This document shows positions 1 to 46,782 of a DNA stretch of 46,782 nt, in pieces. Where the stretch lies: assembly GCA_021208605.1 (NCBI GenBank), contig JAJOJK010000021.1, positions 1 to 46,782 on the forward strand, given 5' to 3'. The stretch's first letter is position 1, and each line of letters begins with the position of its first letter. Source of the DNA: Candidatus Woesebacteria bacterium (GTDB lineage: Bacteria > Patescibacteriota > Microgenomatia > UBA1400 > UBA1396). Below the pieces are notes generated by a model. The model was not told where the DNA came from, did no database searches, and saw only the letters and a list, made by a program, of their open reading frames with translations. The translations under genes and the position numbers were made by a program.

Positions 1-957
1 GAAAGAAACTCAAGTATCAGCACTCAATCAATTCATTCAAAACTTAGTCTTGTTTGGATTGGTCGTCACGGGTATTTTATTTGCCCGCTCCACCAGTGCA
101 GGACTTGGTAGCATCATTGTGGTCGCTTCCAGTTTTGGCAACGTCATGTGGCCATTATCACAGTTCTCACCGGTCCTGACACAAATGAAGGGTATTGTTA
201 AAGTGTTGGATGAGTTTGATGCTAACCTTAAAGTACCTATCTTAAATCGTCACCAAAGTGTTGATCATTTTGACACCTTATCCTTCAATGATTCAGATTT
301 AGGTTACATGGATGAAGAGAAATCCATCTTAACCCATGTGAATCTAGACATAAAAAAAGATGAAAAAATCTTGATAGTTGGACGCAGTGGTGCAGGTAAG
401 TCCACCATCTTAAAAACCATTCGACAAAACATTCAACCCAAACAGGGCAGTGTAACCCTCAATGATCATGACATCTTTGATTTAATCCCGATTGATTATT
501 ATTCCTTATTTACGACCGTCGATCAAATTGGCTTTATCTTCTCAGGTACGGTTAAAGAAAACCTTACCTTATACCAAGACCTTAGTGATGAACATTGTAG
601 ACATGCCTTAGCTCAAGTTGGATTAGCGCATTTGAATCTCAATGATGTCTTAGTGAACAATGGATCAAACGTCTCAGGAGGACAGCGAGCCCGGTTGATG
701 TTAGCACGAGCTTTATGCCTTGAAACCAGTGTCATTCTTTGTGATGAAATCTTTGCTTCACTTGAACTTGAGATTGCGCAAAGCATTGAAAAAGACTTGT
801 TGTCGTTACCTAAAACCATCATCAATGTCAGTCACATCATCTTTAAAGAGACCCTACACCTTTATGATAAAATCTACATTCGTAGAAGAAGGGGAATGCC
901 TACTTGCCTCATCCCAACAAGAAGTGTGGGAACGCATGATCTTATCTCAATCCTAAG
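1..957 (+). CDS. ABC exporter (fused permease/ATPase) C-terminal part, truncated by window start; C-terminus split by an apparent 1-nt frameshift near 880-885
   Basis: Walker A GRSGAGKST, signature VSGGQRARLMLARAL, Walker B VILCDE. ORF 50..1045 loses sense after YDKIYI; the 720..956 frame continues VEEGECLLASSQQEVWERMILSQS*. Confidence 0.75.
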
Positions 958-986
958 CAAACAAAAGCGCAATCATGCGCTTTTGT

Positions 987-1795
987 TTATAGGGAGAGAG
1001 AATGAAAATGGGCCAATAGTTCGTTTGGTTGTAAGCGTTGTTTAGCTTCTGCACATACATCCAACACCACGTGTCCTTCATGAAGCATGATGCAACGATC
1101 ACCATAAGCCAAAGCATCCTGTATTTGATGTGTAATCATTAAGGTGGTGATTTTAAATTGTCGAATCAAATGCTGTGTGAGATGCATGATGTGCTGGCTT
1201 GTTTTTGGATCTAGAGCAGCAGTATGCTCATCCAGTAACAACAGCTTAGGGTGTGACACCACAGCCATCAATAAACTTAAAGCTTGACGTTGTCCACCTG
1301 ATAAATAGGCAACCTTGACATCCAACTTCTCTTCAAGTCCCATGTTGAGTTGAGTAAGGATGCTTGCGATATGAGTGCGTGATACTAAATCAACTCCTTT
1401 GTTTGAGGTTATTAAGGTTTGCCTTTGTTCAGTGCTAAACTCATGTTTTGCACAATGCTTAGTTGAGGTGAGGTTCCTAATGAAGGATCTTGATACACTC
1501 TTGAAATGTTTTGAGCTCGCCTGAATGAAGGATCTTGATACACTCTTGAAATGTTTTGAGCTCGCCTGAATGAAGGAAGATGAGTCATCTCTTGATCATT
1601 GAAGAGAATCTTTCCATGATCAACAGCCAATTGTCCATCAATTAAATTAAGTAAGGTGGACTTTCCACTGCCATTGCTTCCTAACACCACCACAAATTCA
1701 CCTTCCTGAACATTAAAATTGAACGATTTAAACAATGGTTGTTCATTTGGGGTGTTTAAGTGAAATGTTTTTTGAATGTCTTGAAGCACTAACAT
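987..1795 (-). pseudogene. ABC transporter ATPase (COG1101-like), split by a frameshift near 1411-1416 and carrying a 45-bp in-frame tandem duplication
   Basis: ORF 1412..1795 has Walker A LGSNGSGKST; ORF 987..1343 has YLSGGQRQALSLLMAVVSHPKLLLLDEHTAALD. Restoring one A joins them as ...NKGKTLITSNKGVDLVSRTHIASILTQLNMGLEEK... Confidence 0.75.
1479..1577. repeat. 45-bp tandem duplication (two copies plus 9-nt partial third) inside ABC ATPase gene
   Basis: aatgaaggatcttgatacactcttgaaatgttttgagctcgcctg at 1479-1523 and 1524-1568, then aatgaagga; encodes the repeated SFRRAQNISRVYQDP. Confidence 0.95.
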
Positions 1796-2686
1796 GATTA
1801 TCTCCTCCTTTCAGTGACGTTAAGATAGTTTTACCGTAAGAAGGTTTAATCACTAAGGCAAGCACAAGGATAAGGGCAGTGATGAGTCTTAATGAACTAG
1901 GATGTAAACGCAGTGCTAAAGCTGAGGCAATAGTGAAGCGGTATAATAGTGAACCAAAGATAGCCATGGTGGTTAACTTAGCACCAGTGGAAGATAACAA
2001 AGAGTCACCTAACACCACTGATGCTAAAGCAGCCACAAGAATACCAAATCCCATCGACAGATCATAGAAGCGTGTCATCATCACAACCAAGGCTCCACAC
2101 AAGGCGATGATGGCATTGGAAAGTGAATATCCTAATGCTTGATAAGCACTGAGGTTTTCACCAAGTGCTGATACAAGTTTTGGATTATCACCAGCAACCT
2201 GTAATATCATCCCTTTTTTAGTTTGTAGAAACCAGTCCAGCAATAACTTAAGACTGAAGACAATCATAAGGAGAAGTGAAAGATGATACCAACGGGTTAA
2301 TGACACACTCATCCATGATGGGAGAGTGAACAACGTAAAGGTTTGAAATAAAGGCAAGTTAGAACGATTACCTGCAATCATAAGATTGAGTGTATACAAG
2401 GCACTCATGGTGAGGATACCACTTAAAAGTGGTTGAATCTTCAAACTTTGGTTTGAAGCCATGCTGTTAATTGACCTGCACACCATCCACCCAATGCAGC
2501 CATGATTAAGGCTATAGGAACGGGAAGTCCTGAAGTCAGTGCCATCGCACTAATCACAGCCCCAAGAGGGAAACTGCCTTCTACGCTAAGATCGGGACGT
2601 TGTAAGACTTTGAATGTCAATGCTACACCCAGAGCAAGGACACTGTACAATAATCCTTGAATGAGGACGTCGAGCCAGAAATTCAT
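1743..2686 (-). pseudogene. ABC transporter permease (COG4120-like), split by a frameshift near 2440-2455
   Basis: ORF 2441..2686 (MNFWLDVLIQGLLYSVLALGVALTFKVLQRPDLSVEGSF) continues in another frame as KIQPLLSGILTMSALYTLNLMIAGNRSN (1743..2486); one missing T in aaagtttgaag explains it. Confidence 0.75.
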
Positions 2687-2687
2687 G

Positions 2688-3668
2688 TTATTCGCTTAGA
2701 CGTTCAAGAACACTTTGCGGGAACGTAATTCCTAGTTCTTGGGCCATTGTTTGATTTACAAATAAACGAGTTGAAGTGGGTGTACCGACCGGGATGTCAG
2801 ATGGAAGCTTATCGTTAAAGAGAATATCTATGACTTGTAGGGCAGCACTTTGACCTAAGGCGAAGAAATCTACCCCATCCACCGCAAGTAGTCCTTGAGG
2901 GAGTAAGGTAGGATCAGAGCCAAACACAGGTTTGTTAGCTTGTTTAGCTAAATCAACAATTTGTGAAGTGGCACTTGCCACAAGATTATCAGTAACATTG
3001 AAGACTGCATCCACTTGAGGTAACAGTTGTCCCATAGCAGCTGCCACTTCAGAAAGATTGGTAATGCCAATCACCACGGCATTCATACCTAATAGAGGGG
3101 CAATACGTTGGGCTTCTTCAATCCATACACGACCATTCACTTCACCTAAATTGAATAAAAAACCAATATTTTGAGTATTAGGAAGCACTTCTTTAACAAG
3201 TTCAAGTTGTGGTTGAAGTGGTGCAGCATTGCTCATGCCTGTAGCATTGTTTCCACTGGATTCAAGTGAAGCGACAAGACCAGCACTCACAGGGGCAGAA
3301 ACAGCGTTGAAAACCACAGGAATTGAAGTGTTCAGTGTGGCATTAAGAGCAGCTTGAGCAGCGGGGGTTGCGATGGCGTAAATTAAGTCTACACCATCAC
3401 TGACAAATTGCTGGGCGATGGTATTAGCAACATTTGGATCACCTTGAGCATTTTGAACAATCAGTGTGATGGCGTTTGATTTGCCTTCAGATTCAAGTTG
3501 ATCTTTAAGCCCTTCTAGTGTTGCATCTAAAGCAGGATGAGTGACAAGTTGAATCACTCCAATGGTGAAGGTTTCTTCTTCGTTGGGTAGAGGCGTGGAT
3601 ACACATGCACTAAGCATAGTGAGGGATAGAGTGAGTAGCACTAAGGCTTTAAGTGATTTAGTCATCAT
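2688..3668 (-). CDS. ABC transporter substrate-binding lipoprotein (COG2984 / TrpX-like)
   Basis: Lipobox LSAC; FTIGVIQLVTHPALDATLEGLKDQLESEG; adjacent to permease and ATPase. Confidence 0.85.
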   Translation of the reverse strand: MMTKSLKALVLLTLSLTMLSACVSTPLPNEEETFTIGVIQLVTHPALDATLEGLKDQLESEGKSNAITLIVQNAQGDPNVANTIAQQFVSDGVDLIYAIATPAAQAALNATLNTSIPVVFNAVSAPVSAGLVASLESSGNNATGMSNAAPLQPQLELVKEVLPNTQNIGFLFNLGEVNGRVWIEEAQRIAPLLGMNAVVIGITNLSEVAAAMGQLLPQVDAVFNVTDNLVASATSQIVDLAKQANKPVFGSDPTLLPQGLLAVDGVDFFALGQSAALQVIDILFNDKLPSDIPVGTPTSTRLFVNQTMAQELGITFPQSVLERLSE

Positions 3669-3693
3669 TAGTTCCTTTCAAGGGGGATAAAAT

Positions 3694-3787
3694 AAAAAAA
3701 CACGCATCTACGCGTGGCCAATAAAAGAGATTTCTTGTGTATTGTGTCAATCGTAGATATTTCCAACATAAAGTGGTCTATATCTAC
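3694..3787 (-). promoter_or_regulatory. Candidate transcription-attenuation leader upstream of the substrate-binding protein gene
   Basis: Minus strand: GTAGATAT (3787-3780) pairs ATATCTAC (3760-3753); ATCTACG (3758-3752) can instead pair CGTAGAT (3712-3706) inside terminator CACGC-GTAGAT-GCGTG-T7 (3716-3694). Confidence 0.55.
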
Positions 3788-3943
3788 AATGTGATATAAA
3801 CCTAGTTAGTGATAATATCCGTAATAAGAAGACACATGGAAAGATTTGTGATTGGTCATGATCTTAATATCCTTTCTTGTTTTGAAGTGTAACAAATCAT
3901 GAAAAAGAATGCAAGAATAATAATTTCTTTCACATATTTTCAT

Positions 3944-3969
3944 AAAATAACTTCCAGTTAAGGAAGTTA
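3944..3969 (-). terminator. Intrinsic terminator of the LysR gene
   Basis: Minus strand TAACTTCC-TTAACT-GGAAGTTA-TTTT overlapping the stop codon. Confidence 0.7.
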
Positions 3970-4887
3970 CTGAATGGGTTCGATGGGTTTGTTGGATTGA
4001 AAGTAATGGTAGATACTATCTCGAGTGTACGTCTCAATACGACTGTAATGAGATTTATTAGGATAGGTTAAGACCACTTTCCAAGGCATAGGCACTGTGA
4101 ATCTCATTTCTTTAATCCGGTCCTTAACAATGTGATTTCTAACCGGTCCTGGAAGAACCGTGATGAAATCAGAGTTTAAGGTGGATTCGAGTAAGAAATC
4201 CCATGAGGTGGACATCAGTGCAATCTTAGGAACAATGTTTAAACTTTCAAATTTTCTCATGAGCTGATGATGAATCATGAAGGTGCTAGAGAAGATGGCT
4301 AGATTTTGTTCTTTTAAATCACTCCAATCCATGGTGTTCTTAATTTTAGCTAAAGTATGATCTTTGGATAAGAAGCAACACACTTCCTCTACAAAGATGA
4401 CTTCTTCTTTAAAATGCATACTATTAAGATCAGTCGGTTGTAAAATGACCGCAAAGTCGATTTCTTGAAGCTTAAGTATTCGTTGGAGTTCAAATGCTCC
4501 CTCTTCAATGATATCAAACTGAATATCTGGGTTTGTGATCACTAATTTGGATAGGATGTCGGTAAACAATACGGTTAACACAAGAGGAGGAATACCAATG
4601 CGTATCTTTCCTCTTGCTTTTGTCGAGTGTTCTCTTAACTCTTTCATCATGCGTTCATGATGGTAAATCACATTAGTGGCATTGGTGTAAAAGGATTCTC
4701 CTTGAGGGGTTAAGCCAGCTAAACGACCTTGTTGTCGAATGAAGAGATCAATTTTTTCATCGGATTCAAACTTCTTAATCACTTGGGTTAAAGCGGGTTG
4801 AGAAACATGAAGTTTTTTTGCCGCAGCAGAAATATTATAGTCGGATTCAATAATGGCACAGAAATACTTGAGCTGGTAAATATCCAT
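3967..4887 (-). CDS. LysR-family transcriptional regulator
   Basis: MDIYQLKYFCAIIESDYNISAAAKKLHVSQPALTQVIKKFE N-terminal HTH; divergent from thiolase operon. Confidence 0.92.
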   Translation of the reverse strand: MDIYQLKYFCAIIESDYNISAAAKKLHVSQPALTQVIKKFESDEKIDLFIRQQGRLAGLTPQGESFYTNATNVIYHHERMMKELREHSTKARGKIRIGIPPLVLTVLFTDILSKLVITNPDIQFDIIEEGAFELQRILKLQEIDFAVILQPTDLNSMHFKEEVIFVEEVCCFLSKDHTLAKIKNTMDWSDLKEQNLAIFSSTFMIHHQLMRKFESLNIVPKIALMSTSWDFLLESTLNSDFITVLPGPVRNHIVKDRIKEMRFTVPMPWKVVLTYPNKSHYSRIETYTRDSIYHYFQSNKPIEPIQ

Positions 4888-4936
4888 AAAACCTCCAAGA
4901 TGACATCACATGTCATAATCATACCCTATAAAAATA

Positions 4937-4955
4937 ACTTATACAATCTATAAGT
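4937..4955. promoter_or_regulatory. Candidate LysR-type operator
   Basis: Perfect dyad ACTTATA-CAATC-TATAAGT between lysR and thiolase. Confidence 0.5.
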
Positions 4956-4998
4956 ACTTGGTATTTTCAAAACGCTTGAATAAGCATTAAAATGACGT

Positions 4999-5012
4999 TG
5001 TAAGCGCTTAAA
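4999..5012. promoter_or_regulatory. Candidate cre (CcpA) site upstream of thiolase operon
   Basis: TGTAAGCGCTTAAA, close to TGWAANCGNTNWCA. Confidence 0.4.
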
Positions 5013-5062
5013 GTAATTTATTCACAACTACTATAATTAAAACAAATATCAAGGAGGATATT

Positions 5063-6244
5063 ATGAAAGAAGTGGTCATTGTATCGGCTGTTCGTACCGC
5101 GATTGGAACCTTTGGAGGCTCACTTAAAGATGTAAGTGCAGTTGACTTAGGAGCTACTGTCGTCAAAGAAGCCATCGCTCAAGCGAAGATTTCTCCTGAA
5201 ATGGTTGAAGAAGTTATCTTTGGTAACGTTCTACAAGCTGGATTAGGGCAAAATGTCGCTCGCCAAGTGTCCATTAAAGCAGGTATCCCACAAGAAGTAT
5301 CATCATACACTGTTAACAAGGTCTGTGGATCAGGTCTTAAGACAGTGGCTTTAGCTGCGAATGCAATTGCGTGTGGGGATGCCGACATTGTGGTAGCGGG
5401 TGGAACCGAAAACATGAGTTTATCAGCGTATGTTGTTCCTTCAGCACGTTGGGGAGCTCGCATGGGTCAAGCAACCATGGTTGACACCATGGTCTATGAT
5501 GGACTCACTGATGCATTCAGTGGAGTACACATGGGGATTACGGCAGAAAACATTGTCACTGAATATGGATTCACTCGTGAAGAGCAAGATGCTTTCGCGG
5601 TTGAAAGCCAACATCGTGCGGTTAAAGCTATTGCGGATGGCAAATTTAAAGATGAAATTGTTCCCGTTGTTATCGCTTCTAAAAAAGGTGACATCGTGGT
5701 TGATACAGATGAATATCCAAAAGCCAATGCTTCATTAGAGGGATTAGCAAAACTTCGTCCAGCCTTTAAGAAAGATGGATCAGTGACTGCTGGTAATGCT
5801 TCAGGAATCAATGATGGTGCTGCAGCTTTAGTTCTTATGAGCAAAGAAAAAGCTCAATCCTTAGGTTTAACTCCTCTTGCAGTAATTAAATCTTATGCTT
5901 CTGCTGGTGTTGATCCACAAATCATGGGTACAGGACCAATTCCTTCTACTCGTAAAGCACTTAAAAAAGCTGGATTAGAAGTTAAAGATTTAGGACTTAT
6001 CGAAGCTAACGAAGCGTTCGCAGCACAATCACTTAGCGTAGTGAAGAGCTTAGAACTTGATCCTTCCATTGTTAACGTCAATGGTGGAGCGATTGCGTTA
6101 GGTCACCCAATTGGTGCAAGTGGTGCACGTATCTTAGTCACATTACTTCATGAAATGAAACGTCGTGAAGAAGTTAAATATGGTTTAGCTACCCTTTGTA
6201 TCGGTGGAGGTCAAGGTATCTCACTGATCGTTGGTAAAGAGTAA
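5063..6244 (+). CDS. atoB: Acetyl-CoA acetyltransferase (thiolase)
   Basis: [49 protein letters not shown] aaggagg. Confidence 0.95.
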
Positions 6245-6277
6245 ACCAACTCAATAGAAAGAAAAAGGAGAGAAACA

Positions 6278-6997
6278 ATGAGATTAGAAGGAAAAGTAGC
6301 TATCATTACTGGTGGCGCACGTGGATTAGGACAATCCATGGCAGAATTATTCGCTAAAGAAGGTGCAAAAGTCATTGCTGCTGACATGGGCGAATTAAAT
6401 TATGAATGCGAAGGAGTTGAAGGTTTCCAACTTAACGTAACAGACGTTGAAGGATGCGAAAAACTATTCAACTATGCAAAAGAAAAATATGGTCGTATTG
6501 ATATCCTAGTGAACAATGCTGGTATCACTCGTGATTCACTCACTCGCAAAATGAGTGATGATATGTGGAACCTTGTTATTGATGTTAACCTTAAAGGTGT
6601 CTTCAACTTAACTCGCTTTGTTGGACCATTCATGGCTGAACAAGGTTCAGGATCCATCATTAACATTTCTTCCGTTGTTGGAGAATTTGGTAACATTGGA
6701 CAAGCTAACTATGCAGCTACAAAAGCTGGTGTCATTGGTATGACAAAGTCTTGGGCTAAAGAATTCGCCATGAAGGGTGCACAAGTTCGTGTTAACTCCA
6801 TTGCTCCAGGTTACACATTAACTGACATTCTTAAAACTGTACCTCAAGATCTACTTGACAAATTCGCAGCACAAACGATGTTAAAACGTTTGGCTCAACC
6901 AGAAGAAATCGCAACAGCTGCTTTATTCTTAGCATCTGATGATGCTTCCTACATCACCGGTCACAACCTAAGCGTGAATGGTGGAATGAGACTTTAA
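6278..6997 (+). CDS. fabG: SDR, 3-oxoacyl-(acyl carrier protein)/acetoacetyl-CoA reductase
   Basis: [29 protein letters not shown] aaaggag. Confidence 0.9.
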
Positions 6998-7029
6998 TCT
7001 TAAACACAGTATTCACACAGGAGGAACAT

Positions 7030-7980
7030 ATGGCAGTGAAATTTATGACTGCAGCGGAAGCTGTAAAGTTAGTGACGTCAAACAGCACAATTGCTACCGG
7101 CGGATTCGTTGGTAATGCTGTACCAGAAGAATTGGAAATCGCAATTGAAAACCGCTTCGTTGAAACGGGTGAGCCTAAGAACTTAACTTTAGTTTACGCA
7201 GCTGGTCAAGGCGATGGTAAAACTCGTGGTTTAAATCACTTTGGACACGAAGGATTACTTAAACGTGTTATTGGTGGACACTGGGGTCTTGTTCCTAAGG
7301 TTCAAAAATTAGCCTTAGACAACAAAATCGAAGCATACAACTTCCCACAAGGATGTATTTCTCACTTATTCAGAGATATCGCTGCTAACAAACCAGGTAC
7401 CATTACTCGTGTTGGTTTAAAAACCTTTGTTGACCCACGTCTACAAGGTGGAAAACTCAATGAAGTCACTAAAGAAGATATGGTTGAACTCATTGAACTA
7501 CGTGGTAAAGAATACTTAATGTACAAAGCATTCCCAATCGATTTCGCATTCATTCGTGGAACTTACGCTGATGAAAACGGAAACGTCACGATGGAAAAAG
7601 AAGCTGGATCACTTGAAGTATTATCCATTGCGCAAGCATGCAAGAACTCAGGTGGTAAAGTCATCGTTCAAGTTGAAAAAGTCGTTAAGGCTGGAACACT
7701 TGATCCGAAACTTGTTAAAATTCCTGGAATCTATGTGGATACTATCGTTCAAGTGGCTGACATGAAGAATCACATGCAAACATTTGCTGAAGACTTTAAC
7801 GCTTCTTACACTGGTAGTGTTAAAGTTCCTGTGAATAGCATGAAGCCGATGGAATTGGATGATCGTAAAGTCATTGCTCGTCGTGCTGCTATGGAACTTA
7901 TTCCTAATGCGATTGTAAACTTAGGTATTGGTATGCCAGAAGGGGTTGCACGTGTTGCAAACGAAGAAGGCATTGGGTTG
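7030..7980 (+). CDS. Acyl-CoA:acetate/propionate CoA-transferase, N-terminal portion only (truncated at the junction)
   Basis: [35 protein letters not shown] ... [20 protein letters not shown]; homology breaks where the malic enzyme begins. Confidence 0.85.
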
Positions 7981-7990
7981 CAAGATTTAG
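7975..7990. other. Putative chimeric junction between two genomes
   Basis: In-frame switch from CoA-transferase (..VANEEGIG) to malic enzyme ([17 protein letters not shown]..) with an abrupt change in codon style. Confidence 0.85.
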
Positions 7991-8736
7991 GAATTCCGGT
8001 TTTCCATGATGACCAACACGGTACCGCCGTGGCGGTGACCGCGGCCTTGCAAAGTGCCGCCAAAGTGGTCAGCAAAGACTTCACCGATTTGAAGGTGACT
8101 ATTCTCGGTGCCGGCGCGGCCGGTATTGCGACAGCTAAGATGCTCCTTGGCATTGAGTGCGATTCCGAGACCTGTACTAAGCAGTCCAGTAGCGACATGC
8201 AAGTAGCCGATGTCATTTTGGTCGACAGCAAAGGCATTATCAGCACCGATCGCGATGACCTGAATTCACACAAGAGTGTGATCGCACGGTACTCCAATGT
8301 GGATGGTCTCACCGGTTCGGCCGAAGACGCTTTGCGTGGACGCGACGTGGTAATTGGTGTTTCTGGTCCGAATACGATTTCTCCCGAAATGGTAAAGAGC
8401 ATGGCCGACAACGCTATCGTGTTCGCCATGGCCAACCCTACTCCAGAAATCATGCCCGATGTTGCTCGCGAAGCTGGTGCTGCCGTTGTGGCGACCGGTC
8501 GCAGTGATTTTGCCAACCAAATCAATAATGTGCTCGTATTCCCCGGTATTTTCCGCGCGGTGATTGATGGTCGTTTGGATCGCATTACGCTGGAAGACAA
8601 GCAGGCGGCGGTCAAAGCCTTGGCCGATATGGTCACCAACCCTGGTCCTGAGAATATTATTCCTGATCCATTCACGCCCGGTTTGGCGGAGACAGTAGCC
8701 AAAGCTATTTTGCAGAATCGTCAGTCAGCCAGCTAA
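7981..8736 (+). CDS. Malic enzyme (NAD(P)-dependent malate dehydrogenase, decarboxylating), C-terminal portion only
   Basis: [66 protein letters not shown]-terminal catalytic part absent. Confidence 0.9.
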
Positions 8737-8784
8737 GAAAAACAATTTGGCGTCAGCTGCATTTGTCCGTATACTGAAGAGTAT

Positions 8785-9150
8785 ATGAATCACATGCCAG
8801 ACGTTACACCTGATCACCTGACCAAGGGAAAATGCGAGCCGTGTGAAGGTGGTGTTGATCCGCTCACTCCCCAAGAGTACGCTCCGTACTTAACGGCTGT
8901 ACCCAAGTGGCAAACTGAAGAGATTTCTGGAGTCACGTACATTGTGCGCGAGTTTACCCGCAAAAATTTTGTTGACGCGGTCGATTTCATTCAGCAGATT
9001 ACCGAAATTGCGGAAGAAGAAGGCCATCACCCTGACCTGCATTTGACCGATTTCAAAAAGCTGCGCGTGGAGCTCACTACGCACGCGATTAACGGTTTGA
9101 GCGTGAATGACTTTATCGTAGCTGCCAAAATTGACGAACTGGAGAAATAG
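8785..9150 (+). CDS. phhB: Pterin-4a-carbinolamine dehydratase
   Basis: FVDAVDFIQQITEIAEEEGHHPDLHLTDFKKLRVELTTHAINGLSVNDFIVAAKID. Confidence 0.9.
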   Translation: MNHMPDVTPDHLTKGKCEPCEGGVDPLTPQEYAPYLTAVPKWQTEEISGVTYIVREFTRKNFVDAVDFIQQITEIAEEEGHHPDLHLTDFKKLRVELTTHAINGLSVNDFIVAAKIDELEK

Positions 9151-9177
9151 CTTCACAACGAACTCCTCACCTGCCCT

Positions 9178-10890
9178 ATGACTGTCCACTCTGCCCCCAC
9201 CGATTTACTCCGTTCTTGGCTGAATCCACTTTCTGCCGCTCAAAAAATGGCTAATCATCCAGAAGTGGCCTATTTTTGTGCTGAGTACGGTCTGGCGGAA
9301 GGTCTTCCCTTTTACGCCGGAGGCCTGGGCATTTTGGCTGGTGATGTAGTTAAAGCCGCGGCGGACGAAGATTTCCCCATGGTTGGTGTTGGTCTGTTTT
9401 ACCATGGCAAACGCGATCGCCAAGTAGTGGATCCCGATGGCTGGCAGCATTATGTGCCCTACGAGTTTGATCCCGAAGGCCAAGGGTTTACCGAAGTCAT
9501 GTTGCCTGATGGTACCCCGTGGCGAACCACGCTGCACCTTGATGGCGATGAAGTCCACGTATTCGCGTTGGCGCGCCACTTGAGTGAGCACGTGACCGTG
9601 TATTTTTTAGAAACTGACCGACCGATCAATCCCCCACATATCCGCGAACTTACCTCTGCTCCGTACTGGGGTGACGAGCGAATGCAGCTCCAACAGCAGT
9701 TTGTGTTGGGCGCGGGCGGAATCCGTTTGTTGCGCGACCTCGACTTAATGCCAGAAGTATTTCACTTGAATGAAGGCCGACCCGCCGTTTTGGTCTGGGA
9801 GTTAGCGGAATGGCTCCAAGAAACATTGGGCCACGATGGCTGCCGCGCTATTCAAGAGGCTCGCGAGCGCATTGTCTATACCAACCACACGCTGGTGCGA
9901 GCTGGTAATTTATCTTATCCGTGGGACCTCGTTGAACGATTCGTGGAGCCGTGGGCCCAGGCTTTGGGCATGCCGACTTCCGCTCTGCTGGAGTGCGGCA
10001 TTGACGATCACGAAGATCGTTTTGGCATTACCGAGTTTGGTTTGGCGATGAGTCGGATTGCCTCGGGTGTCAGTGAACGTCACACGGAACTCTGCCGTGA
10101 GCAGTGGCCAGAGTTTTCGTGGGTCAATATTACCAACGGTGTCCACTTTCCAACCTGGCAGCGCCAAGAATTGGTGATGGATGATCTCACTGATGCTGAG
10201 ATTTGGCGTGCCCACCAAGACGCCAAAAAAGAGTTGGTCGATGAGGCTGCTCGCCGCACCGGCATTATGTATGATCCAGAACGCCTGGTCTTGGGTTGGG
10301 CGCGACGGATTACTGGCTACAAGCGTTTGGACAGTTTGTTTGTGGATGTTGAAAGGTTGCGTTCAATTTTGAGCCGTGTCGATCGACCAGTCCAGTTAGT
10401 GGTGGCGGGAAAAGCTCACCCCGGCGACCAACAAGCCAAAGAACACTTGCAAGAAATTATTCGTATTTTCCAGAACGAGCTTTCTGGTCATGCGCTGTTT
10501 ATTCCGAACTATGACATGGAGTTGGCGCGCTATTTAGTAAGTGGTGTGGATATTTGGCTGAATACACCGGTAGATGGCCGCGAAGCCTGCGGTACTTCTG
10601 GTATGAAGGCGGCGGCGAATGGTGTTTTGCAAGCCTCGGTGGCTGACGGTTGGGTGGCGGAAGTCGACATAACTGATATTGGCTGGACACTGGAACCAGA
10701 AAACCCTGGTGAGCATATTATGAATCTGCTTGATGGTGAGTGGGCTGATCTTTTCTGGCAGCGTGACGCCGCGGGTGTGCCAAAAGCGTGGATTCAACGT
10801 ATGCGGGCTTCGCAACAGTTGGCCAAGAGTTTTAGCGCTACTCGGATGCTGCGGGAGTATCAGGAAAAGTTGTACACATCAACGGTGTAG
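9178..10890 (+). CDS. glgP: Alpha-glucan (glycogen) phosphorylase, short form
   Basis: VAYFCAEYGLAEGLPFYAGGLGILAGD; PLP-site region EACGTSGMKAAANGVLQASVADGW. Confidence 0.9.
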   Translation: MTVHSAPTDLLRSWLNPLSAAQKMANHPEVAYFCAEYGLAEGLPFYAGGLGILAGDVVKAAADEDFPMVGVGLFYHGKRDRQVVDPDGWQHYVPYEFDPEGQGFTEVMLPDGTPWRTTLHLDGDEVHVFALARHLSEHVTVYFLETDRPINPPHIRELTSAPYWGDERMQLQQQFVLGAGGIRLLRDLDLMPEVFHLNEGRPAVLVWELAEWLQETLGHDGCRAIQEARERIVYTNHTLVRAGNLSYPWDLVERFVEPWAQALGMPTSALLECGIDDHEDRFGITEFGLAMSRIASGVSERHTELCREQWPEFSWVNITNGVHFPTWQRQELVMDDLTDAEIWRAHQDAKKELVDEAARRTGIMYDPERLVLGWARRITGYKRLDSLFVDVERLRSILSRVDRPVQLVVAGKAHPGDQQAKEHLQEIIRIFQNELSGHALFIPNYDMELARYLVSGVDIWLNTPVDGREACGTSGMKAAANGVLQASVADGWVAEVDITDIGWTLEPENPGEHIMNLLDGEWADLFWQRDAAGVPKAWIQRMRASQQLAKSFSATRMLREYQEKLYTSTV

Positions 10891-10956
10891 CGGTTTTGAG
10901 CATATTGTTCTGGTGTTATTCTTGATTTACTCATATCCTATATTATATTTAAAAAT

Positions 10957-10975
10957 GACGAATTGGCAATTCGTC
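10957..10975. promoter_or_regulatory. Perfect palindrome upstream of baeRF-like gene (candidate operator)
   Basis: GACGAATTG-G-CAATTCGTC, 9-bp arms; followed by the direct repeat CGTCTCGC at 10972 and 11004. Confidence 0.5.
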
Positions 10976-11115
10976 TCGCATTCTGTTATAGTTATATACA
11001 GTACGTCTCGCTGGTACAGAGTCTATAGAAGAAGCTCAGTGCCAAAGAACGAGACACTTTTTCCCAGGACCACATTACGGTGGTCACGCTACAAACAGCC
11101 GAAAGGATTTCCCCT

Positions 11116-12351
11116 ATGGCCCAGTTTCCCGAACCCGGAAAGCACCCTGTTTCCATTGATCAAATAGCCGATGTGCTCTGTCGCGTCACGCCGACGCCGG
11201 CCGAGAGTACCATCTGGATGTCACTCGCTCTTCCCTTCCAGCGAACGGAGGACCTGTTTGTCCAGCATGCCAAGTCGACGGTGCAGCAGACCCTGCGTCG
11301 CCAACCAGAAGCCGAGAAAAATGCCAATGTGGCGCAGACCGTTTTAGAGTATGTTTTGCCGGAGTTAGTACAGTGGCGCGAAAACCAGGTGGCGCAAGTC
11401 GAAGAGCATGCCGCTGGGGTGATTGCCTACTTTGCGTTTGATCCAGCTGAGATTCATCATATTTCTGCTAGCGAAATTTCTGAGAAAACACACCTTTTTT
11501 TAAGTAGTACGTACTCACCAGTCCATGAAGTATGGTCCGATATCGGTCACTGTTATCACTTGGCGCCGGTTTTTTTGGCGCTGCAACAACGCGTGCGGAA
11601 TTACACGCTGATTATTGCGGAAGAAGAATCGTTCCTCTATCGGCTTGAAAATACGAGGAGTGAACAACTTGAGAATTGGGAAAACAAGTACGGTACCGAA
11701 GCCCACAATCGCTATCGCGAGCAGATGACCGTTACCCGCGATAAGTCCGTGACGCACGGGACCGGCAGTGAAAAGATAGATCGTCAGCAAGAAAGCGGCA
11801 ATCGCTTGTATCTGCAAACCATTTTTGACCGCTGTCTTGAAGTTTTGCAAGCTGATGAGTTGGCAACTGGCATGCAGATTTTCTATCCGGTGGATATGTC
11901 GGACATGGTGGAGACGTATGCGCACGATATTCTTGATGCCAACAGTGATGTGCCACTCGATTTAGAGGCCAAGGTGGTTTCTGCGGAGCGTTATGACTTT
12001 GCAGCCGCGGTCAACGAGCTGGAGCAGCAACAACGCCAAGCAGTTACCGATATTGTGGCCTTTGCCAAAAATAAAAAGCACTTCATTACGGAAAAATCCG
12101 CCGTGGTGGAAGCATTGCGCGATCACCAGTTGCAGTATTTATTTGTGTTCCCAGAACTTTCTCTGCCTGGATACGTCTCTGAAGACGGCCTGATTTTTGC
12201 CGAGGAAGTAGACGGCGCGACCGCAACAGACAATCTGGTGCCCTGGATGCTGCGCACTGCCTATATGGCGGCCACGTTAGTGATTTCCGGTGAGCCGGTG
12301 GCTGATACGGATATTGAGGTGGCTGGGTTGCCGCGGTATGTGGCAGAGTGA
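11116..12351 (+). CDS. baeRF-like (bacterial archaeo-eukaryotic release factor/eRF1-like) protein
   Basis: Overall pattern PTPAESTIWMSLALPF ... CYHLAPVFLALQQRVRNYTLIIAEEESFLYRLE ... LQYLFVFPELSLPGYV; distant. Confidence 0.55.
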   Translation: MAQFPEPGKHPVSIDQIADVLCRVTPTPAESTIWMSLALPFQRTEDLFVQHAKSTVQQTLRRQPEAEKNANVAQTVLEYVLPELVQWRENQVAQVEEHAAGVIAYFAFDPAEIHHISASEISEKTHLFLSSTYSPVHEVWSDIGHCYHLAPVFLALQQRVRNYTLIIAEEESFLYRLENTRSEQLENWENKYGTEAHNRYREQMTVTRDKSVTHGTGSEKIDRQQESGNRLYLQTIFDRCLEVLQADELATGMQIFYPVDMSDMVETYAHDILDANSDVPLDLEAKVVSAERYDFAAAVNELEQQQRQAVTDIVAFAKNKKHFITEKSAVVEALRDHQLQYLFVFPELSLPGYVSEDGLIFAEEVDGATATDNLVPWMLRTAYMAATLVISGEPVADTDIEVAGLPRYVAE

Positions 12352-12354
12352 GGC

Positions 12355-12966
12355 CTAGAATCCGAGTGCTTCCTTCACCAAAACAACGGTCGTTCTTTCC
12401 GGCTGATCGCCTTCCAAGATGACCCATTTGTTCATGCTGGAGTGGATACCGTAGGCTTCTTGGGCGCGTGCGTCTTCTTGTGGGAAGACATACTCTCGAA
12501 CGCGTTGAAAAGCAGTATCTAGATCTTTGGTAATTTTATTGGTACCGACCACAAAAATAATTTTCTCGGCGGCAAATGGTAAGGCTCCGACGCGGCTTCC
12601 GCTCGCATCCACTGCGACGAGTTTGCCGTCTTCGGTAATCGCGTTTACACTCGAGAGGAAGTACTCCGCCAAGAGGGCCTGACGACGCAGATGGCTGCGT
12701 TTGGTGTCGTCATTTTCACTCCAGACTTTAGCACCCCAGTTGACCCAGTTTTTCTTATTTTCTTCGAGTGCCGTGGCGAAACCAATTTCGTTCAGCGTGG
12801 TTGACGAGCCGGTCATGACTTCTGCCTTTTCTGGAATGGCTCTGGTAACCACTTGCAGGGCTTCTTCTTTGGTGTCAACAACGTGGACTGCGAAGCCATT
12901 TTCTTCAAGGTGTTTGACGGCGGATTTGATTTGATTTTCGGTGGCGAGTTGAGCAAACTGGCTCAT
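12355..12966 (-). CDS. LUD-domain (LutC/YkgG-like) protein
   Basis: VMTGSSTTLNEIGFATALEENKKNWVN, ALPFAAEKIIFVVGTNKITKDLDTAFQRVREYV; RBS aaaggaaaacc before internal Met. Confidence 0.8.
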   Translation of the reverse strand: MSQFAQLATENQIKSAVKHLEENGFAVHVVDTKEEALQVVTRAIPEKAEVMTGSSTTLNEIGFATALEENKKNWVNWGAKVWSENDDTKRSHLRRQALLAEYFLSSVNAITEDGKLVAVDASGSRVGALPFAAEKIIFVVGTNKITKDLDTAFQRVREYVFPQEDARAQEAYGIHSSMNKWVILEGDQPERTTVVLVKEALGF

Positions 12967-13048
12967 GGTTTTCCTTTCTTTTTTTGCCAAAAGTATTGTG
13001 GGTAAGGGAGTGTTACAATACCAACTTACATTACATAAATAAAGTAGG

Positions 13049-13060
13049 TACTTAAAAGTA
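13049..13060. promoter_or_regulatory. Candidate HxlR operator in the LUD/HxlR divergent region
   Basis: Dyad TACTT-AA-AAGTA. Confidence 0.4.
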
Positions 13061-13107
13061 ACTATTAAGCAGCGCTTGAACGGGCTGCGTCAAATAAGAG
13101 GAAAACT

Positions 13108-13461
13108 ATGTCGCAAGATCATGAATTTTGTCCGGTGCACTACGCTCTCCAAGTTATCGGCGGGAAGTGGAAGTTGTTGATTGTTTGGAATTTGTTATCG
13201 AGTGACAAGCGATTTAACGAGTTACAGCGCGCTATTGGTGACATTTCTACCAAGGTTCTGTCCGATCAACTCAAACAGTTGGAAGCCGATGGCGTTCTCA
13301 CCCGCCACGCCACTGAAACCCGACCACCACAAGTGACGTACGCGCTGACGCCGTTTGGGTACGGCCTGGAGCCGGTTATGCAGGCGATGTATTCGTGGGC
13401 AAACGAAAGAGTCGATCAAAGGCCTATAACTCCAAGGACGGTCCCTCGAGTTATAGGATAG
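13108..13461 (+). CDS. HxlR-family winged-helix regulator
   Basis: CPVHYALQVIGGKWKLLIVWNLLSSDKRFNELQRAIGDISTKVLSDQLKQLEADGVLTR. Confidence 0.92.
   Translation: MSQDHEFCPVHYALQVIGGKWKLLIVWNLLSSDKRFNELQRAIGDISTKVLSDQLKQLEADGVLTRHATETRPPQVTYALTPFGYGLEPVMQAMYSWANERVDQRPITPRTVPRVIG
13423..13457. other. Strong hairpin overlapping the 3' end of the HxlR gene
   Basis: CCTATAACTC ... GAGTTATAGG perfect 10-bp arms, with GGAC/GTCC inside the loop; no U-tract. Confidence 0.6.
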
Positions 13462-13533
13462 TACAGACGATCATAGTTTGTTCTCTTTACGCCTCTTTTA
13501 CGGGTTTTCCTTTTGCGTTACAGTACTCTTTAC

Positions 13534-13785
13534 ATGTACCAAACAATACACGAATCCATCGAGGTGGCTGGAGTTTTTACTCCTGGAAAGTTTTCGCCTA
13601 CTAAGTTTCGCTGGGGCAAAAAAACATTTGCTGTAGAAGCTATTACTCTGCTCTCGCGCGAGCGTGACGGACTAGTGCCAATTCACCATTACAGTGTGGT
13701 TGCCTCCGGAACGGTGTTTCGATTGTCGTTTCATCCGGACAACTTGGCATGGTTTTTGGAAGAAGTGTGGCAGGAAGGAGCGTAG
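13534..13785 (+). CDS. Small protein, possibly DUF6504-like, immediately upstream of the Y-family polymerase
   Basis: FSPTKFRWGKKTFAVEAITLLSRERDGLVPIHHYSVVASGTVFRLSFHPDNLAWFLEEVW; stop abuts the polymerase GTG. Confidence 0.45.
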   Translation: MYQTIHESIEVAGVFTPGKFSPTKFRWGKKTFAVEAITLLSRERDGLVPIHHYSVVASGTVFRLSFHPDNLAWFLEEVWQEGA

Positions 13786-15045
13786 GTGCCTACTCAAGAG
13801 AGAGCTTCTCTTCGAAATTCCCCTCGTTGGATGCACGTCGATATCAATTCCTATTTTGCCACTCTCCTCCAGCAGGAGAATCCCGCCTTGCGAGGTCGGC
13901 CAGTTGGTATCCTCAAAGACGTCGGTCGAACCTGTGTGATCGCTGCTTCCAAAGAAGCCAAGAAACTCGGCGTGGGAACCGGCACCAGCGCCTACGAGGC
14001 GAAGCGATTAGCGCCAGAAATTGTGTTTCTTCCAGCCGAGTTTGCGCGCTACCTTGACGCCACCAAGCGCCTCAAAAAAATATTTTCCAACTTGGTGCCT
14101 GATTACGAAATTTTTTCCTTAGACGAAGCTTTTCTGAACTTAACCGATTGCACGCGGCTCTACCCCGATGCGCAAGAGTTTGGCCGGCATGTGCAACAGC
14201 TCATTAAAGATGACTTGGGGGAATTTGTGACCAGCAACGTCGGCATCAGTTGGAATCGATTTCTGGCTAAGATGGCGGGAGAGATTGCTCCCAAAGGTAG
14301 TGTGGCGGAGATTACGGCGGAAAATATTGATCATTATTTTGCCACCACTGAGTTCAAAGACGTCTGTGGTATTGGGAGGCGGCTGGAAAAGCGTTTGGCG
14401 CATCTTGGTGTTACCAGATTGTACGACCTCCACTTTGTGACCGACGAGCAACTCGAAACAGAGTTTGGTCCGTACTGGTCGAAAGAGTTGCGCAAAATGA
14501 GTGAAGGCAAAGAACCGAGTTTGTTTGCGCACCACGCCAAAAACGAACAACCCAAAAGTGTCAGCCGCTCAATCACTGGATTTTCGCTGGCCAAAGATGA
14601 AGCTGAAATTCGCGCTGTGATGCGCAACCTCATTGATGAAGTCATGTACAAAGCCCGCGAGATGCAGTTGTCTGGCCGCTGGGCAGCCGTGTCGTTGAGT
14701 GGCGAGGGTCAGCACTGGTGGAGTCACCAGCGGGTAGATATGCCGATTCGCCATGCGCAAGAGTTGTTCGATATTCTGTACCACCAGCTCTACTCCCAGT
14801 GGGATCGGACTTTTAACGTCATTCGCTGGCGCGTGGTGTTGAGTGACCTGGGTAGTTGGGAAACCACTCCCGAGCCGTGGCTTCCAGACTGGCAGCGGCA
14901 AGAAAAGCTGGAACAGGCGGCGCAAGAGCTCAATAAACGCTTTGGTCTTTTCACCGTGCGCAGCGGAGTCTTGTTACAACGGCCACTTATTCGGCCAGAG
15001 GTGACCGGGTATTTGGGCGATCGGCAGTATGTATTGGGGCCGTAA
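13786..15045 (+). CDS. dinB: Y-family DNA polymerase (DinB/Pol IV-like)
   Basis: WMHVDINSYFATLLQQENPALRGRPVGI, YEIFSLDEAFLNLT, VGISWNRFLAKMAGEIAPKG; GTG start after the upstream TAG. Confidence 0.92.
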   Translation: MPTQERASLRNSPRWMHVDINSYFATLLQQENPALRGRPVGILKDVGRTCVIAASKEAKKLGVGTGTSAYEAKRLAPEIVFLPAEFARYLDATKRLKKIFSNLVPDYEIFSLDEAFLNLTDCTRLYPDAQEFGRHVQQLIKDDLGEFVTSNVGISWNRFLAKMAGEIAPKGSVAEITAENIDHYFATTEFKDVCGIGRRLEKRLAHLGVTRLYDLHFVTDEQLETEFGPYWSKELRKMSEGKEPSLFAHHAKNEQPKSVSRSITGFSLAKDEAEIRAVMRNLIDEVMYKAREMQLSGRWAAVSLSGEGQHWWSHQRVDMPIRHAQELFDILYHQLYSQWDRTFNVIRWRVVLSDLGSWETTPEPWLPDWQRQEKLEQAAQELNKRFGLFTVRSGVLLQRPLIRPEVTGYLGDRQYVLGP

Positions 15046-15057
15046 ACGAGAGAGCGC

Positions 15058-15310
15058 TTAGTTTTGCGTGGCTGTATACCCAAGTTTCTCGACAACTTGC
15101 ATCAATTTTTTGGGAGTAACCGTTTGCGGATCAAACACTACTTTTGTGGTAGCGCGCGCATAGTTCGTGGAAGCGCTGACTACGCCAGGAGTATCCTCGA
15201 GTTCACCATCAATATTCATGCTGCAGCTGGTGCAGTGCATACCGTCAATGGAGAGGGTTGCGGTTTCAGTATTGTGAGAGGCGTTTTTTTTTCTTAAAGA
15301 GTGACAACAT
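15058..15310 (-). CDS. HMA-domain copper chaperone (CopZ-like), 5' end interrupted at an A9 tract
   Basis: SIDGMHCTSCSMNIDGELEDTPGVVSASTNYARATTKVVFD; joins MLSLFKKK to NASHNTETATLSIDGMHC if A9 is read as A8. Confidence 0.75.
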
Positions 15311-15331
15311 AGAATTCCTTTGCTGAAATAT

Positions 15332-16459
15332 TTAGATAACTTCCAGTGTTCCGGTGTACATACCCATCGAGCAGGTGAAGGTGTACTTTCCAGGTTTTGT
15401 AGGTGTAAAGGTAAAGGTTTGCGAGTCAGTAGACTCTAAAAAGGTGTTGATACCAAACTCAGACAAGACAAAGGCCAGAGCGCAGGAGTAAGTGTCATCG
15501 CTTTGAAGTGTCAGGGTGACCGGTTCTCCACTTTTTACTCGGACGTAACGGGGTGAGTAGCCAGAGTTGAGCACGTTGATCGTAACGGTGTTGCTGACTG
15601 CTGCCTGTCCACTGTCCTCCTGATACCATTCCGGTGGTCCGGAGAAGACTTCACGAAGTGGCTGCATAATGGTTTTGGAGCTCACCGGCGAGTTCATGAC
15701 AATGAGTACGCCATTCAAACTGTAGAGTGCCATCCCCACTAAAATTACTGCGGCAAAGCGAGTAAAGTTTTTGTACCAGCCCTCAGCGAGTTTCGCCGTT
15801 GCAATACCGAGAACCGCAAACAAGGGCGAGGTTCCGAGTACAAATGAGAACATGATTAACGCACCGTACCAAGGATTCCCAGAGTTAATGGCTAAAACTT
15901 CCATGGCTTGCGTAACTCCGCAGGGAATGAAGATAGTCATAAAACCGAGTAATGCGGGTGCAAACAAGGCTTTACTCTTGCTCGAGTTACGAACTATACG
16001 TTGAATAAACTTTGGTGGCTGAAACACCACAAAGCGGAAAATGGGATGCACATCAATTAAATTCATGGCGGTGGCGAACATGAACACAGCGGTGAATGTT
16101 TGAAAAGCTAGACGCACGCCCAAACTGAGCGTAATAGCCGAACCAAGTAATCCGAGGAAAAATCCTAAGAGTGTATGGGCTATGAGTTTGCTCACCAAGA
16201 ACAAAGTTACTGGCATCCAATCAAGTTCGTCAAACGATTTCAGCGAGAAGTTTGCAGCTTGTTTTTGTTGAGACGAAGTCTTCTTTTTTTTGACATAACT
16301 TTTGGGCGAAGCTTTCTGCGATTGAGTCGCTGACGGAAGTTCGTCATGCTCCTGCTCTTTTTGGTTCGCGATAACGCTCGCCAACAAGCCGCCTTGCATG
16401 GCCAAGCAGGAAAGTCCGCCCGTAGTTAAACCTGTGAGAAAGATAACAAAAAGATTCAT
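15332..16459 (-). CDS. COG2836/DsbD-like sulfite-exporter-type membrane protein with C-terminal cupredoxin domain
   Basis: GLTTGGLSCLAMQGGL, FIPCGVTQAMEVLAINSG; C-terminal PGKYTFTCSMGMYTGTLEV. Confidence 0.75.
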   Translation of the reverse strand: MNLFVIFLTGLTTGGLSCLAMQGGLLASVIANQKEQEHDELPSATQSQKASPKSYVKKKKTSSQQKQAANFSLKSFDELDWMPVTLFLVSKLIAHTLLGFFLGLLGSAITLSLGVRLAFQTFTAVFMFATAMNLIDVHPIFRFVVFQPPKFIQRIVRNSSKSKALFAPALLGFMTIFIPCGVTQAMEVLAINSGNPWYGALIMFSFVLGTSPLFAVLGIATAKLAEGWYKNFTRFAAVILVGMALYSLNGVLIVMNSPVSSKTIMQPLREVFSGPPEWYQEDSGQAAVSNTVTINVLNSGYSPRYVRVKSGEPVTLTLQSDDTYSCALAFVLSEFGINTFLESTDSQTFTFTPTKPGKYTFTCSMGMYTGTLEVI

Positions 16460-16462
16460 AGT

Positions 16463-18713
16463 TTATTTTCCTGCTGTTTGTGTAGTGAGTTTGGTAGATC
16501 GCAAACGTAACGCATTGGCCACAACGCTGACACTGGAAAATGCCATCGCTGCCCCCGCGAGAATTGGACTCAAAAGTATTCCCGTAAATGGATAGAGCAC
16601 GCCCATGGCTACCGGAATGAGCACCACATTGTAGCCAAATGCCCAGAAGAGATTTTGGCGGATGTTGTTCATAGTTTTACGAGACAGTTCTAAAGCGGTT
16701 GGGACGAGACCAATATCACTGCGCAATAAAGTGATACCAGCCGATTCAATAGCGACATCGGTGCCACCTCCCATAGCAATACTAACGTCTGCCGCGGCGA
16801 GCGCTGGGGCGTCGTTGATACCGTCACCGACCATAGCGACCGGGCCATATTTTTTTCGTAATTCGTGAATGAGATCTTCTTTATCTGCGGGTAGGACCTC
16901 TGCTCTCACCTCGCTGATGCCGACCTGCTGAGCAATCGCCTCTGCGGTGGTGGCGTTATCGCCAGTGACCATAACCGGAGTGATACCCAAGTTTTTCAGA
17001 TGAGCTACTACTGCCGCAGATTCAGATTTTACGGTATCAGCAATGCCAAAGGCGGCCACATGGGTGTCATCAATGGCCACGTGGGCAATTGACTGCGCCT
17101 GTTTTTGCCATGTTTGGGCACTTTCCAACAGTGAAGTGCTCAGAGAAATTGATTGCGACTCTAGGAAGCTTTTTGTTCCGATAAGAACTTTTTTCTTTTC
17201 GACTATGCCGCTGATACCTTTCCCAGAGTGATCAGTAAAGGAGCTCACTTTTTTTGCGGCGACTGCGGGCATTTTTTTTACTGATGTACCCTGTAATCGC
17301 ATTGGCTAAAGGATGATGCGAGAGTGATTCGACAGAAAAAATAGCGCCATTCACCGTTTTTTCATCTTCTTTCTGTTTGTATGCAGCATTGTGCACGGCT
17401 GGTTTTCCGGCGGTGAGGGTGCCGGTTTTGTCGAAAGCGATTGCCTTTACTGAGTTGGCAACTTCTAAAGCTTGTGCGTCTTTAATGAGAATGCCGGTTT
17501 GGGCACCACGACCGATTCCGACCATCAGCGAAGTAGGCGTAGCCAAGCCGAGGGCGCAGGGACAGGCAATAATCAAGACATTGATCATGCTGACGAGAGC
17601 AGTTAACAGTCGTGGTTCAGGTCCAAAGATCCACCAGACTGCAAAGGTTAAGAGTGCTAAAACAATCACCGCAGGAACAAAGTACATGGCTACCGTATCG
17701 ACCAATGCTTGGATTGGTGGTCGAGAACCTTGGGCTTCCTGTACCAAGCGAATGATATTTGCGAGCAGGGTATCACTGCCCACTTTGGTGGCTCGAATTT
17801 CTAAACTGCCTGAGTGGTTTACCGTGGAGCCAATAACGCTATCGCCTTCTTGTTTGGTAACGGGCATACTTTCGCCAGTGACCATACTTTCGTCAATGGA
17901 CGATTCTCCAGTTATGACTACTCCATCTACCGGAATTTTTTCTCCTGGTTTGACTCGAATATGGTCGTCCACCTGCACTTGATCAATAGACACTTCTTGC
18001 CATTTTCCGTCGCGCTTGACCATGGCCGTTTTAGCCTGCAGACCAAGCAACGACTTGATAGCCGAAGACGTTTGGGCTTTGGCGCGAATCTCGAGATATT
18101 TCCCGAGGAGGATAAATGTAATGATAGCGGCAGAGGCTTCAAAGTAGAGATGGGTCTCGATTCCGTTCTGAATGAGCCAGTCGCGAAAAACTACTACAAA
18201 AGCAGAGAAAAAATAGGCGGCAGACGTGCCCATAGCCACGAGGGTATCCATGTTGGCCGAGAGATTTTTGAGTCCGGACCAGGCTCCTAAATAGAAACGT
18301 TTCCCGGCCCAAAACTGGACGGGCGTGGCCAAGAGCCACAAGAGCCAGGGATTGTGCAGGTACATCCGAAAACCAGGCACCATACTGAGCATGAGGAGTG
18401 TTGATAAAACACCACTCACAATAAGCTTTTGGCGTAGGTGGTTGAGTTCTCGGTTTCGTTCTTGTTCGGCACGGTCGGTATTTTGTTGAGAATCTAAATG
18501 GGCCGTGTAGCCAGTTTTGGCGACGGCGTTAGTGAGGTCTTCGGGCGTTGTTTGTGTGGCATCATACGCCACGGTTGCCTGCTCATTAGCGTAGTTAACC
18601 GAAGCTTCGGAAACACCTTCGGTTTTGCGTAAAGCGCGCTGAATGTTACTGGCACAGCTGGCACAGTGCATGCCGGAAACGTGGAAAGAAACGGAAGTTG
18701 TATTTTTAGACAT
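16463..18713 (-). CDS. copA: Copper-translocating P1B-ATPase, interrupted by an apparent frameshift at an A8 tract (17272-17279)
   Basis: [33 protein letters not shown] (frame 1); [22 protein letters not shown] (frame 2); A7 would join ...[25 protein letters not shown]... Confidence 0.9.
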
Positions 18714-19185
18714 AAGTCTCCGGCTCTTGTTTGAATTTTTGGTAACAGCCACTGGCGCAGAAGTAGTACTCTTCTCCGTTATAGTGGTGGTGGAAGCTGG
18801 CGGTTTTGGGCGAGACGCGCATATGGCAGACCGGGTCATGTGTAATGGGAAGTAAGTCTTTCATGCTGAAACGCAGTGTGGCAGCCAGAGTAGAATCTTG
18901 GTGGTGTTCAATAAGGACTTCACGCAGTAAGTCGCACGCCTCCACAATTTTGGGACTGCTCATGCGATAGTAGATTTGTTTTCCGTCTTTGCGACTTTCG
19001 ACAACGCCGGCTTCTCGTAAAATACTGAGATGTTGGCTGATATTGGCTTGCGGCAAGTCAAGCATGGTGTGGATATCGGTGACCGGCAGTTCTTGTTCCT
19101 GCAAGAGCTGGACAATTTCTAAGCGTCGCGGGTGCGCTAATGCTTTGAGCAATGAAGCGTGCAGAGTGAAGAGTTCGGAGTACAT
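18706..19185 (-). CDS. ArsR-family regulator fused to a C-terminal YHS domain
   Basis: [18 protein letters not shown] ... [71 protein letters not shown]. Confidence 0.9.
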
Positions 19186-19205
19186 ATTCGATAATTAGAA
19201 TATGT
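19182..19205. promoter_or_regulatory. Candidate ArsR operator overlapping the arsR-YHS start codon
   Basis: ACATATTC-N8-GAATATGT perfect 8-bp dyad. Confidence 0.55.
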
Positions 19206-19221
19206 TTTACAGCGAGAAATG

Positions 19222-19914
19222 TCAATCCTGTTTTTTGCTGAGATGTGGCAACAGGAAATCATACACCCACACCACTCCACTGACCAAAATAAGTCCATAC
19301 AAAAAATCTTCTATTGGCACTGTCCAAATTCGCCAATTGGTCACGATGGCAGGATTGTAGGTTACGATGGGTCGGGCAGTCAGGTAGCCATTGAAAATGA
19401 GTGTGAGAAGTAAGACTCCAGCAAAAAATATGAGCGTACTCGTTTGATTTAGCCATCGTTTTTTCCACGAGCTGGCGCCAATGATGAGAGGCAAAAGTAT
19501 ACTGACGCTGGCGGTATACCACCAAGCATTGAGAAGGGCAATTGCGCCGAGAGCGAGCAGTGGGAGCGCCACCAAGAGCTCAATGGGAAACGCAACCGAG
19601 TGTTTTTTCCATTCTGGTCGAATATTGTGCCAGAGCACTCCACATCCCCACGGTACCACCACAAAAAACAGAATTTCCTCTAGTGGTAAAGAACCAATCC
19701 GCAGTCCCAAGGTGTATTGTTCGCTAAAGTACCACCACCACTTGGTCACGAGATGATCCCACACAAGAAAAGGCAGGCTTACAACTATAAAAGCTCCGGT
19801 AAAGGCTTTCCAGTTGGGGAAAGTTCCCCTGTCTGTTAGCCAGTGGGAAAACAAGGGACCACAAAAAGCGCACAAAAAAATAAGGAGATCAAAGAGAAGG
19901 TACTCACTGCGCAT
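19222..19914 (-). CDS. Lycopene cyclase (CrtYc/Yd-like, two-repeat carotenoid cyclase)
   Basis: LPLEEILFFVVVPWGCGVLW and WTVPIEDFLYGLILVSGVVWVYD; overlaps crtB. Confidence 0.75.
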   Translation of the reverse strand: MRSEYLLFDLLIFLCAFCGPLFSHWLTDRGTFPNWKAFTGAFIVVSLPFLVWDHLVTKWWWYFSEQYTLGLRIGSLPLEEILFFVVVPWGCGVLWHNIRPEWKKHSVAFPIELLVALPLLALGAIALLNAWWYTASVSILLPLIIGASSWKKRWLNQTSTLIFFAGVLLLTLIFNGYLTARPIVTYNPAIVTNWRIWTVPIEDFLYGLILVSGVVWVYDFLLPHLSKKQD

Positions 19915-20710
19915 GGTGGCGAAGCTCCCACTGGTTCTTGAGCAGTGTGAACATGACGGACCACGGTCGAGGTTTGAGTTGGCGGCGCCAGACAATGCTG
20001 GGATTGTCGTAAATACGGCGAGCGGTCCAGCCGTACATATCGGCAGCCGTTTTGATTGGAATCAAGTACTGGCGCGGAATAAAGCGGTACCCCTTCTCTG
20101 CTTCCTGCTGCATTTGCCAGTAGTGGTCAATTTGCTGGCGGATGAAAGTTGCCCAGAGTTCTGGATCATTGGCGATTTCTTGCGAGTAGCCTAAATAGTT
20201 TCGATGCAAGTGCACGTCCTCGCCCACGTCACGGATAAAATTGACAAACTGCATGGCTCGACCTTGGAGCCGGGCCGCATGCTCAGCTTTTTTCGGAAGT
20301 TTCAGAATACGCGCCATCATCAGTCCAATCACTTCCGCGGAGCCGTACATATACTCTTCGAGTTCTTGGTAGGTATCGTAGTGCGATTTCGTTTGGTCTT
20401 GGCGCATAGAGCTCCAAAATGCTTCGATCCACTCCCACTCAAACGCGTGAGTTTTGGCGAGCTGAATGAAGTCTTGGACCACGCTATTGGTGACCGCTTC
20501 TCCGCTCCATGCATTTTGTGTTTGTTGCCAAAAAATTTCTAACTGTTTTTTGTTGTATTTTGTGGTGTCCATGATGTCATCGATGACGCGTACATATGCG
20601 TATAAACTGCTAATTTTCCGAAGAATTGCGGGCGGGAAAAATCGACTGGAGTAGAAATAGGTAACACTGCCCTCCTTGAAAATGCTCGTCTGAAGATCCT
20701 GTTGTTGCAT
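19904..20710 (-). CDS. crtB: Phytoene/squalene synthase
   Basis: TYFYSSRFFPPAILRKISSLYAYVRVIDDIMDTT, RLQGRAMQFVNFIRDVGEDVHLHRNYL. Confidence 0.9.
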   Translation of the reverse strand: MQQQDLQTSIFKEGSVTYFYSSRFFPPAILRKISSLYAYVRVIDDIMDTTKYNKKQLEIFWQQTQNAWSGEAVTNSVVQDFIQLAKTHAFEWEWIEAFWSSMRQDQTKSHYDTYQELEEYMYGSAEVIGLMMARILKLPKKAEHAARLQGRAMQFVNFIRDVGEDVHLHRNYLGYSQEIANDPELWATFIRQQIDHYWQMQQEAEKGYRFIPRQYLIPIKTAADMYGWTARRIYDNPSIVWRRQLKPRPWSVMFTLLKNQWELRHHAQ

Positions 20711-20851
20711 ACTGCTTTCTGTTACCACCGATGTCGGAATAAGAGAGATGTGAAAAATTTCCGCAATTCCTTAACTAGTCTAATATACAATACCCAACGT
20801 GAGAAATCTCGCCTAATGAGTACAAAATGCAGTGTGTCTTTTGTGAGTATT

Positions 20852-20905
20852 CTTATGCGTTTCTTACACCGTTTTCACTGAGTTCTTGCTGACGGTATCT
20901 ATAGT
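20852..20905 (+). promoter_or_regulatory. Stress-type promoter: CTTATG-N5-CTTACA, -10 TATAGT
   Basis: Repeats 20852-20857 and 20863-20868; -10 at 20900-20905; second repeat end to -10 start = 32. Confidence 0.6.
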
Positions 20906-20913
20906 ATGCGTAT

Positions 20914-21384
20914 ATGGCCAAGCAGAAGCAAAAAAAAATTTCACCTTCACTACAGTCAGAAAATGCTGAATTGAATCACCTTGTAGAGTCCTCGGATAGG
21001 ATCTTATACGAGTGTTCCACGGTTTTTCCTTTTGACCTTTTTCCGAACAAGATACTTGTTGACGAAAACAAAATTGATATTGTTTATAAATATTTTTTTT
21101 GGACGGAACGCGTATTCTCGATTATGATTCACGATATTCGCACCATCCGAGTCAGTACCGGACCGCTCTTTGCTTCTCTTTTGGTAGAAATTAAAGGCTA
21201 TGAAATTAATCCGGAACAAGTTTCGTATTTGCCGAAAAATGCTGCCTATTCAATAAAGCAGATCGTTATGGGTCTGATGGCGGCCAAGAGTCAGGGGGTC
21301 GATACTTCTCGACTCTTGTTGCCGGATTTGCGCCAGAAACTGGAAGAGATTGGCGTGGCGGAAAAAGATCGTTACGCTCGCTGA
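20914..21384 (+). CDS. Conserved hypothetical protein, possibly bacterial-PH-like
   Basis: LVESSDRILYECSTVFPFDLFPNKILVDENKIDIVYKYFFWTERVFSIMIHDI. Confidence 0.6.
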   Translation: MAKQKQKKISPSLQSENAELNHLVESSDRILYECSTVFPFDLFPNKILVDENKIDIVYKYFFWTERVFSIMIHDIRTIRVSTGPLFASLLVEIKGYEINPEQVSYLPKNAAYSIKQIVMGLMAAKSQGVDTSRLLLPDLRQKLEEIGVAEKDRYAR

Positions 21385-22529
21385 GCAAAAAAACGAACGA
21401 TATCTTGATACACAGACAGCGTTTTTCCTAATGACTCTACTCTCACCCACTCATGTTCGGTATGATCACCGCCACCGACTGGCCCGAGGCTGATGACCGG
21501 AATTCTCAGTGCGGTGGCAAAACGATTCTCATCGGCCACGGAAGTTCCGTATGCAGGGATGGTGTTGTAGTGAGCGAATACCTCTTCTTCCAGAGCGATC
21601 ACCAATGGATGGTGACGATCAATTTCATACGCCTCCATATAGGGTGTCGGCCTTTCAGCCAACTGAAACTTTGCAGAAATACCATTCTCATGACACAACT
21701 GCTCGAGTTGAGCGATAGTATTTTCACTTGTTGTTCCAGGGACTGACAAGATATTCAATTCTAGGTGCGCACTTCCCGGAATATCGAACGCACTCGTACG
21801 GCTTTCGCAGGCAAATGGAATGACTTGCGTGTTTTCTAAAAATTGGTGCCTGGGAAATTGTAATTGATCGATCAGGAGCAGCAAGCGGGCGGCCTCGGTA
21901 ATAGCATTGACGGCTTGATCAGAACGTGCGGCATGGGCCTGTCGGCCGAGAATCTCAGCGGCAATGACAAAACGGCCTTTTCGTCCGTAATTTATGGCAA
22001 AATCCTGGGTTTCATTCAAAACTTGCCCGCTTTCGGCAGAAATAAGAAAGACAACGTCTTCAAAAAAATCGGTTTGTACAAGTACATGTGAGCCGAGAGA
22101 AATGTTTTCTTCATCCACCCCAAAGGCCAATTTAAGGGGGTAGTTATTCTCTACTGCGAATTCGGCTACTCGTAAGATGGCCGCAATTCCACCTTTCATG
22201 TCGGCGACGCCCAAGCCGTGGGCCACGTTTTGGTCGTCTACTGTGACGGTCAAAGGATTTTGCTGCCAGTCTGGATGTGGCGGCACAGTGTCCATGTGAC
22301 CGTAAAAACACACGTATTCTGAGCTGGTGCCAAACGTTGCTACCAGGTTGTCGCGATTCGTATCCACCGGTACTCGCTCAACAGAAAATCCAAGGTTTTG
22401 CAGAAATTTTTCTATATACGTCGCTACCGAACTTTCTTCTGGGAAAGGAGATGGAATACTGACAAGTTCTTGTGTCAGTTCCAAGACGGAGTTAGTTTCA
22501 GGCGTGGCCGAGGTGTTTGTTTTTGACAT
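21372..22529 (-). CDS. M20-family peptidase (DapE/ArgE-like)
   Basis: YGHMDTVPPHPDW, GVADMKGGIAAIL, FGVDEENISLGSH. Confidence 0.88.
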   Translation of the reverse strand: MSKTNTSATPETNSVLELTQELVSIPSPFPEESSVATYIEKFLQNLGFSVERVPVDTNRDNLVATFGTSSEYVCFYGHMDTVPPHPDWQQNPLTVTVDDQNVAHGLGVADMKGGIAAILRVAEFAVENNYPLKLAFGVDEENISLGSHVLVQTDFFEDVVFLISAESGQVLNETQDFAINYGRKGRFVIAAEILGRQAHAARSDQAVNAITEAARLLLLIDQLQFPRHQFLENTQVIPFACESRTSAFDIPGSAHLELNILSVPGTTSENTIAQLEQLCHENGISAKFQLAERPTPYMEAYEIDRHHPLVIALEEEVFAHYNTIPAYGTSVADENRFATALRIPVISLGPVGGGDHTEHEWVRVESLGKTLSVYQDIVRFFAQRA

Positions 22530-22541
22530 GGGTATTCCTTT

Positions 22542-23813
22542 CTAGCGATACTGGCTGGTGCGATGGAGGGAGTCAGTGAGGAGCTGAGCGTAGTACTGCT
22601 CGACTTCGCTGGTGGTGGGTGGATGGTCAGCGGTGTGTACGGCACTGCGAATTTGGTTTGGAACTGAGTCGTGGGAAAGTAGGTACTGCATTTCTTGTTG
22701 GAGAATATGTGCAGACTGTCCTCGTTGTACTAAACCTTGAGTAGCGAGTTTCGTAAGTTTGGTGGCCATAGTTGCGAGTGAAGTTCCCCGACCAAGTGGA
22801 CCGAATTTAGTTTGTAAGCCCTGAAGAGCTGTTTTTTGTAAGGCGGCGTTGAGTGTGTCGCGGTTGTCCAATTGCAGTGGCGCCACGATGCGGCGGAGCT
22901 CGTCAAATCCAGAGTCGGTCGCGTAGTACGCTAATCCACCGATGAACGCATTCAGCGCCAAGATGGTTTCCACGCGGTGCGCGATGTCGGCAATACGAAC
23001 TTCCAGTGAAAAAACAGAGTCAGCATTTGCATGATCCGGTCGTATACGCACCCAAGAGTAGATTTGGTGTGGTTCGAGCGTGGTAAAAGGAAGGTGCTGC
23101 TGAAGTTGTGGCACGCTATCCAGTTGACCACGCTCGATGGCCACATTTACCTCATCGGAGACCGTTTGTAGGTGTTGGAAATACTCTTCCAACGAATGGA
23201 GTACTGGTGTTTGGAACATGCGTTGCGGCAGATATTGACTCATTTGTGCATATCTTCCCGGACGGAAGCTTTCTTGATTCGTATCTACCAATGCACCATT
23301 CTGGGAACTGTAGGGCGAACTAGCACTGAGCGCTAAAACAATGGGCGAGAGCGAACGTAAAAAGTTATAGAGTGCAAAGCCAAAATTTTCGCCGCTCTCT
23401 TCTGTTCCCGCTCCTTCGCGCGCAATTCCGAGTACGAGTTGTTGACTGCCAATAGAAAGAAAGCCTTCCCCTAAAGTTCGTGAAAGACTGGTGGTTCGAT
23501 ACCACTGAGGTTCTCGCTGTGAGACATCCCCCAGAAATGCGGAGCCAGCATACATTTGACCGCCGAGTGACTCCACTAAGCTATGGAGGTATGCAATGCT
23601 TGCGCCGACACCGTGGTTGAGGGCCTCAATGGTTGCAGACATGCTCACCATCATTTCGAGCGCATCGAGGGGATTTACTTCACCAGTGAGTTCGAGCGGA
23701 TTGCCCCGCTGGGTGTTTTCATGTAAAACGGCGGGAGCGGTGGTTCCGGTGAGGAAAAATTCCAATTCATTGCTGACGGTACTGATAGTTCCAAGTTCTG
23801 GTGTTGTTGGCAT
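22542..23813 (-). CDS. Divergent GCS2-type carboxylate-amine ligase (glutamate-cysteine ligase family 2-like)
   Basis: NELEFFL; ALSASSPYSSQNG...ESFRPGRYAQMSQYLPQRMF; YSWVRIRPD...SVFSLEVRIADI. Confidence 0.65.
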   Translation of the reverse strand: MPTTPELGTISTVSNELEFFLTGTTAPAVLHENTQRGNPLELTGEVNPLDALEMMVSMSATIEALNHGVGASIAYLHSLVESLGGQMYAGSAFLGDVSQREPQWYRTTSLSRTLGEGFLSIGSQQLVLGIAREGAGTEESGENFGFALYNFLRSLSPIVLALSASSPYSSQNGALVDTNQESFRPGRYAQMSQYLPQRMFQTPVLHSLEEYFQHLQTVSDEVNVAIERGQLDSVPQLQQHLPFTTLEPHQIYSWVRIRPDHANADSVFSLEVRIADIAHRVETILALNAFIGGLAYYATDSGFDELRRIVAPLQLDNRDTLNAALQKTALQGLQTKFGPLGRGTSLATMATKLTKLATQGLVQRGQSAHILQQEMQYLLSHDSVPNQIRSAVHTADHPPTTSEVEQYYAQLLTDSLHRTSQYR

Positions 23814-23924
23814 AGTTACTTTCTGGTGTTGAGAACCATAGTGTATGCAGGCGCGACGAAAAGTCTATTTTTTGGGCAGCCTACACATTCTTTACAAAAA
23901 AGTAGTAAATATTACAATAGCACC

Positions 23925-24569
23925 ATGAAAAAAGTGTCCGATGCGGTACAGCATTCTCTTTTAGCTGATGATGTCGCCCTTCTCGCGTTGCAGCGAGGTG
24001 TGCTGAATATGAGCGCCTACGCCGAGCAAATTCATGCGCACATTGAGCGCACCACCATGAAACCAGTAAAAAAAGGCACTATCGTGGCGGCTTTGGCCAG
24101 ATTAGCACCTGAATTGGCGGAGTTACCTACTCTGCGCCCGGAGGTATACCTCGATGATATTGTTACGCGGACGCCGCTGTGTGATGTGACTTTTCCAAAA
24201 ACGCCCGAGACTCAGCAAAAATTGGGAGTACTCTATTCTGAATTACATTTACATGAGAGTGCTTTTTTCACTGTCACTCAGAGCTTGAGTGAAATTACGG
24301 TGATTGCCCCACAGTCCGCGATGCTGGAAATGCTGCGCCGTTTCTCGATTCCGCCGAAAGCGGTTTTTACGAATACGGTGGGTATTACGGTGCGGTTTTC
24401 GGAAAAATATTTGGAAATTCCGAATGTGTTGTATACGCTCCAATCCGCGCTAGCGGTACGACATATCAATTTTGTGGAAATTGTCTCGACGTATACGGAG
24501 TTTTCGTTCATTTTAGATCACGCGGATGCTGAGCGGGCGTTGGAGGTGTTGCGGAGATTTTTGAGATAG
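23925..24569 (+). CDS. ACT-domain-like / regulatory protein with N-terminal helical domain
   Basis: ALLALQRGVLNMSAYAEQIHAHIERTTMKPVKKGTIVAALARLA; leaderless-type promoter TACAAT-N6-ATG. Confidence 0.5.
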   Translation: MKKVSDAVQHSLLADDVALLALQRGVLNMSAYAEQIHAHIERTTMKPVKKGTIVAALARLAPELAELPTLRPEVYLDDIVTRTPLCDVTFPKTPETQQKLGVLYSELHLHESAFFTVTQSLSEITVIAPQSAMLEMLRRFSIPPKAVFTNTVGITVRFSEKYLEIPNVLYTLQSALAVRHINFVEIVSTYTEFSFILDHADAERALEVLRRFLR

Positions 24570-24573
24570 AAGC

Positions 24574-24611
24574 AAAAAAACAGGGTGATTCATGGGAATC
24601 ACCCTGTTTTT
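24574..24611. terminator. Bidirectional intrinsic terminator
   Basis: AAAAAAACAGGGTGATTC-ATGG-GAATCACCCTGTTTTT. Confidence 0.9.
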
Positions 24612-24614
24612 GGT

Positions 24615-24776
24615 TTAGCGTGTAGACTGCTGTTCTGGATTCTTGTCGTTAGGAACTTCCCGGATTACAACTGGAGTAGTGTCTTCACCACGCATAGCGG
24701 CCCGATATCCCGCTACACTTCTTGGATCCGAATCATCGAAGTTCAAGACTACTTTCTTTTGTTCTTTTTTGGCCAT
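24615..24776 (-). CDS. Small hypothetical protein (53 aa), gene 1 of leader-controlled pair
   Basis: RBS gaaaggagacac then MAKKEQKKVVLNFDDSDPRSVAGYRAAMRGEDTTPVVIREVPNDKNPEQQSTR. Confidence 0.7.
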   Translation of the reverse strand: MAKKEQKKVVLNFDDSDPRSVAGYRAAMRGEDTTPVVIREVPNDKNPEQQSTR

Positions 24777-24810
24777 GTGTCTCCTTTCGTTTTTTTTTGG
24801 CCCTTTATAC

Positions 24811-24891
24811 AAAAAAACCTCCTCAGTGGTGAGGAGGGTGTTTCTTGTCTGTTGTGTATGCTCTACTCTGCTACGCGACAGCGACCCTCCC
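24811..24891 (-). ncRNA. Structured RNA leader 1 (antiterminator/terminator type)
   Basis: Minus: GGAGGGT (24890-24884) ... GCGTAGCAGA (24876-24867) ... ACCCTCC (24839-24833), overlapping terminator CCTCCTCA-CCAC-TGAGGAGG-T7 (24837-24811). Confidence 0.65.
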
Positions 24892-24992
24892 GCTCTGAAG
24901 GCGGAACCAAATGGTGCTGACAATAAGATGCAGAGTATTTTGCATGTTCTTCCTATTTTATTGGGTGATGGGTATTCGTCAATGGGGAGATC

Positions 24993-25026
24993 TGCGGGGA
25001 AGAAACCTTTCGTTTGCTTCCCCGCA
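24993..25026. other. Strong hairpin downstream of small gene 2
   Basis: TGCGGGGAAG ... CTTCCCCGCA, 10-bp perfect arms with AAAC/GTTT inside; no U-tract. Confidence 0.65.
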
Positions 25027-25033
25027 AATATTA

Positions 25034-25171
25034 CTACTGGGTGGCAGGTTGTTCCTGTTCTTTATTTTTCGTATGTGGATCTTCAGATGGAATGCTATCA
25101 GCGATCATCTTGCCAATATCAAATCTATCTCCTTGTTCTGCCTTTTTTTTACGAGTTTCTTGAGCGGCCAT
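25034..25171 (-). CDS. Small hypothetical protein (45 aa), gene 2 of leader-controlled pair
   Basis: RBS aaaggagagtc; MAAQETRKKKAEQGDRFDIGKMIADSIPSEDPHTKNKEQEQPATQ*; below the ORF-track length cutoff. Confidence 0.65.
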   Translation of the reverse strand: MAAQETRKKKAEQGDRFDIGKMIADSIPSEDPHTKNKEQEQPATQ

Positions 25172-25197
25172 GACTCTCCTTTCTTTTATTTTTTGGC

Positions 25198-25271
25198 AAA
25201 AAAACCTCCTCAATGCTGAGGAGGGTGATTTCTGTGATGCGCCGTTCTGCTACGCCATCAGCAACCCTCCC
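25198..25271 (-). ncRNA. Structured RNA leader 2, paralogous to leader 1
   Basis: Minus: GGAGGGT (25270-25264), TGATG/CATCA inner stem, GCGTAGCAGA (25255-25246), ACCCTCC (25226-25220), terminator CCTCCTCA-GCAT-TGAGGAGG-T7. Confidence 0.65.
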
Positions 25272-25330
25272 TCGGTAAGAAGGAGAATGAGGCTCATGAT
25301 GTTGCTAGATGTGCGGTGCATCGTGTGTGT

Positions 25331-25358
25331 AGTGTAACGCAGATATTTATATCGTCAA
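25331..25358 (-). promoter_or_regulatory. Sigma70-type promoter for leader 2
   Basis: Minus: TTGACG-N16-TACACT. Confidence 0.6.
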
Positions 25359-25380
25359 ATGGGATTATTTTTATTTCTTT

Positions 25381-25434
25381 CTTACACGATTCTTAGCGAA
25401 TTTTGTCTGAATTCTGTTGCTTGAAATGTACAGT
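25381..25434 (+). promoter_or_regulatory. Stress-type promoter: CTTACA-N5-CTTAGC, -10 TACAGT
   Basis: Repeats 25381-25386 and 25392-25397; -10 at 25429; spacing 32. Confidence 0.6.
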
Positions 25435-25455
25435 ACAGTGAAGTGAAAGGAACCT

Positions 25456-26277
25456 ATGTCTCCAGATATCGATCAGCATGAAATGCAGCAAGAACCGGAA
25501 TACATCAAATCGGAGTACCGCGGCAGCGGCAAACTCACGGGTAAAGTGGCGCTTATTTCTGGCGGAGACAGCGGCATTGGTCGTTCCGTTTCGGTGTATT
25601 TTGCGCGTGAAGGTGCCGATGTGGCCATTCTTTATCATGAGTCGGATACCGACGCTCAAGATACCAAAGCCTTGGTAGAATCCGAAGGCCAACGGTGTGA
25701 GGTTTACTCAACTGACGTCTCTGATAGTGCCGCTGTAGACGCTGTGGTGGAAAATGTTTTGGCCGACTTCGGTCAGATTGATATCTTAGTGAACAACGCG
25801 GCTATTCAAAATCCGCAACACTCACTGCTCGATATTTCGGACAAACAGCTGCACAAGACCTTTCAGACCAATATCTATGGCTATTTTTATCTTGCCAAGG
25901 CGGTTTTGCCGCACTTAGGATCAGCGGGATGCATTATTAACACGGCCTCTGTAGTGGCCTATCGCGGACACGATATCTTGATTGACTACTCCGCTACCAA
26001 AGGCGCGATTGTGAGCTTTACTCGGTCCTTGTCACTGAATTTGGCACCGAAGAACATTCGCGTGAACGCCGTGGCTCCGGGTCCAATTTGGACACCGCTT
26101 ATTCCTTCCACCTTCTCGAAAGAAAAGGTAGAAAAATTTGGCAAGCACACACCGCTCGGCCGACCAGGTCAGCCATCTGAGGTAGCGCCAGCGTACGTTT
26201 TCTTGGCCTCGAATGAATCATCGTACATTACGGGACAAGTTATTCATGTGAATGGTGGTGAGGTGGTAAACGCATAA
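25456..26277 (+). CDS. SDR-family oxidoreductase (general-stress type)
   Basis: GKVALISGGDSGIGRSVSVYFAREGADVAI, NNAAIQNPQ, YSATKGAIVSFTRSL. Confidence 0.92.
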   Translation: MSPDIDQHEMQQEPEYIKSEYRGSGKLTGKVALISGGDSGIGRSVSVYFAREGADVAILYHESDTDAQDTKALVESEGQRCEVYSTDVSDSAAVDAVVENVLADFGQIDILVNNAAIQNPQHSLLDISDKQLHKTFQTNIYGYFYLAKAVLPHLGSAGCIINTASVVAYRGHDILIDYSATKGAIVSFTRSLSLNLAPKNIRVNAVAPGPIWTPLIPSTFSKEKVEKFGKHTPLGRPGQPSEVAPAYVFLASNESSYITGQVIHVNGGEVVNA

Positions 26278-26297
26278 AAAAAGACTATCAGACAATT

Positions 26298-26351
26298 CTT
26301 ACAGCATTCTTACGGAATGTTGCTGCAGTCTTTACCATTCTGACGTACACT
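26298..26351 (+). promoter_or_regulatory. Stress-type promoter: CTTACA-N5-CTTACG, -10 TACACT
   Basis: Repeats 26298-26303 and 26309-26314; -10 at 26346; spacing 32. Confidence 0.6.
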
Positions 26352-26382
26352 ACTCTTACAAACATACGGAAAAGGAGCACAT

Positions 26383-26796
26383 ATGGGTAATAAAAAAATG
26401 CTCGGTGCAGGAATCGCTTTTGCGGCGGGTGCCGCGATTGGATACGTAGCGAGTTTATTCCTCTCTACCGAAGAGCGTGACAAGCAAAAGAAGAAAATTG
26501 TGGAGCTCACTGATAAGTTACCAACCGAAAAGGTTGATGAATTGACCACCGCTCTCTTTGGCAAGTCGACCAAAGAAATGAAAGCCAAGATGGATGACGT
26601 CTTCGCCGATTTCCAAACTCGTGTAGACAAGGTAAAGAAAACCGCCAAGTCTATTGATACGAAAAAGTATCAGCAAGTCGTGACTGACTTTGTTAAAGAA
26701 GTCCAAAAAACGCACGATTTCTCGGCGGAGCAAGTGAAGCAACTCCAGGATTTCCTGAAGTCTGACTATAAAAAAGTCATGAAAGAGACCAAGTAA
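26383..26796 (+). CDS. YtxH-like stress/membrane-anchored protein
   Basis: MLGAGIAFAAGAAIGYVASLFLSTEERDKQKKKI. Confidence 0.65.
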   Translation: MGNKKMLGAGIAFAAGAAIGYVASLFLSTEERDKQKKKIVELTDKLPTEKVDELTTALFGKSTKEMKAKMDDVFADFQTRVDKVKKTAKSIDTKKYQQVVTDFVKEVQKTHDFSAEQVKQLQDFLKSDYKKVMKETK

Positions 26797-26797
26797 G

Positions 26798-27043
26798 ATG
26801 TCTCTGGAAGTAATTTTTTACTCACTGGGAATTGCCGCTATTGTGGTGAATTTCTTGGTGTTATTTGTACTGGGAGTTGTGGTGTACGTAGCTTGGAGGA
26901 AGTATCAAGCGTTTAAACGGAGCGCGGTGGCCGGTATGGTCACCGCTGCTGCAGCCGCAATTCCGCGTCTTGCTTTGTTCCCGATAGCGAAAAAACTGTT
27001 TTATTTCTTTTCTGACCGCTCTCGTAACACCAAAGAACAGTAG
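26798..27043 (+). CDS. Small single-pass membrane protein
   Basis: Follows YtxH-like gene by 1 nt; hydrophobic N-terminus. Confidence 0.6.
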   Translation: MSLEVIFYSLGIAAIVVNFLVLFVLGVVVYVAWRKYQAFKRSAVAGMVTAAAAAIPRLALFPIAKKLFYFFSDRSRNTKEQ

Positions 27044-27046
27044 CGG

Positions 27047-27412
27047 TTACAGGTTTTCTAGCTCGGTCAGCATGTCTTCAAGAGCCACAAAGGCAGTTTC
27101 TTGCTCGGCGTAAAGTTCGTTTAAATTATCTTCGATTTTATTGCTGGATTCTGCTAATGCAGCAGTGTTTTGTTGTGGCGGTGCATTCAGGAATACACCG
27201 CCAGCAATAAACACAAATACAGCCAGTGCGCTAGCAGTAGAGAGAAATACAGCACGACTGGAGAATACGCTGCTCCAGAAGTGTTGTGAGCCGTACTGTT
27301 TTGTAAAACGCTGGCGGAGTGTGGTATTTAGATTGTGTTTCCAGCGATTCTTAGGCTCAGGGGCTCTGGAGAACATCCAGTGCAGAAGTTGTTCGGTACT
27401 GTTTTTTTTCAT
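27047..27412 (-). CDS. Putative anti-sigma-like membrane protein
   Basis: Single TM AVFLSTASALAVFVFIAGGVFL; overlaps sigma factor gene end. Confidence 0.5.
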   Translation of the reverse strand: MKKNSTEQLLHWMFSRAPEPKNRWKHNLNTTLRQRFTKQYGSQHFWSSVFSSRAVFLSTASALAVFVFIAGGVFLNAPPQQNTAALAESSNKIEDNLNELYAEQETAFVALEDMLTELENL

Positions 27413-27969
27413 GAGTGCTCCTCTGTGTTTTGTATGCTATTCAAATATTTTTGTAGTTTCTCTTTTGCTCGGTGGGCGTAGACCTTTACTTGGTTTGGTG
27501 TAAGAGAAAGTTTTTTTGCTACCTCATTCACAGATAGATTTTGTTCATATCGATATCGCAGAATAGCTGCTTCTTGTTGTGATACGTTGCTTAAGAGTCT
27601 GTCTACCAGTTGTTTTTTTTCTGCCGTGTTGTCGGGCTCCAGCAGATCGGCGGGAGTGATATGTTCCAGGAAGTCTAGGTTGTCGGTGTGTATAACTTCG
27701 TACTTTGTTCGATAGTACTGCATGAGTTTCCGCTTAGTAATGGTGTACAGCCAGTTACGAAACTTGCCATTGCCAGAAAATGTGTGCAGGCTGTCCAGCA
27801 TGGTGACCAATGTTTCTGCGACGATATCCTCTGCCGCTGTTTCGTCCCGGACTTGCCAATAACAGTAGCGAAAAAGAGGATCGCGAAAGTGTTGGTACAG
27901 TTTTTCGAAGGCCCGCCAGTTACCGTTTTGGGCGGAGACAACGAGTGAGTGTATTTCTTCTTCTGACAT
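27409..27969 (-). CDS. ECF-type RNA polymerase sigma factor
   Basis: FEKLYQHFRDPLFRYCYWQVRDETAAEDIVAETLVTML ... ILRYRYEQNLSVNEVAKKLSLTPNQVKVYAHRAKEKLQ. Confidence 0.92.
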   Translation of the reverse strand: MSEEEIHSLVVSAQNGNWRAFEKLYQHFRDPLFRYCYWQVRDETAAEDIVAETLVTMLDSLHTFSGNGKFRNWLYTITKRKLMQYYRTKYEVIHTDNLDFLEHITPADLLEPDNTAEKKQLVDRLLSNVSQQEAAILRYRYEQNLSVNEVAKKLSLTPNQVKVYAHRAKEKLQKYLNSIQNTEEHS

Positions 27970-27978
27970 AATCTTATT

Positions 27979-28323
27979 CTATTCGATGTCTTCTAAATCA
28001 GTTGTATTCGGAATAACGGAGTTGAGTTCGCTGTCGAGAGAGTCTAGGAGGAGAAGAAGATCTTCATTGCTGTTGGTATGAGGTGATGGCGTGTCTGTTG
28101 GCTCCATTGTCTGACCAGATTCAAGCTCTTCTTTTGCGAATTGGTCTGTGTTTTCTTGAGGAGTAGGATCGGTTAAGTTATCACTGACTACTGATTGTTG
28201 TTCGATTTGTGTCTGATCAGTTTGTGCTTGATCAGCTGGGTGCGGCGAAGAATTCTTCGCCGCACATCCAGAGAAAAGGATCGTAGTTGTGAGTATGCAC
28301 AGGAAAGCAAATGCTTTTTTCAT
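27979..28323 (-). CDS. Hypothetical lipoprotein
   Basis: MKKAFAFLCILTTTILFSGCAAK lipobox; in ECF operon. Confidence 0.6.
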   Translation of the reverse strand: MKKAFAFLCILTTTILFSGCAAKNSSPHPADQAQTDQTQIEQQSVVSDNLTDPTPQENTDQFAKEELESGQTMEPTDTPSPHTNSNEDLLLLLDSLDSELNSVIPNTTDLEDIE

Positions 28324-28329
28324 ATGCTT

Positions 28330-28917
28330 TTATTCGTTTTGTAACAATGCTTGTGCTGCTGGTCGAACAGTACTTTGATAGTAGCTGCGCGCGTCAAGTG
28401 AAGCTTGACGAGTGACAATCAGTTGTTCACGGGCGGTTTGTAGTGAATCTCGGAATGCTCCTTCTGAGTTTCCACAAGCGTATTCTTTGCTCGCATTGAG
28501 CTTATCCATAAGTGTGCTGTATTCAGTGGAAGCAGTATCAATTTTTGTTGCGAATGTATCGTTTGCTGCTTCTAATTCACTTGTGTCTTTCCCTGCTGCT
28601 TTTGCTCTTTCAATAATGGTTGCTATAAGTTGTCCGGCACGCTCTTCTATTTTTTGAAAGCGAGACTGGTTGTTGGCATAGCGTGTAGTCCACAAATCTA
28701 TTCGTTGGGTAGAAATGGAACAGCGTTGCTCGATACGCTCCTCATTCAGCGTTTTTGCTGCATCTACCCTGTCTTGATAGTTTTGTACCGTATTTTGGAA
28801 CTGCGTCTTATTTATTTCTCTTTGTTCCTGCCAACTGGTGTTGGCAAATACTTGAGTAGGTGCTGATGCCAAGAGCAGTGCTGTAGCAACAGTGAGAGCC
28901 AATAACAAATGTTTCAT
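28330..28917 (-). CDS. Hypothetical secreted coiled-coil protein
   Basis: Signal peptide LLLALTVATALLLASAPTQVFA; first gene of ECF operon; RBS aaagga. Confidence 0.6.
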   Translation of the reverse strand: MKHLLLALTVATALLLASAPTQVFANTSWQEQREINKTQFQNTVQNYQDRVDAAKTLNEERIEQRCSISTQRIDLWTTRYANNQSRFQKIEERAGQLIATIIERAKAAGKDTSELEAANDTFATKIDTASTEYSTLMDKLNASKEYACGNSEGAFRDSLQTAREQLIVTRQASLDARSYYQSTVRPAAQALLQNE

Positions 28918-28961
28918 TTTTTCCTTTCAGTTTGTTGTCTCACGTATAGAGTGCGCAAGAG

Positions 28962-29024
28962 GTTACAGCTCTTACGCAATGTTTACAGAATATACATCAT
29001 ATTTTTATACCCTTTTCTTATGGT
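28962..29024 (+). promoter_or_regulatory. Stress-type promoter: CTTACG-N5-TTTACA (plus upstream GTTACA), -10 TATGGT
   Basis: Repeats 28971-28976 and 28982-28987; -10 at 29019; spacing 32. Confidence 0.55.
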
Positions 29025-29053
29025 AGTAACACTGCAAAAAGAAAAGGACGTAC

Positions 29054-29857
29054 ATGGATCAAGATTCGACACATACTTTGCTCACCGGCAACGAAATACC
29101 GGTTATGGGTTTAGGCACCTGGCAACTCACAGATGATACCGCTGACACTGTAGTGGAAGCCATTGAGATGGGGTATCGACTGATTGATACTTCTAGTGAT
29201 TATGGCACGCAACCGGGAATTGGTCGTGCTCTACAACAAACCACGATTGAACGCGAAACGTTGTATATCCAAACGAAGGTGGAAGAAACCGATGATGCGT
29301 ACTCTGCAACTCAAACCTATCTTAAAGAATTGAATATCGAGTATGCCAACATGATGCTTATTCACCGACCGCCAGATGACGGGCCGGGAGTTGAGCTCTG
29401 GCAAGGTCTCATTCGTGCGCAGAAAGAAGGTCTGGCAGTTGATATTGGTGTCAGTAACTACCGTATTGACCAAATTCAGACTCTCAAAGAAGAAACTGGT
29501 GTTTGGCCGGTGGTGAACCAAATTGAGTGGAGTCCATTCGGTCACAGTCATGAAATGCTCGATTTCTGCGAAAGTAACGGTATATTTATCCAGGCATACA
29601 GCCCTCTGACCCGCGAAAAACGGTTTGAAAACGAGGTCTTGCAACAACTCGCCCAGAAACATGGCAAGTCGCCAGCACAAGTCCTCATTCGTTGGAACTT
29701 AGAGTTAGGCACTATTCCGATTCCCAAAGCCAACGACACCGAACACCTCGAAGAAAACCTCGATGTATTTGATTTTACCTTAGGGGAAGAGGACGTGAAG
29801 AAGCTCCACGCACTCAATGAGCAGTATTCTTGTTTGGGTGAACTTCCCTACGTCTAA
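29054..29857 (+). CDS. Aldo/keto reductase
   Basis: EIPVMGLGTWQLTDD, YRLIDTSSDYGTQPGIG, IGVSNYRIDQI. Confidence 0.92.
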   Translation: MDQDSTHTLLTGNEIPVMGLGTWQLTDDTADTVVEAIEMGYRLIDTSSDYGTQPGIGRALQQTTIERETLYIQTKVEETDDAYSATQTYLKELNIEYANMMLIHRPPDDGPGVELWQGLIRAQKEGLAVDIGVSNYRIDQIQTLKEETGVWPVVNQIEWSPFGHSHEMLDFCESNGIFIQAYSPLTREKRFENEVLQQLAQKHGKSPAQVLIRWNLELGTIPIPKANDTEHLEENLDVFDFTLGEEDVKKLHALNEQYSCLGELPYV

Positions 29858-29880
29858 ATAAAAAAAAAGAAAGGACACAT

Positions 29881-30371
29881 ATGTCACTGTTAATAACAGG
29901 ACTTTTCGTCGATACAAATAAAGCCGGAGAAGCTATCTCCGAGTTAAAGCAGAAGGGATATACCGACTCCATTTCATTCGTAGCCAAGGATGAGAATGGC
30001 GAAGTGAGCACAGAAACAGTCAAGAATGATCCTACTGATGGTGCCGCTACCGGTGCTGGAATTGGCGCCTTGGCTGGAGCTGTTACCGGAGTAGTTGCCG
30101 CGATGCTTCCTGGTGCACCTATCATTTTGGCCGGTCCACTGGCTGTGACTTGGGGCGTAACCGGAACAGCCGTTGGCGCACTTTCTGGCGGAATTGTGGG
30201 AGCGCTCGTTGATGTTGGACTCGATCAAGATATTGCTCAAGAGTTTGAGACACGTATTTGGCGGGTGACATCCTTGTGGCGGTGACTGCCGATGAAGATA
30301 GAAAAGAAGAAGTATCAGCCATTTTGACTCGCCACGGTGTTGAGCAAATGACCGAGATGCTGGAAGTGTAG
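29881..30371 (+). CDS. General stress protein (glycine-zipper, YflT/DUF1269-like), apparent frameshift at 30257-30259
   Basis: ATGAGIGALAGAVTGVVAAMLPGAP; adding one T to TTT gives RILAGDILVAVTADEDRKEEVSAILTRHGVEQMTEMLEV*. Confidence 0.75.
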
Positions 30372-30401
30372 TACTGTAGCGCCACAGCGATCGGAGCTCT
30401 T

Positions 30402-30438
30402 AAAAAGCCGGAGCAGATACTCTGCTCCGGCTTATTTG
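30402..30438. terminator. Intrinsic terminator
   Basis: GCCGGAGCAGA-TAC-TCTGCTCCGGC with A/T flanks. Confidence 0.85.
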
Positions 30439-30458
30439 TATGTATCAGAAGTGTTTTA

Positions 30459-32333
30459 CTACTTGTATGCACAAAAACCGAATTGATGGCTCGCACCAGA
30501 AGAAAGTGTTGTAGCCCAATGAGGTGCTGTAATCCGAACGTTTCCGGTAGAGCCTGAAAAGTTTGCGCTCCAGTTGGTGTAGATGCGATCACTGCCCACG
30601 TTGACGTCGGTGCTCCAGTTCGTGGCGGCTTGGCCACTGGTGTTGCGGACGGTAACGTTCGCACAGTATCCTTCGTTCCATTGACTGGTACGCTCTACTC
30701 TTGTTTCGAGGCTGCCGGTAGGGACTGGGGCGGCAGCAGTACTGGTGACAGTTATGGCTGTTGGTAAGAACTGACTGCCAGATTTGTTGGCACAGAAACC
30801 GATATCGGTGGTGCGTCGTCCTGCAGCCAGGGGTTGCATCCAGCCAGCTGGCGTGAAAGTAACTGTGCCGGAGTTGCGATCAGTGGCAGCGTTCCAGGCG
30901 CCCGTGATTTGTGCATCTCGAATGGTGGCTTGAATGCGCCAGTTACTCTGTTGGTTGTTACCATTTTGGATGACGAATTTTCCACAGTATCCGTTTTCCC
31001 ACTCACTGTCTTTCTGGAATGAGATTGATACGTTCTCATCTCCAGGGGCCGGTGTTGGTGTTGGGACTGGGGTTGGAGTGGGAGTCGGTGTGGGAGTTGG
31101 CACCGGTGTCGCCACAGGAGTTGGTGTTGGTGTCGGGGTTGGAGATGGAGTTGGTGTTGGTTGAGTGAGACCATCAAACAAGATGCGATTCAACATATCT
31201 TGTTTTGGTTGATTAATAGTTCTCCAGTCGCTGTTGAGCACGCCACCAGTGTCTCCACTGTTTGGATTCCAGGTCCAGTAAGTAAAGGAAATATCGTGTT
31301 CCGCAATGAAGTCTACGAGTTGGTTTTGCCAAATGCCTTCTTTGCTGACTGTGTCGACATTGAAACCACCGAACTCGCCAATCAAGACAGGCGCAATGTT
31401 CTCTTTAATCAAGTAGAAGAAGCCAATGTCCCATCGCTCATAGAGGTTGTTGGGGAATGTTGGTTCTTCAAACCAGGCCTGTTCGTAGACACCAGGACCG
31501 TACTCATGTGTCGAGTACACGAGTTTGTTGGGGACATTGAGGCGAACTGGGTAGTTACGGGCACCTTCTAAGTTGCCGCCCCACCAGTTGTTTTTTAATT
31601 TGGTTCCACCTTGTACGTTGCCTTGGACGCCTTCCACGACGATCAGCCACTCAGGGTTGACCCGGAGGATGGCGTTTCCGGCGCGTTCGGCAGCGAGGCG
31701 CCAGTCAGTGGCTAAGTTATTGGTACCCCAGCTCGCTATGCTGTGTGGTTCGTTTTTGAGGTCAGCGCCGATGACGTTGGACTGGTTTTTGTAGCGTTCA
31801 GCCAACATGGTCCAGTCGTTAATCCAGTCTTCTTCGGAGTACTCGTCACTGTACCAGAGAGCAGGGATATTTTGATCATTTAAGCGATGGCTGTCGAGTA
31901 AGATGAGAATATCGTGTTTGGCGGCTTCTTGGATGATAATATCCATGGCCTGCAGCGGTGTTTTACCGCGCAAATTGGCGTTCGCGCCACGTCTGTAGTT
32001 AACGCCTTTTATTTCGTTCATGTCGAGCGCTTTGTGAGAAAACGGCAAGCGAATGGTGTTGTAGCCCAGATCGGCCATAGTTTGCAGCATTTCGTCGTAG
32101 CCTTGCTCCCAGAGACCGTGGACGACGTATAAGTCTGTTTCGAAGCCGAACCAGTTAATTCCTTTTAATTGCGTGGTATTGCCGTTGGCATCCACGATGC
32201 GTGAGCCGTTAGTGCTTAACGGCGTAGGGATGGATTGGGCCGCTACCGGCGAGGTAAAGAAAAAGAGACCCACCATGGCCAAAAAGACCGCGAGTCCATT
32301 TTTAATGGTGTGCATGATGTGAGTCAACTTCAT
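30459..32333 (-). CDS. Secreted GH5-family endoglucanase with Pro-Thr linker and two CBM2-like domains
   Basis: Signal peptide; GINWFGFETDLYVVHGLW, NTIRLPFS, DLKNEPH, VLIGEFGGF; PTPTP linker; two WxxGYC...W...GFCA modules. Confidence 0.88.
   Translation of the reverse strand: MKLTHIMHTIKNGLAVFLAMVGLFFFTSPVAAQSIPTPLSTNGSRIVDANGNTTQLKGINWFGFETDLYVVHGLWEQGYDEMLQTMADLGYNTIRLPFSHKALDMNEIKGVNYRRGANANLRGKTPLQAMDIIIQEAAKHDILILLDSHRLNDQNIPALWYSDEYSEEDWINDWTMLAERYKNQSNVIGADLKNEPHSIASWGTNNLATDWRLAAERAGNAILRVNPEWLIVVEGVQGNVQGGTKLKNNWWGGNLEGARNYPVRLNVPNKLVYSTHEYGPGVYEQAWFEEPTFPNNLYERWDIGFFYLIKENIAPVLIGEFGGFNVDTVSKEGIWQNQLVDFIAEHDISFTYWTWNPNSGDTGGVLNSDWRTINQPKQDMLNRILFDGLTQPTPTPSPTPTPTPTPVATPVPTPTPTPTPTPVPTPTPAPGDENVSISFQKDSEWENGYCGKFVIQNGNNQQSNWRIQATIRDAQITGAWNAATDRNSGTVTFTPAGWMQPLAAGRRTTDIGFCANKSGSQFLPTAITVTSTAAAPVPTGSLETRVERTSQWNEGYCANVTVRNTSGQAATNWSTDVNVGSDRIYTNWSANFSGSTGNVRITAPHWATTLSSGASHQFGFCAYK
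31053..31160. repeat. Low-complexity Pro-Thr linker repeat (cellulase)
   Basis: Repeats of the ggtgttggtgtnggngttgg type encoding PTPTPTP. Confidence 0.9.
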
Positions 32334-32395
32334 ATCGGGGAATTTTACCTGTGAATGGATGTTTTTGCAAGCTATTTTTGTTTTTTCTTATGTAT

Positions 32396-32860
32396 CTATC
32401 GGCACAAACTTTCACACGGTACTCCGTCATTGTCGCCATCACGTTGTCCGCAGCCACAGGTATTGAGTTGGAAATATGCCTCTTGGCACGAACTCATTTG
32501 AGTACAGGTTTTTGAGCAGTTACACGTATACCCTTGCGGAATTGTGGGAGGAGCTGGAGGAACAACTTTGGGTTCTGGTGTTGGGCGAGGTGTCGGTCGG
32601 GGTGTTGGACGAGGTGTGGGGTGTGGAGTCGGGATCGGAGTCGGTACTGGCGTAACTTTTGGAGTAGGCGTCGGAGTTGTTGTCGGTGTAGGAGAGGGTG
32701 TTGGAGCATCAGCTTGTACTTCACTGATTTCGATAGTCTCTTCGAGCGTTTCCATCTGAACAGTTTCTTGTTGGATGTTGTGTACGGGCGGAGGACTGGA
32801 TGTTCGCGCTAAGCCAACAAAGGAAGAAAAGAACAATGTGAGAACAAGAATAATGTCCAT
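32396..32860 (-). CDS. Secreted protein with PT/PRPTP linker and C-terminal Excalibur-type domain
   Basis: [39 protein letters not shown]. Confidence 0.8.
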
Positions 32861-32881
32861 GCTAGTGAAATTTTAGCACTC

Positions 32882-33409
32882 TTATTGAATATTTTTCAGC
32901 AGTGTATCGGTTTGGCCGCCATTCCAGGTAGTCACCACTTCTCCGCTCGAGTCTATTTGGACGAAGGTGTGCTGGTAGGTCACACTGTATTGGTTGGCGA
33001 GCTGTCGTTCTTCGGCACTGGTTTCGGAGTCGTCGTAGTTAACCCGGATGACGGTAACATCATCAGGAAGTGACTCGACTTGTGCTGCGAAGTCAGCGTC
33101 TGCCGGTCGGCAGGTGGGACACCAGTTGGCGTAGAAAAAGAGGACGCGGCGGGAGTTAGCTGTTTCTGCAAGTATTCCTGGGGTGTGGGCTACGTATTGC
33201 GCGCCAGAAGTGGTTTCATTCGGGTCTGAATCATCTTGCGCAGGCGTTCCAACTGGAGTTTCAGAAGGGGCGATTGATTCCTTTGGCTCGGCCGTGGTCG
33301 ATGGTGTGGGCAACACGTTCGTGGGGCGATCGACAAATGTGTAAGCGGCGAAGCCACCAAAGACAAGAATGATTCCTAAAATAATGAGTGGAAGAATAAA
33401 TTTCTGCAT
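32882..33409 (-). CDS. Membrane-anchored thioredoxin-like protein
   Basis: RRVLFFYANWCPTCRPADADF; N-terminal TM; promoter TTGACA-N18-TATGAT on minus strand. Confidence 0.85.
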   Translation of the reverse strand: MQKFILPLIILGIILVFGGFAAYTFVDRPTNVLPTPSTTAEPKESIAPSETPVGTPAQDDSDPNETTSGAQYVAHTPGILAETANSRRVLFFYANWCPTCRPADADFAAQVESLPDDVTVIRVNYDDSETSAEERQLANQYSVTYQHTFVQIDSSGEVVTTWNGGQTDTLLKNIQ

Positions 33410-33475
33410 AAGCGCCCCTCTCTCCTTACTCTGATCATACGGACTGAGAAAGAGCTCTGTCAAGCGAACTTGACA

Positions 33476-34112
33476 CTACTCCCGCGCGGTGGTGTCGATA
33501 ATTTGGAAGTGATCATCCTGGACATGGATGTACTGGCGATCAGTCAAAATAATAAGCGGAACTTGATCGTACTGATAGGCAATTTCCAATCGGTTACTCA
33601 AGTATTTTTCCTTGAAAGCGCGAGAACCCCAGTGCGGCAAAATGGTGAAATTAACCAGGCCGAATCCATTTTGGTTTTCGAGTTCATAGATTTCATTTTC
33701 TTCGAGCAGATAATCTGGACATCGGTTTCCAGCGATAATTGAGCCAGCACTCGTGCCGATATATGTTTTTCCTTCCGCCACCAGTTCTGTAATGAGGGTC
33801 ACATACCCTGACTTTTGGGCTTGTTCCAGCAAGTAGAAGGTATTGCCGCCCGACATATAAATGCAGTCATAGGGCGCCAGATCAGTTTCGAGTTGAGCGC
33901 GGGTTTTCTCGGTAATGGTGTAATCAGTGACCGTAAATCCGGCGTCGACCAGGGCTTGGCGATCATTCTCCAGCCAAGTGAGGTCGGTGCCAGCTTCGGG
34001 TTCCGCGGCGGTGGTAATAAAGACCAGATTGTTTTGAACGGAGGTGTCGATATGTTTCACAAGGTCATGAGCGACGGCATGGACGCTCGAGGTGAGGAAA
34101 AGCTGTTTCATA
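33476..34112 (-). CDS. Peptidase S51 (dipeptidase E-like)
   Basis: YMSGGNTFYLLEQ, IGTSAGSIIAG; leaderless-type promoter. Confidence 0.88.
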
Positions 34113-34175
34113 ACGAGAGTATAACAGAAGGGATTTTTTCGGTATAATACCCGTAAATAAAAACATGGATATATC

Positions 34176-34919
34176 ATGATATCTAAATTTAGCCGCAACG
34201 AAATCCTTACCACCGGTTTAGTAGAAGCCCAGATGCATCCATTTCGCGTTCCGGCATCACCAGAGTTAGCAAACGAATATGCCTTGTTGCCACCGTCAAT
34301 CTATGGTGATCTCCTCAATGCTCTCGGAAGACAGGCGTTAGCCCGGCCTGACCAGCAAGTCGAAGAAAGCCAATTTCTTGGCATGCAGCGCGGCAGTGTT
34401 ATTTTTGACTGGAGTCCCGTGTTTGTAGGTGATCCAAGTCGCACTCATGATGCGGCGGAAGAAGTGCGGCGGTGGTTTCGGCAAAATCCGACTGCTGCGG
34501 CGTATTGGCACACACATACCGAACAAAAAGCGCCGTCTTTTACTCCTGACGATTTAGCGCGGGCACTCAACTTTTCCCGCCGAGCTATTTGGACTCTCTT
34601 GGGTTCCCGAGATTCGGTATATGCACTGCTGCGCACACACCAGGCTCGTGAGGCGTTGCCGCCTACTCATCCTATGGGCTTTTTCAATCGAGATTGGGAC
34701 ATTTTCCAAGCCATTGAACCGCTGTATACCAGTGATGAAAATCCCCCCGATTTTTCAGCTGTCATTCCGTATCTCGAACAGCATGGGTATGTGCTGTATT
34801 CCTGGATTCAGGCGTTTGCTGGTCGCACGGTGCCGGAAGCAGCGGCGAATGGTGATTTCTATAATGGAATTTCTCTGCAACGGATCATTGTTGATTCGAG
34901 TTCATCCGTTGTGCGCTAG
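34176..34919 (+). CDS. Hypothetical protein with JAB/MPN(JAMM)-like HTH...SFTPDDL motif
   Basis: AAAYWHTHTEQKAPSFTPDDLARALNF. Confidence 0.4.
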   Translation: MISKFSRNEILTTGLVEAQMHPFRVPASPELANEYALLPPSIYGDLLNALGRQALARPDQQVEESQFLGMQRGSVIFDWSPVFVGDPSRTHDAAEEVRRWFRQNPTAAAYWHTHTEQKAPSFTPDDLARALNFSRRAIWTLLGSRDSVYALLRTHQAREALPPTHPMGFFNRDWDIFQAIEPLYTSDENPPDFSAVIPYLEQHGYVLYSWIQAFAGRTVPEAAANGDFYNGISLQRIIVDSSSSVVR

Positions 34920-34923
34920 AACC

Positions 34924-34952
34924 AAAAAAGGAGCCCGGTGGCTCCTCTTTTG
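34924..34952. terminator. Intrinsic terminator
   Basis: AAAAAAGGAGCC-CGGT-GGCTCCTCTTTT. Confidence 0.8.
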
Positions 34953-34973
34953 GAGATGCAAAACCAAATACGG

Positions 34974-35159
34974 TTAGCTATTTCGGCCACCACCGTGAGA
35001 GGCTTCACCGCCTGCTTCGGCAACGCGTTCTCGCGTTTCTTGGTCAGCTGCTTCTAACCCACGCTTTTCGTGAGGGGCATTTCCACCAGCCTCAGCAACA
35101 CGTTGTTTGGTGTCTTCACTCGCGCTGGCAAGTCCGCGATTACTGTTGTTATTTGCCAT
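34974..35159 (-). CDS. KGG-type general stress protein, two repeats
   Basis: ASEDTKQRVAEAGGNAPHEKRG / AADQETRERVAEAGGEASHGGG; RBS aaaggagg. Confidence 0.8.
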   Translation of the reverse strand: MANNNSNRGLASASEDTKQRVAEAGGNAPHEKRGLEAADQETRERVAEAGGEASHGGGRNS

Positions 35160-35197
35160 AGGGTCCTCCTTTCAGGACTGTTTCTTTGAGTATGTTC

Positions 35198-35251
35198 ACT
35201 ATAGAAAGATGGTTTAAGATGGTGATGAAAGCGGTGTAAACAAGTTGTAAG
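35198..35251 (-). promoter_or_regulatory. Stress-type promoter: CTTACA-N5-TTTACA, -10 TATAGT
   Basis: Minus repeats 35251-35246 and 35240-35235; -10 at 35203-35198; spacing 32. Confidence 0.65.
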
Positions 35252-35255
35252 AGGT

Positions 35256-35609
35256 TTAGATCTCGTTGTCGACATGGTAATAGATAGATTGAATCTGAAT
35301 CTTCCCATCAGTAATCAGAAAGGAATCCACGCCATGTTGAATCCTTTTGTCTTCTGCAAATGCTTTCCAAATGAGAAAGGCAAAATTGTCTTCTACGGTT
35401 TTTTTACTATATTCGTAGCTGTGCGAAGGACCAAAATAGCGATGGAGGTTGTGGGCCGATTGGCGCACCCCATCATGTCCTACAAATCGATTGATCGAAG
35501 AAACAATGACAATATCTTCAGCGTAATTGGTACGAATATCTTCTTCGAGTTTTCCTTCGGCTCGAAGGTGTAAATGGCTTGCAAAGATATCTTGTGGTGA
35601 CCGACTCAT
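35256..35609 (-). CDS. SnoaL/NTF2-like protein
   Basis: MSRSPQDIFASHLHLRAEGKLEEDIRTNYAEDIVIVSSINRFVGHDGVRQ. Confidence 0.7.
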   Translation of the reverse strand: MSRSPQDIFASHLHLRAEGKLEEDIRTNYAEDIVIVSSINRFVGHDGVRQSAHNLHRYFGPSHSYEYSKKTVEDNFAFLIWKAFAEDKRIQHGVDSFLITDGKIQIQSIYYHVDNEI

Positions 35610-35978
35610 AGGTGGAAGATACGAAAAATGCGTGTGAGTAATACAAAAAAGCGGTAATAAATGCGTAAGAATGCAGCAGGTATTTTCCCCATTGTATGGT
35701 AAAATTTTTTCATGAAACACGCACACACTGCACTCATCTTTTGGCAGTTTGCTCCGTCAATGCGGATTACTGGAAATACTCCAGACCGTTCCTGCGGAGG
35801 CGGTGGCGTGCGTTAGAATTCAAAACTTTTGCGCCGAACCTCTGAATTGAGCAGCGGCGCAGAAACTTTTTTCTTCCCCTCTCCTCTCTTCAGAAGTTTT
35901 TCGGAGAAGTTGTGTCGTGAGCAGCGCGCTTTCGATCATGACCTCTCCGATCGTGAACAAGAGAACAAGGAGAACACA

Positions 35979-37169
35979 ATGACACAGTCAAATTACACCA
36001 GTTTGTATCGCCGATATCTGGCTTTTCAGTTTTTGCGCGGACTGCACTTTTTTAGTGCGGTTCTTATGCCAATGTTTACTGATTGGGCGGGATTGTCGGA
36101 GGCCTCAGTTTTGATGATTCAAAGCTGGTTTTGGTTCTGGGCATTTTTCTTGGAGATTCCAACGGGAACCGTGGCGGATCGCTGGGGACGCAAGTACTCC
36201 CTGATGTTGGGAGCTAGTGCTTGGGTTATCGGTGCGCTGATCTACGGATCGGTGCCTATGTTGGCCGTCTTCTTACTGGCCGAGTTTTTATTTGCTTTGG
36301 GAGTGGCCTTAATGTCGGGCGCCGACGAGGCACTTTTATACGATGCTCTCAAGCAAGTCGGGCAAGAGGATCAGGCGCGTCATATCATGGGCCGAGCACG
36401 AGCGTTTCATTTAGCGGGTATTCTCTTCTCCGCTCCTATTGGTAGTGTGGTAGCTGCTCAATTCGGCTTAAATGCGCCGATGTTGCTGTCTGCTGTGCCG
36501 GCTCTGTTGGCCGTGGTCCTCATTTGGCCGTTGGCTGAGCCACGTTTGCACGACCATGATGAGATGGATTATTGGCAGACGCTCCGTGAGGGAACCCTCT
36601 ACTTTTGGAGAAAAAAGCTCTTGTGGCCGATTGTGATAAATGCCACGGTAGTGGCGGTGGCCACCTACTACGTTATTTGGCTCTACCAGCCGCTTTTCCA
36701 GCGGCTAGAGGTACCAATTACGTGGTTTGGCTGGGCGCATGCTTTCTTTGTAGTGATTGAGATGCTCGTGAGTAGTCAGTTCGTGCGGTTGACCCATTGG
36801 TTTGGCGGGCCGCGGCGATTTAAAGTGGCGGTACTGATCTTGACGGCGCTCGGATTTCTCAGTGTGGCGGTGTATCCTCATTGGGTCACTGTTCTGGTGA
36901 TGCTCGCCCTGAGCGGCGGTTTTGGTTTGACGTATTTTGAGTATGTCAAAGCAGATCTGCATCGCTTTATTCCATCCAGTCAACGAGGAACGGCGATCTC
37001 TACCCTCAAGATGCTGCAAGGTATTGGACGGTCATTGCTGAATCCGGTGGTGGGCGTGATGATCGTTTCACAGATGAGACCATTAATGAGTGCTCTTGCC
37101 TTCATGGTTGTTGCCAGTATATTTTTGCTCTTCAGAGCACCCGCTAAAAAAGTGAAAATTGCTGAGTGA
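35979..37169 (+). CDS. MFS transporter
   Basis: FFLEIPTGTVADRWGRKYSLMLGA; 10+ hydrophobic segments; RBS aaggag before the 35979 ATG. Confidence 0.88.
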   Translation: MTQSNYTSLYRRYLAFQFLRGLHFFSAVLMPMFTDWAGLSEASVLMIQSWFWFWAFFLEIPTGTVADRWGRKYSLMLGASAWVIGALIYGSVPMLAVFLLAEFLFALGVALMSGADEALLYDALKQVGQEDQARHIMGRARAFHLAGILFSAPIGSVVAAQFGLNAPMLLSAVPALLAVVLIWPLAEPRLHDHDEMDYWQTLREGTLYFWRKKLLWPIVINATVVAVATYYVIWLYQPLFQRLEVPITWFGWAHAFFVVIEMLVSSQFVRLTHWFGGPRRFKVAVLILTALGFLSVAVYPHWVTVLVMLALSGGFGLTYFEYVKADLHRFIPSSQRGTAISTLKMLQGIGRSLLNPVVGVMIVSQMRPLMSALAFMVVASIFLLFRAPAKKVKIAE

Positions 37170-37173
37170 ATTG

Positions 37174-37202
37174 AGATGGTCGGTGCTTAGCGCCGACCAT
37201 CC
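37174..37202. terminator. Hairpin, probable terminator without a U-tract
   Basis: GATGGTCGGTGC-TTA-GCGCCGACCATC. Confidence 0.5.
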
Positions 37203-37283
37203 TCGATGTATTCCACAGATCTCTTACTCAATACACACACTTTTCTTACCGACATCTTGCTTACTTTTGGTGTAATTGAAACC

Positions 37284-37736
37284 ATGAAAGTCACCAACCT
37301 CACCCGCTTGCTCATCATGGTCGGCATCCACTTTGTTTTGATGTATGGACTGATGTATGTCATGGTCGACACTTGGCAGCATGTGCACCTTAACATCAAC
37401 AAGTTTTACATGGCTGGGATCATGACTGCGCCGATGATTCCGGTCTCCGGTCTTTTGATGCACGGTATGTACGAATCGAAGAAGATTTTGTATGGCTTGA
37501 TGGCGGTGAGCGTTGTGGGAGTGATTTCACTTTTCCTGGTGATTCGGGAACAAGCCGGCGTCTATGATACCGAATTTTTACGCTCCATGATTCCGCACCA
37601 CTCCAGTGCCATTTTGATGTGTGAGCGCGCCACTATACAAGATGCTGAAATTCGCGAGTTGTGTCAGGAAATCGTGATAACACAAGAAGAAGAGATTGAT
37701 CAGATGGAAGCTATTCTTGAGCGTATGAATGAGTAA
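37284..37736 (+). CDS. DUF305-type membrane protein
   Basis: FLRSMIPHHSSAILMCERATIQDAEIRELCQEIVITQEEEIDQM. Confidence 0.85.
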   Translation: MKVTNLTRLLIMVGIHFVLMYGLMYVMVDTWQHVHLNINKFYMAGIMTAPMIPVSGLLMHGMYESKKILYGLMAVSVVGVISLFLVIREQAGVYDTEFLRSMIPHHSSAILMCERATIQDAEIRELCQEIVITQEEEIDQMEAILERMNE

Positions 37737-37738
37737 TG

Positions 37739-38327
37739 TTACCGCTTTTGTTGATAAAAGTGGTTTCGTTCTGCAAAGAGTTTTTCGAACTGTTCTTTTC
37801 CGTACGCCGTAAGAAACTTCGGACGGCGTTTCTTTTTTACCCCTTGCATGTAGCGTCGGTTAGAAGCGGCGTCAAAGAACGGTTTTGTCTCGTGCACATC
37901 AAGGGCGCCAAGGGTGTCAGCTTCCAGCAGCACGCGCTCATCTGGTTCGTGAATATCGCGGAAAGAGTCGTGTACGCGTACTAAATGTACGGCGCGTTTT
38001 TTTTTGTTCTTTTGTCAGAAAATCAAATTCTGGTTTTTGTAGAAGTTTTTCCAGCTTTTCTGCGCCGAGACGCATGTGCTCTTTTTTGCGGGAGATGACT
38101 TGGTCAAAGTTGAGTGGTTTTCCATCGGCGAACAAATCTGCATAGCCCCAGTCGTGGGCGTAAGCGGCGATTATGAGAACATCGCGATCAAGCTTGAGCT
38201 CTGGTGTTTGCGCAATAATTTCTTTGAGATATTTGACCACGGCTTCCGTATGTGGCCGGTCCCAATTTGGTCGGCCCTTTTCGAGTTCAGGGAAGATGGT
38301 GTCCCGTAAAATAGTTTCGTAGGTCAT
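37739..38327 (-). CDS. HD-domain phosphohydrolase, apparent frameshift at an A9 tract (37997-38005)
   Basis: RPHTEAVVKYLKEI, AAYAHDWGYADLF; A8 would join LTKEQKK to RAVHLVRVHDSFRDIHEPDERVLLEADTLGALDV. Confidence 0.8.
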
Positions 38328-38339
38328 AATTTCAGTATA

Positions 38340-39734
38340 TCAAGTTTCAGACAAGGATTTTGTCTCCCACTGAGCAGTATAGTCTTCAATAGCAAATTTT
38401 CTTTTGAGACCCTCGAAATTCATGTATCGAATTTTGCCGAACACTGCTCTCTCTTGCCACGGACGATCATGCACTCCGGCGATGGCCCACAAAATGCCCA
38501 CGTAGCCGTTGGGATCGCGACCGTCGAGTTCGAGGAGGTCATTTATTTGAATGGCTATCTCAATTGCTTTCTCAGCGTTTTTACTCCACTCCAAGATTTT
38601 TTTGGCCCAGTACATGCGCATGTAGCCATGCATGTAGCCGGTCTGTAGAAGCTGATTTTGGGCGGCGTTCCAGGCGGGATCGTGAGTCTGGGCGGTCAGG
38701 AGTTCTTGGAAACGGTAGGTGTGTTCGCGGGCATCGGACTTGTGTTCCTGCAAGGTGGTTTGTGCCCATTCAGGTGCGGCTTGAATACTCAAGGGATTTG
38801 CCGTGTAGTAGCAAAAATTATCTGACAACTCTTTACGCACCACAAACTCTTCCAGGAAGGCGTCTTTGTCTTTTTGCGGTGCCTTGGCTTCCTCTATTGC
38901 CGCGCTGACTTCCGTGGCAGCCAGGTGTCCAAAATGAAAATATGCCGAGAGCTGTGAGGTGTGCGCTTCAGCGGGGTCATTACGCCGGTCAGCATAGTGT
39001 GGCAAACGATCAGTCACGAACTGCTTCAGCGCTTTGCGTGCGGCTTGACGACCAGTAGGTTTTTCAAGCGGCGGATATCCCTTTTGGGCTGTGATTTTTT
39101 TGCGGATAGTTTGCCAGGACGCGGCTTTGAGATCGAGTGTTTGTTTTTGTATTTCGAGGTTGCTTACCGGTTTAGCAAACGTTTTGTAGTGTTTCCAGAT
39201 TTTCGGGCGGATGGTGCGGGCCGCATACTCTCTTTTTTCACTGGTGATCCAAACAGGAATGTGGTTATGGCCATCCACGACGATGAGTGGGACGCCAGTC
39301 TTTTTTTTGATGTCGTCATACCACTGGCGATATACCGGTAGCGGAAAAAGATCGGTGAGGATGAGTTGCGTGGGGTGCTTTTTGACGAAAGCGGGAATTT
39401 CGTTAGTGGGATCACCAATAAGGAATGAGAAGGCGATTTTTTTTCGCTGGAGAGTCGCTTCTACTTCTTCGAGTCCAGTGAGCATAAAGTCGAGTGTGCG
39501 CTCAATGATGTTGTGTGTATCTAGATCTGGGCGCATGGCCACGACGACTGTGAGAGGCACATTGTGTTCATGTGCGAGAATCTGCGCCAGGCGTAAGCCG
39601 CGGTTTTGTTTAGCTCGATGCTCGCGGAGCATCCAGTACACAACGCCCTCTTTTTTTGACCATTCTTGTGGAACTGAGTCGTGTTGTGGGTCGATGAATT
39701 TTTGGAGGAAGGAGCGTTCAGTGTCGGCAGGCAT
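38340..39734 (-). CDS. phrB: Class II-type deoxyribodipyrimidine photolyase
   Basis: VVYWMLREHRAKQNRGL, GYMHGYMRMYWAKKILEWS, DPNGYVGILWAIAGVHDRPW; start re-set to MPADTERSF from TATACT-N6-ATG. Confidence 0.9.
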   Translation of the reverse strand: MPADTERSFLQKFIDPQHDSVPQEWSKKEGVVYWMLREHRAKQNRGLRLAQILAHEHNVPLTVVVAMRPDLDTHNIIERTLDFMLTGLEEVEATLQRKKIAFSFLIGDPTNEIPAFVKKHPTQLILTDLFPLPVYRQWYDDIKKKTGVPLIVVDGHNHIPVWITSEKREYAARTIRPKIWKHYKTFAKPVSNLEIQKQTLDLKAASWQTIRKKITAQKGYPPLEKPTGRQAARKALKQFVTDRLPHYADRRNDPAEAHTSQLSAYFHFGHLAATEVSAAIEEAKAPQKDKDAFLEEFVVRKELSDNFCYYTANPLSIQAAPEWAQTTLQEHKSDAREHTYRFQELLTAQTHDPAWNAAQNQLLQTGYMHGYMRMYWAKKILEWSKNAEKAIEIAIQINDLLELDGRDPNGYVGILWAIAGVHDRPWQERAVFGKIRYMNFEGLKRKFAIEDYTAQWETKSLSET

Positions 39735-39825
39735 GCAATCAGTATAGATGGTTCGTTTCATTTCTGCATTTTTTACTGGAAAAATGGTACAGTGAGAGAG
39801 AAAACTATACTCTCAAGGAATATCT

Positions 39826-40446
39826 ATGACCGAAATCGAAAAAAAGCGGAAAGCGAGACAGAGCCTAGATGATTTGGCTGAGAACAATCGGCCAGCCTAC
39901 GACTTTCTGATTCGCCTCTCTCGAGAAATTGAACTGTATACCAATCAACTCAACTCGATTGAAGATCAGACAAAGCGAATGGAAGTTCTGGCAATACTTG
40001 CCGGACTGGTCGCTGTGGTTCTTGTTTTCATATCTTCCGAGGTCTTTTTTCCAGTCAGCCTGACCCTTGGGATCGGTGCACTGGTTACTATATTGACGAC
40101 TCTCACAAAGCTGCAGGAATATACCGAAACGGCCAAGTTGGAACACCAAGCTATCCAAGAGTTTGCTGATGCCGCGATCGATCAAGAGCCGACCCGTCAC
40201 TATCTAGAGGGCCAACACCGCAATGGCATGCTGCGAACTGTGATGGCAGCGTTTTTTGCGCGCCGCAGTCAACCAGAACAGCGTTTGCGCTACTTAATCC
40301 TGATGGCGCAAATGCTTGATGATTCCGTGCTCCAAGATGAGGCTGCAGAGCCAAGCTATGCTCGTCTCATGGTTGATGAAGGCGAAAAACCAAAACGTGG
40401 ACATGTTTTTGAACAGCCCGATGGCCAACGGCAGAGTTGGCGGTAA
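39826..40446 (+). CDS. Hypothetical membrane protein with two TM segments
   Basis: MEVLAILAGLVAVVLVFISSEVFFPVSLTLGIGALVTILTTL. Confidence 0.65.
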   Translation: MTEIEKKRKARQSLDDLAENNRPAYDFLIRLSREIELYTNQLNSIEDQTKRMEVLAILAGLVAVVLVFISSEVFFPVSLTLGIGALVTILTTLTKLQEYTETAKLEHQAIQEFADAAIDQEPTRHYLEGQHRNGMLRTVMAAFFARRSQPEQRLRYLILMAQMLDDSVLQDEAAEPSYARLMVDEGEKPKRGHVFEQPDGQRQSWR

Positions 40447-40483
40447 AAGAGATGCGAGGGAGAGATTGAATTATCGTTGGGAT

Positions 40484-41398
40484 CTACCCAAAATACGGCA
40501 CGCCCCACCACTCGCTCGGATCGACAAAGCGGTGACCGCGGTCGAGGGCGTTCAAGCGATTCATTTCTTCATCGGTCAGCGTGAATGCAAACACGGCGAA
40601 GTTTTCGGCGATGCGATTGGGATTGGTTGACTTCGGAATCACTACCAAACCGCGCTGCAGTGACCAGCGGATGAGCACTTGTGCTGGAGTGACACCGTGC
40701 GCTGTCGCGATGTCTACGACCACTGGATCGACCAGTGGTTTCTCACTACGTTCGCCAAACGAACCGAGAGGCGAGTACGCCGTAACGGCCACGTTTTTAT
40801 CATGACAAAACTCAACCAATGCCAACTGCGCGTTGTACGGATGGATTTCAATCTGATTCATGGCCGGCTTGAGAGTAGCGTAGTTCAAAAGGTCAACCAT
40901 CAAGGGAGCGGTATAGTTCGCCACGCCAATAGACTTGACGAGATCTTCTTCCACTAACTGTTCCATTGCGCGCCAAGTTTCTTGGAGGGAAACAGCTTCC
41001 GTTTTTACTCGTCCGTCTTCGCCATGAGGTTCTTTTTCTTCTCCTGCGGCAAAGGCAATGCCCCAGTGCACTAAGTAGAGATCCAGGTATTCCAGTTGAA
41101 GGTTCTCGAGCGTGCGGCGGCACGCTTGAGCCACCGTATCTGGATGGTGGTCGGTATTCCAGAGTTTGCTGGTAATAAAGAGCTCTTCTCTCTTGACTTC
41201 GCCGTTGGTGAAGAGTTCTTGTAAGGCGGTGCCGATCTCGGCTTCGTTGCCATAAATGTGGGCGCAGTCGATATGGCGATAGCCAGCGCGGACCGCGATT
41301 TTAACCGCTTCGCCCACTGAAGCGGTTTCTGATTTCCAGGTTCCCAGTCCAAGTTGGGGGATGGTCTTGCCGTTGTTGAGGGTAAGTGTCGGTTGCAT
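40484..41398 (-). CDS. Aldo/keto reductase
   Basis: KTIPQLGLGTWKSE, YRHIDCAHIYGNEAEIG, VVIPKSTNPNRIAEN. Confidence 0.93.
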   Translation of the reverse strand: MQPTLTLNNGKTIPQLGLGTWKSETASVGEAVKIAVRAGYRHIDCAHIYGNEAEIGTALQELFTNGEVKREELFITSKLWNTDHHPDTVAQACRRTLENLQLEYLDLYLVHWGIAFAAGEEKEPHGEDGRVKTEAVSLQETWRAMEQLVEEDLVKSIGVANYTAPLMVDLLNYATLKPAMNQIEIHPYNAQLALVEFCHDKNVAVTAYSPLGSFGERSEKPLVDPVVVDIATAHGVTPAQVLIRWSLQRGLVVIPKSTNPNRIAENFAVFAFTLTDEEMNRLNALDRGHRFVDPSEWWGVPYFG

Positions 41399-41528
41399 AG
41401 TGCTAGTGTAACAGCTTTACTAGAATCACATATGGCAAAAGAGTTTTTTGTCGAAAACGAATGAAGAAGATCGTTCATCATGCGCAACAAAAGAAAAGGA
41501 GCAAGTAAAAAATTATAAGACTAAAGGT

Positions 41529-41559
41529 TTGACCTTGAATCTGATTTTTTTGCTATACT
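41529..41559 (+). promoter_or_regulatory. Promoter of sensor kinase operon (leaderless type)
   Basis: TTGACC-N19-TATACT; ATG 10 nt after the -10. Confidence 0.5.
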
Positions 41560-41569
41560 GGCACGGCAT

Positions 41570-43846
41570 ATGCAGCAGTTTTCAGCGTATCTCATAGAAA
41601 AAATACTATTGGCAAGAGATACTTTTGAGTTCAGTTTTCGAGTTGAATCCGGCGAAGAAATTGATTTTTTGCCCGGTTCTTATATTTGGTTGATCCTTCC
41701 TGGTGTGCCGGAAGATGATCCGCGTGGCAATCGGCGTGCTTTCTCTCTTTCGGGCTACGATACAGAAACGAAGATCCTAAAAATTCTTTTCCGCACTTCT
41801 CTCTCTGGTTACAAGCGCACACTCGAGCACATGCCAGAAAACACTGAAGTGCAGATATTGGGACCAGCTGGCTCAACCTTTCATTGGGATGTCGATTTTT
41901 CTGTTGTCAAACCGCAGTATTTGATTGCGGGTGGTGTTGGTGTGGCTCCCTACCTTCACTACGTTCGTCGGTTGCCAGGACTGGAACAGAGCGTTCCCAA
42001 TCCCCTCCACCTGCACTTTGTGAACACCAAAGAAGATCGTGCCTTTATGCTCGATGAGTTACAGCGGTTGTCAGCGCAGAAACGTTTTTCTTTTGCGCAT
42101 TCGCTTGGTATTTTTCAGGCAAGCGAGTTGCTGTCAGTACTCGATCATCCAGTTCCGCTAAGTGAGTGTGAGTTTTACATCTCTGGGACGCAGCCGTTTG
42201 TACAGCGTGTGTATGAGGAACTTTCTACTAGTGGAATTCCATTACACCAGATGCGATTTGAGCAGTTTTACCCAGTCACGAATACGAAAATTTCACAGTA
42301 TTTTGCACGCCTAGAAGATCAGGATTCTGCCAGTGAAGCACCAATCGATCCGTTCCGTTTATTGGTGGATGGTACGAGCAGCCACCTCATTGTGACCGAT
42401 GAAAATGGCCTGATTGTGTTTGCTAACCAAGCGGCGCAAGATATTACTGGTTTTTCTTTGTCTGAGATGATGGGTAGCACACCGCGACTCTGGGGTGGTG
42501 AGATGCCAGCCCAGTTTTACCAAGACCTCTGGCAGAAGATTAAGGTAGAGCGAAAAACAGTAGTTCATGAAATACAAAACCGGCGCAAGAATGGTCAAAA
42601 GTATTTTGCCCTTGCCCGAATTACGCCACTGATTGAGGAGGATCAGGTCATCGGTTTTATTGCTTCGGAAGAAGATATCACTGAACGTGTTCAGATGGAG
42701 AAGGCAATTCTTCTCGATAAGCAGAAAGATGAAGCCATGCTGAACAGTATTGGTGAAGGTCTTGTGGCCCATGATCAGTCAGGAAACGTTATCTTAATGA
42801 ATGCAGCTGCTCAGACAATGCTCGGTTACTCCAGTGATGATTTAGTCGGACAGAAATTTGTCGAAGTGGTTAGAGCCGAGGACGAACGCGGCAATGTCGT
42901 TTCAGCGGAAGAACGATCACTGACAAAAGCGTTTGAGCGTTTAGAGCCGCTTGTGGATGATCATGTGTATGTCCGCAAGAATGGCAGCAAATTTGTCGTT
43001 CAAGTTACCAACTCACCGATATTGGATGGTGAGAAAAACTACGGTGTGATTCAAGTATTCCGCGATATCACACACGATCGCGAAGTTGACAACATGAAGA
43101 CTGAGTTTATTGCGCTGGCTTCGCACCAGTTACGGACGCCGCTTTCTACCATTAATTGGTATATCGAGATGGTACTTTCTGGAGACGCAGGCGAGATAAA
43201 TGAAGAGCAAAAGCGCTTTTTAACGGAAGCCTACCAAGGAGCCACGCGTATGGTTTCTTTGGTGAATGCTCTTTTGAATGTGGCGCGCATTGAGTCTGGC
43301 ACATTTATTGTCGATCCGAAGCCGACCGATCTGATTCGAATAGCTCGCTCGGTAATGGATGAATTGAAACTCGAAATTGATCAAAAGAATATCCGTTTTT
43401 CTGAGGAGCACGATACCTTTGAGGAGGTAAATCTTGATGAAGAATTGACGAAAATAATCATCGATAACATTGTGACCAATGCAGTGAAGTACACACCAGC
43501 AGGTGGAAAAGTCCATATGGAGATACGTCGCTTCTCCGCTGGCGAGCGGCTGCCATCAGATGGGCAAGCTGAAGAAGATGGATTTCTGGTGTCGGTGAGA
43601 GATACTGGGGTAGGTATTCCAGAGCACCAGAAAGCGCAGATTTTTGATAAGCTCTTCCGCGCTGATAATGTGCGTAAGACCGACACGCAAGGAACCGGTT
43701 TGGGGCTCTACATTACTAAACGTGTGGTTGAGCAATCAAGTGGTAAGATCTGGTTCCAGTCCACTGAAAATGAAGGTTCCGTATTTTATGTGTATTTGCC
43801 CATGACCGGAATGTCAAGAAAAGAAGGAAGTCGTCGTTTGGAATGA
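41570..43846 (+). CDS. Ferredoxin-NAD(P) reductase-like FAD/NAD(P) module fused to PAS-PAS-HisKA-HATPase sensor histidine kinase
   Basis: RRAFSLSGYD (FAD), LIAGGVGVAPYLHYVRRL (nucleotide), EFYISGTQPFVQRVYEEL...RFEQFYP; two PAS; FIALASHQLRTPLSTINWYIEM; NAVKYTPAGG, DTGVGIPEHQ, GTGLGLYITKRVV. Confidence 0.92.
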   Translation: MQQFSAYLIEKILLARDTFEFSFRVESGEEIDFLPGSYIWLILPGVPEDDPRGNRRAFSLSGYDTETKILKILFRTSLSGYKRTLEHMPENTEVQILGPAGSTFHWDVDFSVVKPQYLIAGGVGVAPYLHYVRRLPGLEQSVPNPLHLHFVNTKEDRAFMLDELQRLSAQKRFSFAHSLGIFQASELLSVLDHPVPLSECEFYISGTQPFVQRVYEELSTSGIPLHQMRFEQFYPVTNTKISQYFARLEDQDSASEAPIDPFRLLVDGTSSHLIVTDENGLIVFANQAAQDITGFSLSEMMGSTPRLWGGEMPAQFYQDLWQKIKVERKTVVHEIQNRRKNGQKYFALARITPLIEEDQVIGFIASEEDITERVQMEKAILLDKQKDEAMLNSIGEGLVAHDQSGNVILMNAAAQTMLGYSSDDLVGQKFVEVVRAEDERGNVVSAEERSLTKAFERLEPLVDDHVYVRKNGSKFVVQVTNSPILDGEKNYGVIQVFRDITHDREVDNMKTEFIALASHQLRTPLSTINWYIEMVLSGDAGEINEEQKRFLTEAYQGATRMVSLVNALLNVARIESGTFIVDPKPTDLIRIARSVMDELKLEIDQKNIRFSEEHDTFEEVNLDEELTKIIIDNIVTNAVKYTPAGGKVHMEIRRFSAGERLPSDGQAEEDGFLVSVRDTGVGIPEHQKAQIFDKLFRADNVRKTDTQGTGLGLYITKRVVEQSSGKIWFQSTENEGSVFYVYLPMTGMSRKEGSRRLE

Positions 43847-43871
43847 TGGCGGAAAGAAAGTAGGTAAACCC

Positions 43872-44273
43872 GTGAGTGCAAAAACAAAAATAGTTTTAGT
43901 AGTGGAAGACGAACGTCCGTTGCTCGATGCTATAAAACTCAAACTTGAAAACAGCGGCATGGAAGCCGTAACGGCTCGCACAGTGAAGCAGGCACTTTCT
44001 TATCTAGAAGAACTGCCCACCGTCGACGGTATTTGGGTCGATCACTATCTGTTGGGTGACGAGGATGGACTTGATTTTGTCGCACAAGTAAAGAATGAGG
44101 GATCCCGCTGGAATCAAATACCGGTTTTTGTCGTGAGTAATACCGCCAGCAGCGAGAAGGTAATGGCCTACATGCAGTTTGGTGTAAGTAAGTACTTTGT
44201 GAAGGCAAACTATCGACTTGATCAAATAATCAAAGAAATTAAGGAGAATTTGGACCATGAGCAGTTTGAATGA
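43872..44273 (+). CDS. Receiver-only response regulator 1 (GTG start)
   Basis: VLVVEDERPLLD, IWVDHYLLGDEDG, VFVVSNTAS, KYFVKAN; no output domain. Confidence 0.88.
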   Translation: MSAKTKIVLVVEDERPLLDAIKLKLENSGMEAVTARTVKQALSYLEELPTVDGIWVDHYLLGDEDGLDFVAQVKNEGSRWNQIPVFVVSNTASSEKVMAYMQFGVSKYFVKANYRLDQIIKEIKENLDHEQFE

Positions 44274-44640
44274 TTCTTCCCCTTCTATTCTCATAGTAGA
44301 AGACGAGGCAGCTATGGCAAAAGCGTTGGAGCTAAAGCTTACCAAAGAGGGTTATATTGTTAAGGTAGCTGCAAATGGTCGAGAAGGCATGTCGGCATTG
44401 CGAGAAAATCAATTTGATGCCATGCTCCTGGATATTATGATGCCGGAAGTAGACGGTTGGGAGATGATGGAGACAATGCAGCGAGAGGGCATCTCTCTGC
44501 CGATCCTTATTACCTCGAATCTGAGCCAAACTGAAGACATTCAGCGAGCAGAGGCGCTTGGGGCGAAGAAGTTCTTAGTGAAGTCAAATCAGACACTTGC
44601 TGACATTGTTGCTGAAGTTCAGATTGTAGTGACTGGGTAA
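44257..44640 (+). CDS. Receiver-only response regulator 2
   Basis: ILIVEDEAAMAKAL, AMLLDIMMPEVDGWEM, ITSNLSQ, KFLVKSN; overlaps regulator 1. Confidence 0.92.
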   Translation: MSSLNDSSPSILIVEDEAAMAKALELKLTKEGYIVKVAANGREGMSALRENQFDAMLLDIMMPEVDGWEMMETMQREGISLPILITSNLSQTEDIQRAEALGAKKFLVKSNQTLADIVAEVQIVVTG

Positions 44641-44698
44641 ATCCTCTTGTTTTCTTTGGGTGTTGTGTGGAGTAAAACATTGCTACAATGGTGTAAAC

Positions 44699-46363
44699 AT
44701 GAACGCCGCTTTGAACTCTGGCTTATATGAACGACTTCAGGAAATGGAGCTTATTGAGGCGCATGTGCTTGCCGAGGCTTTTTCGCAAGCGGAAGAGTCC
44801 TCTTCTTTTTTAGGTGCCTCTCTTCTCCAGAATGAACTGATCTCAGAAAATACACTTGGTTACATAGTGGGAGATGTATTTCATCTGCCCTACGTGAATT
44901 TACGAGAGGTTTCTATCGATACCAAGGCGATGCAACGGTTGCCACGGGCAGTAGCTGTAGCGCAACAGGCCTTGGTTTTTGCCGAGGATGAAGAGACCAT
45001 TAAGTTAGCAGGATCGAATGTTGAGTATGACGAACTCGTATCGTTTTTAGAAAAGAAAACCGGCAAAACTGTGAAAGTCTTTTTTACGTTTTCGGGGCCT
45101 TTGCAGCAGAGTTACACGCTCTATGATGAAAATATATCAGAAGTTTTCACCGATATGTTGTCGGTGTATGCCGAAAAGGCTACAGGTGAAAACTCTGATC
45201 CACCAGTAATAAAAATTGTTGATCTTATTTTTCAACACGCCTACTCCAAGAACGCTTCAGATATTCACATTGAGCCAAAGGACGATGGTACTACTCTTTT
45301 GCGTTTTCGCGTCGATGGAATTATGCATGATGTGGTTGAGTTGCCAGCATTTCTCACGCCCTTAATAGTAATGCGCATAAAAATTATGGCGCTTTTGCGT
45401 ACTGATGAGCATCAAGAAGCACAGGACGGAAAGATTAGCTATGAGGTCGATGCAGAAACACTGGATATTCGTGTCTCGATTGTTCCAGTGGTGAATGGTG
45501 AAAAAGTGGTGCTCCGTTTGTTATCGGAACGGTCGCGCAAGTTTTCTTTGCGAGATTTAGGTTTATCCGAGGCAGGTTTGAAAAAAGTTCAAGCAGCGTA
45601 CAAGAATCCTCACGGCATGATTTTGGCAACGGGGCCGACAGGTTCCGGAAAAACCACCACACTGTATTCTGTTCTCAAGGAACTGAACTCACGATCCGTG
45701 AACATTATGACCATTGAGGATCCTGTTGAGTACGAAATTGAAAACGTCAATCAAATGCAGGTAACACATACCGGTGATGTGACGTTTGCGTCTGGTTTGC
45801 GGTCTATTGTACGGCAAGATCCAAATATCATTTTGGTAGGAGAGATTCGTGACGAAGAAACAGCTGATATTGCTATTAATGCTGCTATGACTGGTCACCT
45901 CGTGCTTTCTACTTTGCACACAAACGATGCCGTGACGGCGTTTCCGAGGCTTATTGATATGGGAGTAGAGCCTTACTTAGTCTCCTCCACTGTGAATGTT
46001 GTGATTGCTCAACGGTTGTTGCGAAAAATTTGTACTTCTTGTCGTGTTTCGCGCACTGTTCAAACGGAAGAACTGAAAGTGCTTGACCCGCGATACACTC
46101 CTTTGTTGCAAGGACGCACTATGTATGTTGGAAAAGGGTGTCCGGTTTGTGGACATTCCGGTTATCGCGGTCGAGTTGGAGTGTTTGAAGTGCTTGTTAT
46201 GAATGATGATTTACGAGCTGCCATCGCTGACAAGCATGATGCTTCGTATCTGCATACTTTAGCAGTCAAAAGTGGCATGAAAACTATGATGCAAGACGGT
46301 GTAGAGAAAGTAGCACAAGGCATTACTTCGCTCGAGGAAGTAATTCGGGTACTCCATGATTAA
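44699..46363 (+). CDS. pilB: Type IV pilus assembly ATPase PilB/GspE
   Basis: NASDIHIEPKDDGTTLLRFRVDGI, ATGPTGSGKTTTLYSVL, TIEDPVEYEIENVNQMQV, TGHLVLSTLHTNDA, zinc Cys pairs CTSC and CPVC. Confidence 0.95.
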   Translation: MNAALNSGLYERLQEMELIEAHVLAEAFSQAEESSSFLGASLLQNELISENTLGYIVGDVFHLPYVNLREVSIDTKAMQRLPRAVAVAQQALVFAEDEETIKLAGSNVEYDELVSFLEKKTGKTVKVFFTFSGPLQQSYTLYDENISEVFTDMLSVYAEKATGENSDPPVIKIVDLIFQHAYSKNASDIHIEPKDDGTTLLRFRVDGIMHDVVELPAFLTPLIVMRIKIMALLRTDEHQEAQDGKISYEVDAETLDIRVSIVPVVNGEKVVLRLLSERSRKFSLRDLGLSEAGLKKVQAAYKNPHGMILATGPTGSGKTTTLYSVLKELNSRSVNIMTIEDPVEYEIENVNQMQVTHTGDVTFASGLRSIVRQDPNIILVGEIRDEETADIAINAAMTGHLVLSTLHTNDAVTAFPRLIDMGVEPYLVSSTVNVVIAQRLLRKICTSCRVSRTVQTEELKVLDPRYTPLLQGRTMYVGKGCPVCGHSGYRGRVGVFEVLVMNDDLRAAIADKHDASYLHTLAVKSGMKTMMQDGVEKVAQGITSLEEVIRVLHD

Positions 46364-46782
46364 TTTGAAGACACATTTCTCCGCAAACGACTGGTACTCA
46401 GTACCAGTTCTTGGCAGCATTGGTCGTCCAACCTCGATGGACATACTTATGTTTACGAAGCACTTGGCTACCATGATTCAGGCTGGCGTGCCATTGGTCG
46501 AAGCCCTCGATACGCTGGTAGAACAGACGAAATCGACTGCATTTCGTGAAGTTATTACCGCGATAGTAGCAGAGGTACGTAACGGAAAATCGTTGGCCGC
46601 TGCTATGAAACCTCACTCTGCCCTCTTTTCTGAGTTTTATATTAGCCTCATCGAGATCAGCGAACAATCTGGCACTCTCGACGAAAATTTATTATTTATA
46701 GCGGAACAACTCACGAAAAACATGAGTTTGCGTAAGAAAATTCAAGCAGCTTTTGTGTATCCTACGTTGATAGTATCAGTAT
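46356..46782 (+). CDS. pilC: Type IV pilus inner-membrane protein PilC (truncated by window end)
   Basis: MDILMFTKHLATMIQAGVPLVEALDTLVEQT ... ISLIEISEQSGTLDENL; overlaps pilB stop. Confidence 0.9.
   Translation, partial: MINLKTHFSANDWYSVPVLGSIGRPTSMDILMFTKHLATMIQAGVPLVEALDTLVEQTKSTAFREVITAIVAEVRNGKSLAAAMKPHSALFSEFYISLIEISEQSGTLDENLLFIAEQLTKNMSLRKKIQAAFVYPTLIVSV

Follow-up and report, generated by a model that had tools for sequence, protein, structure and literature searches.

Two tandem transcription units on the minus strand, lying at 24.6-25.4 kb of the window (the whole 46,782-nucleotide stretch of a Candidatus Woesebacteria contig analysed here), each begin with a leader that we interpret as a ribosome-mediated (leader-peptide) transcription attenuator, a reading to which we give a probability of about 0.88. 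The theory of such attenuation has been set out previously (PMC1183508), and in those parts of its definition that sequence can test, the two leaders appear to fall within it. The sensor is most probably a ribosome translating a leader peptide; ribosome status was among the inputs suggested in the original prediction, and that suggestion is supported. Our verdict is of a known mechanism, in a lineage for which we encountered no earlier report and with an unusual set of targets, often orphan tiny ORFs.

Leaders A and B are 85% identical over an alignment of 90 columns, and in both a promoter occurs together with an upstream open reading frame (uORF) and its stop, all on the minus strand. Identified by consensus match only, the promoters are TTGACG-N16-TACACT in leader A (25331..25358) and TTGACG-N16-TAAAAT in leader B (24955..24982), and these are the only two promoter-like sites in a region of 900 bases; the first had been recognised previously, yet was taken for the sole promoter of the pair, which it is not. 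The uORF ATG lies 9 nt downstream of the end of the -10 box in each leader, and the 5' end of the RNA is therefore expected at the ATG or a few bases from it. As reading frames, the near-leaderless uORF A comprises 23 codons (MHRTSSNIMSLILLLTEGGLLMA and stop, 25250..25321) and uORF B 24 codons (MQNTLHLIVSTIWFRLQSGRVAVA and stop, 24871..24945). Both terminate at a TAG within GCG-TAG-CAGA, and this same TAG lies in GCGTAGCAGA, which had been described as a conserved loop in an account that missed the uORF. Leaders A and B are spaced one base differently between GGAGGGT and the stop, such that the segment is read in another frame while the stop is shared.

The remaining elements named in the original prediction, namely GGAGGGT, ACCCTCC, overlapping terminators and a Shine-Dalgarno (SD) sequence with an ORF of 45 or 53 aa, were all found where it had placed them. 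In leader A, segment 1 (ATTCTCCTTC, 25279..25288) lies inside Leu-Ile-Leu-Leu codons and pairs in the fold with segment 2 (GGAGGGT, 25264..25270), whose helix with segment 3 covaries in homologues; segment 3 (ACCCTCC, 25220..25226), the antiterminator partner of segment 2 by sequence, alignment and covariation, overlaps the 5' arm of an intrinsic terminator formed by segments 3-4 (CCTCCTCA-GCAT-TGAGGAGG-T7, 25198..25224, with arms and loop at 25224-25205). In leader B, sequence and alignment place segment 2 (GGAGGGT) at 24884..24890 and segment 3 (ACCCTCC) at 24833..24839, and the corresponding terminator, evident from sequence as in leader A, is CCTCCTCA-CCAC-TGAGGAGG-T7 (24811..24837, arms and loop at 24837-24818). 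The terminator stem is 8 bp with T7 in both copies and stands between uORF and tiny ORF. The latter, defined by SD and reading frame, are tiny ORF A (45 aa, preceded by AGGAG, 25037..25171) and tiny ORF B (53 aa, preceded by AAGGAG, 24618..24776), and a strong terminator, an inverted repeat of 16 pairs, closes the unit after tiny ORF B (24576..24611). In total, the region holds 6 terminator-like sites against 1.0 expected. Neither tiny ORF matched Pfam, and no relatives of them were detected in 88 related genomes.

The folding behaviour of the leaders depends on the uORF. Folded alone, the element from GGAGGGT to T7 is little above shuffles (z -1.0 and -2.0), whereas addition of the uORF to the folded stretch gives z -5.8 in copy A (-52.3 kcal/mol) and -3.7 in copy B. 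In the fold of copy A, ATTCTCCTTC pairs with GAGGGAGGGT. GGAGGGT may thus pair backward with the uORF (1:2) or forward with ACCCTCC (2:3), and ACCCTCC may alternatively pair with GGAGG (3:4), an arrangement by which leaders A and B fit the classic 1:2 / 2:3 / 3:4 attenuator scheme.

Switching was modelled by folding the RNA to just short of segment 4 while masking a ribosome footprint codon by codon, and for the window copies three footprint sizes were run, to which the outcome was robust. In copy A, the probability of the 2:3 helix, P(2:3), is 0.00 without a ribosome, approximately 0.98 when any of S10-L13 occupies the A site and 0 at the next codons, the small footprint extending the permissive stretch by one Leu. 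In copy B, P(2:3) is 0.01 without a ribosome, 0.71-0.98 over codons 1-14 (the limit lying at about 14/15) with a peak at IWF, and near zero from L16. In both window copies, although not in all homologues, the 1:2 leader hairpin masks segment 2 in these folds when no ribosome is present. Consequently, termination is the predicted default in the window copies, and antitermination is predicted to require a ribosome halted partway along the uORF, in copy A at SLIL(L) and in copy B anywhere up to IWFR. The mean P(2:3) of 68 leaders is 0.86 for the most favourable stall, 0.14 once the ribosome has reached the stop and 0.57 without a ribosome; in the last state the median is 0.75 and approximately half of the leaders do not favour termination, such that the default varies.

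Under the mechanism that we propose, RNA polymerase would initiate at the uORF ATG or a few bases ahead of it, and a ribosome would load onto the nearly leaderless 5' end of the RNA. A ribosome that reaches the TAG would cover segment 2, leaving segment 3 free to form the 3:4 terminator and so turning the tiny ORF off. Scarcity of a charged tRNA would stall the ribosome mid-uORF, at the sites just given, opening the leader hairpin and exposing segment 2, which could then pair with segment 3 and allow transcription to continue into the tiny ORF. If the ribosome were absent, the leader hairpin would hide segment 2 and termination would follow by default. Translation of the uORFs, the amino acids sensed and what the tiny proteins do are elements of this scheme that we infer.

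The source genome is a 1.08-Mb assembly of 21 contigs, which we place in Patescibacteria; for a window protein the nearest named relative, at 53% identity, belongs to Ca. Roizmanbacteria, and Ca. Dojkabacteria was matched as well. Searching at the DNA level recovered only the two window copies, the exact pattern of the element had zero matches in 85,462 species genomes, and BLAST of the region against phages and plasmids returned none. The pattern GCTGNNNNGCGTAGCAGA occurs in the source genome at chance level (76 matches against 71 for its reverse), from which we conclude that the sequence motif itself is not what is conserved. Early blastn matches outside the window (L003, L004) and one pattern match (L005) were discarded, being coding sequence or a simple terminator. 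From the two window copies we built a covariance model describing the 2:3 helix only (R1), which gave convincing matches in other families of the order, and a model rebuilt from those matches (R2) gave matches in 75 of the 88 genomes of the order (E <= 0.02) and in 42 of 240 across the phylum (E <= 5e-4). Some R2 matches (e.g. L026, L028) were rejected as ordinary gene-end terminators. No leader of this type precedes thrS in the source genome.

More than 100 matched regions were retrieved and tested for features absent from the model, namely a uORF start and a promoter. An ATG uORF that spans 14-36 codons and stops at the switch accompanies 94 of 129 matches in the order (21.3 +/- 3.2 in dinucleotide shuffles), and in 74 of 129 (3.3 +/- 2.1 when shuffled) a sigma70-like promoter also lies 4-12 nt upstream of the ATG of such a uORF. 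The same loci provide a natural control: the architecture is present at 81 of 111 matched terminators but at only 4 of 36 other terminators, and among these four at least some resemble attenuators overlooked by the model (e.g. MHKVLIVTTTTTTIPV). The homologous uORFs centre on 24 codons in length, and an SD-like 4-mer is present in only 2 of 68; as read from these sequences, near-leaderless initiation of the uORF is the rule among the leaders. Such recurrence at other loci bears on the suggestion that the window leaders are unregulated, constitutive terminators, relics of an event in which a tiny gene was duplicated in tandem together with its 5' region. While the copies are adjacent and their tiny ORFs orphan, as a relic would have it, the architecture recurs with other letters at unrelated loci, and control codons are logically matched to the genes downstream where these are thrS and prephenate dehydratase (see below), leaving this suggestion highly unlikely.

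Covariation in homologues, which the original prediction had proposed as a check using covariance models, was found in the GGAGGGT:ACCCTCC helix. Pairing of this 2:3 antiterminator helix is kept in 92% of cases; in an alignment that was itself fitted to the structure, 208 cells are double-changed against 58.6 +/- 12.2 when shuffled, and the covariation score is 0.64 against at most 0.153 for slid controls. The pairing is conserved and the letters are not, column 9 for instance being GC 49 times, AU 47, UA 7 and CG 4. The proposed terminator/antiterminator pair is confirmed, and judging from the homologues it is by covariation that an antiterminator excluding the terminator is maintained. A speculative further input, 30S availability read through the likeness of the CCUCC/GGAGG segments to anti-SD and SD sequence, is not supported, because in the same alignment those letters are swapped for other pairing letters. 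Covariation had also been claimed for the inner stem (TGTC/GACA and TGATG/CATCA) on the basis of two copies, and at this site 66 homologous leaders show weak pairing (mean z -0.74, median -0.45).

The element had further been put forward as a candidate new riboswitch class, and a new-class ligand-binding riboswitch, or a protein-binding leader, would account for its alternative helices and for the 85% of aligned columns common to both copies. It would also be in keeping with the absence of a known class, which we confirm: Rfam returned chance-level matches only at both gathering and relaxed thresholds, and the T-box (RF00230) had no match in 20 loci tested. However, a riboswitch class is not supported, because an aptamer-like core is not conserved, what was taken for a shared loop consists of the uORF stop codon in its segment 2/segment 3 context, and the linker between that stop and segment 3 is unstructured and A-rich (55% A across homologous leaders). 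What homologues share is the pairing, the uORF and the A-rich linker rather than a fixed loop sequence, and the uORF and promoter statistics would go unexplained; we consider this reading very improbable.

Genes downstream of the leaders in relatives provide positive controls for the attenuator interpretation. Leaders with runs of Thr precede thrS at three loci (L100, L112 and L116, including MLHEISRTTTTTTIPVGE at L100 and MMKFVMAATATTTTIPG at L112), among them a run of Thr6; a leader with a Phe run, MLNKNQNYQTFSPFYFFFFFIKRRFGSVV, is separated by a tiny ORF from a prephenate dehydratase gene farther downstream (L109/L023); and MKSLNKKQINWWQNLIVEEGF, with WW, precedes trpS (L081). By their sequences, these leaders look unmistakably like amino-acid attenuators. 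In relatives, control codons correspond to the metabolic role of the downstream gene for thrS and prephenate dehydratase; the genes in the window are orphan tiny ORFs. Further targets include low-molecular-weight (LMW) phosphatases (Pfam LMWPc), M20 peptidases, metK and hisC-like aminotransferases, and the next ORF downstream, as chosen automatically, is of 100 aa or fewer in 43 of the 70 leaders with a promoter, a uORF and a listed downstream ORF.

Several observations on these targets deserve separate mention. An LMW phosphatase / arsenate-reductase-like gene follows an attenuator at L015, L024, L031 and L062, in four genomes of two genera and with differing leader peptides. A protein of approximately 55-60 aa, with the pattern PYS..(A)L..LA..L..H..(I/L)W.(D/N)P.T....K, recurs behind attenuators (L021, L032, L035, L052, L054, L067, L085, L090, L112, L121); two examples tested had no Pfam match, and from its sequence it probably represents a family of small proteins of Patescibacteria that is yet to be described. 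A His-rich NHHN leader (L064) stands before a histidine ammonia-lyase-like gene and an HHHH leader (L104) before an epimerase-like gene, a logic opposite to that of biosynthesis attenuators. At aminoacyl-tRNA synthetase loci (L118, L119, L126, L055, L086, L107), lysS and hisS genes have an upstream R2 match with no clear ATG uORF and no T-box; these could be attenuators with GTG or TTG starts, or of another type. Farther out in the phylum, leaders lie directly before single tRNA genes (tRNA-Met CAT at L135, 1501-1670, and tRNA-Val GAC at L153), and leader-peptide attenuation of a tRNA gene would be unusual.

To assess control codons, we took from each of 67 leaders the nine codons that surround its switch point (603 in total). 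Within this control window Trp makes up 3.2% of codons against 0.6% when shuffled (z +8.5), Phe is enriched (z +5.8), Pro is depleted (z -5.2) and Glu is absent from all 603 codons, while residue runs of at least three occur in 15 leaders against 3.3 +/- 1.8 expected. The composition of whole peptides departs little from shuffles and is not significant for aromatic sensing; confinement of the signal to the control window is the behaviour expected of control codons. In masked folds of leaders from the source genome, antitermination is permitted up to or near the Trp codon in those with IWF (L049/L237) and HHHFWF (L238), and in a leader with FAWN (L240) the Trp lies just beyond the switch. Pro in the uORFs of the order (68 leaders) is at 0.36 of expectation, for which avoidance of EF-P-dependent pauses is one possible reason. 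Our best guess is that copy A senses Leu/Ile, with the caveat that its Leu codons sit in the strand pairing with GGGAGGG, such that some of the Leu run could owe its presence to the need to pair. Copy B may sense Trp/Phe or general starvation, its amino-acid specificity being ambiguous since antitermination is allowed from nearly any early codon.

A rival reading is that of a general sensor of translation stress, in which any slow or drug-stalled ribosome on the uORF rather than the shortage of one tRNA brings about antitermination, as in the toiL/topAI or bmrB leaders. Antitermination in copy B across codons 1-14/15 would be expected of such a sensor, as would the mixed residues of many leaders ahead of tiny ORFs, and there is a precedent in toiL, which senses five classes of antibiotic (PMC12121999). 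However, copy A is sharply permissive only around its SLIL(L) codons; the Trp/Phe enrichment, Pro/Glu depletion and residue runs of the control window suggest codon-specific sensing; and aminoacyl-tRNA synthetases and amino-acid enzymes are among the downstream genes of relatives. We therefore regard stress sensing as possible, although we would wager against it. Improbable, by comparison, is that the uORF product acts through its sequence, as an arrest peptide or as a small protein with a function of its own, in the manner of TnaC, SecM or ErmCL. Peptides resembling one another between genomes (e.g. the AFIVAILRK and YTINFKHLLVW groups) and a recurring G..V.VA end before the stop may hint at this, but the recurrent C-terminal residues overlap segment 2, and nucleotides are conserved as much as amino acids: among 12 pairs of leaders (the window peptides having no close relatives) pN/pS is 0.7-1.3 in most and ranges from 0.44 to 2.5, and values near 1 indicate that function does not reside in the peptide as such.

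Attenuation by a translating ribosome, the interpretation that we favour, allies these leaders with the trp, his, thr, leu and pheA attenuators of E. coli, which likewise combine a control-codon uORF, 1:2/2:3/3:4 segments, an intrinsic terminator and stall-driven antitermination. They differ in belonging to Patescibacteria, in an almost leaderless uORF, in targeting an orphan tiny ORF in the window and in many relatives, and in control codons that are mixed and tipped with Trp/Phe, where the classic leaders repeat a single residue. A leaderless leader peptide, with the 5' end of the attenuator RNA at the uORF ATG, is also found in trpL of Sinorhizobium meliloti, which is however a Trp-specific, 14-aa leader of trpE(G) in an alphaproteobacterium (PMC7298713). 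Translation of a uORF likewise governs the downstream gene in E. coli toiL/topAI (PMC12121999), B. subtilis bmrB (PMC4191407) and S. meliloti DUF1127, where the downstream product is also a small basic protein (PMC12218461); topAI, however, involves translation repression and Rho, and Rho is proposed for DUF1127, whereas the window leaders have an intrinsic terminator and antiterminator. There is thus precedent for uORFs that govern small or non-biosynthetic genes under translation stress (PMC12121999, PMC12218461). T-box riboswitches resemble these leaders in sensing tRNA charging, preceding aminoacyl-tRNA synthetase genes and switching between antiterminator and terminator, but bind tRNA directly and need no uORF.

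Patescibacteria have very small genomes and rely on other cells for a large part of their nutrition, and to our knowledge their gene regulation is almost unstudied. We found no report of leader-peptide attenuation in the phylum in the largely open-access literature searched. A tentative extension, for which we would offer slightly less than even odds, is that of a phylum-wide starvation regulon, in which each genome would use many near-leaderless attenuators, tipped with codons for Trp, Phe, His or Leu, to induce orphan tiny-protein families, LMW phosphatases, peptidases and even tRNA genes when charged tRNA is short. The leaders may offer a simple rule by which control codons in genomes of uncultured cells could be read for the amino acids monitored and the tiny genes induced on their shortage, and they draw attention to many uORFs and tiny ORFs that could escape annotation.

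Elsewhere in the window, the left end of the contig (119-8736) has a GC content of approximately 40% against 44-53% in the remainder, and carries LysR, thiolase, PhaB-like and malic-enzyme-like genes that are unusual for such a genome, which may reflect either a recent transfer or a chimeric or contaminant contig end.
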